This document shows positions 1 through 64,000 of a stretch of DNA of 64,000 bases, piece after piece. Location: assembly GCF_028737205.1 (NCBI RefSeq), contig NZ_JAQZAL010000025.1, positions 1 through 64,000 on the forward strand, given 5' to 3'. Every line of letters starts with the position of its first letter. Position 1 is the first letter of the stretch. Position numbers and translations under genes: made by a program. The DNA is from Actinomycetospora lutea (GTDB taxonomy: Bacteria; Actinomycetota; Actinomycetes; Mycobacteriales; Pseudonocardiaceae). Under the pieces are notes generated by a model that did no database searches, had not been told where the DNA came from, and saw only the letters and a list, made by a program, of their open reading frames with translations.

Positions 1-316
1 AGATGACGAACCCGGCGGAGAAGCAGACCGTCGACACGAACATCGCCCAGCGCGGGCCGCGCCGCTCGACCATCGTGCCCCAGAAGGCCGCGGACAGCCC
101 GAGCATGACGATCGCGAGCTGGAACGGGAGCGCGGTCGCGGTGCCCGAGAGCCCTAGCCCCTGGCCCAGTCCGGCCTTGAGCACGCTCCAGGCGTACGCC
201 TGCCCGATCGCGAGATGCACGGCGAGCGCGGCCGGCGGGACGAGCCAGCGACTCCAGCCCGGTGGTGCGACTACGGCGGAGCGGCTGAAGAAGCCACCCC
301 CGGACGGGTTGCTCAC
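1..316 (-). CDS. MFS transporter, oxalate/formate antiporter (OFA)-like, 3' part cut by window edge
   Basis: The N-terminal 105 residues of a major facilitator protein are visible; the rest lies before base 1. After a short hydrophilic leader there are hydrophobic segments at about residues 20-42, 55-75 and 88-105. The first carries the IGQAYAWSV stretch typical of OFA-type transporters, and a charged ERRGPRW loop sits between helices 2 and 3, as in MFS loop 2-3. It is an inner-membrane protein, and its substrate cannot be read from this fragment. I chose GTG at 316; an in-frame GTG at 325 is equally possible because neither has a clear Shine-Dalgarno sequence. A weak inverted repeat (GTGAG-N8-CTCAC, 371-388) lies upstream. 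Confidence 0.7.
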   Translation of the reverse strand, partial: MSNPSGGGFFSRSAVVAPPGWSRWLVPPAALAVHLAIGQAYAWSVLKAGLGQGLGLSGTATALPFQLAIVMLGLSAAFWGTMVERRGPRWAMFVSTVCFSAGFVI

Positions 317-681
317 GGCGAGCACCCCACTCTCGTCTGTGGTCGGACAATCGAGGCGGTGTAGGTACCCGTGAGGGAGATCACTCACACTTTTCACGCC
401 GGGACGCGGGAGGCTCGACGGGACGCGTGACGGTGCGTCCGGGCGGCACCGTCCCTGCCTGTCCTCGACGCGCAGCACCGGACCCCGCTACGCGGGGATC
501 GGGCTGTGTGCGGCTTCCGGAGGCCGAACGGCAAGGCCCGCTGATGGGCCGGGCGGCACATCATGCCCGGACAACGCTGCGGCCCCGTTGTCTCGGGCGC
601 ACAGTGCGTTGCAGGCACACGCGGTCCGACCGGGTCCCGTGGCGGGGCGTCCTCGGCACCACCGGAGCTTGCTCCCTCAGC
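317..681. other. Intergenic stretch without a supported gene
   Basis: This gap lies between the divergently read MFS gene and the 3' end of the anti-sigma-like gene. The open frames crossing it are arginine/proline-rich shadows. I see a GC hairpin with a 6-base stem at 483-497 (CCCCGC / GCGGGG, loop TAC) without a T-run, which could stop transcription of the minus-strand sigma/anti-sigma pair. The inverted repeat at 371-388 could be an operator for the transporter. Neither is certain. Confidence 0.3.
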
Positions 682-1587
682 TCAGCGCGGGCCGCGCGCG
701 GGGGAGCCGCTGTCCTCCCGTGCCTGACCGGGCGGGACGGCCGCGGACCCGACGGCCCGGCCGTCGGCGGGGCCGTTGCTCTGCCGGCCCTGTCCCGGAG
801 GGGTGGCCGGCGGGCCCACGGGCCGTCCGCCGGCCCCGTCGCCGTCGCCGTCGCCGTCGCTGGCGCCGGTGTCGCCCGAGCTCTCCTCCCGGGCCGGTCC
901 GGACGGCACCGACGGTCGGGCGGGATCGGACTCGGACACGCTCCCGGACCGCGGGGCTCCCGGCGATCCCGGGGACCCGTTCGTGGTGTCCCCCGCCGGG
1001 CCGGACGGCACGACCGCCGGCGGCTGAGCCGGCGGCCTGGTCGGGGCGCCGGTCCGGGCGCAGAGGTCGTCGACGTTCCCGGTGCCACCGGCCGCGGAGA
1101 TCAGCGCGGCGAACGCCGGGTCGGTGTCGCGGGTGGGTGCGGCGGCGCTCCAGGCCCGACACTCCGCGATCCTCGTCGGGTCGGGGAGGGCGTCGGGGTC
1201 CGCGGCCCCGGTCGACGGCCGGGCGGGGACCGACGACGTCGGCGGTGCGGTCGGGGGCCCCTCGTGCCACACCACGGCCGCCGTTCCGGTGGCCACGCCG
1301 GCACCGGCCACGGCGAGTGCGACCGCGGACGCCAGCCCCGCCGGCGTGCGCCACCAGCTGCCCCGACGGGCGGTTGCCACGCCGGCGGGGCGGGTGTGCA
1401 CCGGACCGGCCGTGACGTCGGCATCGTCGGCGGCCAGGAACGCGCTGATCGCGGCGTCCTCTCCGGCGAGCTCCTCGCGGTGCGGGGCTCCGGAAGCGGC
1501 CGCGAGCAGGTCGCGGAGCGGTCCGCTGCCCGCCCCGTCGAGCAGGTCCTCCGCCTGCGCCCGTGACAGCCGACGACGTGGAGTCAT
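682..1587 (-). CDS. Single-pass membrane protein, probable anti-sigma partner of the ECF sigma factor
   Basis: A 301-residue protein with an N-terminal cytoplasmic part of about 80 residues, one hydrophobic segment at about 84-106, and a long outer region rich in Pro, Gly, Ser and Asp. Its ATG overlaps the sigma-factor stop by 4 bases (ATGA), so the two are translationally coupled. Position and topology suggest it binds the sigma factor, but the zinc motif HxxxCxxC of classical anti-sigma factors is absent and I recognise no domain. The Asp-Gly run near the C-terminus is encoded by a tandem hexamer (GTCGCC type) around 836-861. The function is inferred from context only. Confidence 0.7.
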   Translation of the reverse strand: MTPRRRLSRAQAEDLLDGAGSGPLRDLLAAASGAPHREELAGEDAAISAFLAADDADVTAGPVHTRPAGVATARRGSWWRTPAGLASAVALAVAGAGVATGTAAVVWHEGPPTAPPTSSVPARPSTGAADPDALPDPTRIAECRAWSAAAPTRDTDPAFAALISAAGGTGNVDDLCARTGAPTRPPAQPPAVVPSGPAGDTTNGSPGSPGAPRSGSVSESDPARPSVPSGPAREESSGDTGASDGDGDGDGAGGRPVGPPATPPGQGRQSNGPADGRAVGSAAVPPGQAREDSGSPARGPR

Positions 1588-2237
1588 GTCGGGTCCTCCG
1601 GCGCCGGTGTCCGGTCGACCTGGCGGGCGAGGGTCTTCAGGCCGCGGTGGGCCGCCACCCGCACAGCACCTGCCCGCTTGCCGAGGACGTTGCCCGCCGC
1701 TTCGGCGCTGAGGCCAACGACGGCGCGCAGGAGCACCGCCTCGGCCTGGTCCCGCGGCAACGAGGCGATGATCTCGATCGCCTGCGCGGTGGACAGGGCC
1801 GCGATCGCCGCCTCGGCCGTGTCGCCGCGGGCGGTGAGGTCGGCGAGGTCAGGCACCACCTGCAGGCCCTGGGGTTCGGCGGGACGTCGGTTGCGCAGCT
1901 TGATCAGGTCCAGCGCGCGGTGGCGCGTGATGCTCGCCGCCCACCCGCGGAAGCCCTCGAGGTCGCCGAAGAACGACGGCAGGTCGCGGGCGATCTGGAG
2001 CCACGCCTCGCCGGTGACGTCGTCCGCGTCCTGCCCGACCAGCGCGCGGGCGTAGCGGAAGAGGCGTGGCTGGAGCTCGCGGTAGAGCGTCGCGAACCCC
2101 GCCGGGTCGCCGCCCATGGCCCTGCGGAGGGCGTGCTCGAGGTCGTCGGGTTCGTCGACCACCGGGTCAGGCCGTGGCTCGACGCCGCGGGGGCCGTCGA
2201 GTCGTTCCGCCGCCGGCGGGGTGCGCGGCGAGGTCAC
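1584..2237 (-). CDS. ECF-family RNA polymerase sigma factor
   Basis: A 217-residue protein. Region 2 is recognisable (FATLYRELQPRLFRYAR, then a helix with ITRHRALDLI), followed by region 4 (SLPRDQAEAVLLRAVVGLS and the helix-turn-helix GKRAGAVRVAAHRGLKTL). It should direct RNA polymerase to a small regulon and be held inactive by the membrane protein encoded next, whose ATG overlaps its stop. I chose the GTG at 2237 because the longer frame upstream translates to arginine/proline-rich noise. No Shine-Dalgarno sequence is obvious there, so the start is uncertain. Length and domain order are normal for the family. Confidence 0.88.
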   Translation of the reverse strand: MTSPRTPPAAERLDGPRGVEPRPDPVVDEPDDLEHALRRAMGGDPAGFATLYRELQPRLFRYARALVGQDADDVTGEAWLQIARDLPSFFGDLEGFRGWAASITRHRALDLIKLRNRRPAEPQGLQVVPDLADLTARGDTAEAAIAALSTAQAIEIIASLPRDQAEAVLLRAVVGLSAEAAGNVLGKRAGAVRVAAHRGLKTLARQVDRTPAPEDPT

Positions 2238-2528
2238 GACGACGCACTCGCCGCGCCCGTCCGGCGCCGTCCCCCTCGACGTCGACGCCGGACGGGCCGG
2301 GAGCCCCGGCGCGGGTCCGAGCGCTGTGCGCCCGGACCCGCTCGGGGGCGTCCTCCCGGGCGCCGCTGCTCCTGCCCGAGCAGCAGCACCTCGGGACCGC
2401 AGGTGCGCTGCACCCCCACGACAGCACACCCCCTCCGGCCGGTTCGGTCCGCGCACCCCTCGACGGGTCGTGCGCGAGCCCACTGCCGGTCAGCGACACG
2501 GCGCGGCAACCCGTTACACCCGCGTCGG

Positions 2529-2726
2529 TCAGGAACGCCCCGCGTCGCTCGACGGCCGACAGCCGGGCAGCCAGAGGTCCGAGGTGTCCGGATCGTCGTC
2601 GGTCGTCGACACGGGCTCGACGAACCGAGCCGGGCGTTCACCGATCTCCCCCGCATCGGTTCCGGGGCCGTCGGGCGGCCCCACCTCACGACAGGTCGCG
2701 TCGTAGATCGGGGTCTCGCCGCTCAC
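2529..2726 (-). CDS. Small hypothetical protein with a TPIYD motif
   Basis: A putative 65-residue acidic protein starting at GTG 2726. The beginning (SGETPIYDATCREVG) resembles short proteins I have seen in actinomycetes that share a TPIYD motif near the N-terminus, but I cannot name a family. The remainder is rich in Asp, Pro and Thr. The frame stays open up to 2960, but that upstream part is low-complexity. It sits alone between the sigma factor and another small minus-strand ORF. The GGTGTAAC octamer recurs in this region. Confidence 0.45.
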   Translation of the reverse strand: MSGETPIYDATCREVGPPDGPGTDAGEIGERPARFVEPVSTTDDDPDTSDLWLPGCRPSSDAGRS

Positions 2727-3022
2727 GACCCCGCCACCGACCGGCCGCCCCGCACCCTCACTGCGTTCGACCGGTACCGCCACCTCGTGCGACGGGTCGA
2801 CCGTGACGGCCGACTGGTGCCGATCGAGAGCACCGGCGTGGGCGCCATCGCGTCGGCGGGTGCTGCGGCTCCGCAGCGCCCGCGACATCGCCCCGGCTCC
2901 CGTTCTCGTGTGGCCACGCGGTGGGAGCGACGTCGACGCGGTTGGTGTTACACCGAGCACGGCCCGTGTTCACGGGCGTCGGGTTCGCTGTCGGTCGCCC
3001 CCGGCGAGGTCTCCGAGCCCCC

Positions 3023-3214
3023 TCACCGGCCGGTCGGGCCCGGCCCGAGCCCCGGGGAGCGCCGTCGCGCTCGGGACCGGTCCACGGGCGCCCAGAACGA
3101 CGCCCCGCAGGCCGGGCACTGGACCAGCAGTTCCTGTCGATGGGTGTCCTCGCGGATCAACTCGTGGACCCGGTTGAGACAACCTCCGGTGACACACGGG
3201 ACGTCGGCACCCAC
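3023..3214 (-). CDS. Small putative zinc-ribbon protein
   Basis: A putative 63-residue protein from GTG 3214, with GGGGGTGA just upstream as a possible ribosome site. Two cysteine pairs are spaced like a zinc ribbon: CVTGGC near the N-terminus and CPACGASFW about 25 residues later, followed by an Arg-rich tail. Between them is a charged helix-like segment (RVHELIREDTHRQ). It may bind zinc and possibly nucleic acid; this is inferred from the motif alone. One copy of the GGTGTAAC octamer lies 32 bases upstream of the start. The coding call is tentative. Confidence 0.45.
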   Translation of the reverse strand: MGADVPCVTGGCLNRVHELIREDTHRQELLVQCPACGASFWAPVDRSRARRRSPGLGPGPTGR

Positions 3215-3642
3215 GTCACCCCCAGCGCCGAGGCGCGGGTCGCGCGTTACACCCTCGCCGGCGTCCCCGTCTCGCGACGCGGCCGTCGATGCCGGAGGCC
3301 GGTCGCCTCGACGAACGCGCAGTCTGCCGAGCCCGTGTCTGCTGGGCCGGGTGGCCGCACGGATGCCTTTCTTCGGCCCCCCTGTCGATGGCGCTTTCGG
3401 CGATCGCGCGCGCGGCGGGAGCGGACCTGCACGTCGGGTCACACGGAAAGCAATGATGCCTGACCATCAATCGCACCGGCCTCGAACAAGCGATCATCAC
3501 TGTTTCTGGGGACGGAAACAGTCCGCGTCCAGAATATCGCGGTGGTCGGCCGAACAGCCATCCCTCTCACCGCCGGATGCACCAATTTCGCGCCAGCAGC
3601 GAATGATCAGGTAACGGTCAGGGGTGATGTCCAGATACCGGT
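3215..3642. other. Intergenic region upstream of the glycosyltransferase
   Basis: About 430 bases without a convincing gene, noticeably less GC-rich than the surroundings between roughly 3430 and 3620. It holds one GGTGTAAC octamer on the minus strand (3246-3253) and a clear inverted repeat (3499-3522). Promoters for both the minus-strand small genes and the plus-strand polysaccharide operon probably lie here. Confidence 0.4.
3499..3522. promoter_or_regulatory. Inverted repeat ACTGTTTC-N8-GAAACAGT, candidate operator
   Basis: A perfect 8-base inverted repeat separated by 8 bases, 120 bases upstream of the exopolysaccharide synthase gene and in a locally AT-richer stretch. Arm spacing fits a dimeric helix-turn-helix repressor; it could also fold as a hairpin. 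No regulator gene is adjacent, so the binding protein is unknown. Confidence 0.45.
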
Positions 3643-5325
3643 GTGTCGGCGCGGTCTCGGCCGAGCGGCGTCGTCGGACGACGGTGCCGACAGAGCAGGG
3701 ACACCACGGAGCTGGGGGCGCGGGTGCAGTCGGTCGCGAATACCGAGGGTGCGCGAGAAGTGGCGGAGCGGACGCCGAAGCACAGCAGGGGCGAGCACCG
3801 CGCGCAGATCTCTTCGGTGCCGCGCGTACTCACGGTCGCCGATCTCGTCGCCGACGGCCGGCACACGTCGTCCCAGAGCAGTCCCGACGTGCCGGGTCCG
3901 GTCCCGCCGATCCGGGACGCCGTGACCGATCGATGGGATCGACGATCGCTCGGGGACGCCGGATCGGGGACAGCTCCGGACACCGATCGATTCGCGAGGC
4001 CGTTTCCGGGGGATCGCGCGGTGGGGGTCCGGACGAATGCCGTCCCGGCGGCCACTCCGCCCGTTCGACGATCACCCGTGGTGGCCACGCCGCATCGAGC
4101 GGACGTCGCGGCGCCTGCGCTCTCGCCCGATCTTTCGCGGGGTCGGTACCGGTTTCCCGCGGACGGCGAGATGCTCGGCGACCGGACCACGGTCCTGCCG
4201 GCGGTCGCCCCGAGGCGGACGGTGTCGTTGCGCGAGGTGGAGGCGCCTCGCCGCCGCGCGTCCGCGTCCAGAACCGGACCGGTCACGGTCGCGATCCTGC
4301 CGGCGCACAACGAGGAGGAGATCATCGCGACCGCGGTGCAGGCGCTGCGCGACCAGACCGCGCCGCCCGACCGCATCATCGTGGCCTCGGACAACAGCAC
4401 CGACGCCACGGTCGAGCGCGGCCGGTCCGCCGGCGCCGCGGTGCTCGAGACGGTCGACAACCGGGACAAGAAGGCCGGCGCGCTCAACCAGGTCCTCGAC
4501 CAGCTGCTCCCCACCCTCGAGGACGACGACGTGGTCCTCGTGCAGGACGCCGACAGCAAGCTGGACGCCCACTTCCTGGAGGCGGCGCGGTCGTACCTCG
4601 ACCGCGGCTACGGCGCGGTCGGCGGCATCTTCCGCGGTGGCCCGGGCGGTGGCTTCGTCGGGCACCTGCAGCGCAACGAGTACGCCCGGTACGCCCGGGA
4701 CGTCGACCGGCTCGACGGCAAGTGCCTGGTCATCACGGGGACCGCGGCCCTGTTCCGGGTCCGTACCCTGCGGGAGGTCTCGGCGGCGCGGCGCTCCGGC
4801 AGGCTCCCGGCGGGTGACGGCCGCGGCGGCGTCTACGACACGACCGTGCTCACCGAGGACAACGAGCTGACCTTCGCGCTCCTCCACCTCGGCCACAAGG
4901 TCATCTCCCCGTCACGGTGCACCCTCGTGACCGAGGTGATGGAGTCCTGGGGCGCCCTGTGGAGGCAGCGCCTGCGGTGGAAGCGGGGTGCCGTCCAGAA
5001 CTGTCTCCAGTACGGGCTGACGCGCATCACGTGGCGGTACTGGGGCCGGCAGATCGTGACGTTCCTCGGCTGTCTCGTCTCCGCGGCCTACATCGGCTCC
5101 CTGATCTGGGCACTGTTCGGCGGGGGCATCCACATCCACGCCTTCTGGCTCGGGGTGACGGCCATCTTCGTCGTCGAACGCATCGTCACGGTGCGGCTGC
5201 GCGGATGGCGCCAGATGGTCCTGGCGGCCTCGATGTACGAATTGATCATCGATTACTTCCTCCAGGCCTGCCACATCAAGGCCTACTGCGACGTCCTGCT
5301 CGGCAGGACCGGCAGCTGGAACTGA
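3643..5325 (+). CDS. Family 2 processive glycosyltransferase (exopolysaccharide synthase, BcsA/NodC/PgaC type)
   Basis: A 560-residue membrane glycosyltransferase. After a poorly conserved hydrophilic leader of about 190 residues come the GT2 signatures: ILPAHNEEEIIATAV, the DxD-type QDADSKL, the TEDNEL acceptor motif and the QRLRWKRG (QxxRW) motif. Three or four C-terminal membrane helices follow. It should polymerise a sugar from a nucleotide-sugar and extrude it. The sugar cannot be read, but a downstream polysaccharide deacetylase suggests an N-acetylhexosamine polymer. The start is uncertain; GTG 3730 is an alternative that removes an Arg-rich beginning. It leads an operon with a small membrane protein, a deacetylase and a GH16 enzyme. 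Confidence 0.88.
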   Translation: MSARSRPSGVVGRRCRQSRDTTELGARVQSVANTEGAREVAERTPKHSRGEHRAQISSVPRVLTVADLVADGRHTSSQSSPDVPGPVPPIRDAVTDRWDRRSLGDAGSGTAPDTDRFARPFPGDRAVGVRTNAVPAATPPVRRSPVVATPHRADVAAPALSPDLSRGRYRFPADGEMLGDRTTVLPAVAPRRTVSLREVEAPRRRASASRTGPVTVAILPAHNEEEIIATAVQALRDQTAPPDRIIVASDNSTDATVERGRSAGAAVLETVDNRDKKAGALNQVLDQLLPTLEDDDVVLVQDADSKLDAHFLEAARSYLDRGYGAVGGIFRGGPGGGFVGHLQRNEYARYARDVDRLDGKCLVITGTAALFRVRTLREVSAARRSGRLPAGDGRGGVYDTTVLTEDNELTFALLHLGHKVISPSRCTLVTEVMESWGALWRQRLRWKRGAVQNCLQYGLTRITWRYWGRQIVTFLGCLVSAAYIGSLIWALFGGGIHIHAFWLGVTAIFVVERIVTVRLRGWRQMVLAASMYELIIDYFLQACHIKAYCDVLLGRTGSWN

Positions 5326-5341
5326 GACGGGAGACCGCAGC

Positions 5342-5563
5342 ATGTACAACTTCGGTGTGGCGCCGCTCGCGATGGGTGTGGGTGCCGGCGCGAGCCTGCC
5401 GTTCCTGGAGATGTCCCCGTTCTGGGTCGTCCTGGCGACGTTCGCCCTCGTCGCGTGCGGCAGTGCCATCAGGAGGGTGCTGCCCCGGATCGTCGTCGCC
5501 GATCCGGCCGTCCCTGCTCCGGCCGAGCGGGACCGGCGCGTGGGAAAGCATGCGCGACGGTGA
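5342..5563 (+). CDS. Small membrane protein of the exopolysaccharide locus
   Basis: A 73-residue protein starting 16 bases after the synthase stop. It has a glycine/alanine-rich hydrophobic N-terminus and a strong hydrophobic helix at about residues 27-44, followed by a basic Arg-rich tail, so a one- or two-span membrane protein is likely. Its 3' end overlaps the start of the deacetylase gene by 14 bases. I recognise no family; it may be an accessory subunit of the synthase, as small membrane partners are common for GT2 exporters. That role is inferred from position. Confidence 0.7.
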   Translation: MYNFGVAPLAMGVGAGASLPFLEMSPFWVVLATFALVACGSAIRRVLPRIVVADPAVPAPAERDRRVGKHARR

Positions 5564-6332
5564 GGTCCGCCGGCGGGCGCTGTGGCGTGTCGCGATGGCC
5601 CTGCTGCTGGCGGCGACCCCGTTCATCGCCGGCTCGGCCGTCGCCGGTCCCGACCCGTCCCCGTCGGTCGCGCCGGGGCCGCAGGAGGAACGCGGGGCGT
5701 GCCCGCGCGGCTACGTCGCCCTGACCTTCGACGACGGACCCGACCCGGTGACGACGCCGCAGATCGCCGCGATCCTGCGGGCCCACGATGCGCGGGCGAC
5801 GTTCTTCGTCATCGGCACGCTGGCCGCGACGCACCCCGACATCGTCCGCCGGCTCCGGGTGGACGGGATGACCGTCGCGAACCACACCTACGACCACCCC
5901 TTTCTCGACCAGCTCCCCGCCGAGGACGTCCGTCGCGAGCTCCAGGAGACCAACGCGATCCTCGACGGGCTGGCCGGGCCCGCGCCCGTGCTGTTCCGGC
6001 CGCCCTACGGCCGCACCAACGCCACGGTCGAGGCGGTCGCGCGCAGCCTGGGCATGACCCAGGTGCTGTGGACCCACGACTCCGACGACTACGACCGGGT
6101 CCCCGCCCAGCAGGTGGTCGCGGCGGCGCGCCGGGCCGGTGACGGCGACGTCCTGCTGCTCCACGAGGGGCTCGCGACCACGGTGGAGGCGCTGCCGCAG
6201 GTCCTCGCCGACCTGAGGGCGAGGGGGCTGTGCTCGGGACGGATCGTGCCGTCGACCTCGCCCCGGCGGGCCTGGGTGGACTACACCGGTGACGACCGCA
6301 CCTACTACTACGCCAGGACCGCCCGGTGGTGA
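5550..6332 (+). CDS. Secreted polysaccharide deacetylase (NodB homology, CE4)
   Basis: A 260-residue protein with a signal peptide (charged start, hydrophobic core at about 14-30, AVA-G cleavage region). CE4 motifs are complete: TFDDGPD (catalytic base and metal Asp, residues 59-65), the metal histidines in NHTYDHP (H112 and H116), and RPPYG (150-154). It should remove N-acetyl groups from an extracellular polymer, probably the product of the upstream synthase. The ATG at 5550 has GGGAAAG four bases before it. The gene overlaps the small membrane protein gene by 14 bases and is followed after 7 bases by the GH16 gene. Confidence 0.9.
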   Translation: MRDGEVRRRALWRVAMALLLAATPFIAGSAVAGPDPSPSVAPGPQEERGACPRGYVALTFDDGPDPVTTPQIAAILRAHDARATFFVIGTLAATHPDIVRRLRVDGMTVANHTYDHPFLDQLPAEDVRRELQETNAILDGLAGPAPVLFRPPYGRTNATVEAVARSLGMTQVLWTHDSDDYDRVPAQQVVAAARRAGDGDVLLLHEGLATTVEALPQVLADLRARGLCSGRIVPSTSPRRAWVDYTGDDRTYYYARTARW

Positions 6333-6339
6333 CGGATCG

Positions 6340-7125
6340 GTGAACGCCCTGCTGGCCCTCGTGCTCGTGGCCGCGGTGAGCGGGTGCGGGGTCGAGCCCG
6401 CACCACCACCGGCGTACACCTTCGTCGACGAGTTCGACGGCCCGGCCGGGGCGGCGCCCGACGGGTCCCGGTGGACGTTCGACCTCGGTGCCGGCGGCTG
6501 GGGCAACGGCGAGCTCCAGACGTACACGGGGTCGCGGGAGAACTCCTTCCTCGACGGGTCGGGCCACCTCGTCCTGCGCGCGACCAGGACCGTCGTCGCG
6601 CGGGCGGGATCGCCGGAGGAGGTCGCCTTCCGCTCGGCGCGGATCACGACCAGGGACCGGTTCGCGCAGCGCTACGGCCACTGGGAAGCGCGGTTGCGGA
6701 TCGAGAGCCGGCGCGGGGTGTGGCCGGCGTGGTGGATGCTGGGCGACAACCACGCCACCGAGGGCTGGCCGCTCAGCGGCGAGATCGACGTGGTCGAGGA
6801 CTACGGCTTCTCCGCCGTGGAGTCGAGCGTGCACACGGGCACGAGCCCGTCGGCGCTCGTCAGCTGGTCCGGCGGGACGGGCAACGACGCCGGGTTCCAC
6901 ACGTTCCGCATGGACTGGTCCCCCGAGGGCGTGTCGTTCGCCCGCGACGGCGTCCCCTATGCCGCGCTGGCGTGGGCACCCGGCGACCCCCGGATCCCGA
7001 CCGACCCGGCACGACCGATGTCGATGCTGCTCAACCTCGCGGTGGGCGGAGCGATCGGGGTCCCGCCGCCCGAGACGGAGTTCCCCGTCGACCTGGTGGT
7101 CGACTACGTGCGGGTGTGGTCGTGA
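6340..7125 (+). CDS. GH16 glycoside hydrolase lipoprotein (beta-glucanase type)
   Basis: A 261-residue enzyme starting at GTG 6340. The N-terminus is a lipoprotein signal with lipobox VSGC (C16). The GH16 active site GEIDVVED is intact, with E148 as likely nucleophile and E153 as acid/base. Aromatic substrate-cleft segments (GVWPAWWM, GNGELQTYT) are also typical. It should cut beta-linked glucan or galactan-like chains at the cell surface. Here it may trim the polymer made by the same operon or digest external glucan. It lies 7 bases after the deacetylase stop. Confidence 0.9.
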   Translation: MNALLALVLVAAVSGCGVEPAPPPAYTFVDEFDGPAGAAPDGSRWTFDLGAGGWGNGELQTYTGSRENSFLDGSGHLVLRATRTVVARAGSPEEVAFRSARITTRDRFAQRYGHWEARLRIESRRGVWPAWWMLGDNHATEGWPLSGEIDVVEDYGFSAVESSVHTGTSPSALVSWSGGTGNDAGFHTFRMDWSPEGVSFARDGVPYAALAWAPGDPRIPTDPARPMSMLLNLAVGGAIGVPPPETEFPVDLVVDYVRVWS

Positions 7126-7133
7126 GCGCGGCG

Positions 7134-7484
7134 TCAGCCCGCGCGGCGGACGAGGACGAGCTGCGAGCGCCGGAGACGCGCGGAGGCGTTCTCGGCGAGC
7201 AGGGAGTTGCGGCGCCGGACGATGGCCGTGGCGAGCTCGCGGGTGGCCGCGACGATCTCCTCGGGGTCGTCGTCCTCCGCGACCGAGCGGGCGGTGCAGC
7301 GCTCGACGATCTCGCCGATGGTGACGACCGCGCGGGCGAGCTCGTCGAGGGCGTCGCTGGACCAGTCGAAGCGGTCGGGACCGGCGGGGTGGGCGCGGCT
7401 GTGCTCCAGCATCTCGGCGAGCGCGTCGGATGCCTCCCGCGCGAGCCTGGCCGCCGCCTCGTCCTTGTGCACGTCCGCCTTCAT
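7134..7484 (-). CDS. Hypothetical helical protein
   Basis: A 116-residue soluble protein, mostly charged amphipathic helix with many Ala, Glu, Asp and Arg residues and no cysteine pair or membrane segment. The start at ATG 7484 (KADVHKDEAAARL) removes a Pro/Arg-rich extension that stays open to 7532. It converges with the GH16 gene, 8 bases apart. I do not recognise the family; the composition suggests a helical bundle. Confidence 0.7.
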   Translation of the reverse strand: MKADVHKDEAAARLAREASDALAEMLEHSRAHPAGPDRFDWSSDALDELARAVVTIGEIVERCTARSVAEDDDPEEIVAATRELATAIVRRRNSLLAENASARLRRSQLVLVRRAG

Positions 7485-7746
7485 CGTCGCTCGAGAACCC
7501 GGTGGTGGGTGTCCGTTGAGACGCCGAACCAATCCCCGACAGCATAGACCGTCGAGGAGTGGGGAGGACCCGGCCGGCGGGGGGACACCGACCGGGTCCG
7601 GTGCCGATCACGGGGGGCATGACCGGCGGCGATCATCCTTGCATGTGCATGTACAGCTGCAAAGAGCGCCCCCGGACGATCCGCTCGTCTGAGCGCAGCG
7701 TGCCACCATGGAGCCGGCACGGCCGACGAGACGAGGGGAGGGCCCG

Positions 7747-7992
7747 GTGCGGATACGACTCGTCGACGGTCCCTGCCGGGGGGACCACGACCTGCGCATC
7801 GCCGACGGCGCCAGCCTGCCCGAGGAGTACCTGGTGCTGGTGGAGGCCGGCCCGCGCCAGAAGGTCACCGAGATCTTCGGCGGCACGATCCCCGGGGTCA
7901 ACGTCTTCGCGGTCCACCGGCTCGCGCGCCGCGACGCCGACGGCACCCCGGTCTACGCGTTCACGGGGCGCCGGGAGTCGCGCGGGTACTAG
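7747..7992 (+). CDS. Hypothetical small protein (RIRLVDGPCRG start)
   Basis: An 81-residue protein. A strong purine-rich ribosome site (GAGGGGAGGG) lies just before GTG 7747, which decides this start over an ATG at 7708. The beginning, RIRLVDGPCRGD, resembles short actinobacterial proteins of unknown function with a beta-rich fold. No signal peptide or membrane helix. A bidirectional hairpin terminator follows directly. Confidence 0.7.
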   Translation: MRIRLVDGPCRGDHDLRIADGASLPEEYLVLVEAGPRQKVTEIFGGTIPGVNVFAVHRLARRDADGTPVYAFTGRRESRGY

Positions 7993-7997
7993 ACACA

Positions 7998-8031
7998 GCG
8001 ACCCCGAGGACGTCGTGATCCCCGGGGTCGC
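7998..8031. terminator. Bidirectional hairpin terminator
   Basis: A perfect 9-base stem (GCGACCCCG / CGGGGTCGC) with a 16-base loop, starting 6 bases after a plus-strand stop codon and ending 17 bases before the stop of the convergent CsbD gene. No T-run, as usual in this GC range. Confidence 0.65.
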
Positions 8032-8048
8032 TTCTGTGCGGTGTGACG

Positions 8049-8225
8049 TCAGTTGGACTTGAAGGCGTCCTTGATCTTCTCGCCGGCCTGCTTGATGTCG
8101 CCCTTGGTCTGGTCGGCCTTGCCCTCGTGGCGCAGTTCCTCGTCGCCGTTGAGCGTGCCGGCGGTCTCCTTGACCTTGCCCTTGAGCTTGTCGGACTGGT
8201 TGTCGATCTTGTCGTCAGCGGCCAT
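8049..8225 (-). CDS. CsbD family stress-response protein
   Basis: A 58-residue highly charged protein rich in Lys, Asp and Gly. The CsbD pattern is clear: DKLKGKVKETAGTLNGDEEL, then the second half GKADQTKGDIKQAGEKIKD. CsbD proteins are small, largely disordered, general-stress proteins of unknown mechanism. It is monocistronic, convergent with the preceding gene across a terminator. The ATG at 8225 is the only sensible start. Confidence 0.9.
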   Translation of the reverse strand: MAADDKIDNQSDKLKGKVKETAGTLNGDEELRHEGKADQTKGDIKQAGEKIKDAFKSN

Positions 8226-8255
8226 GGACGGCGGCTACCCGATCAGGGGTGCGCC

Positions 8256-9188
8256 TCAACCCCCGGCCGGGACGAGCAGCACCCAGACCGGTCCGGGCGC
8301 GAACGCCACCGGCCGACGGTCCGGTCCGAGGACGGCGGTCGGGTCGGTCGGCGTCGGGCGCGACCAGCGGGCGGGGTAGGCGCGGCCGTCGCGCAGCACC
8401 TCGGCCTCGCCCTCGCCGGTGGTGACCGCGTACGGCGAGACCGCCCCGGCGGCGTCGCGGATCGCCGACGGGCGGGTCGTCACGCGCTGGATCAGGACCG
8501 TGGCCACACCGATCGGCTCGCCGCCGGTCGCGGGGACCGCCGGGTCGCCGCCGCCGGGCTCGACGAGCCACCGGCCACGCACGGCGTTCCACGTCAGCCC
8601 CAGCTCCGCGGTCCCGAACACGACGTCGCGGTGCCGCACGACCTCGCCGCCGGACGGGGTGGCGCCGAACCGGAAGCCGATGTCGCGCGGCGGCGACGCC
8701 CCGCCGGCGGCGGCGAGCAGGGCGGCGGGGTCGGCGTAGAGGTTGACCGGCGCGCGCCGGGCGGCGTCGCGGCGGAAGGCGGAGCCGGCGGTCTGCGGGG
8801 TCAGCGGCACGAGCGAGGCGCCGGCCAGCGTGCCCGCGAGCTCCGGTGCCGAGCCGGAGAACGCGAGCCCGGGGCGCCCGTAGGCGCCGAGCACCGTCAC
8901 GTCGGACTCGCGCGCGCTGCGCACCGGGCCGACCGAGGCCGGCAGGCGCGAGGAGAAGACGGCGAGCAGCCGGGTCGTGCCGCCCTCGACGGGTTCGACG
9001 TAGACGACGTCCGCGTCCTCCACGCCGGTCCAGGGGCGGCCGGCGGGCGAGTTGTCGACCTTGACCGCCAGCGCCGGGGCGTCGGCGGGGGCGGGCGTGC
9101 CGGTCAGCGGCGAGGCCCGGGTGTCGGACCCGGCGCACCCGCTGACCAGCAGCGCGGCGGCGAGGAGGACGAGCAGGCCTCGCGGCAC
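8256..9188 (-). CDS. DUF3048 domain lipoprotein (YerB-like)
   Basis: A 310-residue lipoprotein with lipobox VSGC near residue 18. The DUF3048 pattern is recognisable: AVKVDNSPAGRPWTGVEDADVVYVEPVEGG, split here as a vowel-like beta segment followed by RLLAVFSS and VGPVRSARESD, then a C-terminal domain with RPVAFAPGPVWVLLVP. The family is found outside the membrane in Gram-positives; its biochemical role is unknown. The gene is divergent from the DUF1707 gene, 55 bases apart. Confidence 0.85.
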   Translation of the reverse strand: MPRGLLVLLAAALLVSGCAGSDTRASPLTGTPAPADAPALAVKVDNSPAGRPWTGVEDADVVYVEPVEGGTTRLLAVFSSRLPASVGPVRSARESDVTVLGAYGRPGLAFSGSAPELAGTLAGASLVPLTPQTAGSAFRRDAARRAPVNLYADPAALLAAAGGASPPRDIGFRFGATPSGGEVVRHRDVVFGTAELGLTWNAVRGRWLVEPGGGDPAVPATGGEPIGVATVLIQRVTTRPSAIRDAAGAVSPYAVTTGEGEAEVLRDGRAYPARWSRPTPTDPTAVLGPDRRPVAFAPGPVWVLLVPAGG

Positions 9189-9231
9189 CGGTTACCTCGC
9201 TCTCTCGTCCGTCCCGACCCCGGCGGCGCCC

Positions 9232-9237
9232 TATCCT
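9232..9237 (+). promoter_or_regulatory. Candidate -10 box TATCCT for a leaderless transcript
   Basis: TATCCT ends exactly 7 bases before GTG 9244, so transcription would start at the first base of the start codon. No Shine-Dalgarno sequence precedes the GTG. No consensus -35 is visible. Confidence 0.4.
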
Positions 9238-9243
9238 TACCGT

Positions 9244-9894
9244 GTGACGTCCGTGAACCCGGAGCCCGGTGATCCCGCGGCCCTGCGTGTCTCGGACGTG
9301 GAGCGCGAGCAGGTGCAGCAGTTCCTCGCGCGGGCGATGGTGGCCGGGCAGATCACCGCCGGCGAGTACAGCGAGCGGTCCGCCGCGGCCCTCGCCGCCC
9401 GGTTCCGGCGCGACCTCGAGGGCCTGCTCGACGACCTGCCCGGCGCGGAGCTGCACGTCTCCCGGTCGGTCGACGTCCTCGACCTCCGGGCCGGCGTCGG
9501 CGGCGCGATCAGCCGCCGCGGCTACTGGCGGGTGCCGCCGCTCGTGCGCGTCCACAGCTGGGTGGGCGGGGTGACCCTCGACTTCAGCGGGGCGGAGTTC
9601 ACGACGCCGGTGGTCGCCGTGGAGCTCGCGACCGGGATGTGCTCGCCGGTCCTGGTGCTGCCCGAGCACGCCACGGCGGACGTCGACGACCTGCGGATCT
9701 CGGCCGGGAAGGTCCGCGACGACATCCGGCACCGGCGCGAGCGCGGCGTCCCGCACCTCGTGGTGCGCGGCCGCCACAGCCTGGGGGACGTGGTCCTGCG
9801 CCACCCGCGCAAGCCGCGGTGGCGCCCGGGACGCAGGAAGACCACCGTGACGCGTGAGGGTGACGGCGCGCCGGGTCGACGCAACGGGGACTGA
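9244..9894 (+). CDS. DUF1707 (SHOCT-like) domain protein
   Basis: A 216-residue protein. The N-terminal DUF1707 domain is clear (LRVSDVEREQVQQFLARAM, then GQITAGEYSERSAAALAAR and a DLEGLLDDLP end). The C-terminal half is a beta-rich region (VLDLRAGVGGAISRRGYWR, VRVHSWVGGVTLDFSGAEF) like the cell-wall-antibiotic-response type domains often attached to DUF1707, ending in a very basic tail. No membrane helix, unlike many relatives. The start at GTG 9244 is placed by a leaderless -10 box. The kinase gene follows 57 bases later. Confidence 0.85.
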   Translation: MTSVNPEPGDPAALRVSDVEREQVQQFLARAMVAGQITAGEYSERSAAALAARFRRDLEGLLDDLPGAELHVSRSVDVLDLRAGVGGAISRRGYWRVPPLVRVHSWVGGVTLDFSGAEFTTPVVAVELATGMCSPVLVLPEHATADVDDLRISAGKVRDDIRHRRERGVPHLVVRGRHSLGDVVLRHPRKPRWRPGRRKTTVTREGDGAPGRRNGD

Positions 9895-9951
9895 TCGGGG
9901 ACCCCGGTACGGTCACGACAGACGCGGGATCCGGCGGGAGGAGGCGGACAG

Positions 9952-11760
9952 GTGGGGCTGGCGGAGCTGGGCCCGGGCATGCCCGTCCTCGTGGTGCTCG
10001 TCGCGGGCGTCCTGACGGCCCTCGTCATGGGGCCGCTGCACCGTCGTGCCACCCACCAGCGCCGGGCGGCGATGCTCGTCGACCGGGTCGTCACCGACCG
10101 CGTCGCGCGCCTCACCGGTGCCGAGCGCCGGCGCGCCCGCCGGCACCTCCACCGCGCCGCCGACCTGCCGGTGCCCCGCGCGATCGGGCTGACGGTGCTC
10201 ACGGCGACCGTGACCGCGGCGGTCGGCGCGCTCACCGTCTCGCTGGTCGCCGACGAGCTCGGCCAGGACCGCCGCCTCGCGGTCCGCGGGCTCATCGCGC
10301 AGCTGGAGGACCTGGGGCTGCCGGCCCCGACCGGCTCCGGTCCCACGATCACCGTCGTCGGCCTGGTGCTGCTCGCGGCGCTGTGCCTCGGGGTCGCCGG
10401 GCTCTGGGTCGGCGGCCTGGACGTCGAGCGCCGCCGGGCGATGCCGGTGACGCGCCCGTGGCCGACGAGCCGCGGCAAGGCCGTCCTGGCGCTCGGCCTG
10501 CTGCTGGGCCTCGCGCTCGTCCTCGCAGGCGGCTCGCTCGCGGTCCCGGGCGTGGGCCTGGGCGCGGCGGTGTTCCTCCTCGCGCACGGCGTCGTCACCC
10601 GCATCGCCCGCCCGCGCGCGTGCCGCGAGGCGCCCGTGGTGCCCGAGGCACTGCGGGCCGCGCGCCTGCCCGCGGTCAAGGAGCGCCGTCTGCTGCGCGC
10701 GCGCCGCGCGAAGGAGCAGCCCGATCCCGCGCTCCCGGCGGCGCCCCCCTCGGCCCCCGCGGCCGTACCCGCGGCGCCCGCCCCGCGTCGCGGGCTCTCG
10801 GTGCCGTCGCGGTCGGCCCCGCCCCCGCCGCCGGCGGTCGGGCCGTCGACGCGCCTGGTCGACATGGCCGCGCCCGAGCAGCCGCTGACCCCGCACGACC
10901 CGCGCTCGGTCGGCGAGTACACGCTCACCGGCCGGCTGGGCTCCGGCGGCATGGGCACCGTCTACCTGGGGCACCGGGCCGGCACCCACGGCGTGGTCGC
11001 CATCAAGGTGCTCGCGCCGCACCTGCTCGACGACGTCGACGCCCGCACGCGCTTCCTGCGCGAGGGCCAGACGCTGCAGAAGGTCACCGGCGACTACACG
11101 GCGCGGATCTACAGCGTCGGCTTCGACGGCTCGATGCCCTACATCGTCATGGAGCGCCTCGACGGCCCGTCGCTGCACGCCTTCGTCGCCGCCTCCGGCG
11201 CGGTCACCGACGGCGACATGCTCACGCGCACGGCGATCGCGCTGGCCCGGGCGCTCGCGGCACTGCACGCCGACGGGATCACCCACCGCGACCTCAAGCC
11301 CGGCAACGTGCTGCTGACCTCGGCCGGCCCCAAGGTCGTCGACTTCGGCATCGCCCGCGTCGTCGGGCAGACCCACCACACGCCGGCCGGGAACATGGTC
11401 GGCACGCCCGGCTACATGGCGCCCGAGCAGGTCACCGGCAACGGCGCCGGCCCCGCCACCGACGTCTGGGCCTGGGCGTGCTGCGTCGTCTTCGCCGCGC
11501 GCGGCGACCACCTCTTCGACGGGGACAACATCCTGGACATCGCCCGCCGGATCCTCGACGGTCCCGGCCCCGAGGCCTTCGCCGCCGTGCACCGGCTCTC
11601 GCCCCGCCTGGTGCCCGTGCTGCGCCGCGCGACGGCCCAGGAGGTCGGCGACCGCCCGCGCGACGGGGCCGCCCTGCTGCGCCTGCTCGACCGCAGCGGC
11701 GCCACCGCCGTCGCCAGCCCCACCGGGTGGGACCGCCTGGTCGGCGGGGGTGTCCGGTGA
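9952..11760 (+). CDS. Membrane Ser/Thr protein kinase with C-terminal catalytic domain
   Basis: A 602-residue protein with reversed architecture compared with most actinobacterial PknB-type kinases. About four or five membrane helices (roughly 9-29, 77-99, 132-153, 172-210) precede a Pro/Ala-rich linker, and the Hanks-type kinase domain lies at about 320-590. Kinase motifs are complete: glycine loop GSGGMGTVY, ATP lysine K352 (VAIK), catalytic D447 (HRDLKPGN), DFGIA, GTPGYMAPEQ. There is no extracellular PASTA or sensor domain, so the membrane part may itself sense a signal. GGGAGGAGG precedes GTG 9952. The next gene overlaps by 4 bases and may encode a partner or substrate. Confidence 0.92.
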   Translation: MGLAELGPGMPVLVVLVAGVLTALVMGPLHRRATHQRRAAMLVDRVVTDRVARLTGAERRRARRHLHRAADLPVPRAIGLTVLTATVTAAVGALTVSLVADELGQDRRLAVRGLIAQLEDLGLPAPTGSGPTITVVGLVLLAALCLGVAGLWVGGLDVERRRAMPVTRPWPTSRGKAVLALGLLLGLALVLAGGSLAVPGVGLGAAVFLLAHGVVTRIARPRACREAPVVPEALRAARLPAVKERRLLRARRAKEQPDPALPAAPPSAPAAVPAAPAPRRGLSVPSRSAPPPPPAVGPSTRLVDMAAPEQPLTPHDPRSVGEYTLTGRLGSGGMGTVYLGHRAGTHGVVAIKVLAPHLLDDVDARTRFLREGQTLQKVTGDYTARIYSVGFDGSMPYIVMERLDGPSLHAFVAASGAVTDGDMLTRTAIALARALAALHADGITHRDLKPGNVLLTSAGPKVVDFGIARVVGQTHHTPAGNMVGTPGYMAPEQVTGNGAGPATDVWAWACCVVFAARGDHLFDGDNILDIARRILDGPGPEAFAAVHRLSPRLVPVLRRATAQEVGDRPRDGAALLRLLDRSGATAVASPTGWDRLVGGGVR

Positions 11761-12272
11761 CCGAGCGCGGCGAACCGGCACGCCACCGGCGCGCTGCTAC
11801 GGTGCGATCGCTCCGCCCGGCGGTCCGCCCGGGCCGACCCGGCAACGGCTCGTCGAGCCCTCGTGAGGACGGTGACTGGTCGGTGGCGTCGTGGGACGAC
11901 CTCGTGCTCTGGGTGCGGGTGCGCTACGAGGTGATGGCGCAGGACCAGCACAGCCTGACGTTCCGGCTCCCCACGTCGGAGGACCGCACGCAACTGGTCT
12001 ACGTGCACCACAAGGGCGTCGTCGACGGGCACGACTGGCTGCAGATCGAGTCGCCGATCGGCCGCCTCGACGAGATCGACGCGCGCCGGCTGCTCGAGCT
12101 CGCCGAGGACGCCGTGGTCGGCGGCGCGGCGGCGGTGGGCGGTGTCGCGGTGTTCCGCCACGCCACGCCGCTCGAGGACCTGTCGTTCGCCGAGTTCGAC
12201 GGCCCGTTCCGTCTGGTCACGCGCATCGCCGACCAGCTCGAGCACGCCCTCACCGGCACCGACCGCTACTAG
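11757..12272 (+). CDS. Hypothetical protein coupled to the kinase gene
   Basis: A 171-residue protein whose GTG overlaps the kinase stop (GTGA). The first 40 residues are basic and poorly ordered. The conserved-looking part starts near SVASWDDLVLWVRVRYEV and continues as an alpha/beta domain (LTFRLPTSEDRTQLVYVHH, then EDLSFAEFDGPFRLVTRIADQL). It recalls YbjN/type III chaperone-like folds, but this is only an impression. An alternative start is GTG 11883. Coupling suggests a role with the kinase. Confidence 0.7.
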   Translation: MTERGEPARHRRAATVRSLRPAVRPGRPGNGSSSPREDGDWSVASWDDLVLWVRVRYEVMAQDQHSLTFRLPTSEDRTQLVYVHHKGVVDGHDWLQIESPIGRLDEIDARRLLELAEDAVVGGAAAVGGVAVFRHATPLEDLSFAEFDGPFRLVTRIADQLEHALTGTDRY

Positions 12273-12282
12273 GGTCACCGGG

Positions 12283-13293
12283 GTGGACGTCGTCGAGTTC
12301 CGCCCCGAGCCGTCGCAGTACGCCTACACGTTCGGTGGCGTCGCCCCGATCCGGGAGGTCGAGCCCGGCAGCGTGCTGCGCCTGTGGTGCGACGATGCCT
12401 TCGGCGGCACGCTGCGATCCACGTCCGACCTGGCCAGCGCGAACCTGCGGATGGGCTTTCTCAACCCGCAGACCGGCCCGTTCGCGGTCCGCGGTGCCGA
12501 GCCGGGCGACACGCTCGTGCTGCACCTCGTCGACCTCACCCCGGCGCGCGACTGGGGCGCCTCGACGCTCGTGCCGTTCTTCGGCGGGCTCACCGGCACC
12601 GACCGCACGGCGCTGCTCAACGAGCCGCTCGAGGAACGCACCTGGATCTACGAGCTCGACCGCGCCCGGCGCACGGTCACGTTCACCGCGAGCCGCGCCG
12701 ACCTCTCGATCGACCTGCCGCTCGCGCCGATGCTCGGCACCGTCGGCGTCGCGCCCGCGGTGGGCGAGGTGCGCTCGTCGCTCACCCCGGACGCCTTCGG
12801 CGGCAACATGGACACCCCGGAGATGCGCGCCGGCGCGACCTGCTACCTGCCGGTCAACGAGCCGGGAGCGATCTTCTCGGTCGGTGACGGGCACTACCGC
12901 CAGGGCGAGGGCGAGTCGTGCGGCATCGCGGTCGAGGGCGCCATGGACGTCACGCTGATCGTCGACCTGGTCAAGGCCTCGCAGGCGAGCGCGCCGCTGT
13001 GGCCGCGGCTCGAGAACGACGACGAGATCCTCGTGGTCGGCTCGTCGCGCCCGCTCGAGGACGCCTGGCGGATCAGCCAGGTCGAGATGATCACCTGGCT
13101 CGGCGGTCTGCTCGGCCTCGACCGCCTCGACGCCTACCAGCTGCTCACCCAGGTCTCGCTGGCCCCGCTGGCCAACGTCGTCGACACGAACTACAGCGCG
13201 GTGACGAAGGTGTCGAAGGCGCTGGTGCCCGGACTCCGGCCCCTCGACGGGCTGCACGCGGACCTGCGTGAGCGCGCACGGTCCCTGACCTGA
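12283..13293 (+). CDS. Acetamidase/formamidase family protein
   Basis: A 336-residue enzyme of the FmdA/AmdA family, which hydrolyses short amides to ammonia and the acid, probably in the cytoplasm. Family landmarks include the N-terminal beta-sandwich with VEPGSVLRLWCDDAFGG, the metal-site region AFGGNMDTPEMRAGATCYLPVN, and the GAIFSVGDGHYRQGEGE segment. Length is normal. The start is GTG 12283 with little Shine-Dalgarno support. An SDR gene follows 13 bases downstream with the same orientation, so they may act on related small molecules. Confidence 0.88.
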   Translation: MDVVEFRPEPSQYAYTFGGVAPIREVEPGSVLRLWCDDAFGGTLRSTSDLASANLRMGFLNPQTGPFAVRGAEPGDTLVLHLVDLTPARDWGASTLVPFFGGLTGTDRTALLNEPLEERTWIYELDRARRTVTFTASRADLSIDLPLAPMLGTVGVAPAVGEVRSSLTPDAFGGNMDTPEMRAGATCYLPVNEPGAIFSVGDGHYRQGEGESCGIAVEGAMDVTLIVDLVKASQASAPLWPRLENDDEILVVGSSRPLEDAWRISQVEMITWLGGLLGLDRLDAYQLLTQVSLAPLANVVDTNYSAVTKVSKALVPGLRPLDGLHADLRERARSLT

Positions 13294-13306
13294 CAGGAGC
13301 CCCACC

Positions 13307-14065
13307 ATGGACCTCCAGCTCGCGGGGCGCACCGCGCTCGTCACCGGCGGCAGCCGCGGCATCGGGCGGGCGATCGTCGAGGGGCTGGCGGCCGAGGGCG
13401 CCACGGTCGCCTTCTGCGCCCGCACCGCCGACGCCGTGCGCACCGCCGAGGAGGAGATGCGCGGCGCCGGGTGGGACGTGCACGGCACCGCGGTGGACGT
13501 CGCCGACGGCGACGCCCTCGCCACCTGGGTGCGGGCGTGCGCGACGGCCCACGGCGGCATCGACGCAGTGGTCGCGAACGTCTCGGCGCTGGCGATCCCG
13601 TCGTCCGAGGAGAACTGGGCCGCGAGCTTCACCACCGACATGCTCGGCACCGTGCGCCTCGTCGAGGCGGCGCTGCCATCGCTCGAGGCCAGCGATGCCG
13701 GCGCGATCGTGACGATCTCGAGCGTTTCCGGCCGGGAGATCGACTTCGCGGCAGGCCCGTACGGGACCTTCAAGGGCGCGATCGTCCACTACACCCAGGG
13801 CCTGGCCCACCAGCTCGCCGGCCGGGTGCGCGCCAACACCGTGTCCCCGGGCAACGTCTACTTCGCGGGCGGGGTGTGGGAGTCGATCGAGGAGAACAAC
13901 CCGGACCTCTACCAGCACGCCCTCGGTCTCAACCCGACCGGGCGCATGGCCCGGCCGGAGGAGATCGCCCGGGCCGTGGTGTTCCTGGCCAGCCCGGCGG
14001 CGACGTTCATCAGCGGCACCAACCTGCTGGTCGACGGCGCGCTGACCCGCGGCGTGCAGCTGTAG
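13307..14065 (+). CDS. SDR family oxidoreductase
   Basis: A 252-residue classical short-chain dehydrogenase. The cofactor motif TGGSRGIGRA lies at residues 14-23, and a Ser (ISSVSG) and the YxxxK pair (YGTFK) form the active site. The usual NNAG is replaced by VANVSALA. The C-terminal GTNLLVDGALTRG is typical. An NAD(P)-dependent alcohol/ketone substrate is expected but not identifiable. It follows the acetamidase gene closely. Confidence 0.9.
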   Translation: MDLQLAGRTALVTGGSRGIGRAIVEGLAAEGATVAFCARTADAVRTAEEEMRGAGWDVHGTAVDVADGDALATWVRACATAHGGIDAVVANVSALAIPSSEENWAASFTTDMLGTVRLVEAALPSLEASDAGAIVTISSVSGREIDFAAGPYGTFKGAIVHYTQGLAHQLAGRVRANTVSPGNVYFAGGVWESIEENNPDLYQHALGLNPTGRMARPEEIARAVVFLASPAATFISGTNLLVDGALTRGVQL

Positions 14066-14072
14066 GTGAGCC

Positions 14073-14402
14073 TCAGCGCGATACCGGGGCCGCCGCGAGC
14101 AGGGCGGCCAGCGACCGGACGCGCTCCGCGGCGACGTGCACGAGCCGGGCGACGGCCCGGACGCACGTGCGCACGATGCCGGGGGGCGGCGTGTCGCACA
14201 CGGCCGCGTCGGTGCGGCGCCGGGGCGCCGGGACGAGCGCGGCGGAGGGAGCCGGCGCGTCCATCCGCTCGAGGGCGGGCGCGACACGCGGGAACGGGAC
14301 CGTCGGGCCCCACGGATCCCCGCCCGCCCCGCCGCCCGCGCGGATGTCCGCCCGGCCGCCGTCGCGCGGCGCGGGCACCCAGGGGTCCTGAGGGGCGTCC
14401 AT
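14073..14402 (-). CDS. Hypothetical protein
   Basis: A 109-residue Pro/Ala/Arg-rich protein with a helical C-terminal half (VRTCVRAVARLVHVAAERV). No recognised domain. AGAGGA sits about 9 bases before the ATG at 14402 and supports translation. It converges with the SDR gene, 7 bases apart. Confidence 0.5.
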   Translation of the reverse strand: MDAPQDPWVPAPRDGGRADIRAGGGAGGDPWGPTVPFPRVAPALERMDAPAPSAALVPAPRRRTDAAVCDTPPPGIVRTCVRAVARLVHVAAERVRSLAALLAAAPVSR

Positions 14403-14700
14403 GCCCGTGTGTCCTCTCGCCGGGGCGCGTCGTCGCCCCCGTCATCGGTCGGGACGGCGCCCCCGTTAGCGGTCGGTGACGGCGATCGCCACTGAGCGCA
14501 CCGGGCCGGGACCAGTGGGGACCGCACCACGACGGAGTGACACCGGACCACCACTCACCGCATCGGACTGTCCGGTCATGGACGGTGCCCCTCCGGACCG
14601 CGACCCGGGCGTCGCGGGCGCGTTGCCTTCGTGCGGGTCCGAACGTGCTCCGTCGGGCTCGACGATCGCCGTCGACACCTCGGCGCGGTCGTGACCACAG
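14403..14700. other. Intergenic region upstream of the penicillin-binding protein
   Basis: About 300 bases with no supported gene. It contains the tandem repeat and probably the promoters for both divergent genes. Short frames on both strands here are compositionally shadow-like. Confidence 0.35.
14434..14482. repeat. Two-copy imperfect tandem repeat of about 24 bases
   Basis: The units at 14434-14457 and 14458-14482 share CGCCCCCGT, CGGTCGG and GACGG blocks with small differences. It lies between the hypothetical minus-strand gene and the penicillin-binding protein gene. No function is evident. Confidence 0.5.
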
Positions 14701-17700
14701 GTGACTACGAGCGACACGGGAGGTGGTTGCTCGGTGGCGGGCACGCATGCTCGCTCGTCGGGACGGCGTCGCGCTGTCGATGTCGACCCCGCCGACGACG
14801 CCCGGGGCGCCCACGGCGGCGAGGACCGTGACCGGTCCGACGGGCGGCACCTCGACAGCGACTACGGCGACGTGAGCGCGCGCATCCGGTCGACGCCCGC
14901 GCCCGCGTCGCCCCCGGTCGGCTTCCCGTCGGCGTTCTCCACCGGGTCCTTCCGCTCCGCGACCAGCACGAACGGTGGTGGGTCGCGGGCCTCGGCCGCC
15001 GCGGGCACGGCCACCGCCGCGCGCCCCGCGGCCCGCCGCAACGACCGCCCGGACATGAAGCCCGAGAGCGCCCGCCCGGGCCCGGCCGCGCCGCCCGCCG
15101 GCGCCGGCCCGACGGGACCGGGCCGCCCGGGCGGCCGCCCCGCCACGCGCCCGAACGGCGCGCCGCACGGGGTCCCGCAGGGTGCTCCGCGGAACGCCGC
15201 CCCCGCCGCGGCGCCGGCCGGGCCGGTCGCCCCGCCCGTCCCGCCGCCGGGCGGCTCCCCGCCTCCGGGTGCGCCCGCGCGTCCCGCCGCGCCCCGCCCC
15301 CCGGCCGCTCCCGCCGCGCGCCCGACCCCGCCGCCCGCGGGGCCACCCGGCCGTCCCGCGCCGCCGCCCGCCGGCCCGGCCGGTCGCCCCACGCCGCCGC
15401 CCGCGGGTCCGGCCGGCCCGCGCGGGGCCGCGCCCGCCGCGCCCGCCCCGGCCCCGCCCCGCGGCGCCCCCGCCGGTCCGCCGCGGGGGACCGCTCCGGC
15501 CCCGGGTGCGCCGGGCGCCCCGGCGCCCGCCGGTCCTCCCGGTCGCCCGCCCGGCCGCCCGCCCGCGACCCCGGCGCCGATCCCGGCCCCGACACCGGCA
15601 CCGACCACGACGTCCACGACGTCCACGACGTCCGCCACCGCCGCCGCGCTCCCGGCCGCCCGCCCGGACGGCGACGCCGAGAGCCCCGCGCGCCGCCGCC
15701 CCACCGGCACCGCGCAGATGCCCGCCGTCGACGCACCGTCGCCGCGGGCCCACAGCTCCGGCCCGCTGCCGAAGCGCGCCGACGACCCCGACGACGTCGA
15801 CGATGTCGCGGACGCGCCACACGACGACCGCGACGACGACCGGGACGACGACCGCGACGACGACGGCGCGGGCGCCACGCGCGCCACCCGGACCGGTGCG
15901 GCGCGCACGACGACGCGCCGGGCCGCGCCGGCCACGACCCGCGCGCGCACCGCCGGCGGCCGCTCCCGCACCACGACCACCCGCACCACGACCACCCGCA
16001 CCACGAGCACCCGCACCACCGCCCACCGCTCGCCGGGGCGCCCGCCGGAGACCGCCGACGCCTCCCGCGTCCCGCGCGGGCGCGTCGCCGCCGCGATCGC
16101 GGCGGTGCTGAGCGTGGTGGCCGCGCGCGTCGTGCGCCTGCCCCACGGCGACACGGTGGTCGCGTTCGGCCGCCGGGTGCGCGCGCGGGTCGTGCTCTAC
16201 CTCGACGGCCCGCACCCCGAGGTGCTGGCACCCGCCGCCCTGCGCTGGCGCCGCCTGCGCCGCACCGCCTACGCCGCCGTCGGCGCGATGGTCGCGGCGC
16301 CGGTGCTCGCGATGGTGGTCGGGTTGCTGTTCATCCCCGTGCCCAACGCCGACGACGCTGTGGAGAGCCAGCTCAACACGGTGTCGTTCTCCGACGGCAC
16401 GGTGCTCGCGCGCATAGCGCCCGGCGAGCAGGGCAACCGGCAGAAGGTCGGCCTCGAGCAGGTGCCGCCGCCGGTGCGGTTCGCGGTGCTCTCCGCCGAG
16501 GACCGCACCTTCTACTCCAACAGCGGCTTCGACGTCGTCGGCTTCGGCCGCGCCGTGTGGAAGAACCTCACCGGCGGCTCCGGCGGCGGTTCGACGATCA
16601 CGCAGCAGTACGTCAAGAACGCGATGGTGGGCGACGAGTACTCGCTGATGCGCAAGTACAAGGAGCTCATCATCTCCTTGAAGATCTCGCAGGAGCGCTC
16701 GAAGGACGAGATCCTCGCCGACTACCTCAACAGCATCTACTTCGGCCGCGGCGCCTACGGCATCCAGGCCGCGTCCCAGGCCTACTTCAACCGGCCCGTC
16801 GAGACGCTGACGCCGGCCGAGGGCGCGCTGCTCGCCGGCGTGATCCAGGCGCCGTCCAAGTGGGACCCCGCGCAGAACCCCGACGACGCGCTGCGCCGAT
16901 GGAACTACGTCATGGACGGGATGGTCGCCCAGAACTGGCTGGCCGCCCCGGAGCGGGCGGCCGCGCAGTTCCCGGCGACCGTGCCCCCGCGCCGCGTCAC
17001 CGGCGGCGTCCCCGACGACGACCGTGGCCACATCTACAGCGCCGTCCGCGACGAGCTGCGCAGCCTCGGGATCGACCAGGACGCGCTCGTCACCCAGGGC
17101 CTGCAGATCCGGACGACGATCCAGCCCGAGGCGCAGCGCGAGGCCGTCGACGCCGTCCGCCGGAACATGCGCGAACAGCCGCAGAACCTGCGCACCTCGG
17201 CGGTGTCGATCGACCCGCGCACCGGCGGCATCCTCGCCTACTACGGCGGCGACAACGGGGCGGGCCTGGACTACGCCCGCGTCGAGAAGCAGGCGGGTTC
17301 GACGTTCAAGCCGTTCGTGCTGCTGGCCGCGCTGCAGCAGGACCCGCCGATCGGCATCTCCACGGAGTTCGACGGGCGGGCGATCCCCGGGCGCACCGTG
17401 CGCAACGTCGACGGCGCCGACTGCGCGAACTGCAGCCTCAAGCGCGCGATGACGCTGTCGAACAACGTGGTGTTCACCGCGCTCGGCAACCGGGTCGGTC
17501 CGCAGGCGGTGGCCGCCGCCGCGCGGCAGGCCGGGATCACGCAGCCGATGGACGACCCGAACAGCGGCATCTCGCTGGGCAACCAGGAGACCACCGCGGT
17601 CGACCTCGCCTCGGCCTACGCGACCTTCTCGAACGAGGGCATGTACCACCGCCCGCACCTGGTGCAGCGCGTCACCACCGCCAGCGGCGAGGTCCTCTAC

Positions 17701-18309
17701 GACGACGCCACCGCGCAGGGCGAGCAGCGCATCGACCCGCGGGTGGCGCGCAACGTCACCGAGGCGATGCGCGACGTGCCCGAGTACGACGGGGTCTCGC
17801 TGCAGGGCGGGCGCCAGTCGGCCGGCAAGACCGGCACCGTCCAGTCCCACGTGGACAGCGAGAACAACGACGCCTGGTTCGCGGGCTACACGCCGGCCGC
17901 GTCGACGGTGGTGTGGGTCGGGACTGACGACAACACCCCGATCCGGACCTCCGACGGGCGCCCGGTCTACGGGCACGGGCTGCCCAGCGAGATCTGGAAG
18001 ACGTTCATGGACGAGGCGCTGGACGACACGCCGAAGCAGACCTTCGGCGCGTTCACCCCGGTCGCGGGCACCGACCCCGGTGACACCGCCCGGTCCACCG
18101 AGTCCTCGTCACCGTCGCCGTCGAGCACGTCCTCGCCGAGCTCGTCGGCGGCGCCCACGACCACCGCGCCGTCGGCCGAGGTGCCCGCGCCGGAGGGCGA
18201 GGAGGCCCCCCCGGGCGGGGCCGAGCAGCCCGGCGACGCGGCCGCGGCGGCGCCGCCCGAGGGCGGCGAGGCGGACGCCCCCGCCGGCGCGGACCCGGCG
18301 GACAACTAG
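14701..18309 (+). CDS. Class A penicillin-binding protein (bifunctional transglycosylase/transpeptidase)
   Basis: A 1202-residue peptidoglycan synthase. The N-terminal 520 residues are a cytoplasmic, very Pro/Ala-rich tail with repeats, followed by one membrane helix (about 521-545). The GT51 domain has catalytic E600 (AEDRTFYS) and the STITQQYVKN motif. The transpeptidase has nucleophile S867 (STFK), the SNN triad (S920) and KTG (K1043). The last 100 residues are Ser/Pro/Ala-rich. The tail is far longer than in most PonA-type proteins. The start at GTG 14701 lacks a good ribosome site; later starts within the tail are possible. Its stop overlaps the convergent cupin gene stop (CTAG). Confidence 0.93.
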   Translation: MTTSDTGGGCSVAGTHARSSGRRRAVDVDPADDARGAHGGEDRDRSDGRHLDSDYGDVSARIRSTPAPASPPVGFPSAFSTGSFRSATSTNGGGSRASAAAGTATAARPAARRNDRPDMKPESARPGPAAPPAGAGPTGPGRPGGRPATRPNGAPHGVPQGAPRNAAPAAAPAGPVAPPVPPPGGSPPPGAPARPAAPRPPAAPAARPTPPPAGPPGRPAPPPAGPAGRPTPPPAGPAGPRGAAPAAPAPAPPRGAPAGPPRGTAPAPGAPGAPAPAGPPGRPPGRPPATPAPIPAPTPAPTTTSTTSTTSATAAALPAARPDGDAESPARRRPTGTAQMPAVDAPSPRAHSSGPLPKRADDPDDVDDVADAPHDDRDDDRDDDRDDDGAGATRATRTGAARTTTRRAAPATTRARTAGGRSRTTTTRTTTTRTTSTRTTAHRSPGRPPETADASRVPRGRVAAAIAAVLSVVAARVVRLPHGDTVVAFGRRVRARVVLYLDGPHPEVLAPAALRWRRLRRTAYAAVGAMVAAPVLAMVVGLLFIPVPNADDAVESQLNTVSFSDGTVLARIAPGEQGNRQKVGLEQVPPPVRFAVLSAEDRTFYSNSGFDVVGFGRAVWKNLTGGSGGGSTITQQYVKNAMVGDEYSLMRKYKELIISLKISQERSKDEILADYLNSIYFGRGAYGIQAASQAYFNRPVETLTPAEGALLAGVIQAPSKWDPAQNPDDALRRWNYVMDGMVAQNWLAAPERAAAQFPATVPPRRVTGGVPDDDRGHIYSAVRDELRSLGIDQDALVTQGLQIRTTIQPEAQREAVDAVRRNMREQPQNLRTSAVSIDPRTGGILAYYGGDNGAGLDYARVEKQAGSTFKPFVLLAALQQDPPIGISTEFDGRAIPGRTVRNVDGADCANCSLKRAMTLSNNVVFTALGNRVGPQAVAAAARQAGITQPMDDPNSGISLGNQETTAVDLASAYATFSNEGMYHRPHLVQRVTTASGEVLYDDATAQGEQRIDPRVARNVTEAMRDVPEYDGVSLQGGRQSAGKTGTVQSHVDSENNDAWFAGYTPAASTVVWVGTDDNTPIRTSDGRPVYGHGLPSEIWKTFMDEALDDTPKQTFGAFTPVAGTDPGDTARSTESSSPSPSSTSSPSSSAAPTTTAPSAEVPAPEGEEAPPGGAEQPGDAAAAAPPEGGEADAPAGADPADN
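15600..16030 (+). repeat. Low-complexity repeats inside the penicillin-binding protein gene
   Basis: Tandem codon repeats encode short peptide repeats in the cytoplasmic tail: Thr-Thr-Ser units near 15605-15640, Asp-Asp-Arg-Asp units near 15825-15870, and Thr/Arg units of about 18 bases near 15965-16025. Such tracts often vary in copy number between strains. Confidence 0.6.
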
Positions 18310-18749
18310 GCGAGCTCGAAGTCCGCGTCGTCGAAACCCGGGCTGACGACGCAGGTCACGAGCACCTCGGCGTCCGCGCCGGAGGGCGGTGCGGCGCGCT
18401 GCCACACCCCGCCGGGCACGAGGGCGTGGGGCCGCTGGCCGTCCTCGACGCGGTCGCCGAGGACGATCTCCTCGGCCGTGGCGTCGTCCGGCGCCTCGCC
18501 GCCGCCGCCGAGCCACAGCGTCAGCGCCGGGCCCCGGTGCCAGCACCACAGCTCGTCGGAGCGCACGCGGTGCCAGCGCGACTGCTCGCCGGGCGCGAGG
18601 ACGTAGTGGATGGCCGTGGCGCCGGCCCGCGGGCCGGGGTAGCCGGCGGGGTGGTGCGCGGGGCCGGCGGTCCACGTGCGGCGGAACCAGCCGCCCTCGG
18701 GGTGGGGTGCGAGGTCGAGCGCCCGGGCCAGCGGGGGCGGGGTCGTCAC
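18306..18749 (-). CDS. Cupin, DUF985 family
   Basis: A 147-residue cupin of the DUF985/YML079w type. The family start LDLAPHPEGGWFRRTW is plain, followed by TAIHYVLAPGEQSRWHRV and PGGVWQRAAP, and a conserved CVVSPGFDD end. These proteins have a beta-barrel that binds a small ligand; the physiological role is unclear. Its GTG start overlaps the PPOX-protein stop by 4 bases, so the two are coupled. Its stop overlaps that of the convergent penicillin-binding protein gene. Confidence 0.88.
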   Translation of the reverse strand: MTTPPPLARALDLAPHPEGGWFRRTWTAGPAHHPAGYPGPRAGATAIHYVLAPGEQSRWHRVRSDELWCWHRGPALTLWLGGGGEAPDDATAEEIVLGDRVEDGQRPHALVPGGVWQRAAPPSGADAEVLVTCVVSPGFDDADFELA

Positions 18750-19174
18750 GACGCGGTCATGTCCAGCGTCGCGACCACCTTCGCCGGGTGCAGGCGCACG
18801 ACGAGCTCGCCCGGCACGCCGTTGCGGGCACCGAACTCCTCGGCGCGGGCGGCGCCCATGTAGCGCGCGCCGAGCGCGGTGGCCGTGCGCCGCAGCTCGT
18901 CGGGGTCCTCGGAGAGCGTCACCGAGCCCTGGACCTGCACGAACGCGAACGGCGGCTCCTCGAGGTCGACGCAGAGCACGACGCGCGGGTCGCGGGCGAA
19001 GGCGCGCCCCTTGGCGGTGTCCGCGCCGGTGTTGAAGACGATCGTGCCGTCCTCGACGAGGAACCAGACCGGGGCGACCAGCGGGCGGCCGTCCTGCGCG
19101 GTCCACCCGACCTTGCCGGTGCGGGTCCCGTGGGACAGGAAGGCGAGGATGTCGGGGTCGCTGAGGTCGGCCAT
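18746..19174 (-). CDS. Pyridoxamine-phosphate-oxidase-like (PPOX) flavin/F420 protein
   Basis: A 142-residue split-barrel protein. The pattern fits the small actinobacterial PPOX-class enzymes that use F420 or FMN: LSHGTRTGKVGWTAQDG, VAPVWFLVEDGTIVFNTG, then a DPRVVLCVDLEEPPFAFV strand. Redox chemistry on an unknown substrate, or cofactor/haem binding, is expected. It overlaps the downstream cupin gene and lies 9 bases after the MobA stop when read on the minus strand. Confidence 0.85.
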   Translation of the reverse strand: MADLSDPDILAFLSHGTRTGKVGWTAQDGRPLVAPVWFLVEDGTIVFNTGADTAKGRAFARDPRVVLCVDLEEPPFAFVQVQGSVTLSEDPDELRRTATALGARYMGAARAEEFGARNGVPGELVVRLHPAKVVATLDMTAS

Positions 19175-19183
19175 GCCCCGAGC

Positions 19184-19840
19184 CTAGGTCGGCGCGTCGG
19201 GGCCCTGCCCTCGCGCGCGATCCCACTCCTCGGGCGTGTTGACGCCCCGGGCGCCGAGGAGCTGCGGGTCGCGCGCGGCGAGCCGCGGGTCGGCGAGCAG
19301 CGTCGCGGCGTCGAGCTCGCGGACCCGGCTCGCGGCGATCAGCGCGCCGACGCTGCGCTCGCCACGGTCGAGCAGGTCGGCGGCGCGGGCGGCGAGGTCG
19401 GTGGCGTAGGCCGCGAGCAGGTGCTGGCGGTGCCCCTCGAGCACCGGCAGCGCCACCTCGACCGGTGCCACGCGGTGGGCGAGCACGGCGCGGACGAGGT
19501 CCTCGTGCAGGTGGGGCAGGTCGACGGCGGCGACGAACGCGGTGGTGGCCCCGGTCACGGCCCCCAGCCCCGTGGCCAGACCCTGTAGCGGGCCGCGGCC
19601 GGCGACGGCGTCGGTCACGACCGTGGCGCGCGGGCGCCAGGGGCGATCCGTCGTCTCGGCCGGCAGGTCGCGGGGCGTGTCGGCGGCCCCGACCACGACC
19701 AGCGGGCCGTCGACCGCCGCCGCGAGCACCTCGAGGACGTGCGCGAGCAACGACGTCTCGCCGAGGCGCAGGGCGGCCTTGTCCGTGCCCATCCGCCGCG
19801 ACCGCCCGCCGGCGAGCACGACCCCTGCGACCTCGCTCAC
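19184..19840 (-). CDS. mobA: Molybdenum cofactor guanylyltransferase / NTP transferase
   Basis: A 218-residue nucleotidyltransferase. The signature VAGVVLAGGRSRRMGTDKA near the N-terminus binds the nucleotide and DLPHL is the metal-binding turn. It should transfer a nucleotide to molybdopterin to make the dinucleotide cofactor. MobA uses GTP, while close relatives use CTP, which xanthine-oxidase-type enzymes such as the IorB in this window need. The sequence alone does not settle which nucleotide is used. The C-terminus ends in the NTPEEWDRA motif seen in MobA-like proteins. Confidence 0.85.
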   Translation of the reverse strand: MSEVAGVVLAGGRSRRMGTDKAALRLGETSLLAHVLEVLAAAVDGPLVVVGAADTPRDLPAETTDRPWRPRATVVTDAVAGRGPLQGLATGLGAVTGATTAFVAAVDLPHLHEDLVRAVLAHRVAPVEVALPVLEGHRQHLLAAYATDLAARAADLLDRGERSVGALIAASRVRELDAATLLADPRLAARDPQLLGARGVNTPEEWDRARGQGPDAPT

Positions 19841-19938
19841 CGGCCACCACCCCCACGTGAGCCACGCGACCGATTGGGCACGTCCGGACCCGGTAATCCA
19901 GGCCGGGACTCGACCACAGACGATCGGAGGTCACCACC

Positions 19939-20172
19939 ATGATCGGGAGTGTCGAGGGGCGTCGCCACGAGGAGCCCGAGGATGCCCACCGCGGCTGGGT
20001 CGCGCCGACCCCCGCCGACGCCGACGAGGCCGCCGCCGACCGCGCCATGGCCGCGGCGGAGCGTGCGGTCGCGCAGGGCACCGCCACCGACGACCAGCGG
20101 GCCCGCGTCGCCCGCATGGGGCAGGCCCGCACCCACGAGCAGCGCCGGGCCTCCTTCCGCAACGACAACTGA
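19939..20172 (+). CDS. Hypothetical small acidic protein
   Basis: A 77-residue soluble protein, rich in Ala, Asp and Glu, with two charged helices (DADEAAADRAMAAAERAVAQ). GGAGG lies 8 bases before ATG 19939, a good start. Divergent from mobA and convergent with the AEC transporter, 5 bases apart. I recognise no family. Confidence 0.65.
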   Translation: MIGSVEGRRHEEPEDAHRGWVAPTPADADEAAADRAMAAAERAVAQGTATDDQRARVARMGQARTHEQRRASFRNDN

Positions 20173-20177
20173 GGTCG

Positions 20178-21125
20178 TCACGGCAGGACCAGCACGACGA
20201 GCGGCAGTGTGACCAGCGAGAGCACCGTGGTGATGACGACCACCGCGGTGCTCTCGCGGTACCAGGCCCGGTACTGCGCGGTGAGCACGAACACCGTCGC
20301 GGCGTCCGGCAGCGCCGCCATCACCACCAGCACCGCCCCCCACGGCGCGGGGACGCCGAACAGCACCGCGGCACCCAGCGCGAGGGCCGGCATCACGAGC
20401 AGCTTGATCGCCACCGCGGCCCCGATCGGCCCCCACGGCGCCCGCGACCCCCGCAGCGACCCGACGGCGCCGCGCAGCAGGATGCCGAGCGCGAACAGGC
20501 CGCCCGGTGCGGCGAGGTCGCCCAGCAACCCGATCGTCGTCGCCACCGGGGGCGGCAGCCGCACACCGAGCAGGGCCACGGCCACCCCGGCCACGATGCC
20601 GACGACGACGGGGTTGCCGAGCACCCGGCGCGCGAGCAGCGCGGGCAGGGCGACCGCGCCCTCCTCGCCGCGTCCCCGGCCGTCGAGGGTCACCGCGACG
20701 AGGAACACCGAGATGGCGAGCGCGGTGTGCAGCGTCGAGGTCAGCGACGCCGCGAACGCGGTCGCCGGACCGAGCACGGCCACCGTCAGCGGGATGCCCA
20801 GGTAGCCGACGTTGCCCCAGCTCGCCACGAGCCCGACCGCGTGGGCCTCGCGGGGCGGGCGGCGCACGACGCGGGCGGCGGCCCACCCGAGCGCGTAGGC
20901 GACGACCACGACGGCCGCCGAGGCGAGCAGCGCCGAGGCCGGGACGCCGGCGGAGAGGTCCGCCCCGGCCACCGACACGAAGATCAGGGCGGGCAGGGCC
21001 ACCCAGTAGACGAGGTCGTTGAGCACGGCCGCGGTGCGCTCGCCGAACCGCTCGAAGCGCCCGGCCACCGCCCCGACCGCGATGACCGCGAAGACGGGGA
21101 GGATGCGGCTCAGCAGTTCACCCAC
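20178..21125 (-). CDS. AEC family (auxin efflux carrier-like) transporter
   Basis: A 315-residue membrane protein with about ten hydrophobic helices in two repeats. AEC features are visible: ILPVFAVIAVGAVAGR at the start, NDLVYWVALPALIF, and the polar break in ASWGNVGYLGIPL. Bacterial members export or import small organic anions such as malate; the substrate is unknown here. It follows the cutinase gene on the same strand, separated by a hairpin. Confidence 0.88.
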   Translation of the reverse strand: MGELLSRILPVFAVIAVGAVAGRFERFGERTAAVLNDLVYWVALPALIFVSVAGADLSAGVPASALLASAAVVVVAYALGWAAARVVRRPPREAHAVGLVASWGNVGYLGIPLTVAVLGPATAFAASLTSTLHTALAISVFLVAVTLDGRGRGEEGAVALPALLARRVLGNPVVVGIVAGVAVALLGVRLPPPVATTIGLLGDLAAPGGLFALGILLRGAVGSLRGSRAPWGPIGAAVAIKLLVMPALALGAAVLFGVPAPWGAVLVVMAALPDAATVFVLTAQYRAWYRESTAVVVITTVLSLVTLPLVVLVLP

Positions 21126-21139
21126 GGTCGGGACGGTAC

Positions 21140-21171
21140 GAGCTGCATCCCGCCTCCGGGCGGGGCAGCTC
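21140..21171 (-). terminator. Hairpin downstream of the cutinase gene
   Basis: Stem GAGCTG...CAGCTC with an inner CCCGCC/GGGCGG stem and a TCC loop, 21 bases after the cutinase stop and before the AEC gene start. A factor-independent stop without T-run is likely. Confidence 0.5.
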
Positions 21172-21192
21172 CGCTGCGCTTCGTGCCGCCTG

Positions 21193-21978
21193 TCAGCCGC
21201 CCGCGGCCAGGGCGGGCGACATCGTGGCCCGCGCCACCACGGTGTCGACGGCGCGCTCCAGCACCGTGAACAGCGGTGCGTCGGCCGGTCCGACGCGGAC
21301 GTCGGGGTAGCTGCGGTGCACCCCCGACGCCCAGCCCTCGCGGAACACGCGGACGTCGAGGTTCTCGGTGGCGCAGATCGGGTCGCCGGGCGCGCACACC
21401 TCGTAGACCCGCCCGTCGTAGACCTCGAGCTCGCGGGTGGGACGCGGCCCGAGGATGCCGTGGCCCGGCGTGTCGACGAGGTTGGGGGCCTGCGGGTCGC
21501 GCCGCGGGCTGCCGAGCATGATCGCGCCGGCGATGCGCTCGGCCGGTAGACCGATCGTGCCGTTGGCGGCGCGGTGGACGACGTCGGAGACCACGTCGCC
21601 GCCCTGGCTGTAGCCGATCAGCATCATCGTGGTGTCCGCGCAGCGGGCGGCCACCTCGCCCGCGTCGCGCGCCAGGCGCTCGGCGCCGCGGCCCTCGCTG
21701 GTGACGTAGAAGGGCCGGTCGACCGTCGCGGGGTAGGGGACGTAGCGCACCACCAGCGCGTCACCCCAGCGACGGGCGAGCGGGTCGGTCAGCCCCGCGA
21801 GCAGCCCGACGGACGCGGCGGGGTCGGCGGCCTCGGAGGTCTCGCCCGTGCCCGGCACCGCGAACAGGGCGACCGGGGGGCAGGCGGGCGCGGCGACGGC
21901 GGCGGGCGTGGCGACCAGGCCGGCGGTGATCAGGAGCACGGTCGCGAGCAGCGCGCGCCGCACCACGCCCCCCGTCAC
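21193..21978 (-). CDS. Secreted cutinase family serine esterase
   Basis: A 261-residue secreted alpha/beta hydrolase. A signal peptide (RRALLATVLLITAGLVA, cleavage near AVAA) leads to a cutinase fold: CPPVALFAVPGTGET with the oxyanion region, nucleophile motif GYSQGG, and the conserved disulphide/aspartate segment CAPGDPICA. The catalytic His should be in the HRSYPD region. It cuts ester bonds in lipids or polyesters outside the cell. I chose GTG 21978; a longer reading to 22017 is possible. CACGAT ends 7 bases before it, which could be a leaderless -10. Confidence 0.88.
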   Translation of the reverse strand: MTGGVVRRALLATVLLITAGLVATPAAVAAPACPPVALFAVPGTGETSEAADPAASVGLLAGLTDPLARRWGDALVVRYVPYPATVDRPFYVTSEGRGAERLARDAGEVAARCADTTMMLIGYSQGGDVVSDVVHRAANGTIGLPAERIAGAIMLGSPRRDPQAPNLVDTPGHGILGPRPTRELEVYDGRVYEVCAPGDPICATENLDVRVFREGWASGVHRSYPDVRVGPADAPLFTVLERAVDTVVARATMSPALAAGG

Positions 21979-22147
21979 ACGCCCATCGTGGCGGAGATCC
22001 GTCGACCGAACCAGCACGAACCGTCACACCCCGGGCTGACAGATCGCCCCGGCTCTGCCAACGTGCCCCGGCAAGAGTCCCCCGGCGGTGGCGCCGGAGC
22101 CGGGGTGACCCCCCGGGAGATCGGCCCAGACCCCCAGGAGGACTCGC

Positions 22148-23845
22148 GTGAGCATCCCGTCGGACCTCGACATCGCCCAGGCGGCGACGCTGAAGCCCAT
22201 GGACGACGTGGCCCGGCAGATGGATCTGCCGACCGAGTTCCTGGAACGCCACGGCACCGACGTCGCGAAGATCGAGCTCGAGGCGATCGAGGCCATGAAG
22301 GACCGGCCCCGCGCGAAGTACGTCGTCGTCACCGCGGTCACGCCGACCCCGCTGGGCGAGGGCAAGACGACCACCACGGTCGGGCTCGGCCAGGCGTTCT
22401 CCCACATCGGCAAGCGCGGCGTCGTCGCGATCCGCCAGCCGAGCATGGGGCCGACGTTCGGCATCAAGGGCGGCGCGGCCGGCGGCGGCTACTCGCAGGT
22501 CGTGCCGATGGAGAAGTTCAACCTCCACCTCACCGGCGACTTCCACGCCGTCACCAGCGCCCACAACCTGCTCTCGGCGGTGCTGGACAACCACCTCTAC
22601 CAGGGCAACGCGGCGGGACTGGACCCGTACCGCGTGACCTGGCGCCGCGTGCTCGACGTCAACGACCGCGCCCTGCGCAACGTCGTCACCGGGCTCGGCG
22701 GGCGCATGGACGGCGTCCCGCGCGAGGCCGGCTTCGACATCACCTCGGCGTCCGAGGTGATGGCCGTGCTCGCGCTGTCCAACGACCTCGGCGAGCTGCG
22801 CGCCCGCCTCGGGCGCATCGTGGTCGGCTACACCCCCGACGGGGACGCGGTGACCGCCGAGGACATCCACGCGGCCGGGTCGATGGCCGCGCTGATGCGC
22901 GACGCGCTCAAGCCGAACCTCATGCAGACGCTGGAGAACACGCCGGTCCTGGTGCACGCCGGGCCGTTCGGCAACATCGCGACCGGCAACTCGTCGATCG
23001 TCGCCGACCGCATCGGCATCCACTCCGGCGACTTCCTGGTCACCGAGGCCGGCTTCGGCGCCGACATGGGCGCCGAGCGCTTCTTCAACATCAAGTGCCG
23101 CACGTCGGGGATGTCGCCGGACGCGGCGGTCGTCGTCGCCACCGTGCGGGCCCTCAAGGTCCACTCCGGCAACCACAAGATCGTCGCCGGCAAGGACCTG
23201 CCGCCCGCGCTGCTCGAGGAGAACCCCGAGGAGGTGCACGCCGGCGCGGCCAACCTGCGCAAGCAGATCGAGAACATGCGCATCCACGGCGTGTCCCCGG
23301 TGGTCTGCATCAACGCGTTCCCGACCGACCACGCCAGCGAGCACCAGGCGATCCGCGAGATCGCCGAGTCGATGGGCGCGCGGGCCGCGGTGTCGACGCA
23401 CTTCGCCGACGGCGGGCGCGGGGCCGCGGAGGTCGCCGAGGCCGTCGCGGAGGCCGCGAACGAGCCGAGCGACTTCCAGCTCCTCTACCCCGACGACGCA
23501 CCGCTGCGCGAGAAGATCGAGACCATCGCGACGCGGGTCTACGGCGCCGACGGCGTCGACTACGCCCCGGCCGCGAACTCCTCGATCGACCTCTACGAGC
23601 GCAACGGCTTCGGCAACCTGCCGGTCTGCGTGGCCAAGACGCACCTGTCGATCTCGTCGGACCCGAAGCTCCTCGGCGCCCCGACGGGCTGGAGGATGCC
23701 GGTGCGGGAGGTCCGCGCGTCGGTGGGCGCCGGCTTCATCTACCCGATCTGCGGCGACATGCGGACGATGCCGGGCCTGGGCAAGAACCCGGCCGCCCAC
23801 CACATCGACGTGAAGCCCGACGGCACGATCGTGGGGCTGTTCTGA
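22148..23845 (+). CDS. fhs: Formate-tetrahydrofolate ligase
   Basis: A 565-residue enzyme that joins formate to tetrahydrofolate with ATP, feeding one-carbon units into purine and serine synthesis. The P-loop TPLGEGKTTTTVG and the segments RQPSMGPTFGIKGGAAGGG and HLTGDFHAVTSAHNLL are hallmark sequences. Length is normal. AGGAGG sits 8 bases before GTG 22148. Its stop is followed by fchA without a gap (see that entry), then an asparaginase gene and a LuxR gene, all on the same strand. Confidence 0.96.
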   Translation: MSIPSDLDIAQAATLKPMDDVARQMDLPTEFLERHGTDVAKIELEAIEAMKDRPRAKYVVVTAVTPTPLGEGKTTTTVGLGQAFSHIGKRGVVAIRQPSMGPTFGIKGGAAGGGYSQVVPMEKFNLHLTGDFHAVTSAHNLLSAVLDNHLYQGNAAGLDPYRVTWRRVLDVNDRALRNVVTGLGGRMDGVPREAGFDITSASEVMAVLALSNDLGELRARLGRIVVGYTPDGDAVTAEDIHAAGSMAALMRDALKPNLMQTLENTPVLVHAGPFGNIATGNSSIVADRIGIHSGDFLVTEAGFGADMGAERFFNIKCRTSGMSPDAAVVVATVRALKVHSGNHKIVAGKDLPPALLEENPEEVHAGAANLRKQIENMRIHGVSPVVCINAFPTDHASEHQAIREIAESMGARAAVSTHFADGGRGAAEVAEAVAEAANEPSDFQLLYPDDAPLREKIETIATRVYGADGVDYAPAANSSIDLYERNGFGNLPVCVAKTHLSISSDPKLLGAPTGWRMPVREVRASVGAGFIYPICGDMRTMPGLGKNPAAHHIDVKPDGTIVGLF

Positions 23846-24411
23846 CGGGCGCGCCGGGAGGCCGGCCGCTGGGGGAGCTGTCGCTCCTGCGCTACGGGGA
23901 GGTCCTCGCCGGCAAGGGACCCGGGCCGGCGGCCGGGACCACGGCCGCGGTGACGGCGTCGCTCGCGGCGGGCCTGGCCACCAAGGTCGCCAAGGCCGCC
24001 GCCGACCGCGAGGCCGTGGACGAGCTCGACGCGCTGCGCGCCACGGCCCTGCGCCTCGCCGACGACGACGTCGAGGCCTTCGCCGGCTTCCTCGAGGCGC
24101 GCCGGCTGGATCGTCTCTCCGACCGGGGCGGCGGCCCGGCCGCGGCGGAGGCGATCGTCCAGGTGCCCGCGGACGTCGTCGCGGTCGCCGTGCGGATCGC
24201 CGAGCTCGCGGCGCTGCTCGCCGAGGAGGGCCCCGACGCGCTCACCGGCGACGCGGTGACCGCGGCCTTCCTCGCCGCGGCGGCCGCCGAGTCCGCGGCG
24301 ATGCTGGTCGGGACGAACATCGCGGATGCCGGGGAGCTCGCCGACCCCCGCGTCGAGCACGTCGAGGAACGCGCGGGCCACGCGCGCACGCTCGCGGAAC
24401 GCCTGGTGTGA
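23842..24411 (+). CDS. fchA: Formimidotetrahydrofolate cyclodeaminase-like protein, apparent CTG start
   Basis: A 189-residue helical protein of the cyclodeaminase family (PF04961 type). The pattern LAGKGPGPAAGTTAAVTASL followed by ALRLADDDVEAF and ESAAMLVGTNI is characteristic. It converts formimino- or methenyl-folate, in the same pathway as fhs. No ATG, GTG or TTG is in frame before the first conserved residues. The only plausible start is CTG 23842, which overlaps the fhs stop as CTGA and would read MTGAPGGRPLGEL. Coupled re-initiation at CTG is therefore likely. A sequencing error is the alternative. Confidence 0.8.
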   Translation: MTGAPGGRPLGELSLLRYGEVLAGKGPGPAAGTTAAVTASLAAGLATKVAKAAADREAVDELDALRATALRLADDDVEAFAGFLEARRLDRLSDRGGGPAAAEAIVQVPADVVAVAVRIAELAALLAEEGPDALTGDAVTAAFLAAAAAESAAMLVGTNIADAGELADPRVEHVEERAGHARTLAERLV

Positions 24412-25415
24412 GCCCGCCGCCCGACGGGTCGAGCTCGCCCATCGGCGTGCTCCCCTCATCGCTGCGTCAGCCATGGGTCGTCGAGGTCACGCGCGGCGAC
24501 CTCGTCGAGTCCGAGCACCGCGTGACGCTGGTGGTGCTCGGGCCCGACGGCGACGAGGAACTGCGCGCCGGCCCCGTCGACGCGCCGATGCTCGCGCGCT
24601 CGGCGCTCAAGCCCGCGCAGGCCGTCGCGTGCCTCGAGCTCGCCGCCGACCTCGACGACCGCGAGCTCGCCCTCGCCACCGGCTCGCACTCCGGGGAGCC
24701 CGGGCACCTCGCGGTCGCCGCCGGCCTGCTCGCGCGGCGGGGGCTCGCCGCGGACGCGCTGGGCTGCCCGCCCGGGCGCCCGCTCGGCCTCGCCGCCGAC
24801 CGCGCCTGGGGCACGCGCGACCCCGACCGCCTCGCGATGAACTGCTCGGGCAAGCACGCGGCGATGCTCGCGGCGTGCCGGGCGCAGGGGTGGCCGACGG
24901 ACGGCTACACCGACCCGGGCCACCCTCTCCAGCGCCACGTGCGCGCCACCCTCGAGCGGCTCGCGGGCCCGGTGCACGCCGTCACCGTCGACGGGTGCGG
25001 CGCGCCCGCGTTCGCCACCGACCTCGTCGCGGTCGCGCGCCTCGGGCGGGCCCTCGCGGCCGCCGCGCCCGGGAGCCCCGAGCACCGCGTGGCCGCCGCC
25101 ATGCGCGCCCACCCCGACCTCGTGGCGGGCACCGACCGGCTCGACACGGCCGTCATGACCCTCCTGCCGGGCGCGCTGTCGAAGATCGGCGCGGAGGGGG
25201 TCCTGCTCGCCGTGCTCCCCGACGGCGCCGCGCTCGCCCTGTCGGTCGTCGACGGCGGCGCCCGGGCGGTCGGCCCGGTGCTGCTGGAGATCCTGGAGCG
25301 GCGCGGGATCACTCCCCCCGACGCGCTGCGCGTCCTCGCTGCGCCACACGTCCGAGGAGGGGGTCACCCGATCGGCGTTCACCGTGTGCGAGTGTGTGCA
25401 CACTCATCGGGGTGA
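24408..25415 (+). CDS. L-asparaginase II family (PF06089) protein
   Basis: A 335-residue protein hydrolysing asparagine to aspartate and ammonia, judged by the family segments GSHSGEPGH, MNCSGKHAAML and VDGCGAPAFA. GTG 24408 overlaps the fchA stop (GTGA). The first 22 residues (SPPPDGSSSPIGVLPSSL) are not part of the enzyme: they are encoded by copy A of the 46-base repeat. The enzyme proper begins near PWVVEVTRGDLVE. Another GTG inside the repeat could serve as start. No signal peptide, so it is cytoplasmic. Confidence 0.88.
   Translation: MSPPPDGSSSPIGVLPSSLRQPWVVEVTRGDLVESEHRVTLVVLGPDGDEELRAGPVDAPMLARSALKPAQAVACLELAADLDDRELALATGSHSGEPGHLAVAAGLLARRGLAADALGCPPGRPLGLAADRAWGTRDPDRLAMNCSGKHAAMLAACRAQGWPTDGYTDPGHPLQRHVRATLERLAGPVHAVTVDGCGAPAFATDLVAVARLGRALAAAAPGSPEHRVAAAMRAHPDLVAGTDRLDTAVMTLLPGALSKIGAEGVLLAVLPDGAALALSVVDGGARAVGPVLLEILERRGITPPDALRVLAAPHVRGGGHPIGVHRVRVCAHSSG
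24423..24468 (+). repeat. 46-base dispersed repeat, copy A
   Basis: It begins GACGGGTCGAGCTC and ends GCTGCGTC, with the ATCGGCGTGCTCC core in the middle. It matches copies at 33990-34035 (+) and 47924-47969 (-) over the same 46-base length. It lies inside codons 6-21 of the asparaginase gene. It differs from the other copies at a few positions (GCCCAT instead of CCCTAT in the left half). Confidence 0.85.
25390..25405. promoter_or_regulatory. Palindrome GAGTGTG-TG-CACACTC before the LuxR gene
   Basis: Perfect 7-base arms with a 2-base centre, overlapping the end of the asparaginase gene and 21 bases upstream of the regulator start. Likely an operator, possibly autoregulatory. Confidence 0.5.
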
Positions 25416-25425
25416 GGAGCGCGTG

Positions 25426-26052
25426 ATGGGATCGTGCCTGGTGTTCGCCGGAGCCACGCCCGCGAGGGACCGGCTCGTCGGCCATCTGTCGTCGGTGTTC
25501 GACCACCTGCCGTGTGTCGACAACGTCCCCGACCTGCTCGTCCGCCTCACGCGGACCTCCGCCGACGGCACCGAGGGGCATGCCCCCGACGTCGTCCTCG
25601 TGGGCGCCGACGAGGGCAGCGCGTGGATGGAGGCGGTCCGCCAGGTGCGCCGCCACACCCCCGAGACCCCGGTGCTCGTCGTGGGGGAACCCCCGGTGGG
25701 CGTCATGGATCCGCTCGGTGACCGGCCCGCGCCGGACCCGGCCGGGATCGCCGAGGACGAGCGCGCCACCTACGCCCTGCGCCTCGGTGCCCGCGGCTTC
25801 CTGCGCGCGGGCGACCTCGCCGACCCCTCGGTCCTGCCCGGCGCGCGCCCCGCCACGACCGATCTCTCCGACCGCGAGATGGACGTGCTGCTCGGCATGA
25901 CCGAGGGCCTGTCGAACGCCGAGATCGCCGCCGAGCTCGTCCTCGCCGAGGACACGGTGAAGACCCACGCCCGGCGCCTGTTCCGCAAGCTCGGCGCCGG
26001 CGACCGCGCCGACGCCGTCGCCCGCGGCTTCCGCCAGGGCCTGCTGCGCTGA
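25426..26052 (+). CDS. LuxR-type response regulator
   Basis: A 208-residue two-domain protein: an N-terminal receiver-like domain (APDVVLVGADEGSAW around the would-be phospho-site) and a C-terminal GerE helix-turn-helix (LSDREMDVLLGMTEGLSNAE, then EDTVKTHARRLFRKL). The receiver is divergent and no histidine kinase is adjacent, so it may act without phosphorylation. GAGGAG lies 6 bases before ATG 25426; GTG 25423 is an alternative. A palindrome at 25390-25405 could be its own operator. It follows the asparaginase stop by 10 bases. Confidence 0.85.
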   Translation: MGSCLVFAGATPARDRLVGHLSSVFDHLPCVDNVPDLLVRLTRTSADGTEGHAPDVVLVGADEGSAWMEAVRQVRRHTPETPVLVVGEPPVGVMDPLGDRPAPDPAGIAEDERATYALRLGARGFLRAGDLADPSVLPGARPATTDLSDREMDVLLGMTEGLSNAEIAAELVLAEDTVKTHARRLFRKLGAGDRADAVARGFRQGLLR

Positions 26053-26134
26053 CGACTGCGCCGACGCCTGCGGCGACCCGCGACGTCCGCAACGCCACAC
26101 CGGCGGTGCGCCCGGGTGCGTTGACGCGCCGACC

Positions 26135-26310
26135 CGGGCCGGGGTGAACTGACCGCGGTCGACGGACGCGGAGGAAGCCGGTGTGAATCCGGCGCGGTCC
26201 CGCCACTGTCACCGGGGAGCAGACCCCACGCGAGGCCACGGCCGGACACACCGGCGGGAAGGCCGGGGCGAGCAGCGATCCGGGAGCCAGGAGACTCCGG
26301 CCGTCGAGTG
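26135..26310 (+). ncRNA. Cobalamin (B12) riboswitch
   Basis: The B12 box is plain: GAAGCCGGTGTGAATCCGGC directly followed by GCGGTCCCGCCACTGT (26173-26208). The element also has the upstream GGTGAACTG pairing region and a downstream GAGCCAGGAGACTCCGGCC segment near 26284-26302. It should repress the cobalamin operon when adenosylcobalamin is present. The first gene begins about 45 bases later. Exact ends are approximate. Confidence 0.93.
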
Positions 26311-26354
26311 GCAGCAGACATCGGGCGAGGAACCCGAGGAAGGCCGGCGACGAG

Positions 26355-26678
26355 ATGCACGCTCCCGCGACCCCCCACGCACGTCCGCACCCCGTGGTCA
26401 CCCGGAGGAGGCGCCGCGAGGATCTCCTGCTCGCCGAGCTGCGCCGGGTGCTCGCCGGTGCCGGCCACCTGCCGCTCGACCTGCTGGGCGAGGGACCGGT
26501 CCGCGACCGGGACGAGGCCGCCGAGCGGGTCGACGCCCTCGCCCGCGAGCTCGTCGAGCGCATGCACGGTGCCGGCTGGCAGGAGGGCGCCGTGCCGTCG
26601 GCGGTGACCTCGGTGCTCGCCGCGTCCGTCCCCGAGGCCGAGACGGTCCTGCTGCGGGCAGCCCGCACGCGACGGTGA
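26355..26678 (+). CDS. Hypothetical protein, first gene of the B12 riboswitch operon
   Basis: A 107-residue, Arg-rich, mostly helical protein (EDLLLAELRRVLAGAGHLP, ERVDALARELVERMHGAGW). No domain recognised; no membrane segment. Its stop overlaps the cobC GTG (GTGA), so it is translated with the cobalamin genes and controlled by the riboswitch. A role in cobalamin assembly or use is inferred only from position. Confidence 0.7.
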   Translation: MHAPATPHARPHPVVTRRRRREDLLLAELRRVLAGAGHLPLDLLGEGPVRDRDEAAERVDALARELVERMHGAGWQEGAVPSAVTSVLAASVPEAETVLLRAARTRR

Positions 26679-27697
26679 CGGTCCAGTACGACCTCCACCA
26701 CCACGGCGACGCGGAGGTCGGGCCCGGGCTCGTCGACCTCGCCGTCAACGTCCGCACCGGCACGCCGCCGCACTGGCTGCGCGAGCGCCTCGCCGCGAGC
26801 CTCGACGACGTCGCGGCCTACCCGGACGCGGCGCGGGCGATCGCGGCGCTGGCGGCACGCCACGACCGGCCGGGCGACGAGGTGGTCCCGACCGCGGGCG
26901 GCGCCGAGGCGTTCGTGCTGCTCGCGCGGGCCCTGCGCCCCCGGCACGCCGTGGTCGTGCACCCCCAGTTCACCGAGCCCGAGGCCGCGCTGGTCGCGGC
27001 CGGGCACGCGGTGGACCGGGTGGTGCTCGACGGCGACCTCCGCCTCGATCCCGCCGCGGTGCCGGAGAGCGCCGACCTCGTCGTCGTCGGCAACCCCACC
27101 AACCCGACCTCGGTGCGCCACCCCGCGGCCGTCCTCGCGCGCCTCGCCCGGCCCGGGCGCACGCTCGTCGTCGACGAGGCGTTCATCGACACCGCGCCGG
27201 GCGAGCCCGACGCGCTCGCCGGGCGCCGCGACCTCCCCGGACTCGTCGTGCTGCGGAGCCTGACCAAGACCTGGGGCCTGGCCGGCCTGCGCGTCGGCTA
27301 CGCGCTCGCCCCCGCCGGGCTCGCCGAGGGCCTGCGCGCCGCCGCCCCGAAGTGGTCGGTGTCGACGCCGGCGCTCGTCGCGCTCGAGGCCTGCAGCAGC
27401 CCCGCCGCCCGCGCCGAGGCCGACGAGGCCGCCCGCGCGCTCGCCGCCGACCGGGCGCACCTGGTGGCGGCGCTGGCGCGCGTCGAGGGCATCGAGGTGC
27501 GCGCCACCCCGGCCGCCAGCTTCGTCCTCGCCCGCACACCGGGCCGCGCCGACGTGCGCGAGGCGCTGCGGGCCCGCGGCCTCGCCGTCCGGCGCGGCGA
27601 CACCTTCCCCGGCCTCGACACCGAGCACGTCCGGATCGCGGTGCGCGCGCCGGAGATCACCGACCGGCTCGTCGCCGCCCTCGCGGAGACCCTGTGA
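26675..27697 (+). CDS. cobC: CobC-like PLP aminotransferase (cobalamin side-arm synthesis)
   Basis: A 340-residue fold-type I PLP enzyme similar to histidinol-phosphate aminotransferase and to actinobacterial CobC. The PLP lysine is in SLTKTWGLAGLRVGY, the substrate/PLP aspartate region is TLVVDEAFID, and the NPTNPTS motif is present. In cobalamin synthesis the family decarboxylates threonine phosphate to supply aminopropanol phosphate. The N-terminus, YDLHHHGDAEVGPGLVDLAVN, is the usual CobC start. GTG 26675 and its stop both form 4-base overlaps with neighbours. Confidence 0.88.
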   Translation: MTVQYDLHHHGDAEVGPGLVDLAVNVRTGTPPHWLRERLAASLDDVAAYPDAARAIAALAARHDRPGDEVVPTAGGAEAFVLLARALRPRHAVVVHPQFTEPEAALVAAGHAVDRVVLDGDLRLDPAAVPESADLVVVGNPTNPTSVRHPAAVLARLARPGRTLVVDEAFIDTAPGEPDALAGRRDLPGLVVLRSLTKTWGLAGLRVGYALAPAGLAEGLRAAAPKWSVSTPALVALEACSSPAARAEADEAARALAADRAHLVAALARVEGIEVRATPAASFVLARTPGRADVREALRARGLAVRRGDTFPGLDTEHVRIAVRAPEITDRLVAALAETL

Positions 27698-29436
27698 GCC
27701 TGCACCCCGGCGACCGCGACGCCCTGCACCGCGTCCTGCGCGCCCGCCGCGACGTGCGCACCGGCTTCGTCGACACCCCCGTCGACGCCGCCCGCCTGCA
27801 CCGCGTCCTCGAGGCCGCCCACGCCGCGCCCAGCGTCGGGTTCTCCCAGCCCTGGGACTTCCTGGTCCTGCGCGCGCCGGAGCTGCGCGCCGAGCTGGCG
27901 GCCCTCGCCGCGACCCAGCGCGACGAGTTCGCCGCCTCGCTGCCGGCCGCGAGAGCACGACGGTTCGCCGGCCTGCGCGTCGAGGCCATCCGCGAGGCGC
28001 CGCTGGGCATCGTCGTCACCTGCGACCCGACGCGCGGCGGCCGGCACGTCCTGGGCCGGCACACGCAGCCGCGGATGGCCGCGCACTCGGTGGCCGGCGC
28101 CGTGCAGAACCTCTGGCTCGCCGCCCGCGCCGAGGAGCTCGGCGTCGGCTGGGTGAGCTTCTTCCGCGAGCGGGAGCTCGCCGAGCTGTTGGGGCGGCGG
28201 GTCGGGATGCCGCAGCACCTCGAGGTCGTCGCGTACCTGTGCGTCGGGCACGTCGAGGGGTTCGCCGCCGAGCCGGAGCTCGCCACCGCCGGATGGGCCC
28301 GCCGTCGACCCCTGGCGTGGGCCGTGCACGAGGAGAGCTGGGGACAGCACCGCATGGATCCGCTGGACGAGACGCTGGCCGCGCTCGCCGACCTGGACGT
28401 CGCGCCCGGCGCGGCCGCCGCGCGCGAGCACCTGACCCGCATGACCGTGCCGCCCGGCGCGCTCGGCGGGGTCGCCGAACTGGGGGTCCGCCTGTCCGGG
28501 CTCGCGGGCGCCTGCCCGCCGCCGCTGCCCGAGCCCGCGGTCGTCGCGGTGTTCGCGGGCGACCACGGCGTGCACGCCCGCGGGGTCACGCCCTGGCCGC
28601 AGGAGGTGACCGCCCAGATGGTCGCGACCTTCCTGGCCGGCGGCGCCGCGGTCAACGCGTTCGCCGCGACCGTCGGGGCCGAGGTGCAGGTCGTCGACGT
28701 CGGCGTGGCCGCCGAGCTCGAGACCGCGCCCGGCCTGCTCCCGCGCAAGGTCCGGGCCGGCACCCGCGACATGACCGTCGAGCCCGCGATGACCCGCGAC
28801 GAGGCCCGCGCCGCGCTGCGCGCCGGCATCGAGGCCGCGCGCGACCTCGTCACCGCCGGCAACCGCCTGCTCGTCACCGGCGACATGGGCATCGCCAACA
28901 CGACGCCGTCCGCCGCCCTCGTCGCCGCCTTCACCGGAGCGGGCGCCGGGACCGTCACCGGCCGCGGCACCGGCATCGACGACGCCACCCACGCGCGCAA
29001 GGTCGCCGTCGTCGCCGAGGCGCTCGCGCTGCACCATCCGGACCCGGCGGACCCGCTCGGGGTGCTCGCGGCAGTCGGCGGCCTGGAGCACGCGGGCATC
29101 GCGGGGTTCCTGCTGGGCGCGGCGGCGCTGCGCACGCCCGTGGTGCTCGACGGCGTCGTGTCCGGCGCGGCGGCGCTCGCGGCGGCGGCGATGGCCCCGA
29201 CCGCGTCACACGCCTGGATCGCGGGACACCGCTCGGTCGAACCGGCCCATACCCTGGCCCTCGAGCACCTCGGCCTGGCGCCCACGCTGGACCTGGGGCT
29301 GCGGGTCGGCGAGGGCACCGGGGCCCTGCTGGCGGTGCCGGTGGTGACCGCGGCGGCCCGCGCGCTCGCCGACGTCGCGACGTTCGACGCGGCGGGGGTC
29401 GCCCACAAGGAAGGCACCGAGAGGGAGCACGAGTGA
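27694..29436 (+). CDS. bluB-cobT: BluB-CobT fusion: DMB synthase plus nicotinate-nucleotide:DMB phosphoribosyltransferase
   Basis: A 580-residue bifunctional protein. Residues 1 to about 220 are BluB, the flavin enzyme that makes 5,6-dimethylbenzimidazole (RRDVRTGFVDTPV, APSVGFSQPWDF, GVGWVSFF). From about 221 on is CobT (VFAGDHGVHARGVTPWPQEV, then GDMGIANTT, and the catalytic-glutamate motif RVGEGTGAL). Together they would make the lower ligand and activate it as the riboside phosphate. The frame is continuous with no stop between. GTG 27694 overlaps the cobC stop, and the cysG/cobA GTG overlaps its own stop. Confidence 0.93.
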   Translation: MSLHPGDRDALHRVLRARRDVRTGFVDTPVDAARLHRVLEAAHAAPSVGFSQPWDFLVLRAPELRAELAALAATQRDEFAASLPAARARRFAGLRVEAIREAPLGIVVTCDPTRGGRHVLGRHTQPRMAAHSVAGAVQNLWLAARAEELGVGWVSFFRERELAELLGRRVGMPQHLEVVAYLCVGHVEGFAAEPELATAGWARRRPLAWAVHEESWGQHRMDPLDETLAALADLDVAPGAAAAREHLTRMTVPPGALGGVAELGVRLSGLAGACPPPLPEPAVVAVFAGDHGVHARGVTPWPQEVTAQMVATFLAGGAAVNAFAATVGAEVQVVDVGVAAELETAPGLLPRKVRAGTRDMTVEPAMTRDEARAALRAGIEAARDLVTAGNRLLVTGDMGIANTTPSAALVAAFTGAGAGTVTGRGTGIDDATHARKVAVVAEALALHHPDPADPLGVLAAVGGLEHAGIAGFLLGAAALRTPVVLDGVVSGAAALAAAAMAPTASHAWIAGHRSVEPAHTLALEHLGLAPTLDLGLRVGEGTGALLAVPVVTAAARALADVATFDAAGVAHKEGTEREHE

Positions 29437-30650
29437 ACGACGGCGAGAACCCGGCCCGGGTGTACCCGGTCGGCCTGCACCTGCGCGGCCGGCGGGTCGT
29501 CGTGGTGGGCGGCGGGTCGGTGGCCCAGCGCCGGGTGGCCGGCCTGCACGAGGTCGGCGCGGACACCGTCGTCGTCAGCCCCACCCTGACCACCGCGCTC
29601 TCGGCCCTCGCCGACTCGCGCGAGATCACCTGGCACGCCCGCGCGTACGCCGAGGGCGACCTCGCCGAGGCCTGGTACGCGGTCGCGGCCACCGACGACG
29701 CGCAGGTCAACGCCGCCGTGGCCGCCGAGGCCGAGCGCCTGCGCGTGTTCTGCGTGCGCGCCGACATCGCCGACGCGGGCACCGCGGTCACCCCGGCGGT
29801 CGGGCGCTACGACGACATCACGGTCGCGGTGCACGGCGGCGGCGACCCGCGGCGGGCCACCGGCGTGCGCGACGGCGCCGTCGAGGCCCTGCGCAGCGGC
29901 ACCCTGCTCGACCGCCGCCACCGCGCGGTGCGTCCCGGCGTCGTGCTGGTCGGCGGCGGGCCCGGCGACCCCGGGCTGATCACCGTGCGCGGGCGCCAGG
30001 CGCTGGCCCAGGCCGACGTCGTCGTCACCGACCGGCTGGCCCCGCAGCCGCTGCTCGACGAGCTGCCGCCCGACGTCACGATCATCGACGCCTCGAAGCT
30101 GCCGCGCGGGCGCTACATGAGCCAGGACACGATCAACGAGGTGCTCGTCTCCGAGGCGCTCGCCGGCCGGCGGGTGGTGCGGCTCAAGGGCGGCGACCCG
30201 TTCGTCTTCGGCCGCGGGCTCGAGGAGATCCAGGCCTGCGTCGCGGCCGGCGTCGAGGTCGAGGTCGTCCCGGGCATCACCAGCGCCATCGCGGTCCCGG
30301 CGCTGGTCGGCGTGCCCGTCACCCACCGCGGCGTCACCCACGAGTTCACGGTGGTCTCCGGGCACCTCCCGCCCGGGCACGCCCAGTCGCTCGTCGACTG
30401 GGACGCGCTCGGGCGCCTGCGCGGCACGGTCGTGCTGCTCATGGCCGTCGAGAACATCGGCGCGATCACCGAGGCGCTCGTCGCCGCGGGCCGCGACCCG
30501 CAGACCCCGGCGCTCGCCGTCCAGGAGGGCGGCCTGCCCGGGGAGGTCACGACGCGCGCGACGCTCGCGAAGCTCCCGCACGCGATCGCCGAGGCCGGGG
30601 TGCGCCCGCCCGCCGTGATCGTCATCGGGGACGTCGCGGGCCTCGGCTGA
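29433..30650 (+). CDS. cobA: Uroporphyrinogen-III methyltransferase with precorrin-2 dehydrogenase domain (CysG/CobA type)
   Basis: A 405-residue two-domain protein. The N-terminal Rossmann domain (RRVVVVGGGSVAQRRVAGL) resembles the precorrin-2 dehydrogenase half of CysG. The C-terminal half is the SAM-dependent methyltransferase: LVGGGPGDPGLITVRG, RLKGGDPFVFGRG and VPGITSAIAVPAL. It makes precorrin-2, the branch point to cobalamin and sirohaem. GAGGGAG lies just before GTG 29433, which overlaps the previous stop. It is the last gene of the riboswitch operon. Confidence 0.93.
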   Translation: MNDGENPARVYPVGLHLRGRRVVVVGGGSVAQRRVAGLHEVGADTVVVSPTLTTALSALADSREITWHARAYAEGDLAEAWYAVAATDDAQVNAAVAAEAERLRVFCVRADIADAGTAVTPAVGRYDDITVAVHGGGDPRRATGVRDGAVEALRSGTLLDRRHRAVRPGVVLVGGGPGDPGLITVRGRQALAQADVVVTDRLAPQPLLDELPPDVTIIDASKLPRGRYMSQDTINEVLVSEALAGRRVVRLKGGDPFVFGRGLEEIQACVAAGVEVEVVPGITSAIAVPALVGVPVTHRGVTHEFTVVSGHLPPGHAQSLVDWDALGRLRGTVVLLMAVENIGAITEALVAAGRDPQTPALAVQEGGLPGEVTTRATLAKLPHAIAEAGVRPPAVIVIGDVAGLG

Positions 30651-30671
30651 CGGCCCGCTCCGCTGGACCAC

Positions 30672-31493
30672 TCATCCGGCGGGCGCGGGCTGGCACGAGG
30701 GGCACCACCAGACCTCGCGGGCGTACGGGGCGCCCGAGCCGACCGCGGGCCGGAAGCGCACGAGCGTCCCGCAGCGTCGGCACGGCCGGTTCGAGCGGCC
30801 GGTCACCCAGTGGTTCTCGCCGCGGCGGCGCACCCCCGTGGTCGTCATGCCGGTGCCGTGCTCGAGGCTGTGCCGGATCATGCGGCGGGCCAGCGCGAGC
30901 AGGGGCTCGAGGTCGACGTCACCGACCGGGGTCCACGGCCAGAGCCCGCGCAGGAAGCACACCTCGACCGCCCAGAGGTTGCCCAGCCCGGACACGCCGC
31001 GCTGGTCGAGCAGGGCCTCGACGACGGGGCGCGCCGGGTCGCGGCGCAGGCGCGCGAGGGCGTCGTCGTGGTCGAAGTGCTCCTGGGTGGCGGTGGGGGC
31101 GCCGGCGAGGACGTCCGGGCCGAGGTGGCCGACGACCCGGTGCTCGTCGCGGGTGCGCAGCAGCTCGAGCACCGGCACGTCGACGCCGACGAGCGCGGCG
31201 CCGGCGTCGAGGTCGAGCGCCGCCCGCACGCCCCGGGGCAGCGCGGGCCCGCCGTCGGCGCGGCGCTTGCGCACCACGGTCCACGAGCCGCTCATCCGCA
31301 GGTGGCTGTGCAGGGTCCAGCCGCCGGAGAGGCGGGTGAGCAGGTGCTTGCCGTGGGCGCGGGTGTCCACGAGGGCCCGGCCGGCGAGGTCGGCGGTGGC
31401 GAGCGACGGGGTCCGGAAGTCGCTGCGGACGACGGTGGCGCTGCTCAGGGCGTCGAGGCGGGCCGCGCAGCGGTGGACGGCGTCACCCTCCAC
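30672..31493 (-). CDS. nei2: Nei2-like Fpg/Nei DNA glycosylase family protein lacking the N-terminal proline
   Basis: A 273-residue protein aligned along its length with endonuclease VIII family members such as mycobacterial Nei2. Recognisable parts include HGKHLLTRLSGG, HSHLRMSGSW, LLDQRGVSGLGNLW and a C-terminal zinc finger (CRRCG...CPSCQ). The family normally starts MPEGD, where Pro becomes the N-terminal nucleophile. Here the frame reads (GTG)EGDAVHR with an in-frame TGA four codons upstream, so proline is absent. It may have lost glycosylase/lyase activity. AAGGAG precedes GTG 31493, 12 bases after the Hsp70-like gene. Confidence 0.88.
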   Translation of the reverse strand: MEGDAVHRCAARLDALSSATVVRSDFRTPSLATADLAGRALVDTRAHGKHLLTRLSGGWTLHSHLRMSGSWTVVRKRRADGGPALPRGVRAALDLDAGAALVGVDVPVLELLRTRDEHRVVGHLGPDVLAGAPTATQEHFDHDDALARLRRDPARPVVEALLDQRGVSGLGNLWAVEVCFLRGLWPWTPVGDVDLEPLLALARRMIRHSLEHGTGMTTTGVRRRGENHWVTGRSNRPCRRCGTLVRFRPAVGSGAPYAREVWWCPSCQPAPAG

Positions 31494-31505
31494 GGACCGG
31501 CTCCT

Positions 31506-32651
31506 TCAGTGTCGTCCCAACCCCAGCCGCTCGGCCGCCCACGCCGCCGCGCCGGACGCGGGCCCGAAGGCCGAGACCGCGCCCGGGTCCCCGCCGTGCG
31601 CCAGGCCGAACCCGGTGCGCTCGGCGATCCACTCCCGCACGCGGGGCATCTCGGCGAGCCCGCCGCGCACCAGCATCGCCGGCCTCGGCCCGGAGAGCGT
31701 GTCGACGACCGCGGCGATGCCCTGGGCGATCTCCTCGAGCCCCGGGGCGAGCATGGCGGCGAGGTCGGCGTGGGTGAGCTGGACGACGCCGGGCCCCGGG
31801 CTGTCGGGCGGCAGCGGGGGCAGCGGAACGGCCAGCGCGCCGCTGGTCGCGAGCGTCTCCTTGCCCTCGCGGACGCTCGTGCGCAGGCGGAACCAGGCCC
31901 GGTAGGCCTCGAGGTCGCCGCCGAAGCGCACGCGGGCGGCGAAGGGCTGCGGCGCGCGGTCGAGCACGAGCTGCGCCAGCGCGTCGTCGAGCACCTCCCC
32001 GCCGACGTCGACCGTCCGCACGGCGGCGACCGAGCCGGTGCCGTCGCCGCCGCGGTCGACCACCGCGAGCTCGGTCGCGGCGCCCCCGAGGTCGACGACG
32101 AGCAACCGTCCCTGGCCCCCGAGGCGGTGGGCCGCGGCGCGCGGGGAGTCGAGCAGCTGGAGCTGGTCGGGCGAGGTGTACGGGATCGCCGCGAGCGCCG
32201 CCTGCCCCGCCGACCGCAGGGCTTCGCAGGCCGCCGACGACCACGACGCCGGGTGCAGCAGCACGACCGCCGAGGGCAGCGTGCCGCGCCGGGCCGCCTC
32301 CGCCCGCACCACCTTGGCGACGAGCGCCGTGGCGACGTCCACCGCGGTGGTCGGGCGGGGGTACTGCGTCAGCAGCTCGGGCGGGCCGCCGGTGCTCGCC
32401 GCCAGGTGCGGACGCGTGCGCAGCAGCGCCGCCGCCGGGTCGAGCGCGCCGGCCTCGAGGGCCGGGCGCCCGGCCAGGACGGCGCCGTCGGGGCGCGAGA
32501 GCACCGCCGAGGGCATCGTCGGGGAGCCGTCGACGCCGACCGGCCCGACGCGCACCCAGCCGTCCCGGGGGTCGACGTCGGCCCACGCGCCCACCGTCGT
32601 CGTGGTCCCGTGGTCGATCGCCAGGGTCCACCGGGCGTCGGGGGCGGTCAT
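31506..32651 (-). CDS. Hsp70-like ATPase domain protein (actin/Hsp70 fold)
   Basis: A 381-residue protein with only the nucleotide-binding half of Hsp70. Phosphate-1 loop LAIDHGTTTTVGAW, phosphate-2 loop LLVVDLGGAATELAVV and the adenosine motif MLVRGGLAEMP are present; the substrate-binding domain and lid are missing. Such stand-alone proteins are frequent in actinobacteria and their clients are unknown. The start at ATG 32651 is chosen; GTG 32660 is possible. It sits in a row with the Nei2-like gene (12-base gap). Confidence 0.82.
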   Translation of the reverse strand: MTAPDARWTLAIDHGTTTTVGAWADVDPRDGWVRVGPVGVDGSPTMPSAVLSRPDGAVLAGRPALEAGALDPAAALLRTRPHLAASTGGPPELLTQYPRPTTAVDVATALVAKVVRAEAARRGTLPSAVVLLHPASWSSAACEALRSAGQAALAAIPYTSPDQLQLLDSPRAAAHRLGGQGRLLVVDLGGAATELAVVDRGGDGTGSVAAVRTVDVGGEVLDDALAQLVLDRAPQPFAARVRFGGDLEAYRAWFRLRTSVREGKETLATSGALAVPLPPLPPDSPGPGVVQLTHADLAAMLAPGLEEIAQGIAAVVDTLSGPRPAMLVRGGLAEMPRVREWIAERTGFGLAHGGDPGAVSAFGPASGAAAWAAERLGLGRH

Positions 32652-32681
32652 GCCGGACACCCGCCGCAGGGTGTCACAGCG

Positions 32682-33911
32682 TCACCGCGACGGCGCGTTC
32701 CCCCGGTCCTCTTCCGTGCCCAGCAGCACCGGCAGCCGCGCCCACGCGTTGACCAGCACGCTGCGGCGCCGCTCGACGGGCAGGTCGGCGGCGCTCACGA
32801 ACCCGGGGTAGCGGTCGAGCAGGGTGCGCAGCGCCACCTCGGCCTCGAGCCGCGCCAGCGACGCGCCCAGGCAGAAGTGCAGGCCGTGGCCGAACGCGAG
32901 GTGCCCGGTGGTGTCGCGGACCTCGTCGTAGTCGTCCGGACGCTCGAAGCGCGCCGGGTCGTGGTTGGCCGCCGCCAGCGACACCATCACCATCGCGCCG
33001 CGGGGCACGACGACCCCGTCGAAGTCGACGTCCTCGGCGGCGAAGCGCAGCGGCGCCTGGGCGATCGGTGAGCCCCAGCGCAGGAACTCCTCGATCGCGG
33101 CGCGCAGCTCGTCGGACCCCGCGGCGGCGAGCCGGTCGCGCAGCGCGGGGTCGCGCAGCATCCGCTCGACGGCCGTGGTGATCAGCGTCGCCGTCGTCTC
33201 GTGCCCGGCGATGAGCAGCAGCATCGCCATCGCGACGATCTCGGTGGTGGAGAGCTGCTCGCCCTCCTCGGAGACCTCGATCAGCGCCGAGATCAGCGCC
33301 TCGTCGGGCTCGGCGCGCTTGCGCTCCACGAGCCCGCCCAGGTAGGCGGCGAGGCTCGCGTTGGCCTGCTGGGTGGCGGCCTCGCCGGAGTCGTCGATGA
33401 GGGTGCGCGACCAGGCGCCGAACGCGTCCTGGTCGTCCACCGGGACCCCGAGCAGCTCGCAGATCACGGCCGTCGGCAGCGGCACCGCGTAGGCCTCGAC
33501 GAGGTCGACGGCCGCGTCGCCGGGCAGGCCGGTGAGCAGCGAGGCCGCCATCTCCTCGATGCGCGGGCGCAGCGCGGCGACCCGGCGCACGGTGAACGCC
33601 TTGACCACGAGCTTGCGCAGGCGGGTGTGCACCGGCGGGTCGTTGAGGATCATCATCTCGCCGCCCGGCGAGGGGACGCCGGGGATCGAGGCCCGCTGGT
33701 CCTCGGGCAGCGTGTTGCGGAAGTCCTTGACGAAGCGCGGGTCCGACAACACCGAGCGGGCGTCGGCGTACCGGGTGACCAGCCACGTCCGGCCGCCCTC
33801 GGGCAGATCGACCTCGTGGACCGGGCCCCGCTCGCGCAGCTCGGCCAGCGCGGCGAAGGGCTCGCGCCAGTAGTCGTCGGTGAACAGCGGCGCGGGGGCG
33901 ACATCGGTCAC
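32682..33911 (-). CDS. Cytochrome P450
   Basis: A 409-residue soluble bacterial P450. The haem-cysteine motif FGHGLHFCLGASLAR, the I-helix LLIAGHETT and the K-helix ExxR (EEFLRW) are all intact, so it should be an active monooxygenase needing external ferredoxin and reductase, neither of which is adjacent. Substrate unknown. GTG 33911 is the start. A palindrome (33933-33954) directly upstream is a likely repressor site. The neighbouring SDR and flavin monooxygenase genes suggest an oxidative catabolic role. Confidence 0.93.
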   Translation of the reverse strand: MTDVAPAPLFTDDYWREPFAALAELRERGPVHEVDLPEGGRTWLVTRYADARSVLSDPRFVKDFRNTLPEDQRASIPGVPSPGGEMMILNDPPVHTRLRKLVVKAFTVRRVAALRPRIEEMAASLLTGLPGDAAVDLVEAYAVPLPTAVICELLGVPVDDQDAFGAWSRTLIDDSGEAATQQANASLAAYLGGLVERKRAEPDEALISALIEVSEEGEQLSTTEIVAMAMLLLIAGHETTATLITTAVERMLRDPALRDRLAAAGSDELRAAIEEFLRWGSPIAQAPLRFAAEDVDFDGVVVPRGAMVMVSLAAANHDPARFERPDDYDEVRDTTGHLAFGHGLHFCLGASLARLEAEVALRTLLDRYPGFVSAADLPVERRRSVLVNAWARLPVLLGTEEDRGNAPSR

Positions 33912-33932
33912 GGAGCAGGACCCCTTCCGGGT

Positions 33933-33954
33933 TCACTGAGTGGTGGTTCAGTGA
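33933..33954. promoter_or_regulatory. Inverted repeat TCACTGA-N8-TCAGTGA, candidate TetR-type operator of the P450 gene
   Basis: Perfect 7-base arms centred about 33 bases upstream of the P450 start. The sequence differs from the GGTAC palindromes of the nearby TetR gene, so a different regulator is expected. Confidence 0.6.
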
Positions 33955-33989
33955 CGACGGTACGCGCGGGTCGGGAGCCCCGCCGTCCT

Positions 33990-34035
33990 GATGGGTCGAG
34001 CTCCCCTATCGGCGTGCTCCCCTGGATGCTCCGTC
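33990..34035 (+). repeat. 46-base dispersed repeat, copy B
   Basis: Begins GATGGGTCGAGCTCCCCTAT and ends TGCTCCGTC. It is intergenic, 9 bases after the SDR stop codon (minus strand) and upstream of the P450 promoter. Identical in length to copies A and C. Beyond its end TCCCGG is shared with copy C. Confidence 0.85.
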
Positions 34036-34044
34036 TCCCGGCCG

Positions 34045-34941
34045 CTAGCGGCGGGACTTCCCCATCCCCGCGCTCGTCGCACCGAAGGTGCGCCCGGTCT
34101 TCCGGAACTGCTCCTCCAGACGGGGCACCATCTGCTTGGCCTGCGCGAGGACCGGCAGGTCGCCGAGCCACGAGAACGTGATCGGGCGGGCTGCGGCGAC
34201 CAGCGCGACCGCCTTCGGCACGAAGATCCGGCGCTTGCGCCGGGCGATGCCCTCGAGGAACGCGTCGGCGCAGTCCTCGACCGACGTCAGCGCGCCCAGG
34301 GGGTAGGGGAGCTTCTTGAGCGTCTCCTCGAACGTCGACGAGTCCGCCTTGACGTCGCGGACGAGGTCGGTGTCGATCCACCCCATGTGCGCGGTGCCGA
34401 CGCCGATGCCCCGGTGGGCGAGCTCGAACCGCAGGGCGTTGCCGTAGTTCTCGACCCCGGCCTTGGCGCCGCAGTAGGCGGCCATGCCCGGCAGCGCGGT
34501 GAACGCGGCGAGCGACGACACGAGCAGGATGTAGCCCCGGCGGCGCTCGACCTCGGCGACCGTCGCCGACACCGTCCGCGAGACGCCGATGAGGTTGACC
34601 TCCATGACGCGGGCGATCACGTCGGCCGGGCTCTCGGCCACCGTGCCGTGGTTGGCGATGCCGGCGTTGGCGATCACGACGTCGATCCCGCCGAGCTCGC
34701 GGACCGTCGTCGCGACCGCCGCGTCGAGCGACTCCTGGTCGGTGACGTCGCACTCGGCCCAGGTGTGGCCGGGACCGAGCTCGGTGACGAGCTTCTCCAG
34801 GCGCTCGGGCTCCATGCCGACCGCGGCGACGTGGGCGCCGAGGGCGGCGGCGCGCCGCGCGGTCTCCTCGCCGATGCCGCGGGCGGCGCCGGTGATGAAC
34901 AGGACCTTGTCGCGCAGGCTGCCGGTCGGGTCGGTGGCCAT
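34045..34941 (-). CDS. SDR family oxidoreductase (SadH-like)
   Basis: A 298-residue short-chain dehydrogenase with TGAARGIG cofactor motif, NAGI, catalytic Ser (LVSSLAAF) and YCGAK. The longer C-terminal part (KRRIFVPKAVALV) is typical of the membrane-associated SadH-type dehydrogenases found beside flavin monooxygenases in mycobacterial mymA clusters. GAGGAGA precedes ATG 34941. It follows the flavin monooxygenase gene, 26 bases downstream, in the same operon. Confidence 0.9.
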   Translation of the reverse strand: MATDPTGSLRDKVLFITGAARGIGEETARRAAALGAHVAAVGMEPERLEKLVTELGPGHTWAECDVTDQESLDAAVATTVRELGGIDVVIANAGIANHGTVAESPADVIARVMEVNLIGVSRTVSATVAEVERRRGYILLVSSLAAFTALPGMAAYCGAKAGVENYGNALRFELAHRGIGVGTAHMGWIDTDLVRDVKADSSTFEETLKKLPYPLGALTSVEDCADAFLEGIARRKRRIFVPKAVALVAAARPITFSWLGDLPVLAQAKQMVPRLEEQFRKTGRTFGATSAGMGKSRR

Positions 34942-34967
34942 CGGGGTCTCCTCGGTCGGTCGGGGTG

Positions 34968-36509
34968 TCAGCGACGCGCGGACAACGGGGTGAGCGTGTG
35001 TTCCTCCGGCCGGAAGCGGCGCACGCGCCGGCGGAACGGCATCGTGAAGGTTGGCCAGAGCGCGGAGTTCTGGCCGTTCTTGTCGAGGTACCAGCTCGAG
35101 CACCCGCCATCGACCCACACGGTGCCCTCGGTCCTGCGCTGCATCTCGGCCACGAACGCGTCCTGCGCCGCCCGGGTGGGCTCGACCGCGCCGACACCGT
35201 GGGTCCGCTGGTGGCGCAGGGTGTCGAGGACGAGCGCGATCTGCGATTCGATCATGAACACGACCGAGTTGTGCCCGAGCCCGGTGTTCGGGCCGAGCAG
35301 CGTGAACGCGTTGGGGAAGCCCGCGATCATCGTGCCGTTGTGGGCGTACGGCGAGCCGGCCCAGTGGTCGGCGAGGGTGCGGCCGTCGCGCCCGTGGACG
35401 CGGTGGCTGATCGGCAGGTCGCCGATGGCGAAGCCGGTGCCGGCGATGATCGTGTCGACCTCGTGCTCGGTGCCGTCCGCGGTGACGACGGCGTGGGGCC
35501 GGATCTCGACGATCTTCTCGGTGACCACCTCGACGTTGTCGCGGTCGAGCGCGGGCAGGTAGTCGTTGGACAGCAGGATGCGCTTGCAGCCCATCGCGTA
35601 GCTCGGCGTGATCTTCTCGCGCAGCTCCGGGTCGGTCACCTGCCGGCGCATGTGCGCCTCGGCGATCTTCGCGGCCTTCGCCATCCGCTTCGGGTCCTTG
35701 AACCCGAACACGAACGTCTCCCGCGCCCAGTAGATCGCCTCGCGGACCAGGCGCTGGGCCGGCGGGAACCAGCGGAACAGCAGCTTCTCGGCACGCGTGA
35801 TGGCCCGATCGCCGCGCGGCATGATCCACGGCGGCGTGCGCTGGAAGACCGTCAGCTCGCCCACGACCGGCGCGATCTCCGGCACGAACTGGATCGCCGA
35901 CGCGCCGGTGCCGATGACGGCGACCTTGCGGTCGGTGAGGTCGAGGTCGTGGCGCCAGGTGGCCGAGTGGAAGACGGGCCCCTCGAACGTGTCGAGGCCG
36001 GGGACGTCGGGGAACGACGGGTCCGACAGCGCTCCGGAGCCGAGGACGAGCGCGTCGGCGGTCCAGGTGCCCCGGCTCGTCGTGACCACCCAGTGCTGCG
36101 CGCCGTCGTTCCAGGTCGCGTCGAGCATCTCGTGACCGTTGCGGGTGAAGCGGTCGATGTCGTACTCCGCCGACACGCGCTGCAGGTAGGCGTGGATCTC
36201 CGGCTGGGCCGAGAAGGAGCGGCTCCAGTCCGGGTTGGGCGCGAACGAGAACGAGTACAGGTGGCTCGGCACGTCGCAGGCGCAGCCGGGGTAGGAGTTG
36301 TCGCGCCAGGTGCCGCCGACGTCCTCGTGCCGCTCGAAGATCAGGAAGCTCTCCTCGCCCGCCTGGCGCAGCCGGATCGCCGTCCCGAGGCCGGAGAAGC
36401 CGTTGCCGACGATCGCCACGGCGAGGTGCGGCACGTGCCCGTCGCCGTCGCCGGTCGACGGGGTGTCGCGGCCGGTGGCCGCGGCGGGGGCTCGGGTCGG
36501 CGTGCTCAT
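34968..36509 (-). CDS. Flavin-containing / Baeyer-Villiger type monooxygenase
   Basis: A 513-residue FAD/NADPH monooxygenase. FAD motif VAIVGNGFSGLG, the Baeyer-Villiger-type fingerprint FEGPVFHSATWRHD, and NADPH motif VIGTGASAIQ are all present, with the GTGFAIGDLP region near the C-terminus. It should insert oxygen into a ketone or oxidise a soft nucleophile. AGGAGGG precedes ATG 36509. The gene is divergent from a TetR gene; two GGTAC palindromes lie between. Organisation resembles the mymA-SadH arrangement of mycobacteria. Confidence 0.92.
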   Translation of the reverse strand: MSTPTRAPAAATGRDTPSTGDGDGHVPHLAVAIVGNGFSGLGTAIRLRQAGEESFLIFERHEDVGGTWRDNSYPGCACDVPSHLYSFSFAPNPDWSRSFSAQPEIHAYLQRVSAEYDIDRFTRNGHEMLDATWNDGAQHWVVTTSRGTWTADALVLGSGALSDPSFPDVPGLDTFEGPVFHSATWRHDLDLTDRKVAVIGTGASAIQFVPEIAPVVGELTVFQRTPPWIMPRGDRAITRAEKLLFRWFPPAQRLVREAIYWARETFVFGFKDPKRMAKAAKIAEAHMRRQVTDPELREKITPSYAMGCKRILLSNDYLPALDRDNVEVVTEKIVEIRPHAVVTADGTEHEVDTIIAGTGFAIGDLPISHRVHGRDGRTLADHWAGSPYAHNGTMIAGFPNAFTLLGPNTGLGHNSVVFMIESQIALVLDTLRHQRTHGVGAVEPTRAAQDAFVAEMQRRTEGTVWVDGGCSSWYLDKNGQNSALWPTFTMPFRRRVRRFRPEEHTLTPLSARR

Positions 36510-36573
36510 GCGGTCCCTCCTGGTGGACGACCTCGTCCGGGCTCGGCTCCGGGGCGCGGCTCGGCGCGCCCGG

Positions 36574-36591
36574 CGGTACGCGATCGTACCG
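36574..36591. promoter_or_regulatory. TetR operator 1, CGGTACG-N4-CGTACCG
   Basis: A perfect inverted repeat in the divergent region between the monooxygenase and TetR genes. It shares GGTACG with operator 2, 34 bases away centre to centre. Confidence 0.7.
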
Positions 36592-36608
36592 ACGTGGGGA
36601 CCCAGTGT

Positions 36609-36624
36609 GGTACGCGGTGGTACC
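36609..36624. promoter_or_regulatory. TetR operator 2, GGTAC-N6-GTACC, overlapping the tetR -10 box
   Basis: A second palindrome of the same type. It overlaps TACCGT (36621-36626), the likely -10 box that places transcription start at the GTG of the TetR gene. Autorepression is therefore likely. Confidence 0.7.
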
Positions 36625-36632
36625 GTTGTCCA

Positions 36633-37322
36633 GTGTCCGTTCCCGCCGCCGCCGGTCCCCCGGGTGCCGCCGGCACCGCGCACCGTGACCGCCTCGTGCA
36701 GGCGATGATCGCGCTCGTCGCCGAGCGGGGCTACGCGGCGGTCACCGTCGCCGACGTCGTCGCCGCCGCGCGCGTGTCCAAGCGGACCTTCTACCAGCAC
36801 TTCTCCGACCGCGAGGACTGCTTCCTCGCCGCCTACGTCGCCGCCGCCGAGCAGCCGCTGACCCGCATCGCCGAGGCCGTGGCCCCGGCCGTCGAGGCGG
36901 CGCCGGGCGCCGAGCCGCCCTCGCTGGCCGACGAGGTGACGGCGGGCACATCGGCCTACCTCGCCGCGCTCGCCGAGCAGCCCGGGCTGACCCGCACGCT
37001 GCTCACCGAGATCAGCGGGCTCGGGCCGCAGGGCCGGCGGGTGCGCCGCGAGGTGCTCAACCGCTTCGCCGAGCAGCTCTCGGTCCTCATCGCCCTCGGC
37101 GCCGCCCGCTGGGCCTCGAGCGAGGCGGGCCCCGCGGCCGTGCCCGAGCTCGCCGGCGTGCGGGGGCTGCCGCACCCCACCGCGGTCGCGCTCGTCGGCG
37201 GCATCAACGAGCTGGTCCTCGACGCCGTCGAGGACGGGCGCGGCGACCGGCTCGCCGAGCTCACCCCCACCGTCACCGAGCTGATCCTCGCGGTGGTCGA
37301 CCGCACCGCCCGCCCGTCCTGA
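36633..37322 (+). CDS. TetR family repressor of the monooxygenase operon
   Basis: A 229-residue TetR regulator with a clear N-terminal helix-turn-helix (GYAAVTVADVVAAARVSKRT, then FYQHFSDREDCFLAAY). The variable helical C-terminal domain should bind a ligand, possibly the monooxygenase substrate. It is leaderless: TACCGT ends 7 bases before GTG 36633. Two palindromes in the shared 123-base upstream region are its likely sites, controlling itself and the divergent monooxygenase-SDR operon. Confidence 0.92.
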   Translation: MSVPAAAGPPGAAGTAHRDRLVQAMIALVAERGYAAVTVADVVAAARVSKRTFYQHFSDREDCFLAAYVAAAEQPLTRIAEAVAPAVEAAPGAEPPSLADEVTAGTSAYLAALAEQPGLTRTLLTEISGLGPQGRRVRREVLNRFAEQLSVLIALGAARWASSEAGPAAVPELAGVRGLPHPTAVALVGGINELVLDAVEDGRGDRLAELTPTVTELILAVVDRTARPS

Positions 37323-37514
37323 TCGACTCGGTGTCCCGGGTGCCGTTCGGCCGGACGTGTGATGGTGCCCGGGAGGCCGGAACCAGCGGGGGGCGCTCGG
37401 CGGGCCCGTGGCCTGCGTATCCTCATCGATCACGACGGCCCCGCGGTCGGTGACCGAGAGCCGGCCGGGCGTCCAGCGACGCCCCGTCGACGCGAGGCGC
37501 GAGGTGACACGGCG

Positions 37515-38885
37515 ATGAACCGACCCGGCGGACCCCCCGGCCGGGGGCGACCCCCCGCGGGGCCTGGTGGCGGCCCGCCGCCCGGCCCTCCCGGACCTGC
37601 GCCCGGCCGTCCCGCGGGGCCCCCGCCCGGCGCGCCGCAGGGGCCGCCCCCGCGACCCGGCGGGTTCCAGATGCCGGGGCGCGGTGCGCGGGGTGGAGGT
37701 CAGGGGCGCGGCCGTGGCGGCGCCTCGCCGTCCGGACCGCCGCCCGGCGGTCCGCGCCAGCAGCCGACGCGCGTCGGCGGACCCGACTGGAACCGCGACC
37801 CCCAGGTCGGCTTCGACCCCGACGTCGCCCGCGCCGCCCAGGGGCAGGACCGTCCCTCGTGGCGCGACCGCGTGCCCCAGCGTCCGGCGTGGTCGCGCAC
37901 CGGCGGAGGGGGCGGTGGCGGCGGTCGCGGCGGGCCGTTCGCCCGCTGGAGCTGGCCCAAGCGCATCGGGGCCGTCCTCGCGGTCCTGCTGTTGCTGCTC
38001 GTCAGCTTCGGGATCTACCTCGACACGCAGATGACGCGGATCGACGCGCTGCCCGAGTACGAGGGCTCCGCGAGCTCCGGCACCAACTGGCTGATCATCG
38101 GTTCGGACAGCCGCGCCGGCATCGACGACACCGCCGCCCAGCAGCTCTCCACCGGCGAGGTCGACGGCAGCCGCACCGACACGATGATGCTCGTGCACGT
38201 CGGCGGCTTCGGCGGCCAGACGTCGCTGACGAGCCTGCCGCGTGACTCGGTCCTGTCCATCCCGGGCCACGGCCGCGGCCGCCTGAACTCCGCGTACGGG
38301 ATCGGCGGGCCGAAGCTGCTCGTGCAGACCATCGAGCAGAACGCCGACATCGAGATCGACCACTACGCGGAGATCGGCTTCGAGGGCTTCGCCGGCATGG
38401 TCGACGCGATCGGCGGGGTCAACATGTGCCTCGACGAGCCGATCGACGACCCGAAGGCGGGCATCGACCTCCCGGCCGGCTGCCAGGACCTGGACGGCCC
38501 GAACGCCCTGGGCTTCGTGCGGACCCGCGCGTTCCCCAACGCCGACCTGCAGCGCATCCAGAACCAGCGCAAGTTCCTCTCCGCGCTGATCTCCGAGGCG
38601 TCGAGCCCGACGGTGCTGCTCAACCCCTTCCGGATCGTGCCGTTCGCGAACTCCGCGATCGCCACGCTGACGGTCGACGACAGCACCCACGTCTGGAACC
38701 TCGCGAGCCTCGGCTTCGCGATGCGCTCGCTCTCGGGCGGCAGCGGGGTGACGACCACCGTGCCCATCGACCTGTCCTCGAGCGTCTCGGGCGGCGTGGT
38801 GTGGAACCGCACCAAGTCCAAGCAGTTCTTCGACGCCATCCGCGAGGACGAGGCCATCCCGCAGGACCTGATCAGCGGGGGCTGA
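37515..38885 (+). CDS. LytR-CpsA-Psr family cell-wall glycopolymer ligase
   Basis: A 456-residue membrane protein. A Pro/Gly-rich cytoplasmic tail of about 150 residues precedes one helix (about 151-171) and an extracellular LCP domain (NWLIIGSDSRAG, then SRTDTMMLVHV, TSLPRDSVLSIPG, and GFVRTRAFPNADLQRIQNQ). These enzymes attach polyprenyl-linked polymers such as arabinogalactan or teichoic-type chains to peptidoglycan. GAGGTGA precedes ATG 37515. Its TGA abuts the stop of the convergent beta-propeller gene (TGATCA). Confidence 0.92.
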   Translation: MNRPGGPPGRGRPPAGPGGGPPPGPPGPAPGRPAGPPPGAPQGPPPRPGGFQMPGRGARGGGQGRGRGGASPSGPPPGGPRQQPTRVGGPDWNRDPQVGFDPDVARAAQGQDRPSWRDRVPQRPAWSRTGGGGGGGGRGGPFARWSWPKRIGAVLAVLLLLLVSFGIYLDTQMTRIDALPEYEGSASSGTNWLIIGSDSRAGIDDTAAQQLSTGEVDGSRTDTMMLVHVGGFGGQTSLTSLPRDSVLSIPGHGRGRLNSAYGIGGPKLLVQTIEQNADIEIDHYAEIGFEGFAGMVDAIGGVNMCLDEPIDDPKAGIDLPAGCQDLDGPNALGFVRTRAFPNADLQRIQNQRKFLSALISEASSPTVLLNPFRIVPFANSAIATLTVDDSTHVWNLASLGFAMRSLSGGSGVTTTVPIDLSSSVSGGVVWNRTKSKQFFDAIREDEAIPQDLISGG

Positions 38886-39995
38886 TCACTCCGGGTCCAC
38901 GAACTGCACGGCCCCGGTGGACACACCGGCGACGTAGAGCCGGCCCGTCTGCGGGTCGACGCCGAGCGTGTAGGGGTTCTGCACCGTGGCGACCCGCGCG
39001 ACCTCGCGCGGCTGCGGCGCGGTCATGTCGTACCCGACGACCTCGTTGGTGCCCGAGGACGCGACCCACACCCGGTCGCGCACCGGGTCGTAGGTGATGC
39101 CGTAGGGCCCGCCGGGCTGGGCGATGCGGGCGACCTCGCGGGGCCCGCCGCCCGGCCCGGTCGTCGGCTCGAACACGATCACCGCGTCGCCGCGGGTGTC
39201 GGTCGCGATCATGCGGCCGTGACGGTCGGCGACGAGGTGGGTCGGGCCGGCGCCGGCCGGGACCTCGCCGACGATGCGCAGGGCGGCCACGTCGTAGGTG
39301 GTCAGCGTGTTCTCGCGGACGTCGATCATGCCGACGGTGTCGCCCACCGGGGCCACGCCCGCGGGCTGCACCGCGTCGGTGAAGACCTTGACGACCCGGT
39401 CGCCGCGCACCGCCGACACGGTTCCGCCGAGCTCGTCGGCGGCGATCACCGTGCCGTTCGGGGCCTGGGTGACGTCGTGGGGCACCGTGCCGACCACGAG
39501 CGGCGGGTCGGCCTGCCCGCCGGGCAGCGCGACGCGGACCACGGCGTTGGCGCTCTCGACCGGCACCAGCACCGGGCCGCCGGGCGCGGCGAGCTGCAGG
39601 TGGCGCACGAAGCCCGGCAGCGGGGTGCGGCCGCGGATCGCGCCGCTGTCGGCGTCGAGGAGGACCAGCTCGTTGGGGTCGCGCTTGGCGACCGCCACGG
39701 TGCGCGTCACCGGGTCGACCACCACGCCCTCCGGCGCGGACCCGATCTGGACCTGGCGTCCCGGCGGCGTCGCGGTCGGCGCGGGGGCGCCCTGCGGCTC
39801 GGCGGCCAGCGGCAGCTGGTCCGTGGGCGGGCGCGTGCCCTCGGTGGGGACGCCGGGCGGGAGGAAGCCGGTGGTGGACGTGGGAGGAGCGGCCGGGGCC
39901 GGCGGGGCCGCGGGCGGCTCGTTGCTGCACGCAGCGAGCGCGAGGCCCGCGATCAGGCCGAGGGCGGCCACGGTGCGGGCGGGGCGTCTGCGCAT
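38886..39995 (-). CDS. YncE-like beta-propeller lipoprotein
   Basis: A 369-residue lipoprotein: signal with lipobox LAAC near residue 22, a Pro-rich spacer, then about seven repeats of the NHL/YncE type (IGSAPEGVVVDPVTRTVAVA, GPTHLVADRHGRMIATDTRG, GPYGITYDPVRDRVWVASSG and so on). The propeller should bind a ligand or partner outside the membrane; no enzyme motif is seen. Convergent with the LCP gene with no bases between the stops. Confidence 0.85.
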   Translation of the reverse strand: MRRRPARTVAALGLIAGLALAACSNEPPAAPPAPAAPPTSTTGFLPPGVPTEGTRPPTDQLPLAAEPQGAPAPTATPPGRQVQIGSAPEGVVVDPVTRTVAVAKRDPNELVLLDADSGAIRGRTPLPGFVRHLQLAAPGGPVLVPVESANAVVRVALPGGQADPPLVVGTVPHDVTQAPNGTVIAADELGGTVSAVRGDRVVKVFTDAVQPAGVAPVGDTVGMIDVRENTLTTYDVAALRIVGEVPAGAGPTHLVADRHGRMIATDTRGDAVIVFEPTTGPGGGPREVARIAQPGGPYGITYDPVRDRVWVASSGTNEVVGYDMTAPQPREVARVATVQNPYTLGVDPQTGRLYVAGVSTGAVQFVDPE

Positions 39996-40078
39996 GGCCC
40001 GGGAGTATGGCGCTGCTCCCGTGGGGCCCGCGCGATGACGCCGACCGGCGCAGCGGCCGGCCGGCGTCGGCACGGGGA

Positions 40079-40669
40079 TCAGGCCTGGTCGGCGGAGAGC
40101 GCGTGGGCCGGGGTCGGGGCGTTCGCGAACTCCTCGACCAGCGTGCGGCAGAAGGCGGGCAGGTCGTCGGGGTTCCGGCTCGTGATCAGGCCCTGGTCGA
40201 CCACGACCTCCTCTTCGACCCACTCCGCGCCGGCGTTGCGCAGGTCGGTCGCGATGCTCGGGAACGAGGTCATGCGGCGGCCGCTGACGACGTCGGCCTC
40301 GATGAGCGTCCACGGCGCGTGGCAGATCGCGGCGACCGGCTTGCGGTTGGCGAAGAACTGCCCGACCACCTGGACGACGTCGGGGATGGTGCGCAGCAGG
40401 TCGGGGTTGGCGACCCCGCCCGGCAGCACCAGGGCGTCGTAGTTCTCGATCTTGACCTGGGTGATGACCGCGTCGACGTCGAAGCGGTCGCCCTTGTCGA
40501 GGTGATTGAAGGCCTGGATGGAGCCGGGCGTCTCGGAGACCAGCACCGGCGTCCCGCCGGCCTGCTCGACCGCCTTCCACGGCTCGGTCAGCTCGACCTG
40601 CTCCGTGCCCTCCTTGGCGCAGAGGAACATGATCGTCTTCCCCTGCAGCTGCGTGCTGTCGTCGGCCAT
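40079..40669 (-). CDS. DJ-1/PfpI family protein (YajL/Hsp31-like deglycase or amidotransferase fold)
   Basis: A 196-residue class I glutamine amidotransferase-like protein. The nucleophile elbow AAICHAPW carries the reactive cysteine, with the upstream YDALVLPGG strand and the Glu region. PfpI-like proteins are reported as proteases, deglycases or chaperones; which applies here is unclear. It is divergent from copZ across a CsoR-type operator, so it may be copper or stress induced. Confidence 0.88.
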   Translation of the reverse strand: MADDSTQLQGKTIMFLCAKEGTEQVELTEPWKAVEQAGGTPVLVSETPGSIQAFNHLDKGDRFDVDAVITQVKIENYDALVLPGGVANPDLLRTIPDVVQVVGQFFANRKPVAAICHAPWTLIEADVVSGRRMTSFPSIATDLRNAGAEWVEEEVVVDQGLITSRNPDDLPAFCRTLVEEFANAPTPAHALSADQA

Positions 40670-40696
40670 CTCGTGCACGCTCCCTCGCGTCGCGGG

Positions 40697-40711
40697 TACC
40701 CTCGGGGGGTA
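40697..40711. promoter_or_regulatory. CsoR/RcnR-type operator TACCC-N5-GGGTA
   Basis: TACCCTCGGGGGGTA has the TACCC...GGGTA symmetry of known CsoR sites. It lies between the PfpI-like gene (28 bases from its start) and copZ (82 bases from its start). Copper(I)-dependent derepression is inferred; no csoR gene is in the window. Confidence 0.6.
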
Positions 40712-40792
40712 TGCACCGGTTCCCGGGTGGGGGACGGTGCCTGTGGATGCCGGGGGCTCCCCCGGCCCCGCCGCTGCGAAACGGAGGCCGTG

Positions 40793-41017
40793 ATGGCCAG
40801 CACGACCCTGTCGGTTCCCGAGATCCACTGCGGGCACTGCAAGTCGGCGATCGAGGGCGCGGTCGGGCCGCTCGAGGGCGTGCGGACCGTCGAGGTCGAC
40901 GTCGACGCCCGCAACGTCCACGTCGAGCACGACGACGCCGTCACCGTGCGCGCGCTCGTCGACGTCATCGAGGACCAGGGCTACGACGTGCCCGACCAGG
41001 AGGCGCTCGCGGGCTGA
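40793..41017 (+). CDS. copZ: Heavy-metal-associated domain copper chaperone (CopZ-like)
   Basis: A 74-residue HMA-fold protein. The metal motif HCGHC (residues 13-17) sits in the usual first loop; the betaalphabeta fold is complete (TTLSVPEIHC, VRTVEVDVDARNVHVEH, ALVDVIEDQGYDVPD). It carries Cu(I) in the cytoplasm, normally to CopA, but no copA is next to it here. GGAGG precedes ATG 40793. Expression from the CsoR-type site upstream is likely. Confidence 0.92.
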   Translation: MASTTLSVPEIHCGHCKSAIEGAVGPLEGVRTVEVDVDARNVHVEHDDAVTVRALVDVIEDQGYDVPDQEALAG

Positions 41018-41025
41018 GCCCGCCG

Positions 41026-42096
41026 TCAGGCGGTCTTGCTGCGCCGTCCCTTGGCCGTCGCGGTCTCGTCGTCGTCCTCGGACTTCTTCTTGGACGAGCT
41101 CTTCGACCGCGTCGACTTCTTCGGCGCCTCCTCGGCAGCCTTCTCCTCGGTGGCCTCCGAGGTCTTCTTGGTCCGCGAGCGCGACCGCTTGGGCTTCTCC
41201 TCGGCGGCGGACTCCTCGGTCGTCTCGACCGTCTCCTGATCGCCGGTGGTCCCGGTCGCGGTCGCGGCCGTGGTCTCGGTACTCGCCTCGGCCGTGGCGG
41301 GCTCCTCGGCGGGCGCCTTCCCGCCGGCCGCCTCGACGCTGCGCCGCAGGGCGGTGAGCAGGTCGGTCATGTCGTCGCCCTCGTCGGCGGGGGCCGCCTC
41401 GGGGGTCGGGCGCCCGCCGCCGTGCTCGCGCTTGTACTCGATGAGGTCGACCATCGCCTGGCGGTAGTCGTCCTCGAACTGGTCGGAGTCGAACTCGCCC
41501 GAGAGGCTCTCCACCAGCGAGGACGCCATCTGCATCTCCTGGGGACGCAGGTCGACCTCGGTGCGCAGGGTCTCGAACTCCGGCTCGCGCACCTCGTCGG
41601 GCCACAGCATGGTCTGCAGCACGATCGCCTCCTCGCGGACCCGCAGCAGCGCGAGCGTCTCGCGCTGGCGCAGCGCCACCTTGACCACGGCCATGCGGTC
41701 GGTCTCGCGAAGGGCCTCGCGCAGCAGGGCGTAGGGCTTGACCGCCTTGCTCTCCGGCTCGAGGTAGTAGCTCTTGTCGAGCAGCAGGGCGTCGATCTGG
41801 TCCGACGGCACGAACTGCACCACGTCGATCTCGTGCCCGGACGCGACCGGCAGCGTCGCGAGGTCGTCGTCGTCCAGCATGATCAGCTGGCCGTCGTCGG
41901 TCTCGTAGCCCTTGGCGATCTCGGAGTACTGCACCTCCTCGCCGCAGACCGAGCACGTGCGCTTCTGGCGGATGCGGCCGCCGTCGCGCTCGTGCACCTG
42001 GTGGAAACGGATGTCGTGGTTCGTGGTCGCGGCGTACAGCCGCACCGGCACGTTCACGAGCCCGAACGACACCGCGCCGTTCCAGATCGCGCGCAT
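41026..42096 (-). CDS. ku: Ku protein, non-homologous end joining
   Basis: A 356-residue bacterial Ku homodimer subunit that binds DNA ends and recruits LigD. The Ku core occupies about residues 1-260 (MRAIWNGAVSFGLVNVPV, RCxVCGEEV-type Cys pair in RTCSVCGEEV, LLDKSYYLEP, EVDLRPQEMQMASSLV). The last 90 residues are a long Glu/Lys/Ala/Thr tail that is probably disordered and helps bind DNA or LigD. It is divergent from a degenerate ligase gene; a true LigD is not in the window. Confidence 0.95.
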   Translation of the reverse strand: MRAIWNGAVSFGLVNVPVRLYAATTNHDIRFHQVHERDGGRIRQKRTCSVCGEEVQYSEIAKGYETDDGQLIMLDDDDLATLPVASGHEIDVVQFVPSDQIDALLLDKSYYLEPESKAVKPYALLREALRETDRMAVVKVALRQRETLALLRVREEAIVLQTMLWPDEVREPEFETLRTEVDLRPQEMQMASSLVESLSGEFDSDQFEDDYRQAMVDLIEYKREHGGGRPTPEAAPADEGDDMTDLLTALRRSVEAAGGKAPAEEPATAEASTETTAATATGTTGDQETVETTEESAAEEKPKRSRSRTKKTSEATEEKAAEEAPKKSTRSKSSSKKKSEDDDETATAKGRRSKTA

Positions 42097-42193
42097 CAGG
42101 GGCCCCTCTCGGCGGGCAGGTCGGTCGGCGCGGTGGGACGGCGCTCACCGTGCGTCGGCACCAGCATGCCCCACCGGCCCCATTCGTCCCAGT

Positions 42194-42225
42194 CAATGAC
42201 GCGCCGACCCCGGTCCCCGTCATTG
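42194..42225. promoter_or_regulatory. Inverted repeat CAATGAC-N18-GTCATTG between ku and the ligase-like gene
   Basis: Perfect 7-base arms, 18 bases apart, midway between the two divergent starts. It could be a shared operator; no regulator is known. Confidence 0.4.
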
Positions 42226-42251
42226 TCGGTCGGCGCAGGCACGATGGCCGC

Positions 42252-42977
42252 GTGCGTCCGATGCTCCCCGTCCCTGGCGACCTCCCGGTCGAGGGCGGCT
42301 GGAGCTACGAGGTCGACTGGGCGGGCGTGCGCCTGCTCGCCGACGTCGACCAGGGCGAGCTCACCCTGCTCACCGCCGAGGGCGAGGACGTCACCGCCCG
42401 CTTCCCCGAATTCGCGGGCCTCGTCGACGCCGTCGCCGACGGCCTGCTCGACGGCGAGGCCGTGATGCTCGACGGCGGCAGCCCGTCGGGCGAGGCCCTC
42501 GGCGCGCGCCTCCAGACCTCCGACGCCGGCCGGGCCCGTGCCATGGCCCGCGAGCGACCGGCGGTGTTCATGGTCTACGACGTCGTGCGGCTCTACGGCG
42601 TGCCCCTCGACCCGCGGCCGCTCGAGGAGCGGCGGGCCGTGCTCTCGCGCCTCGACCTCTCGCACTCGACCCGCATCCAGATCTCCCCGGCCTACGACGA
42701 CGGCCCGGCCCTGCTCTCGGGGGTCATCGCCCAGCACCTGTCCGGTGTGATCGCCAAACGCCGCGGGACGCCCTACCGCCCGGGCGACTCCGGCGGCGAC
42801 TGGATCCGTGTCGACCCCGCGCTCGCGGCCGGGCTGTCCGGGTTGTCCGGGCCGTCCCGGCCGCAGGGTGCCGAGGCGGCCCCGGTGCCACCGACCGGTC
42901 CGGTCGCCCCGCCGCCCTCGCGGCGACCCCGCCACGCCCGCCGCGAACGCACGCCCCAGCACGACACGCTCTTCTGA
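42252..42977 (+). CDS. Degenerate ATP-dependent DNA ligase adenylation-domain protein
   Basis: A 241-residue protein resembling the adenylation domain of LigD/LigC ligases. The motif I position reads YEVDWAGVR where active ligases have ExKxDG, so the nucleotidyl lysine is Asp (D22) and the following Asp is Ala. Motif III (DGEAV), IIIa-like (FMVYDVV) and a weak motif IV (SGVIAKR) remain. There is no OB-fold; the last 55 residues are Pro/Arg-rich. It cannot form the ligase-AMP intermediate as written. Being divergent from ku, it may act as a structural partner in end joining. GTG 42252 is the chosen start. Confidence 0.8.
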   Translation: MRPMLPVPGDLPVEGGWSYEVDWAGVRLLADVDQGELTLLTAEGEDVTARFPEFAGLVDAVADGLLDGEAVMLDGGSPSGEALGARLQTSDAGRARAMARERPAVFMVYDVVRLYGVPLDPRPLEERRAVLSRLDLSHSTRIQISPAYDDGPALLSGVIAQHLSGVIAKRRGTPYRPGDSGGDWIRVDPALAAGLSGLSGPSRPQGAEAAPVPPTGPVAPPPSRRPRHARRERTPQHDTLF

Positions 42978-43005
42978 GGGCGTCGCGGCGCGCCGGTGGC
43001 CGTCG

Positions 43006-44787
43006 TCAGCGCGGCGCGTCATCGCCGTCTCCGCGGATCAGCACGGTCGGGGTCGCGCGACGGGGCTCCTCGATCAGGCGGCCGAGTCCGTCGGTCCCGG
43101 TCCGCGAGGTAGCGGGCCGCACGTCGACGGCCGTCGGGTCGGGCTCGGGTCCGGGCCCGACCAGCGCCGAGAGGTCGCGACCAGCATCCGCGGGCCGCGC
43201 TGGTTCCGTGGCGAGCGGCAGCAGGACGGGGCGGACGGTGCGGTAGCGCCGCCCCGACGGCGTGGTCCACAGCAGCGAGCCGTCGGGACCACGCGCGACG
43301 GCCCAGCCGGGCAGGTGCTTGATGCGGTGGTGGTGCCGGCAGTCGGGATCGAGGTTGTCGGCGGCGGTGCGCCCGTCGGGATCGAGCGGGTCGAACGGCA
43401 CGACGTGGTCGAGGTCGCAGGCCTGCGCGGGCACGCGGCAGCCCGGGAAGGTGCAGGTGAGGTCGCGGTTGCGGACGTGCTCGGCCACCGCCGCGGGTGG
43501 TCGGTAGCGGCGGTGCCCGACGTCGAGGACGGCGCCGGAGACGGGGTCGGTGAGGATGCGACGCCAGGTCGCCCCGGCCTCCGCGGCGAGGGCCCGCGCG
43601 GCGTCGGCGGTGATCGGGCCGTAGCCGACGAGCTCGGCGGGTCGCTCGTCGAGCCCGAGGAGCGTGTCGGCGGAGACCACGACCCGGACCTGCACGTTGC
43701 GCGGCCACCGGACCGGGGCGCGACCTGCTGCGGTCGGCGTGGAGGTCTCAGGTGGATGGTCATCGGGGCACCGCGGTGCCGGCACCGGTGCCTCGGTCGG
43801 TGCGTCTCCTGCCGAGGGAGCCGGGGCGCTGCCGCAGGGAGGCGGGCAGGTGCACGGACCGTCTGCCGTCTCCGGGTCGGCGAGCGGCTCCCGCTCCGGC
43901 AGCCCGCCCGCGGCCGCGAGGGCGCCGAGGGCGACGAGGTCGGTCAGGGCGTCGGCCCGCCGGGCGTCGGGGGAGCGGTCGCCCTCGTCGTCCGCCGGCG
44001 CGACCCGGCGGGAGTGGGCGTCGATCGTGCGGTAGAGCAGCAGGGCCTCGGCGGCCGGCAGGTAGGCGGTGACCGTGGCCATGCCGTGGTCCTCGGCGCC
44101 GAGGTGCACCCCGCGCTCGCGGGCCGCGGCGCGCTCGCGCCGGCGCGCGCTCGTGGGGTCGCGACGCAGCGCGGCACGGCGGGCGGTGCCGGCCAGCTGG
44201 GCGGGGGTGCGGGCGACCTGGTGGCCCGCCGCGGTGCCCTCGAGCAGGTCGCGGCAGATGCGCTCGCGCAGGTCGGGCTCGAGGTCGAGCAGGACCGCGC
44301 CGATCGCGCGGACGTGGGCGAGCCCGAGGCGTCCGTCGAGCATCGCCTCGACCATGAGCGGCAGGCCGCTCACCAGGCTGACCGCCTCGTCGACGCGCCG
44401 GGCCGCGGTGCGCTGGGCGACCTGCCAGGTCAGGGCCAGCTCGGCGACCACGGAGTCGACCTCGGCGCCGACCCCGCCGACGTGGTCGTCGAGCGCGGTG
44501 CCCGGCGGGCGCCGCTCGGCGCGCTCGACCGCCCGGGACACGAGCGCCTCGACCGAGAGCATCTCCTGCGCCTGGGCCCACGCCGTCATCCGCGCCCATC
44601 CGGCGACCCGGTCGAGACCGTCGCCCGTGGCCGCCTGCCAGGCCGACTCCCCGTCCGTGGAGTGGTCGCCCGGGTCGGCACACGGGGCCAGCAGCTCGGC
44701 GGCGATCAGCTCGTCGGCCAGCTCAGGACCGGGGACGACGCCGGACCACGCGGCCGGCGGGCTCTCGTCCACGAATCCTTCGAACAT
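43006..44787 (-). CDS. DUF222 / 13E12-type HNH endonuclease family protein
   Basis: A 593-residue protein with a helical DUF222 N-terminal region and a C-terminal HNH domain (CTFPGCRVPAQACDLDHVVPF, then CRHHHRIKH). The family (13E12 repeats in mycobacteria) is abundant in actinobacteria and some members are LexA controlled. Here the ATG at 44787 lies inside a perfect SOS box, with TAGACT as -10 ending 8 bases upstream, so the transcript is probably leaderless and DNA-damage induced. Cleavage activity is inferred from the motif. Confidence 0.92.
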   Translation of the reverse strand: MFEGFVDESPPAAWSGVVPGPELADELIAAELLAPCADPGDHSTDGESAWQAATGDGLDRVAGWARMTAWAQAQEMLSVEALVSRAVERAERRPPGTALDDHVGGVGAEVDSVVAELALTWQVAQRTAARRVDEAVSLVSGLPLMVEAMLDGRLGLAHVRAIGAVLLDLEPDLRERICRDLLEGTAAGHQVARTPAQLAGTARRAALRRDPTSARRRERAAARERGVHLGAEDHGMATVTAYLPAAEALLLYRTIDAHSRRVAPADDEGDRSPDARRADALTDLVALGALAAAGGLPEREPLADPETADGPCTCPPPCGSAPAPSAGDAPTEAPVPAPRCPDDHPPETSTPTAAGRAPVRWPRNVQVRVVVSADTLLGLDERPAELVGYGPITADAARALAAEAGATWRRILTDPVSGAVLDVGHRRYRPPAAVAEHVRNRDLTCTFPGCRVPAQACDLDHVVPFDPLDPDGRTAADNLDPDCRHHHRIKHLPGWAVARGPDGSLLWTTPSGRRYRTVRPVLLPLATEPARPADAGRDLSALVGPGPEPDPTAVDVRPATSRTGTDGLGRLIEEPRRATPTVLIRGDGDDAPR

Positions 44788-44795
44788 GTGTTCGA
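44780..44795. promoter_or_regulatory. LexA/SOS box TCGAAC-N4-GTTCGA overlapping the HNH gene start
   Basis: TCGAACATGTGTTCGA is a perfect palindromic match to the actinobacterial SOS box. It covers the ATG of the HNH gene and abuts the -10 box TAGACT (44795-44800, minus strand). Confidence 0.9.
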
Positions 44796-44869
44796 GTCTA
44801 CCGCGCGGGTCCGACACGCGAGCGCGGATTCGCTGGGACCGTCTCAGCTCTCCCGTGCCCCGGGCGGCG

Positions 44870-45892
44870 TCAGAGCCCGCCGGCCGCCTCGTCCGCGGCG
44901 TCCAGGGCCTCCGAGGTCCAGCCGATCACGCGTCCGCCGGTGCGGCCGAGCTCGCGCATCGTCTCCAGGAACTCGCCCGGCGTGCCCTCGAGGTCGATCC
45001 GGACCTCGCGGCGGGCGGTGCGGGCCTCGTCGAGCAGGGTGCGCCCCTGGTGGCCTGCCGAGAGCGTGGCCAGCAGCCCGCCGGTCGAGGCCAGCGACCC
45101 GCGCGCGGCGCCGAGCCGGCCGAGGGCGTCGTCCAGCGACGACAGCAGGGCCGAGCGGTTGCCCTCGGTCATCGCGGCGGTGAGCTCGGGGCGGGTGCCG
45201 GCGACGCGCGTGCCGTCGGTGAAAGAGCCGGCGGCCAGGGCGAGGGCGAGCTCGCCCCCGTCGGCGCCCACCGCGGCGAGCACCGCGGCGAACAGGTGCG
45301 GCAGGTGGGAGATGCGGGCGACCGCGAGGTCGTGCTCGTCGGCGGCGGCCGGGACGACCACCGCCCCGCACGCCAGCGCGAGGGCGGCGACGTCGACCCA
45401 CACCTCGAGGTCGGCGTCGTCCTCGGTGGCGACGACCCACACCTTCTCGTGGAACAGCTGCAGCGAGCCCGCGTCCCAGCCGGAGAACTCCGTGCCGGTC
45501 ATCGGGTGGCCGCCGACGAAGCGGGTCGCCGGCGCCCGGCGCGCCACCGCCTCGGCCACGGGGACCTTGACGCTCGTGACGTCGGTGAGCCGGCAGCCGG
45601 GGGCCTCGCGGGCCACGGCGGCGACCACGTCGTCGATGGCCGTCAGCGGCACCGCCAGCACGACGAGGGCGTCCTGCGCGGCGGCCCGGGCGAGCGCCTC
45701 GTCGACCGAGCCGGCGATGTCGTAGCCGTCGGCGGCGGCCTTCTCGGCGGTCGTCGTCGAGGCGGACGCGCCCCAGGCGTGGCGCCCGGCGTCGGTGGCG
45801 GCGCGCAGCAGCGACCCGCCGATGAGGCCGAGCCCGATGACGCACACCGGGCGCTGCTGGGCGGCGGCGAGGGTGGCACCTGCGGAATCCAC
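44870..45892 (-). CDS. tyrA: Prephenate dehydrogenase
   Basis: A 340-residue NAD-dependent enzyme of tyrosine synthesis. The dinucleotide motif VIGLGLIGGSLL begins near residue 17; GHPMTGTEFSGWDAG and the HLPHLFAAVL helix with the substrate histidine are conserved. It is followed by an ACT-like segment (TARREVRIDLEGTPGEF). I chose GTG 45892 because TATCGT (-10) ends 8 bases upstream; ATG 45931 would add 13 residues. Nearby tadA genes follow the usual actinobacterial order. Confidence 0.9.
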   Translation of the reverse strand: MDSAGATLAAAQQRPVCVIGLGLIGGSLLRAATDAGRHAWGASASTTTAEKAAADGYDIAGSVDEALARAAAQDALVVLAVPLTAIDDVVAAVAREAPGCRLTDVTSVKVPVAEAVARRAPATRFVGGHPMTGTEFSGWDAGSLQLFHEKVWVVATEDDADLEVWVDVAALALACGAVVVPAAADEHDLAVARISHLPHLFAAVLAAVGADGGELALALAAGSFTDGTRVAGTRPELTAAMTEGNRSALLSSLDDALGRLGAARGSLASTGGLLATLSAGHQGRTLLDEARTARREVRIDLEGTPGEFLETMRELGRTGGRVIGWTSEALDAADEAAGGL

Positions 45893-45958
45893 GGCGCCGA
45901 CGATAGGGCGACCCTCGAGAGTGAGGGCCATGCGCCCGAACGGGGTCCCGGCCCCGGA

Positions 45959-47212
45959 TCAGCGCGGCCGGAGCGCGTCCAGGACGTACCCCGAGTACAG
46001 GGCCACCCCGGCGACCATCGCGTCCTCGTCGAACACCACGCGGTTCGAGTGGTTGGGCGGCGCCTCGACGGGATCGACGTCGGTCGGGCAGGCGCCGAGG
46101 AACGCCAGCGCGCCGGGCACGCGCCCGAGGACGTAGGAGAAGTCCTCCGAGCCCATGATCGGGTCTGGCATCGGCTCGACGAACCGTGACCCCAGCACCG
46201 AGCGGCCGACGTCGGCGACGCGGTCGGCGACCTCGGGGTCGTTGACGGTGACCGGGTAGCCGGCCTCGATGTGCACGTCGCACGAGCACCCGTAGGCCGC
46301 CGCGACGCCCTCGCACACCTGCCCGATCTGCTCGAGCACGCGCCCGCGGGTCTCCTCGGACAGCGTGCGCACCGTGCCCTCGAGCAGGGCGGTCTCGGGG
46401 ATGACGTTGGTGGTGGTGCCGGCGCTGATATGGGAGACCGTGAGGACGGCGGGGTCGAACGCGCTGATCCGCCGGGTGATCATCGTGTGCAGCGCGCCCA
46501 CCATGGCGGCGGCCGCGGGGACGGGGTCGAGCGCGTCGTGCGGTGCCGAGGCGTGGCCCCCGCGGCCGGTGACGCGGACGTGCAGGTCGTCGGACGAGGC
46601 CATGATCGAGTCGGGACGGGTCTGGAGCGTGCCCGCGGCGAGCCGTGACGTGACGTGCAGCGCCATCGCCGACTCGGGCACGCCGCCGGGGCCGTCGGCG
46701 GACAGCAGGCCCTCGTCGATCATCGTGCGCGCGCCGTGCGCGCTCTCCTCGCCGGGCTGGAACATGAACACCGTCGTGCCCGCGAGACGCTCCTGCCGTC
46801 CGCAGAGCAGCCGGGCCGCCGACGCGAGCATCGCGGTGTGCAGGTCGTGCCCGCACGCGTGCATCGCGCCCTCGACCTCGGAGGCGAACGGCAGCCCGGA
46901 GTCCTCCTCCATCGGCAGCGCGTCCATGTCGGCGCGCACGAGCACGGTCGGCCCGGGGTGCGCGCCCCGCAGCACGGCGGTGACGGAGCTGCAGTCGCGG
47001 CCGGTGTCGATCTCGAGCGGGAGCTCGCGCAGCGCGGTGAGGACCGCCGCCTGGGTGACCGGCAGCGTCAGCCCGATCTCGGGGTTGCGGTGCAGGGCGC
47101 GGCGCAGCGCGAGCGTGCGTGGCTGCAGGGCCCGGGCCTCGGCCAGCAGCGCCCGTTCGGGCGCCCTGTGAGCCGCACGACGACCACCCGCTCGTCGCTC
47201 CGGAGCACTCAC
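45959..47212 (-). CDS. M20 family amidohydrolase/peptidase
   Basis: A 417-residue zinc hydrolase of the M20D group (aminoacylase, hippurate or IAA-amino-acid hydrolase-like). Metal-site motifs ADMDALP, HACGHDLHTAML, FQPGEESAHGA and the final MGSEDFSYVL are intact, along with the dimerisation domain VRVTGRGGHASAPHDALDP. It removes acyl groups from amino acids or similar amides in the cytoplasm. GTG 47212 is the chosen start. It lies between tyrA and the divergent tadA-associated gene. Confidence 0.92.
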   Translation of the reverse strand: MSAPERRAGGRRAAHRAPERALLAEARALQPRTLALRRALHRNPEIGLTLPVTQAAVLTALRELPLEIDTGRDCSSVTAVLRGAHPGPTVLVRADMDALPMEEDSGLPFASEVEGAMHACGHDLHTAMLASAARLLCGRQERLAGTTVFMFQPGEESAHGARTMIDEGLLSADGPGGVPESAMALHVTSRLAAGTLQTRPDSIMASSDDLHVRVTGRGGHASAPHDALDPVPAAAAMVGALHTMITRRISAFDPAVLTVSHISAGTTTNVIPETALLEGTVRTLSEETRGRVLEQIGQVCEGVAAAYGCSCDVHIEAGYPVTVNDPEVADRVADVGRSVLGSRFVEPMPDPIMGSEDFSYVLGRVPGALAFLGACPTDVDPVEAPPNHSNRVVFDEDAMVAGVALYSGYVLDALRPR

Positions 47213-47377
47213 CCGTCCGATCCTGGCACCCCTGTCGTGAGGTCGCGTCGTCCGCGATGCCATCCGTTCACCCGAGCGCGGTCGTCCGGACGCCCGCGGG
47301 CAGTGCGCCGACGACCGCCCGGCGCCCGTGACCTCGCCGGACTTCCACGTGGACACACCCGCCCCTACCGTAGAGCC

Positions 47378-47917
47378 ATGGCAGGCCAGGGCCCTGGAGG
47401 CTCCACCGCGACACGCGGCGGCACGGGGACCGTCGCACCCCTCGACGGGTGGGCGGTGGCCGTCACGCGCGAGGAGGGGCGCTGGCGCGCGGTCGCGATG
47501 GACCGCGACAGCCTGGCCGACCTCGACGCGGCCATCAGCGCCCTGCGCGGCCTGCGCTCGACGGGGGCGGTGTTGGGGCTGCTCGACGTCGACGACGAGT
47601 TCTTCGTCCTCGTGCGCCCGAAGCCCGGCGGGGTGGCGCTGCTGCTCTCCGACGCCGTCGCCGCGCTCGACTACGACGTCGCCGCCGACGTGCTCGACCT
47701 GCTGCGCCTCGAGGTGCCCGACGAGGACGAGGCCGACGACGACCCGTGGCCCGAGGGGGACCTCGGCATGCTCGCCGATCTCGGTGTCCCCGAGGACGAG
47801 CTGGCGGTGCTGGTCGAGGAGATCGACCTCTACCCGGACGAGCAGCTCACCGCGATCGCCCGCCGCTGCGGGTTCGCCGACGAGCTGGCGAAGGTCGTGG
47901 AGACCGCTGCTCCCTGA
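47378..47917 (+). CDS. tRNA adenosine deaminase-associated protein
   Basis: A 179-residue acidic protein of the conserved actinobacterial family found immediately before tadA. It contains two related halves (EGRWRAVAMDRDSLADLDAA and the DDEFFVLVRPKPGG strand) and an acidic linker (PDEDEADDDPWPEGDL). Its function is unknown. TACCGT ends 7 bases before ATG 47378, so the mRNA is probably leaderless. tadA follows 16 bases after its stop. Confidence 0.88.
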   Translation: MAGQGPGGSTATRGGTGTVAPLDGWAVAVTREEGRWRAVAMDRDSLADLDAAISALRGLRSTGAVLGLLDVDDEFFVLVRPKPGGVALLLSDAVAALDYDVAADVLDLLRLEVPDEDEADDDPWPEGDLGMLADLGVPEDELAVLVEEIDLYPDEQLTAIARRCGFADELAKVVETAAP

Positions 47918-47923
47918 CCGGGA

Positions 47924-47969
47924 GACGGAGCAGGTGGAGGAGCACGCCGATAGGGGAGCTCGACCCGTC
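47924..47969 (-). repeat. 46-base dispersed repeat, copy C
   Basis: On the minus strand it begins GACGGGTCGAGCTCCCCTAT and ends TGCTCCGTC. It covers the ribosome site and the first 12 codons of tadA, read antisense. Same length as copies A and B; the variable bases are concentrated at unit positions 32-38. Confidence 0.85.
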
Positions 47970-48428
47970 GACGACGAGCTCATGGGCCGGGCGCTCGAGG
48001 TCGCCCGGACCTCCGGTGACGACGTGCCCGTCGGCGCGGTGGTGGTCGACGCGCAGGGCCGCGAGCTCGCCGCCGCCGCCAACGCCCGCGAGGCCGCCGG
48101 CGACCCGACCGCACATGCCGAGATCCTCGCGCTGCGGGAGGCGGCGAAGCACCACGGCGACGGCTGGCGGCTGGGCGGTTGCACGCTCGTCGTCACCCTC
48201 GAGCCCTGCACCATGTGCGCCGGCGCGGCCGTCCTCGCGCGGGTCGACCGGATCGTCTTCGGGGCCTGGGAGCCGCGCACCGGCGCCGTCGGCTCCCTGT
48301 GGGACGTCGTGCGCGACCGGCGGCTCAACCACCGCCCCGAGGTGCTCTCCGGGGTCCGGGAAGCGGAGTGCGCTGCGCTGATGGTCGACTTCTGGCCCGG
48401 TCGAGATCGCGGGCAGACCGTCCCGTAG
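47934..48428 (+). CDS. tadA: tRNA adenosine deaminase
   Basis: A 164-residue zinc deaminase that converts the wobble adenosine of tRNA-Arg(ACG) to inosine. The active site HAEILAL (zinc His and catalytic Glu) and PCTMCAGA (two zinc Cys) are intact. GTG 47934 has GGGAGA 8 bases upstream. The first dozen codons come from repeat copy C, so the N-terminal peptide (EEHADRGARPVDDEL) is repeat-derived on the antisense strand. A tRNA-Ser gene follows. Confidence 0.93.
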   Translation: MEEHADRGARPVDDELMGRALEVARTSGDDVPVGAVVVDAQGRELAAAANAREAAGDPTAHAEILALREAAKHHGDGWRLGGCTLVVTLEPCTMCAGAAVLARVDRIVFGAWEPRTGAVGSLWDVVRDRRLNHRPEVLSGVREAECAALMVDFWPGRDRGQTVP

Positions 48429-48438
48429 CCTTGTCGGC

Positions 48439-48524
48439 GGTAGCGTGTCCGAGCGGCCAAAGGAGCGCGCCTCGAAAGCGCGTGTGGGTTCTGCCCACCG
48501 TGGGTTCGAATCCCACCGCTACCG
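48439..48524 (+). tRNA. tRNA-Ser, anticodon CGA
   Basis: An 86-base type II tRNA. Acceptor GGTAGCG pairs with CGCTACC; D-arm GTCCGAGCGG; anticodon loop CTCGAAA gives anticodon CGA (decodes UCG); a long variable arm follows (GTGGGTTCTGCCCAC); T-arm GTGGGTTCGAATCCCAC. Discriminator G. The CCA end is not encoded. Confidence 0.96.
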
Positions 48525-48565
48525 CACAGTGGAGGGCCTCCGGCCCCCCAAGCCCCCCGAAAGAC

Positions 48566-48606
48566 GACGAAGGCCCCCTCCCGGACTCCGGGAGGGGGCC
48601 TTCGTC
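48566..48606. terminator. Bidirectional terminator with a 19-base perfect stem
   Basis: GACGAAGGCCCCCTCCCGG and its exact complement flank an ACT loop. It ends the tRNA transcript and the convergent MftD-like gene, whose stop is 12 bases away. Confidence 0.9.
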
Positions 48607-48617
48607 ACGGACGGGTC

Positions 48618-49790
48618 CTAGTGGACGGCCTGCCGCGTGAAGTTCGGCGGGATGATCAGGTCCTCGGGCACGAGGTCGTGCACCGACTTCCTGCCCAGTC
48701 CCATGAGTCCCGAGCCGATGCCGCTGCGCAGGATCTCCAGGACGTTCTCGACGCCCGGCTGCCCCGCGGCGGCGAGGCCCCACAGGTAGGCGCGGCCGAT
48801 GGCGACGGCGCGGGCGCCCAGCGCGAGGGCCTTGACCACGTCGCTGCCGCGGCGGATCCCGCCGTCGAGGATGACCTCGACGTCGCGGCCGACGGCGTCG
48901 ACGATCCCGGGCAGCACGCGGATCGGTGCCGGGGTGGAGTCGAGGTTGTTGCCGCCGTGGTTGGACACCTGGATCGCGGTGGCGCCGGCGTCGACGGCGC
49001 GCTTGGCGTCGTCGATGCGGGTGATGCCCTTGACGCAGAACGGCCCGTCCCACTGCTCGCGCAGCCAGGCGACGTCGGCCCAGGTGGGCGGCGGGGTGAA
49101 CATCCACTGGCCGTAGGCGCCGAAGAACGTCGGGGCGTCCTCGCCCTGGGTCGGGATGTTCGGCACTGTCAGGTCGGGGATCCTGCCCGAGCGCAGGAAC
49201 TGGAGTCCCCACTTCGGGCGGGTGGCGCCCTCGGGGATGTACTTGAGGATCGTCTTCCAGTCCATCTTCTCCGGGATGGCCGGGCTGCCCCAGTCGCGGC
49301 CGTGGGAGAACGACCAGTCGAGGGTGACGATGAGGCCCTTGGCGCCGGCCTTCTTCGCGCGCTCGGCGCGGGCGGCGAGCGTCTCGCGGTCGCCCACCCA
49401 GTACATCTGGAAGAACGTGGTCGGGTTGGCCTCGATGACGTCCTCGACCGACCGGCTGGCGAACGACGACAGGCCCATGGCGGTGCCGGCGTGCTTGGCC
49501 GCACGGGCGACGGCGACCTCGCCCTCCGGGTTGACCGCCTGCACGCCCGTGGGCGAGATGATCACCGGCAGCGAGATCTCCTGGCCCATCACGGTGGTGG
49601 ACAGGTCCTTCTCGAACGGCAGGTCGCAGACGTGCGGCAGGAACTGCAGCTCGCGGAAGGCGTTGATGTTGTCCTCGAGCGTCGCCCCGGCCTCGCTGCC
49701 GGCGACCAAGGCGCCGTACACCGACTTCGGGAGGTTCTTGCGGGCGCGCCGCTGTGCCTCGGCGACGGACTCGAACCACTGACCAGCCAT
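48618..49790 (-). CDS. mftD: FMN-dependent alpha-hydroxy-acid oxidase family, MftD (pre-mycofactocin synthase)-like
   Basis: A 390-residue FMN TIM-barrel enzyme. Family features: FxEVxQRRARKNLPKSVY-type start (WFESVAEAQRRARKNLPKSV), LPVIISPTGVQAV, SNHGGNNLDSTPAPI with the active His/Arg, and VILDGGIRRGSDVVKALALGA. The close resemblance to MftD, which converts the mycofactocin precursor to the redox-active form, is from memory. No mftA, B, C, E or F gene lies nearby, so it may be an orphan or a paralogue with another substrate. Next to a LacI gene on the same strand. Confidence 0.85.
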   Translation of the reverse strand: MAGQWFESVAEAQRRARKNLPKSVYGALVAGSEAGATLEDNINAFRELQFLPHVCDLPFEKDLSTTVMGQEISLPVIISPTGVQAVNPEGEVAVARAAKHAGTAMGLSSFASRSVEDVIEANPTTFFQMYWVGDRETLAARAERAKKAGAKGLIVTLDWSFSHGRDWGSPAIPEKMDWKTILKYIPEGATRPKWGLQFLRSGRIPDLTVPNIPTQGEDAPTFFGAYGQWMFTPPPTWADVAWLREQWDGPFCVKGITRIDDAKRAVDAGATAIQVSNHGGNNLDSTPAPIRVLPGIVDAVGRDVEVILDGGIRRGSDVVKALALGARAVAIGRAYLWGLAAAGQPGVENVLEILRSGIGSGLMGLGRKSVHDLVPEDLIIPPNFTRQAVH

Positions 49791-49894
49791 GGAAACCCTT
49801 CCGCGTGACGTGCTTCATCGCAGCCTATCCGCGCGTCGCGCCGCGCACGGTGTCTGCGCGGACGGTCCGCGGGCCCTCCGTTCGGAGGGGTCGC

Positions 49895-50965
49895 TCACCG
49901 GTGTGGCGGGGGCCCGCTGGAGGCGCGCACGACCAGCTCGACGGGCAGCCGGTGCTCGTCGGCGGTCGCGGTCGGGCGCAGGAGCAGCTCCGCGGCGCGG
50001 CGCCCCTTCTCGCGGTGGGGCTGGCGGACGGTCGTCAGCGCGGGGTGCGCGTCGGCGGCGCCGGGGACGTCGTCGAACCCCACGACCGAGACGTCGCCGG
50101 GCACCGAGAGCCCCGCGTCGGCGGCCGCCGCCAGCGCGCCCAGGGCGAGCTCGTCGCTCATCGCGAGCAGGGCGGTGGGCGCCGGGTCGCGGGCGAGCAG
50201 GGCGGCCGCCGCGCGACGGCCCGCGTCGCGGCCGTAGGGGACGCGCTCCTCGACCGCGACGGCCGACCAGTCCTGCGCGGCGGCCTCGACCGCCTCGCGG
50301 TAGCCGATGAGCCGCTCGCGGGAGGCGCGGTAGCGGGCCCGGTCCTGACGGTCCCGGTCCGCGGTGCCCTCCCACCCGTCGTCGACCAGCGGCATGGCGA
50401 TGACACCGAGCCGGGTGTGGCCCAGGTCGAGCAGGTGGCGGGCGGCCGACGCGGCGCCGCGGCGGTCGTCGATGCCGACGTGCCCGGCGTTCGGGAGACG
50501 CGGCCCGTCGACGACGACGAAGGGCAGGCCCCGGTCGACGATCGCGGCGAGCCTGCCGTCGATCGGCACGTCGCAGTAGCAGATGACGGCGTCGACGAGG
50601 GCCACGCGCGCGACCGCCCCGGCCGGCCCGCCGCTGATGAGCACGAGCGCGAGGTCCTCGTCCTCGCAGACCTCGCTGACGCCCTGGAGGAAGAGCACCG
50701 CGGCGGGGTCGCTGAAGGCGAACGACATCGGGTCCTCGTAGATGAGGCCCAGGGCGTTCACCCGGCCCCGCGAGAGCGTCGCGGCCAGGGGGTGCGGCCC
50801 GGCGTACCCGAGCTCGCGGGCGGTGCCCAGGACCCGGTCGCGCAGGGCCGCGCTGAGCCGCTCGGGGTGGTTGTAGGCGTTGGAGACCGTCGCCCGGGAG
50901 ACGCCGAGCGCGTCGGCGACGGTCGCGAGCGTGACCCGCCCGCCCCGGCGCCCGTCGGTCTCCAC
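49895..50965 (-). CDS. LacI family transcriptional repressor
   Basis: A 356-residue regulator with N-terminal LacI helix-turn-helix (VTLATVADALGVSRATVSNA, NHPERLSAALRDRVL) and a periplasmic-binding-protein-like sensor domain ending in SVVGFDDVPGAADAHPALT. GGGGAGA lies 8 bases before GTG 50965. Two matching half-palindromes (TGAACCGGT core) in the region toward the next gene are candidate sites. The effector is unknown; the downstream MftD-like gene may be co-regulated. Confidence 0.9.
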   Translation of the reverse strand: METDGRRGGRVTLATVADALGVSRATVSNAYNHPERLSAALRDRVLGTARELGYAGPHPLAATLSRGRVNALGLIYEDPMSFAFSDPAAVLFLQGVSEVCEDEDLALVLISGGPAGAVARVALVDAVICYCDVPIDGRLAAIVDRGLPFVVVDGPRLPNAGHVGIDDRRGAASAARHLLDLGHTRLGVIAMPLVDDGWEGTADRDRQDRARYRASRERLIGYREAVEAAAQDWSAVAVEERVPYGRDAGRRAAAALLARDPAPTALLAMSDELALGALAAAADAGLSVPGDVSVVGFDDVPGAADAHPALTTVRQPHREKGRRAAELLLRPTATADEHRLPVELVVRASSGPPPHR

Positions 50966-51014
50966 GTCGTGATTCTCCCCGACCTCGGTGGCCGTCCGGG
51001 AGTCGACGGAGAAG

Positions 51015-51026
51015 TGAACCGGTACA
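51015..51026. promoter_or_regulatory. LacI-type operator, TGAACCGGTACA
   Basis: Central CG dyad in AACCGGT, about 50 bases upstream of the lacI start. It shares TGAACCGGT with a second site at 51073-51084, 58 bases away. Confidence 0.55.
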
Positions 51027-51072
51027 ACCGCACCTCGATCGACATCGGCGAACCTCTTGCGAGCCTCCCGTT

Positions 51073-51084
51073 TGAACCGGTTTA
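51073..51084. promoter_or_regulatory. LacI-type operator, TGAACCGGTTTA
   Basis: Contains the perfect palindrome AACCGGTT. It overlaps TAGTAT (51083-51088), a likely -10 box for the 85-residue plus-strand gene at 51094, so the repressor could control both directions. Confidence 0.6.
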
Positions 51085-51093
51085 GTATCTCCC

Positions 51094-51351
51094 ATGGGAC
51101 TCCGACGTGACTGGTTCGAGCGGGCCCGGCGGGTGCTGGGGATCGGTGCTGCGGCCCGCGAGGTCGCGCGGGAGGCGGAACGCGTGGTGGCCCGGGCGGC
51201 CGCGCGGGACCGGCTCGCGGCGGTGGAGGGCGAGATCGCGTTCCTGCTGGCCGACGAGCGCGTCCCGGCCCGTGGCCGCCGGCTCCGGGCGCTGGAGCAG
51301 GCGCGGGACGACCTGCGCGCCGAGCTCGCCACGAGCCACGGCCCCGGGTGA
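51094..51351 (+). CDS. Hypothetical helical protein upstream of the ECF sigma gene
   Basis: An 85-residue protein of charged, Ala/Arg/Glu-rich helices, likely a coiled coil (AAAREVAREAERVVARAAARD). No domain recognised. TAGTAT ends 5 bases before ATG 51094, so transcription probably starts at or near the codon. It may be in an operon with the sigma/anti-sigma genes: its stop overlaps a GTG that is one possible sigma start. Confidence 0.65.
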   Translation: MGLRRDWFERARRVLGIGAAAREVAREAERVVARAAARDRLAAVEGEIAFLLADERVPARGRRLRALEQARDDLRAELATSHGPG

Positions 51352-51437
51352 CCTCGCCCCACCGACACACTCCGAACGGCCGAACCGTCGGCGTCCCCTG
51401 GGCGAACGGTGCCCAGGAACCCGACGAGGAGGTGGCC

Positions 51438-52118
51438 GTGGTGGTCGAGGTGGCCCTGCCCGTGACGGCACCCCTGGCCCCCGTCCGCGAGGACGAGGTC
51501 GCCGCGACCCCGGTCGCCGAGGGTGGCGCGGCGGCGGCCGACGCCGCGCTCGTCCTGCGGCTCGGCGAGCGCGAGAAGGCCGCGCTCGACGAGCTGTACC
51601 AGCGCTACGGGCGGCCCGCGTACTCGCTCGCGCGCCGGATCTGCGGCGACGAGGGCCTCGCGGAGGACGTCGTGCAGGAGGTCTTCCTCGCGCTGTGGCG
51701 TGACCCGGGCCGGTTCGACCCCGGGCGCGGCACGGTGGCGAGCTGGCTCATGACCCTCGTGCACCACAAGGCCGTCGACGCGGTGCGTCGCGAGGCCACC
51801 CGCCGGCGCCACCACCCCACGACCGGGGAGCCCGACGAGGGCGTGCCGGCGGCCGGACCGTCGGCGGCGCGCCAGGCGCTCGGCTCGGTGATCGGCGAGC
51901 AGGTGCGCGCCGCGCTGCACCGGCTGCCCACCGAGCAGCGCACGGCCCTCGGGCTCGCCTACTACGGCGGCTACTCGCAGCGCGAGGTCGCCAGCCTGAC
52001 CGGCGTGCCCATCGGCACCGTCAAGTCCCGCATGTTCGCCGGTGTCGCGCGCCTGCGGGTGCTGCTCGGCCCGGTGCTGGGGGCCTCGGCCGCCGACGCC
52101 CTCGGGGACTTCGCGTGA
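51438..52118 (+). CDS. ECF sigma factor (SigK-like)
   Basis: A 226-residue ECF sigma factor. Region 2: LDELYQRYGRPAYSLARRIC, then AEDVVQEVFLALWRD and the DNA-melting helix; region 4: HRLPTEQRTALGLAYYGGYS with the helix-turn-helix TGVPIGTVKSRMFAGVARL. GAGGAGG is 5 bases before GTG 51438; GTG 51348, overlapping the previous stop, would add 30 residues. The anti-sigma gene overlaps its stop as GTGA. Its regulon may include the fusion kinase next door, which is only a guess from position. Confidence 0.9.
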   Translation: MVVEVALPVTAPLAPVREDEVAATPVAEGGAAAADAALVLRLGEREKAALDELYQRYGRPAYSLARRICGDEGLAEDVVQEVFLALWRDPGRFDPGRGTVASWLMTLVHHKAVDAVRREATRRRHHPTTGEPDEGVPAAGPSAARQALGSVIGEQVRAALHRLPTEQRTALGLAYYGGYSQREVASLTGVPIGTVKSRMFAGVARLRVLLGPVLGASAADALGDFA

Positions 52119-52945
52119 CCACCTGCGCTCGGCGTGACGACGCCGTCGGCCACGCCTTCTCCGCCCTCGAGCCCGACGAGGACCGCGCGCTCGAGGCCCA
52201 CCTGCCGCACTGCCCGGTCTGCCGGCGGGCCCGCGACGAGGCCCTGGACGTCGTGGCCGCGCTCGGCCGGGCGGTGCCGCCGCTCGAGCCGCCGGACGAC
52301 CTGCGCCGGCGGGTCCTCGACGCGGCCCGCGCGGAGCCGGGACGCCGTCCGCGGCCCGCGGTCCCCGCGCCCCCCGTGCCCCCCGCGCCCCCCGCGCCCG
52401 ACCCCGTCGCGGCCCCGGAGCCCCGCCGGCGCCGGGTCCTCACCGCGGTGGGCGGGCTGGTCGCCGCCGTCGTGCTGGGGGTCGGCCTGATCGTCGCCCA
52501 GGGGGTCCTGCCGACTCGGTCGACGCCCGCGGACGACCCGGTGACGGCGCTGGCCGACCAGGCCGACCGCGTGGTCGGCGACGCCCGCTCCCGCGACCCC
52601 GGCGCCCGCACCACGATCCTGCGCTCCGAGACGGGCACGCCCGCGGCGGTCCTCGTCGACCCGGGGGACGCGAGCACGCCGGTCCGCCTGGTCGCCCTGG
52701 ATCTGCCGCCCACGGGCAACGCCCGCGACTACGTGGTCTGGGCGACCGGGCGGCCCGGCAACACGCCCGAGGCGGTGGCGGTGATGGACCCGGACGACGG
52801 GATGACACGCCCGCTCGCCGCACCGGACGGGCCCGCCTTCCCGGGTGACCCCGGACCGCGCGGCTGGGCCGTGTCGATCGAGCCGACCGGGCCGGTGCCC
52901 GCGCGGCCGTCGACGGTCGTCGCGATCGGCCTGGTGGCCGGCTGA
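52115..52945 (+). CDS. Anti-sigma factor, zinc-finger / RskA type
   Basis: A 276-residue single-pass membrane protein. The N-terminal zinc motif HLPHCPVC (HxxxCxxC) holds the sigma factor, a Pro-rich linker follows, one helix lies at about 109-130, and the extracellular RskA-like domain ends in RPSTVVAIGLVAG. It keeps the upstream SigK-like factor inactive until released, probably by proteolysis. GTG 52115 overlaps the sigma stop. A 183-base gap separates it from the fusion kinase gene. Confidence 0.9.
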   Translation: MTTCARRDDAVGHAFSALEPDEDRALEAHLPHCPVCRRARDEALDVVAALGRAVPPLEPPDDLRRRVLDAARAEPGRRPRPAVPAPPVPPAPPAPDPVAAPEPRRRRVLTAVGGLVAAVVLGVGLIVAQGVLPTRSTPADDPVTALADQADRVVGDARSRDPGARTTILRSETGTPAAVLVDPGDASTPVRLVALDLPPTGNARDYVVWATGRPGNTPEAVAVMDPDDGMTRPLAAPDGPAFPGDPGPRGWAVSIEPTGPVPARPSTVVAIGLVAG

Positions 52946-53128
52946 CGGGTCCTCATCCGCACGCCACCCCTCGTTCCACCGTTCGTCGCTGCTCGGTGGT
53001 CCCCGGTCGCAGTCCGCGCGTGCCGCGTCCGCGACGACGGTGTCAGCGTCGGACCGCGCGACTACCGTGGAACAGGCCGCCGATCACGTCGTCGGCGGGC
53101 AGCGCGACGGGTCGGGGAGGAGGCGCCG

Positions 53129-54877
53129 ATGACGGACGTGGCGACCCTCGGGTTCTCGGGCGCCGCCCTCGGCACGACCGCCGGCGAGGCCTCGCCCGGG
53201 CGACCCATGCTCGCGAGCGCCGGCGACATCCCGCGCGGCGCCGGCTGGGCGTTCGAGTTCGTGTGGGACGGGCTGCGCTGCCTGGCCCGCACGGGCGCCG
53301 ACGGTCTGGTCCTCGTCACCGAGGCGGGCCGCGACGTCACCTCGCATTTCCCGGAGCTCGGGGTGTCGGCGCCCTGGACGAGCACGGAGGGTCTGGTGCT
53401 CGACGGGGTCGTCGTGGCCCTCGACGGGGTCGGGCGCCCGAGCGCGGGCAAGCTGCGCCGCCGCGCCCGGGTCGCGCACCCCTCGGAGATCCTGCAGGCC
53501 CGGGTGCCCGTGTCCTTCTACGTCTTCGACGTGCTCGAGGTGGCCGGCGCCTCGACCCGTCGGCTGCCCTACCGCCAACGTCGCGAGCTGCTCGCCGAGC
53601 TCGACCTCTCCGGGAGCCGTGTCGTGATCCCGCCGTCCTTCACCGGTGTCGACGCCGACGCGGTCGTGAGCACCGCGCGGCGCTACGGGCTCGACGGTGT
53701 GGTGGCGAAACGGCTGGAGTCGACCTATCAGGTCGGCCGGCGCTCGCGCAGCTGGATCGAGGCGCCCGTGCGGCGCACCCAGGACGTCGTCGTCGGCGGC
53801 TGGATCCCCGCCCGTGACCGCCCCGGCACCGTGGGCGCCCTGCTGGTCGGCGTGCCCGGCGAGTCGGGGCTGAGCTACTCCGGCCGGGTCGTCACCGGCG
53901 TCACCGCGGCCGCGCGCCGCGAGCTCGACGGGATCCTCACGCCGCTCGAGCGCGAGGTCAGCCCGTTCGCCACCGCGCTGCCCGAAGGTGAGGGCGGCGC
54001 GGTGCACTGGCTCGCGCCCCGCCTGGTCGGGCAGGTCGAGCACCGCCGCTGGACCGCCACCGGCCTGCTCGAGCGGCCCACCTGGCAGGGCCTGCGCGCG
54101 GCCCATCCCGCCACCGTCGCCGCGCCGGTGCTCTCCGCGCCCGTGGTCGACACCGACCTGGAGCTGGACGACCTGGAGACCGCCGAGGTGCCCACCCGCC
54201 GCACCCCCGCGACGCCCGCCGACGTCGTCGCCGTGCCGTCCGCCGAGGACGTGGAGTCGGCGCTGCGCTCGCGGTTCTCGGCGCACTTCGTGCACAACAC
54301 GCTCACGGCGATCGCCTCGTACGTGCGCACCGACCCGGGCCGGGCGCGCGAGCTGCTCACCGAGTTCGCCGACTTCACGCGCTACTCGTTCCGCTCGGGC
54401 GGCGAGCTCACCACCGTCGGCGACGAGCTCCACAACGCCGAGCGCTACCTCACCCTCGAGCAGGCCCGCTTCGGGCAGCGGCTCCGCGCCGAGGTCGCGG
54501 TGGCGCCCGAGGTGCGCCACGTGCTCGTGCCGCCGTTCGTCGTGGCCCCGCTGGTGGAGAACGCCGTGCGCCACGGCATCGAGCCGGTCCCGGGCGGCGG
54601 CTCGGTCAGCGTCTTCGCCTCCGGCTCCGGGTCCGACTGCGTGATCACGGTGTCCGACGACGGCGCCGGCATGGGCCCGGAGGCGACGCGCACCGCCTCG
54701 CAGGTCGACCGCCGCCACGGCGGCATCGCCGAGGTGTCCCGCCGGCTGCACGCCACGTTCGGCTCGCAGTGCGACGTCCACGTCGACACGCGACCCGGCG
54801 TCGGCACGGCGGTGCGCCTGCGGCTCCCGGCGATCACGGCGTCGGCGGCCGAGCCGAGCCGGGTCCTGGTCGGCTAG
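53129..54877 (+). CDS. Fusion of a degenerate ATP-dependent DNA ligase with a LytS-type histidine kinase
   Basis: A 582-residue soluble protein in one uninterrupted frame. Residues 30-215 resemble a DNA ligase adenylation domain: motif I is EFVWDGLR with Val45 in place of the nucleotidyl lysine, IIIa is FYVFDVL, IV is DGVVAKR (K194). Residues 215-325 look like the ligase OB-fold (TQDVVVGGW, GRVVTGVTAAARRELDGIL, RWTATGLLERPTWQGLR). After a linker, 380-570 is a His_kinase/HATPase module: AHFVHNTLTAIASY with likely phospho-site H386, N-box LVENAVRHG (N478), G1 box DDGAGMG. There is no membrane segment and no response regulator nearby. GGAGGAGG precedes ATG 53129. Confidence 0.88.
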   Translation: MTDVATLGFSGAALGTTAGEASPGRPMLASAGDIPRGAGWAFEFVWDGLRCLARTGADGLVLVTEAGRDVTSHFPELGVSAPWTSTEGLVLDGVVVALDGVGRPSAGKLRRRARVAHPSEILQARVPVSFYVFDVLEVAGASTRRLPYRQRRELLAELDLSGSRVVIPPSFTGVDADAVVSTARRYGLDGVVAKRLESTYQVGRRSRSWIEAPVRRTQDVVVGGWIPARDRPGTVGALLVGVPGESGLSYSGRVVTGVTAAARRELDGILTPLEREVSPFATALPEGEGGAVHWLAPRLVGQVEHRRWTATGLLERPTWQGLRAAHPATVAAPVLSAPVVDTDLELDDLETAEVPTRRTPATPADVVAVPSAEDVESALRSRFSAHFVHNTLTAIASYVRTDPGRARELLTEFADFTRYSFRSGGELTTVGDELHNAERYLTLEQARFGQRLRAEVAVAPEVRHVLVPPFVVAPLVENAVRHGIEPVPGGGSVSVFASGSGSDCVITVSDDGAGMGPEATRTASQVDRRHGGIAEVSRRLHATFGSQCDVHVDTRPGVGTAVRLRLPAITASAAEPSRVLVG

Positions 54878-54931
54878 CACCCGCCCCGGGCCGGGCCGGA
54901 CGGCTCGTGCCGCCCGGTCCGCCGCGGGCCG

Positions 54932-55036
54932 TCAGTCGTCGTCGTCCACGACCACGGGGTCGGCCGCCGCGAACGGCGCGGCGGCGAGCAGCCCGGCGCC
55001 GCAGAACGCGACGATCGAGGCAGAGCGTCGGAACAT
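54932..55036 (-). CDS. 34-residue secreted acidic peptide
   Basis: A short gene encoding a peptide with a basic start, a hydrophobic core (SIVAFCGAGLLAAAPFAAA) and the end DPVVVDDDD. This looks like a signal peptide followed by an acidic tail of about eight residues. GAGGAG lies 7 bases before ATG 55036, a good ribosome site. The peptide could be exported and bind a metal or act as a signal; no family is recognised. Confidence 0.55.
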   Translation of the reverse strand: MFRRSASIVAFCGAGLLAAAPFAAADPVVVDDDD

Positions 55037-55217
55037 GAGGGGTCTCCTCGCGATGGGTGAACGAAAGAGACCGTTCGGCACATCTGCAGCTGCGATGAAC
55101 CCCGCTCTCCGGGGGCCGGCAATCGGTGCGACGAAGGGCCACCGGAAAGCGTGGCGGTCGAGTGAACGGGACGGGCGGTGGGGTGCGCGCCGAACGGTCC
55201 TCGGGACAGGAGGAACG

Positions 55218-56021
55218 GTGCGGAGCCGGGGACGGGAGAGCCGGGGCGTGGAGGCGATCGCGATCGACTGGTCCGGCGACGCACGGGCAGCCCACCGGCG
55301 CATCCGCGTGGCGACCGCGCGCCCGGGCCGCCTGCTCGCGGTCCGGGCCGGTCTCGACCGCGCGGGGGTCGCCGACCTCCTGCTCGAGCGCGCGGCGTCC
55401 GGGCCCGTCGTCGCGGGTCTCGACTTCTCGTTCGCGCTGCCGGCCTGGTTCGCGCGCGAGCACGGGTGCGGCGACGTGGCCGCGCTGTGGGAGCTCGTGG
55501 GCCGCGAGGGTGAGCGCTGGCTGCGCGAGTGCCGGCCGCCGTTCTGGGGCCGTGGGGCGACGCCGCGGCCCCCGGCCGACCCGGCGCGACCGCGGTTCCG
55601 CGTCACCGAGGAGGCCGTCCGCGCCGACGGGCTGACCCCGACCTCGACGTTCCAGATCGGCGGGGCCGGCGCGGTGGGCACGGGCTCGCTGCGCGGGATG
55701 CCGCACCTCGCGCGCCTGCGCGCCGCCGGCTTCGCGGTGTGGCCGTTCGACGACGCCGGGCCCGCGACCCTGGTGGAGATCTACCCGCGCGTGCACACGG
55801 GGCTGGTGGTCAAGCGCTCGCCGGCGGCGCGACGCGGGGCCGTGCGCGCGGACCCGCGCATCCCCGCGGCGCTGCGCGACGACGTCGTGGCGAGCGAGGA
55901 CGCCTTCGACGCCGCGGTCTCGGCGCTGGCGATGGCCGAGCACCTCGACGCGCTCCGGTCGCTGCGCGCCGCGCCGCCGGGGAGTGCCGAGGCGATCGAG
56001 GGCGCGCTCTGGCGCCCGTGA
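55218..56021 (+). CDS. DUF429 family protein
   Basis: A 267-residue protein with the DUF429 (RNase H-like fold) start IDWSGDARAA and later GLDFSFALPAWF, GRGATPRPP and EDAFDAAVSALAMAEH, the last with the conserved acidic residues. A nuclease or nucleotide-related role is suggested by the fold, not shown. AGGAGG lies 4 bases before GTG 55218; GTG 55248 would begin nearer the conserved motif. Convergent with tatB, 5 bases apart. Confidence 0.82.
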   Translation: MRSRGRESRGVEAIAIDWSGDARAAHRRIRVATARPGRLLAVRAGLDRAGVADLLLERAASGPVVAGLDFSFALPAWFAREHGCGDVAALWELVGREGERWLRECRPPFWGRGATPRPPADPARPRFRVTEEAVRADGLTPTSTFQIGGAGAVGTGSLRGMPHLARLRAAGFAVWPFDDAGPATLVEIYPRVHTGLVVKRSPAARRGAVRADPRIPAALRDDVVASEDAFDAAVSALAMAEHLDALRSLRAAPPGSAEAIEGALWRP

Positions 56022-56026
56022 CCCCG

Positions 56027-56323
56027 TCAGCGGCGGCTGCGCACCGCCGGCGCCGGGACGTCCCGGAACGCCTCCCGCACCGCGCGGCGCGGGTCCGCCG
56101 AGCGGATCTCGGCGAGCGGCTCGCGCAGCTCGTCGAGCTGGCGGCGGACCTCGGCGAGGTCGGCCGCGGTGTCGACCTGCTCCCGGACCGACGCCGCGTA
56201 GCCCTTCACCTGCGTCGCGGCGCGGGCCAGCGACCGGATGGCACCGGGGAGGCGCTCGGGGCCGATGACGAAGAACCCGATCAGGGCGAGCAGCACGAGC
56301 TCACCCATGCCCAGTCCGAGCAC
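56027..56323 (-). CDS. tatB: Twin-arginine translocase TatB-like subunit
   Basis: A 98-residue protein with one N-terminal helix ending in the FFVIGPERLPGAIRSLARA motif (phenylalanine-glycine-proline hinge), then a long amphipathic helix and a charged tail. TatB recognises twin-arginine substrates with TatC. It is 3 bases after the tatC stop and ends the operon. A divergent TatA is the alternative. Confidence 0.85.
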   Translation of the reverse strand: MLGLGMGELVLLALIGFFVIGPERLPGAIRSLARAATQVKGYAASVREQVDTAADLAEVRRQLDELREPLAEIRSADPRRAVREAFRDVPAPAVRSRR

Positions 56324-56326
56324 GGG

Positions 56327-57232
56327 TCACCTCCCTGTCGAGAGCGGGTCGGGATCGGCGTCCGGGAGCGGCGACGGGCTGTCGTCGTCGAGGTCCTCCC
56401 AGCCCGGGCGGCGACGGGCCCGGCGGCGGTCGTGGAGGCGGCAGACCTGGATGGCCAGCTCGAGCAGCACACAGAGCGCCGCGCCGAGGACGGCCATGGA
56501 GATCGGGTCACCGCCCGGCGTCGCAATCCCGGCGAAGAGGAAGGCGCCGAAGATGATCCCGCGTCGCCAGCTCGCGAGCTTGCGGTACGAGACGACCCCG
56601 ACCCGGTTGAGCATGACCACGACCAGCGGGGTCAGGAACCCGACGCCGAACACGACCATCAGCGACAGGACGAGCGAGTAGTACTCGTCGCCGCGCAGCG
56701 CCGTCGTCTGGACCGAGTTGCCGATCCCGAGCAGGAAGCTCAGCGCCTGGGCGACGACGAGGTAGGCCAGGACCGCGCCGCCCGCGAACAGCACCGACGC
56801 CGTGCTGACGAACAGCACCGCCCCGCGCCGTTCCGCGCGCCGCAGCCCGGGGGTGACGAACGCCCACAGCTGGCCGAGCCACCCCGGGGCCGACAGCACC
56901 ACCCCCGCCGTCGCCGCGACCTTGATGCGCAGCAGGAACTGGTCGAACGGGCCGGTCGCGAGCAGGCGGCAGTCGGTGCCGTTGAGTCCCGCCCGCGCCG
57001 AGGGGGGCAGCGAGCAGTAGGGCTCGATGAGCAGCGAGCCGAGGCTCGGCACGCCCGGGAACGCGTTCTCGTACCAGACGAACCCGACCACCGTGCCGAC
57101 GGCGATCGCGGCCAGCGCCCAGGCCAGGCGGCGGCGCAGCTCGAGGAGGTGGTCGAGGAACGACATCGTCGCCTCGGGGTCCCGGCGCCGTCCGGGCCAC
57201 CACCGCGTGAGGCGGTGCGTGAGCGTGGGCAC
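56327..57232 (-). CDS. tatC: Twin-arginine translocase subunit TatC
   Basis: A 301-residue protein with six membrane helices. The N-terminal MSFLDHLLELRRRLAWALA is the usual TatC start (LxELRxR), with GFVWYENAF, FLLRIKVAATAGVVLSAP, and FGVGFLTPLVVVMLNRVGVV further on, and a loop with an FLFAGIATPGGDPISM. TatC receives the RR signal. The tail ends in many charged residues. It lies 4 bases after tatA. Confidence 0.93.
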   Translation of the reverse strand: MPTLTHRLTRWWPGRRRDPEATMSFLDHLLELRRRLAWALAAIAVGTVVGFVWYENAFPGVPSLGSLLIEPYCSLPPSARAGLNGTDCRLLATGPFDQFLLRIKVAATAGVVLSAPGWLGQLWAFVTPGLRRAERRGAVLFVSTASVLFAGGAVLAYLVVAQALSFLLGIGNSVQTTALRGDEYYSLVLSLMVVFGVGFLTPLVVVMLNRVGVVSYRKLASWRRGIIFGAFLFAGIATPGGDPISMAVLGAALCVLLELAIQVCRLHDRRRARRRPGWEDLDDDSPSPLPDADPDPLSTGR

Positions 57233-57236
57233 GGGG

Positions 57237-57485
57237 TCAGACCGTCGTGCCGTTCGAGGTCCGGGTCGGGACGGCCTCGACGGGCGCCGCCGCGGTGTCC
57301 TGCGGGAGCTCCTTGGTCGCGGTCTTCTGGGTGTCGTCCTCGGTCAGCGCCGAGGTCTCGGCCTTGAAGATGCGCAGCGAGCGGCCGATGCCGCGGGCGG
57401 CGTCGGGCAGGCGCTTCGCGCCGAACAGCAGCAGCAGGACGACGAGGATGATCAGCCAGTGGGACGGGCTCAGGGCTCCGGTCAT
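57237..57485 (-). CDS. tatA: Twin-arginine translocase subunit TatA
   Basis: An 82-residue TatA: one helix (WLIILVVLLLLFGAKRLPD), hinge FGAKRLPDAARGIGRSLRIF and a charged, Thr-rich tail. It should form the pore. First Tat gene of the row; iorA ends 46 bases upstream on the same strand, so the molybdo-enzyme and its transporter may be cotranscribed. Confidence 0.93.
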   Translation of the reverse strand: MTGALSPSHWLIILVVLLLLFGAKRLPDAARGIGRSLRIFKAETSALTEDDTQKTATKELPQDTAAAPVEAVPTRTSNGTTV

Positions 57486-57531
57486 GACGGTTCCTTCCGG
57501 GGAGCGTGCGGGGGAGCGGACGGCGCCGGAC

Positions 57532-58008
57532 TCACATGTTCTCGGCGCCCTGCTTGATGGCCTCGCGGATGCGGGCGTAGGTGCCGCAGGCGCACATGTT
57601 GCGGATCTCGTCGATGTCGTCGTCGGTGACCGACCCGCCCTCGGCCTGGACCTTCTTGACCAGGTCGACCGCGGCCATGATCTGGCCGGGCTGGCAGTAA
57701 CCGCACTGGGGCACGTCCCGGTCGATCCACGCCTCCTGCATCGGGTGCAGGTCGGCGCCGACGGTGTCGGGCAGGCCCTCGATGGTGGTGATCTCGTCGG
57801 TGGGCCGGATCTGGCCCACCGGGACCGAGCAGGGGTTGAAGGCGCGGCCGTTGATGTGGCTGGTGCAGGCCTTGCAGACGTTGATGCCGCAGCCGTACTT
57901 CGGGCCGTTGATCTTCAGGAGGTCGCGCAGCACCCAGAGCAGGCGCACGTCGTCCTCGACCTCGACGGTGACCGGTCGGCCGTTGACCTTGAAGGTGTGG
58001 GGAGGCAT
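57532..58008 (-). CDS. iorA: [2Fe-2S] subunit of an isoquinoline 1-oxidoreductase-type enzyme
   Basis: A 158-residue small subunit of the xanthine-oxidase family. Plant-type cluster cysteines: CGINVCKAC and a later C (ANPC-like FNPC); the second cluster has CGYCQPGQ and CACGTY. It passes electrons from the large subunit to an acceptor. It ends 10 bases after the large-subunit stop in the same operon. Confidence 0.92.
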   Translation of the reverse strand: MPPHTFKVNGRPVTVEVEDDVRLLWVLRDLLKINGPKYGCGINVCKACTSHINGRAFNPCSVPVGQIRPTDEITTIEGLPDTVGADLHPMQEAWIDRDVPQCGYCQPGQIMAAVDLVKKVQAEGGSVTDDDIDEIRNMCACGTYARIREAIKQGAENM

Positions 58009-58018
58009 GCGGGGCTCC

Positions 58019-60529
58019 TCAGCTCGCGGGGTTGAACGCCGGGCCGGCGGCGGACGGCGTGGGGTAGGCCGTCAGGCCGTCCACGGGCGACGGGGGGAGC
58101 GGCGGGACGACGGGCTTGACCTCGAACGGCACGTCCTTGGTGTGGCCGATCGGGAAGCTGGTCGGCATCTCGCCGACGGCCCGGGCGTAGGCGCAGGCCA
58201 CCGCGGCGGTCGCCGCACCCACCGCGAGCTCGCCGGCGCCGCCGGGACGATCGCCGCTGGGCGGCATGACGATCACGTCGATCTCCGGCGGGGCGTTCCA
58301 GTGCCGCGTGTAGCGGTAGTCGTCCCAGCTGCCCTCGAGGAAGTTGCCGTCGCGCAGGTGCAGGCTGCCGGTGAAGACGTGGGCGATGCCCGTCATCACC
58401 CCGCCCTCCATCTGCGCCTTGAGGCCGAGCGGGTTGATGGGCAGGCCGACGTCGACCGCGACGGTCACCTTCGTGACCCGGGGGCCGGTGGTCGCGCCGG
58501 CGATCTCCCGCTCCGCGGTCGCGGTGCGCGTGTCGACCTCGACGAGCACGGCGACCGAGCCCTTGTACTCGTTGTGCACGACGACGCCCTGCGCGACGCC
58601 CTCGGGCAGGTCGCGACCCCAGTCGCCCTCGTCGCGGACCGTCTCCAGGCACGCCTTCGCGCGCTCGTCCTCGACGCGTTCGAGCCGGAACTCCATCGGG
58701 TCCTCGCCGATCCGCGCGGCGAGCTGGTCGACCATGAGCTCCTGGGCGGGCCGGAAGTCCTGGTTGTTGAGGTTGCGGACGCTGCCGGTGGCGAACCGGT
58801 CGAAGTCGAAGATCTCGTTGTAGCCGAGCGCGATCGCCCCCAGGTCGTACGGGACGCTGGCGGTGAGCAGGAAGACCGTCTGCGAGAGCGTGAGCTCGTT
58901 GGCGAACGGCAGCTTCGCGGCCTGCGAAGTGATCATGTCGCCGAAGGACTCGGTGTAGTCGGTGGCGACGCTGGTGTGCCGCTGCTCGAAGCTGACGACC
59001 TCGCTGCCGCTGAAGGAGGCCCGCACCCGGGAGATGCACATCGGGTGGACACGACCGGCCCGGCACTCGTCGGCGCGGTGCCACATGAGCCGCACCGGCT
59101 TGCCGATCTCCTGGGACACTCGCGCCGCGTCCAGGGCGACGTCGCTGAAGAGGCGGCGGCCGAAGGCGCCGCCGCCCCGCGGCACATGGACGGTCACCTG
59201 CCCCGGGGTCATCCCGAGCACCTGGGCGATCTGGGACTGGGTGACGATCGGGATCTGGCTGGGGGTCCAGATCTCCGCCTCGCCGTCGCGGACGTCGGCG
59301 ATGGCGACGTTCGGCTCCATCGCGGCGTTGCTGCGCCAGTAGAAGACGAACTCCTGGTCGATCGTCTCGACCGCCCCCACGCCGTCGAGGGCGCCGGTCG
59401 CGGGCTCGGTGACGAGCGGGAGGACCCCGCCGGCCTCGTCCAACGGGCCCGGCGAGGGCAGGTTGGCCGGCGCGTCCGCCGCGCGGAGCTGTTCCAGGAT
59501 CGTCGCGTCCGACTCGTCGTCGACGTTGCCGCCGCCCCAGGTGATGTCCAGCGCGTTGACCGCGTCGATGCACTGCCCGAACGTGCGCGCGCGCACCGCC
59601 ACCGCCGAGGACGTGGTGCCCCGGCCGGGCTCGGCGTCGGTGGAGATCTCCACGACGTCCGTGACCCCGGGCATGCCCTTGACCTCGGCGAGGTTGTCGA
59701 CCGACTCGACGGTTCCCTTGATCGTCGGCGGCCGGGCGATCATGGTCGGCAGGGCCTCGGGGACGTCCAGGTCCATCGTGTACTTCTTGCGCCCGGTGAC
59801 CGCGGCGAGGACGTCGTCGCGGCGCTGCGGGGTGCCGATGACCTCGAACTCGTCGACCGGCTTGAGCTCGGTGATCGCCTCGCGGGTCACCGAGTTCGCC
59901 GCCGCGGCGGCCAGCTCGGCGAAGGGGACGCTCGAGCCGGCGGTGGAGAGCACCCGGCCGCCGGTGGTGCGGAGGTTCTCGGCCTCGTCGCCGAGGATCG
60001 TCGCCGCCGCCTCGACGAGCTGGCCGCGGGCCAGCGCCGCCGCCACCCGGACCGGCGTGTAGATGGAGATGACCGAGGCCGAGCCCTGCGTCTGCTGGTT
60101 GAACAGCAGCTCCGGGCGCGCGTCGGCGAGGGTGACGTTGACGTCGGAGACGTCGATGCCCATCTCCTCGGCGATGAGCATGGCGGCCGTGGTGGTGATC
60201 CCCTGGCCGCTCTCGGCCCGCGGGATGCTGAACGAGACGGTCCCGTCCTCGTTCACCACGATCGTGATGAGGTTCGCCGTGGGGCGGGTGGAGTCGAGCA
60301 GGAGGTCGGAGAGGTCGTAGACCTCCGACACCTCGGGCGTCGGCGAGGGCAGCGCCTGCGCCTCGAGCACGCCGTCCGCGGTCAGCTTCACCCCGACCGC
60401 CAGCGTCGGCGCGGCGATCAGGTAGCCGAGGAACCGGCGCCGCTGCATGCCGCCGGGCGCGCCCGCGGAACTCTTGTTCGCGACCGGACGACGTGATGGA
60501 CGCGGGGCAGTGCGGTGCTTGGCCGGCAT
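58019..60529 (-). CDS. iorB: Molybdopterin-binding large subunit, isoquinoline 1-oxidoreductase-type, with Tat signal
   Basis: An 836-residue molybdo-hydroxylase/aldehyde-dehydrogenase subunit. The twin-arginine signal is RRRFLGYLIAAPTLAVG near residue 30, so it is exported folded, presumably by the tatABC genes next to it. Molybdopterin segments include ESGQGITTTAAMLIAEE, VPRGGGAFGRR, GYNEIFDFDRFATGSVRN and GGAGELAVGAATAA with the catalytic Glu. It needs the cytosine-dinucleotide cofactor. Substrate is unknown (N-heterocycles or aldehydes). ATG 60529 is the start. Confidence 0.93.
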   Translation of the reverse strand: MPAKHRTAPRPSRRPVANKSSAGAPGGMQRRRFLGYLIAAPTLAVGVKLTADGVLEAQALPSPTPEVSEVYDLSDLLLDSTRPTANLITIVVNEDGTVSFSIPRAESGQGITTTAAMLIAEEMGIDVSDVNVTLADARPELLFNQQTQGSASVISIYTPVRVAAALARGQLVEAAATILGDEAENLRTTGGRVLSTAGSSVPFAELAAAAANSVTREAITELKPVDEFEVIGTPQRRDDVLAAVTGRKKYTMDLDVPEALPTMIARPPTIKGTVESVDNLAEVKGMPGVTDVVEISTDAEPGRGTTSSAVAVRARTFGQCIDAVNALDITWGGGNVDDESDATILEQLRAADAPANLPSPGPLDEAGGVLPLVTEPATGALDGVGAVETIDQEFVFYWRSNAAMEPNVAIADVRDGEAEIWTPSQIPIVTQSQIAQVLGMTPGQVTVHVPRGGGAFGRRLFSDVALDAARVSQEIGKPVRLMWHRADECRAGRVHPMCISRVRASFSGSEVVSFEQRHTSVATDYTESFGDMITSQAAKLPFANELTLSQTVFLLTASVPYDLGAIALGYNEIFDFDRFATGSVRNLNNQDFRPAQELMVDQLAARIGEDPMEFRLERVEDERAKACLETVRDEGDWGRDLPEGVAQGVVVHNEYKGSVAVLVEVDTRTATAEREIAGATTGPRVTKVTVAVDVGLPINPLGLKAQMEGGVMTGIAHVFTGSLHLRDGNFLEGSWDDYRYTRHWNAPPEIDVIVMPPSGDRPGGAGELAVGAATAAVACAYARAVGEMPTSFPIGHTKDVPFEVKPVVPPLPPSPVDGLTAYPTPSAAGPAFNPAS

Positions 60530-60768
60530 GGAGGTCCCTTCGGGCGAATCCGGAGGAGCCGATCGCCGCAGTGGTGGGGAGCTTGAAGGAGTAACGAAGT
60601 GGGTCACGCGAACGTAACGGGTGACTGTCAAGATCATTAAACGTGGTGTCGCCCGCACGGACGAGCGGCCGGGTGGCCGCGGTCACCGGCACCTATCCGT
60701 CCCCCGTTCGAGGCAGGATGGGAGGTCCGGGGGGACCAGCGGCATGCGGCGAGAGGGAGGAGCGCGGG
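60530..60768. other. Intergenic region between the iorB and Gfo/Idh genes
   Basis: A divergent 239-base gap. It is AT-richer around 60590-60650 (CAAGATCATTAAACG), so it likely carries promoters for both directions. No clear operator palindrome was found. Confidence 0.35.
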
Positions 60769-62049
60769 GTGAGCCTCGGGTCAGGTCCGGTCCGCGTCGG
60801 GATCGTCGGCGCCGGCGGGCGGGGCCGCCTGCACGCCCGCGCCGTGGCGCGCGTCGGCGGCCGGGTCACGGCGATCGCCGAGCCGGTCCGCGAGCGGCGC
60901 GAGCGGCTCGCCGACACCCACGACGTGCCCGCCGCCGCCCGGTTCGCGCACTGGACCGACCTCGCCGAGCGCGGGGCCGACCGCGTCGACGTCGTCGTCA
61001 TCGCCACCCAGGACCACGATCACGCCGACCCGGCCGTCGCCTTCGCGGAGCGCGGGGTGCACCTGCTCTGCGAGAAGCCGATCGCGCCCGACGAGCCGGA
61101 GGCCCGGCGCGTCGCCGAGGCCGTGCGCCGCGCCGGCGTGCAGTTCACGATCTCCCACCCGCTGCGCTACGCGCCCTCGACCCGCGCGCTCGTGGCCGCG
61201 CTGCGCGCCGGGCGGATCGGCGACCTCGTGTCGGTCCAGCACCTCGAGCCCGTCGGCACCTGGCACTTCGCGCACTCCTACGTGCGCGGGTCGTGGCGCC
61301 GGGAGGACCTCGCGTCGTCGTTGCTGCTCGCCAAGTGCAGCCACGACATCGACCTGCTGACCCACCTCGTGAGCGACCGGCCCACCCGGCTCGCGTCCTT
61401 CGGGCGCCTGAGCCACTTCCGCTCCGACCGCCGGCCCGAGGGCGCGGGGACCCGGTGCCTGGACTGCGCGGTCGAGCCGACCTGCCCGTACTCCGCGCCG
61501 CGGATCTACCGCTCGTGCCTCGGCGACCCCGACTGGGAGCACCAGCTGCTCGGCGCGGTCACCGACGTGCCCACGCCCGAGGCCCTCGACGAGGCCCTGC
61601 GCGACGGCCCGTACGGCCGCTGCGTGTACCGGTGCGACAACGACGTCGTCGACCACCAGGTCGTCGCGTTCGAGTTCGACAGCGGCATCACCGCGACCCA
61701 CACCGTCACCGCGTTCTCCGCGCAGGCCCCGCGCCAGACGCGGGTGTTCGGCACCCACGGCGCGGTCGAGGCGAACGGGGGCGTGCTGCGCTTCCACGAC
61801 TTCCGCGCGCACCCCGACCGGGCCGTCGAGACGGTGAGCGTCGGTGACGGCCGGGCGCCGCACCAGGAGGGCGACGAGGAACTGGTCCGCGTCTTCCTGC
61901 GCGCGGTCGCCGACGACGATCCGGCCGGCAACCTGACCGGTCTCGAGGAGGCGCTGACCAGTCACCGCATCGTCTGGGCGGCGGAGCGCGCGCGGCGCTC
62001 GGGGGAGACGGTCGCGATGACCTGGGAACCGGCCGCGGTGTGTCGATGA
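60769..62049 (+). CDS. Gfo/Idh/MocA family oxidoreductase
   Basis: A 426-residue NAD(P)-dependent sugar/inositol dehydrogenase-like protein. Rossmann motif VGIVGAGGRGRLHARAVARV, the EKPIAPDEPEA motif with the catalytic Lys and the middle-domain strand LASFGRLSHFRS are typical. It also has a Cys-rich insertion (TRCLDCAVEPTCPYSAP), perhaps metal-binding. GGAGGAG precedes GTG 60769. Its stop overlaps the next ATG (ATGA). Confidence 0.9.
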   Translation: MSLGSGPVRVGIVGAGGRGRLHARAVARVGGRVTAIAEPVRERRERLADTHDVPAAARFAHWTDLAERGADRVDVVVIATQDHDHADPAVAFAERGVHLLCEKPIAPDEPEARRVAEAVRRAGVQFTISHPLRYAPSTRALVAALRAGRIGDLVSVQHLEPVGTWHFAHSYVRGSWRREDLASSLLLAKCSHDIDLLTHLVSDRPTRLASFGRLSHFRSDRRPEGAGTRCLDCAVEPTCPYSAPRIYRSCLGDPDWEHQLLGAVTDVPTPEALDEALRDGPYGRCVYRCDNDVVDHQVVAFEFDSGITATHTVTAFSAQAPRQTRVFGTHGAVEANGGVLRFHDFRAHPDRAVETVSVGDGRAPHQEGDEELVRVFLRAVADDDPAGNLTGLEEALTSHRIVWAAERARRSGETVAMTWEPAAVCR

Positions 62050-62945
62050 AGGTCGGCGTCACCGTCCCCAACTTCGGCCCCGCGGCGACCGCCGAGTCGC
62101 TGCGCGCCTGGGCGGCGGTCGTCGAGGACGGCGGGTTCGACTTCCTCATGGTCGGCGACCACGTCGCGGCCACCCCGGACGTCACCGCGGCCTACCCCGG
62201 CCCGTTCTGGGAGCCGCTGACGCTGCTCGGCTACCTCGCGGGCGTCACGCGCCGCGTCGAGCTGGGGACGACGGTGCTCGTCGTGCCCTACCGCGACCCG
62301 CTGCTCACCGCGCGCAGCCTCGCCGGGCTCGACCAGCTCAGCGACGGCCGCCTCATCGTCGGCGTCGGGGTGGGCTGGGCGGGCGACGAGTTCGCCGCGC
62401 TCGGCGTGGACCCGTCGCGCCGCGGCGAGATCACCGACGAGTACCTCGACGCGCTGCTCGCGCTGTGGGCCGACGACGTCGTGAGCTTCGCCGGGCGGCA
62501 CGTCGCGTTCACCGACGTCGACACCCGGCCCCGGCCACGGCGCCGTCCGCACCCGCCGCTGTGGATCGGCGGCAACGGGGCTCCGGCGCGACGGCGGGCC
62601 GTCCGCTTGGGCGGGGCCTGGGACCCGCTGCGCTCGCCCGCCGGGTGGCTGCGCGCGACCGGGCTGCCGGCCCTGCAGGCGGCGGCCGAGGAGGCCGGGC
62701 GCCCCGTGCCCGCGCTCGCCCCGCGGGTCGTGCTGCACCCCACCGCCGAGCGCCGGCCCGACGACGACCGCCTCGCCGGCGAGGGCCGCCCCGACCAGAT
62801 CCGCGCCGACCTCGAGGACCTGCGCGACCTCGGCGCCACCCACGTCCTGCTCGACACCCACCGCGACGCCGCGTCGGCGGCCCGGGACGACCACGCCGCG
62901 CAGCGCGCCCTCGTCGAGGACGCGGCGCGCTGGATCCGGGGCTAA
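62046..62945 (+). CDS. LLM class F420-dependent oxidoreductase
   Basis: A 299-residue luciferase-like monooxygenase family protein, TIM-barrel, probably using F420. MKVGVTVPNFGPAATAESL starts the first strand; ELGTTVLVVPYRDPL, LDQLSDGRLIVGVGVGWAGD and HPPLWIGGNGAPA follow. ATG 62046 overlaps the previous gene's stop, and the two probably act on one pathway. Its TAA overlaps the convergent ROK gene stop. Confidence 0.9.
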   Translation: MKVGVTVPNFGPAATAESLRAWAAVVEDGGFDFLMVGDHVAATPDVTAAYPGPFWEPLTLLGYLAGVTRRVELGTTVLVVPYRDPLLTARSLAGLDQLSDGRLIVGVGVGWAGDEFAALGVDPSRRGEITDEYLDALLALWADDVVSFAGRHVAFTDVDTRPRPRRRPHPPLWIGGNGAPARRRAVRLGGAWDPLRSPAGWLRATGLPALQAAAEEAGRPVPALAPRVVLHPTAERRPDDDRLAGEGRPDQIRADLEDLRDLGATHVLLDTHRDAASAARDDHAAQRALVEDAARWIRG

Positions 62946-64000
62946 CCGCGGCCCGAGACCAGGCTCTCCCACGCCCGGCGCCGCGCCTCGGCCAGCGCGC
63001 CCCACAGCGGCGCGCTCTCGCCGAGCGCCCCGGCGACGACGGGCACCGCGCGCGGCGCCAGCTCGGTGACCGTGGCCTCGACCCGGGGGCGCAGCCCGGG
63101 AATGAGGCCCACCGGGCCGCCCAGGACCAGCATCGCGGGGTCGACGCACGCGCAGACGGCCACCGCCGCCTCGCCCAGCGTGCGCCCGGCCCGCTCCAGC
63201 GTCGCGTCGTCGACCTCGCCGGCGGCGGTGAGGCCGTGGGCGGCGACGGCCTCGCCGAACCGGAAGCGCCCGGAGCCCTCGCCCAGCGGGAGGTAGCCGA
63301 TCTCGCCGGCGAGCCCCCGGGCGCCGCGGACCAGCACCCCGTCGAGCACCAGCCCGAGCCCGACGCTGTGCCGCTCGCCGACGTAGAGGTAGGCGAACGT
63401 CGAGGTCCCGACCGCGGCGCCGTGGTCGCGCTCGGCGAGCGCGGCGAAGTTGACGTCGTTGTCGAGCACGACCATGGCGGGGTCGATGTCGTGCACGTCC
63501 TCGACGCCGACCACCCCGGCGGGGAAGGCGGACTCGTGGAGCTCGACCACCCGGCCCGTCGCGGGGTCGACGGGGTTGGCGATCGACACCGCCACGGCCC
63601 GCACCGGGCGCCCGTCGGCGCGCCAGCGCTCGCCCAGCGCGGCGAGGACCTCCTGCAGGCGCGGGGCGACGCGGCCGTCGTCGGGCGGGTCGTGGTCGGC
63701 GCGCTCGAGGCTGCGGCCGGCGAGGTCGCCGACGGCCGTGCGCACCACGGTGCGGTTGATCTCGACGGCCACGACGACGCCGGCGCCGGGGGCGAGGTCG
63801 TAGAGGGTGGCGACGGCGCCCGGCACCCCGGAGCGCGGGCCGACCGCGACGAGGACCGCGTCGGCCTCCAGGCGGCGCACCGCCTCGCTGATCGCGGGCG
63901 GCGAGATCGCCGTGCGGCGCGAGAGCTCGGCGCGGGTGAGGGGGCCGTCCTCGGCGGCGAGGCAGTCGAGGATCGCCCGCTCGGTGGTGGCGCGGCGCAG
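62942..64000 (-). CDS. ROK family regulator/sugar kinase, N-terminus cut by window edge
   Basis: The 352 visible residues comprise a MarR-like helix-turn-helix (LTRAELSRRTAISPPAISEA) and a ROK domain (VAVEINRTVVRTAVGDLA, the CDNDVNFAALAERD-like strand as VVLDNDVNFAALAE, and the ATP site region LYVGERHSVGLGLVLDG). ROK proteins of this type repress sugar-use genes. The zinc-binding CxCGxxGC motif is not evident. Its start lies beyond 64000. Confidence 0.9.
   Translation of the reverse strand: MRRATTERAILDCLAAEDGPLTRAELSRRTAISPPAISEAVRRLEADAVLVAVGPRSGVPGAVATLYDLAPGAGVVVAVEINRTVVRTAVGDLAGRSLERADHDPPDDGRVAPRLQEVLAALGERWRADGRPVRAVAVSIANPVDPATGRVVELHESAFPAGVVGVEDVHDIDPAMVVLDNDVNFAALAERDHGAAVGTSTFAYLYVGERHSVGLGLVLDGVLVRGARGLAGEIGYLPLGEGSGRFRFGEAVAAHGLTAAGEVDDATLERAGRTLGEAAVAVCACVDPAMLVLGGPVGLIPGLRPRVEATVTELAPRAVPVVAGALGESAPLWGALAEARRRAWESLVSGRG

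Follow-up and report, generated by a model that had tools for sequence, protein, structure and literature searches.

A single open reading frame in the window, i.e., the whole stretch of 64,000 nucleotides of Actinomycetospora lutea DNA that was analysed, joins a ligase fold of the non-homologous end joining (NHEJ) type to a LytS-type histidine kinase module, and the same architecture recurs within the Pseudonocardiaceae, where the fusions form one group in the trees of both halves. The nucleotidyl lysine of the ligase half is absent from every readable member, the gene is linked to Ku in three genera, and the ATPase motifs of the kinase half are kept in some groups and lost in others. As judged from the sequences, what unites the family is an apparently dead ligase together with putative phospho-acceptor helices; the window protein itself could well act as a kinase that uses the pseudo-ligase as its sensor, in connection with NHEJ.

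Architecture, recurrence and origin of the fusion

The frame of the fusion runs from ATG to stop with zero internal stops, and the following features can be placed in it.

53129..54877, + strand: pseudo-ligase / LytS-type histidine kinase fusion, 582 aa (Pfam)
53192..53773, + strand: ligase nucleotidyltransferase (NTase) domain without nucleotidyl Lys, residues ~22-215 (PF01068, 1vs0/6nhx, site table)
53261..53263, + strand: codon 45, Val replacing the motif I nucleotidyl Lys
53774..54103, + strand: OB-fold domain of the ligase half, residues ~216-325 (PF04679, predicted model)
54116..54256, + strand: linker, residues ~330-376 (low model confidence; region of highest dN/dS in Actinomycetospora)
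54257..54484, + strand: DHp (dimerisation and phospho-acceptor) domain, residues 377-452 (PF06580; most constrained region)
54284..54286, + strand: codon of His386, predicted phospho-acceptor (69/69 fusions)
54485..54838, + strand: HATPase (CA) domain, residues 453-570 (PF02518)
54560..54562, + strand: N-box Asn478
54656..54670, + strand: G1 box

The initial annotation had described a ligase adenylation domain and OB-fold joined in one frame to a His_kinase/HATPase module, and had proposed a profile search against both ligase domains and His_kinase. Four Pfam matches above their cut-offs confirm this description: DNA_ligase_A_M at residues 37-210 (70.6 bits, cut-off 26.2), DNA_ligase_A_C at residues 233-324 (62.3 bits, cut-off 27.5), His_kinase PF06580 at residues 378-452 (61.1 bits, cut-off 25.2) and HATPase_c at residues 471-568 (38.2 bits, cut-off 26.4). 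In a phmmer search of the PDB, the closest solved structures are the ligase domain of M. tuberculosis LigD (6nhx, 6nhz, 1vs0) for residues 25-325 (E ~1e-51) and the histidine kinase GanS (6swj) for residues 381-568 (E 1e-18). Structure prediction, likewise suggested at the outset, yields two ordered halves (mean pLDDT 81) on either side of a linker of low model confidence (residues 334-346 and 351-379), and Foldseek with this model again ranks LigD at the top (34-35% identity). Classical LytS kinases have a membrane-spanning sensor part, whereas hydropathy gives no membrane segment for the window protein (highest 19-residue mean 1.36), as had been annotated.

Recurrence of the architecture, also put forward as a check, was found in four Pseudonocardiaceae genera, from which 69 distinct fusion sequences were compared, and it makes the observation stronger. 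The family survey covered 390 Pseudonocardiaceae genomes of 46 genera, one match or frame across both halves being counted as a fusion. Carriers are 17 of the 18 Actinomycetospora genomes (the missing case is 83% complete), 10 of the 11 genomes of genus g14, both genomes of genus g45 (with three copies) and at least 39 of the 62 Pseudonocardia genomes (g30); none was seen in other genera of the family among the matches listed. Both halves lie in one frame in 55 loci, some of them duplicates, and named carriers include A. straminea (L038), A. callitridis (L039) and P. eucalypti (L041). Outside the Pseudonocardiaceae, no fusion was found in 397 genomes of the order (E limit 1e-70) or in 394 genomes of the class (E limit 1e-68), limits at which distant fusions could be missed, and none was seen among the best 80 loci of the wider search. 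The viral collection gave no relative of the fusion at the search sensitivity used, and of the 316 plasmid records with a match none extends over 80% of the query, the matches listed (20 rows) involving the ligase half only.

In an unrooted tree of the ligase half, built from 38 of the 51 fusion-labelled rows and 17 stand-alone ligases with the long rows L004 and L005 left out, the fusions all lie on one side of a branch with support 100/95; the corresponding branch of a larger, quick and likewise unrooted tree (88 rows) has support 94. The unrooted tree of the kinase half separates 26 fusions from 20 kinases with support 95. Since the fusions group on one side of a branch in both trees, one fusion event followed by vertical descent is the simplest reading, and the sequences point to a family of probably single origin in the Pseudonocardiaceae.

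The loss of ligase residues throughout, and of ATPase motifs in many fusions, might also be expected of an artefact or a decaying gene, whether a chance join, a frameshift or a pseudogene. Such an origin is so improbable as to be practically negligible. The frameshift or assembly join at residues 330-370 that the initial annotation had considered is ruled out by the single frame of 69 distinct fusions in four genera, recurrence that already refutes an artefact, and the grouping in both trees speaks against it as well. So does the low dN/dS of both halves in close relatives: among six close Actinomycetospora it amounts to 0.19 in the ligase half, 0.43 in the linker, 0.07 in DHp and 0.13 in the ATPase part, so that both halves of the fusion are under constraint. 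Over 11 Actinomycetospora dN/dS is 0.29-0.51 and in the main Pseudonocardia group 0.45-0.93, all these values being rough Nei-Gojobori counts, biased upward by a GC content of about 97% at third positions.

Residue loss in the ligase half and two fates of the kinase half

The nucleotidyl Lys of motif I (KxDG) is found in 0 of 68 readable fusions. Of 23 ligase-like genes that have no kinase half, 22 carry it, and the one that does not is the Ku-adjacent gene of the window. At this site the fusions carry Val, Ala, Leu, Ser, Thr, Tyr, Arg or Gly. The initial annotation was correct on both substitutions that it listed for the window protein, namely Val45, where 1vs0 has Lys, and Val94 for the motif III Glu of stand-alone ligases; Glu at position 94 occurs in 0 of 68 fusions. 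Residue 211 of the window protein is Glu, as opposed to the motif V Lys of stand-alone ligases. Not each ligase motif is gone everywhere, since the motif IV Glu (189) is present in 14/69 fusions and Lys at 211 in 3/69 (L209, L213, L220), all of the latter from the main Pseudonocardia group. When a set of 20 stand-alone ligases is taken as the reference, with conservation of 90% or more as the limit, the stand-alone residue is kept in 0 of 51 fusion-labelled rows at positions 45, 65, 94, 114, 211 and 263, and the 56 conserved positions common to both sets in the same comparison look structural. To judge from this pattern, the ligase half looks dead across the family rather than recently decayed. 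The net charge of the fusion ligase halves is mostly positive (group medians +6 to +12, range -3 to +17), compared with a median of +3.5 in 22 stand-alone ligases and -6 in the Ku-adjacent pseudo-ligase; positive charge would be expected of a fold still meeting nucleic acid, for which it is weak evidence.

Regarding the kinase half, the earlier statement that phospho-His, N-box and G1 box are kept holds for the window protein, in which His386, Asn478 and Asp510-Asp511-Gly512-x-Gly514, respectively, are intact. His386, Phe387, Asn390, Arg407, Arg418, Glu433 and Arg451 are invariant in 69/69 fusions. The N-box Asn is kept in 31/69 fusions and missing in 38/69, so that break-dependent autophosphorylation cannot be the conserved function of the family. 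Both this Asn and the tabulated G1 residues are found in 17/17 Actinomycetospora, 10/10 g14 and 3/3 g45 sequences, and the G2 glycine pair, among the fusion groups, in Actinomycetospora only. A small Pseudonocardia group has the N-box Asn in one of three members. In the main Pseudonocardia group it is found in 0/36, the G2 region is missing in 36/36, and the chain ends soon after the lost G2 region (34 of 36 examined); this group has 29 invariant positions among the 76 of DHp, and 6 among the 118 of the ATPase part. HATPase_c gave no Pfam match in the three main-group and one small-group Pseudonocardia fusions scanned.

With the N-box Asn lost and the G2 region missing, main-group Pseudonocardia fusions should not self-phosphorylate, nor should the two small-group members that lack this Asn, and kinase activity looks dispensable in the one large group. 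A phospho-acceptor kept without the ATPase suggests either that phosphate arrives from elsewhere, as in Spo0B and ChpT (sections of PMC3433190), or a conserved docking role. The pattern of a kept phospho-His with a lost ATPase site, typical of Spo0B/ChpT-like proteins, is seen in the 36 Pseudonocardia sequences but not in the window protein, whose ATPase motifs are intact. Two enzymes would have turned into pseudo-enzymes, in turn, inside one fused protein, ligase residues being lost in all members seen, ATPase motifs in one large group, and the phospho-acceptor kept throughout.

Ku linkage, neighbouring genes and a candidate partner

The genes of the window that bear on its genomic context are the following.

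41026..42096, - strand: Ku, 11 kb from the fusion
42150..42977, + strand: second ligase-like gene, adjacent to Ku; comprises the NTase domain alone, with Asp at the site of the motif I Lys (uncertain start codon)
51348..52118, + strand: ECF sigma factor (SigK-like), upstream of the fusion
52115..52945, + strand: putative anti-sigma factor, ending 183 bases before the fusion (best model below cut-off)

In 15/15 Actinomycetospora examined, Ku, which binds DNA ends in NHEJ, is found in the same arrangement 8.0-13.6 kb from the fusion with other genes between, as measured from Ku domain match to fusion match and not from gene to gene; a distance of 8-14 kb is a weak linkage. The fusion of g14 lies directly downstream of Ku on the same strand in 10/10 loci, with start codons at -4 to +85 nt from the Ku stop (8 of 10 loci readable), and in g45 Ku adjoins the fusion on the opposite strand in two of three copies. 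Ku is near the fusion in 0 of 15 Pseudonocardia genomes, being on the same contig at a distance of at least 492 kb in five and on another contig in ten. The Ku genes linked to fusions, as represented by the rows of the distance survey and the g45 copy L136, are split over two Ku subclades (g14 versus g45/Actinomycetospora), so that the link is not simply one inherited pair, and the association appears to have arisen, or to have been kept, in more than one Ku lineage. Proximity to Ku could be inherited from a ligase ancestor beside Ku. Contact between Ku and LigD is direct, the ligase domain being bound by the Ku core (as stated in part of PMC9638933), and a pseudo-ligase could thus be recruited by Ku, which would be as plausible as direct end binding.

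The second ligase-like gene (42150-42977) is divergent from Ku, has a net negative charge and is kept in 15/15 Actinomycetospora, the own genome among them. Its 15 rows form a separate group, and the corresponding Ku-adjacent genes at 12 Pseudonocardia loci encode ligases that do carry the Lys, so that an origin of the fusion from this gene is unsupported.

Other neighbours vary with the genus. The cluster of the SigK-like sigma factor was picked up at 8 of the 12 long-flanked Actinomycetospora loci, window included, and that of the downstream neighbour (55035-56021, + strand), which has no Pfam match at E 0.01, in 13 Actinomycetospora loci including the window. Further on, at 56027-60658 (- strand), are three short genes which by eye we take to be TatB, TatC and TatA, next to a molybdenum-hydroxylase-like pair. 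In Pseudonocardia loci L119-L135, a helicase-cluster member (DEAD-box/DUF3516 in the one scanned) accompanies the fusion in 17/17 cases and is divergent from it in the 14 loci where the fusion was placed; a GH65-cluster member occurs in 16/17 and a topoisomerase IB-cluster member in 4/17 (one each scanned). The small Pseudonocardia group (L118, L156, L157) has a tyrosine-phosphatase-cluster gene after the fusion, the L118 copy being Y_phosphatase3, and g45 locus L136 has a 235-aa gene of the fusion's own cluster beyond Ku. A role in anti-phage defence was discarded, as neither the fusion nor Ku nor the second ligase-like gene is matched by PADLOC.

Among the neighbour-cluster representatives scanned with Pfam, no response regulator was seen near the fusion. 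The closest kinase relative in the own genome is a LytS-type paralogue (G000:C47, L203) with 52% identity over fusion residues 377-573, which has a LytTR regulator at most 6 kb off and a sodium-solute symporter near; the two LytTR proteins of this genome are on contigs C47 and C18, neither on the contig of the fusion. Each of the 40 fusion-bearing genomes tested has a strong match to LytS (E up to 1e-60) along with one or more LytTR proteins, the number being exactly one in 6/8 g14 genomes and 8/9 Actinomycetospora relatives. Identity between the Actinomycetospora fusion and LytS is 0.64 over DHp and 0.47 over the ATPase part. It reaches 0.82 at the start of DHp helix 2, which, together with the single LytTR protein in most of these relatives, would make the regulator of the LytS paralogue the likeliest partner. 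Partner choice may nevertheless have changed, as identity is 0.48 round the phospho-His in Actinomycetospora and 0.51 over DHp in Pseudonocardia. Cross-talk with a LytTR regulator and heterodimers with LytS are guesses drawn from these comparisons.

Proposed role, alternatives and known systems

We know of no dedicated signalling component of bacterial NHEJ. A conserved protein that has kept the ligase fold but not the nucleotidyl Lys, has gained a phospho-signalling module and, in one genus, immediately follows Ku may be regarded as a candidate for NHEJ signalling. Bacterial NHEJ is described as consisting of two parts, Ku and LigD (in portions of PMC8656161 and PMC5124664). In the open-access literature, subscription papers and preprints being outside the scope, no title or abstract on a ligase-kinase fusion was found; two open-access papers with both ligase and kinase terms, as checked by term search, treat the subjects apart, and the term "pseudoligase" is used there only in ubiquitin-ligase and pseudoenzyme papers.

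The initial annotation had proposed a kinase whose sensor is an inactive ligase fold. For the window protein this proposal has gained ground, with the Lys absent in 68/68 fusions, intact kinase motifs, a recurring architecture and Ku linkage in three genera. It does not stand as a rule for the family: the main Pseudonocardia group (36) is without N-box Asn and G2, two of the three small-group members are without the N-box Asn, and Ku is not near. A "break-sensing kinase" is thus a possible description of the window protein, but not of the family at large.

The explanation that we consider best, and hold with moderate confidence, would be NHEJ-linked pseudo-ligase signalling or docking through a LytS-like phospho-acceptor dimer. 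The NHEJ-type ligase fold, being without adenylylation residues, would be the part that binds ends or nicks in DNA, Ku-bound ends, or both, and a flexible linker would join it to LytS-type dimerisation and phospho-acceptor helices. In the window protein, the pseudo-ligase would load onto Ku-bound or nicked DNA, binding would shift the placement of the two protomers, and the intact ATPase domain would then phosphorylate His386, from which the phosphate would pass to a LytTR response regulator, most likely that of the paralogous LytS kinase. In the main Pseudonocardia group, the helices would be a phospho-acceptor or a heterodimer partner of the LytS orthologue, following Spo0B/ChpT- or RetS-like logic. 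DNA or Ku binding, autophosphorylation, a partner regulator and break-dependent signalling are what we infer. A wider and distinctly more tentative proposal is a bacterial break-signalling pathway in which the dead NHEJ ligase would read ends, alone or on Ku, and feed a LytS-family His-Asp relay, the Pseudonocardia fusion receiving phosphate from LytS or gating it as a heterodimer. The signal in that pathway would be "break held yet unsealed". If true, a histidine kinase made out of a pseudo-ligase would be analogous to the break-activated kinases of eukaryotes.

Three other explanations can be weighed against the same observations. The kinase helices might only dimerise the dead ligase, giving a dimeric NHEJ scaffold that bridges or caps two ends, or that keeps Ku together with an active ligase, without phospho-signalling. 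The operon-like order with Ku in g14, the absence of a response regulator among the neighbour representatives scanned and the conservation of DHp above all other parts even where the ATPase half is lost (the 29/76 against 6/118 of the main Pseudonocardia group) agree with it. However, pure dimerisation demands neither a His386 invariant in 69/69 fusions, including the 36 without N-box Asn and G2, nor the tabulated N-box, G1 and G2 residues kept in 17/17 Actinomycetospora, and we regard a mere scaffold as unlikely. It is improbable that the signalling is unrelated to NHEJ, with the ligase fold binding RNA or another ligand and the vicinity of Ku an ancestral leftover: linkage to two different Ku subclades, g14 versus g45/Actinomycetospora, argues against a leftover, even if Ku is not near in 15 Pseudonocardia genomes and a helicase-cluster member (DEAD-box/DUF3516) is found with the fusion in 17/17 Pseudonocardia loci.

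Lastly, the Lys-less pocket might bind ATP or another nucleotide unreacted and report the energy state to the kinase half. It took the K481M mutation to trap LigD with ATP still unreacted (as presented in parts of the review PMC8656161), which shows that a pocket without the Lys is able to accommodate ATP; the best PDB matches of the ligase half come from that work. Since the residues at 65, 94 and 211 are also gone in the 51 fusion-labelled rows (Lys211 in 3/69 of the larger set), a nucleotide sensor is very improbable.

NHEJ-linked signalling or docking, the reading preferred here, can be compared with several known systems. The LytS-type paralogue (G000:C47, L203) has PF06580 and HATPase in common with the window protein, whose boxes are intact. 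Unlike the paralogue, whose N-terminal part gives no Pfam match, the fusion has a ligase fold there and no LytTR gene beside it, and the N-box is lost in the main Pseudonocardia group. The nearest solved relative of the kinase half, the GanS kinase domain (6swj, 6swk), is itself without a ligase part. RetS is a kinase region pairing with the DHp of another kinase, and the RetS/GacS heterodimer (7n0e, among the fold matches by title) is a precedent for pairing of the fusion with LytS; such pairing is a guess, and RetS/GacS, unlike the fusion, has no ligase part. The ATPase-like domain of Spo0B and ChpT is non-catalytic. These proteins carry their phospho-His on a dimeric helical hairpin (sections of PMC3433190), and fold matches of the fusion include a phosphotransferase-receiver complex (4qpj); the likeness, which would extend to phosphotransfer by analogy, fits the main Pseudonocardia group only, and the fusion differs by its N-terminal pseudo-ligase.

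With regards to the ligase half, Streptomyces has single-domain NHEJ ligases (LigC/LigD) that are used with Ku and likewise consist of LIG domains without a polymerase domain (parts of PMC5124664, in the main text of which the word "kinase" does not occur); these ligases are active, unlike the fusion half predicted to be dead. The ligase domain of M. tuberculosis LigD (1vs0, 6nhx, 6nhz) shares the NTase domain, the OB-fold and the fold residues with the window protein, whereas the window fusion is without the motif I Lys and motif III Glu, the motif V Lys is nearly always lost in the fusions, and the fusion carries a kinase module and no polymerase or phosphoesterase domain.
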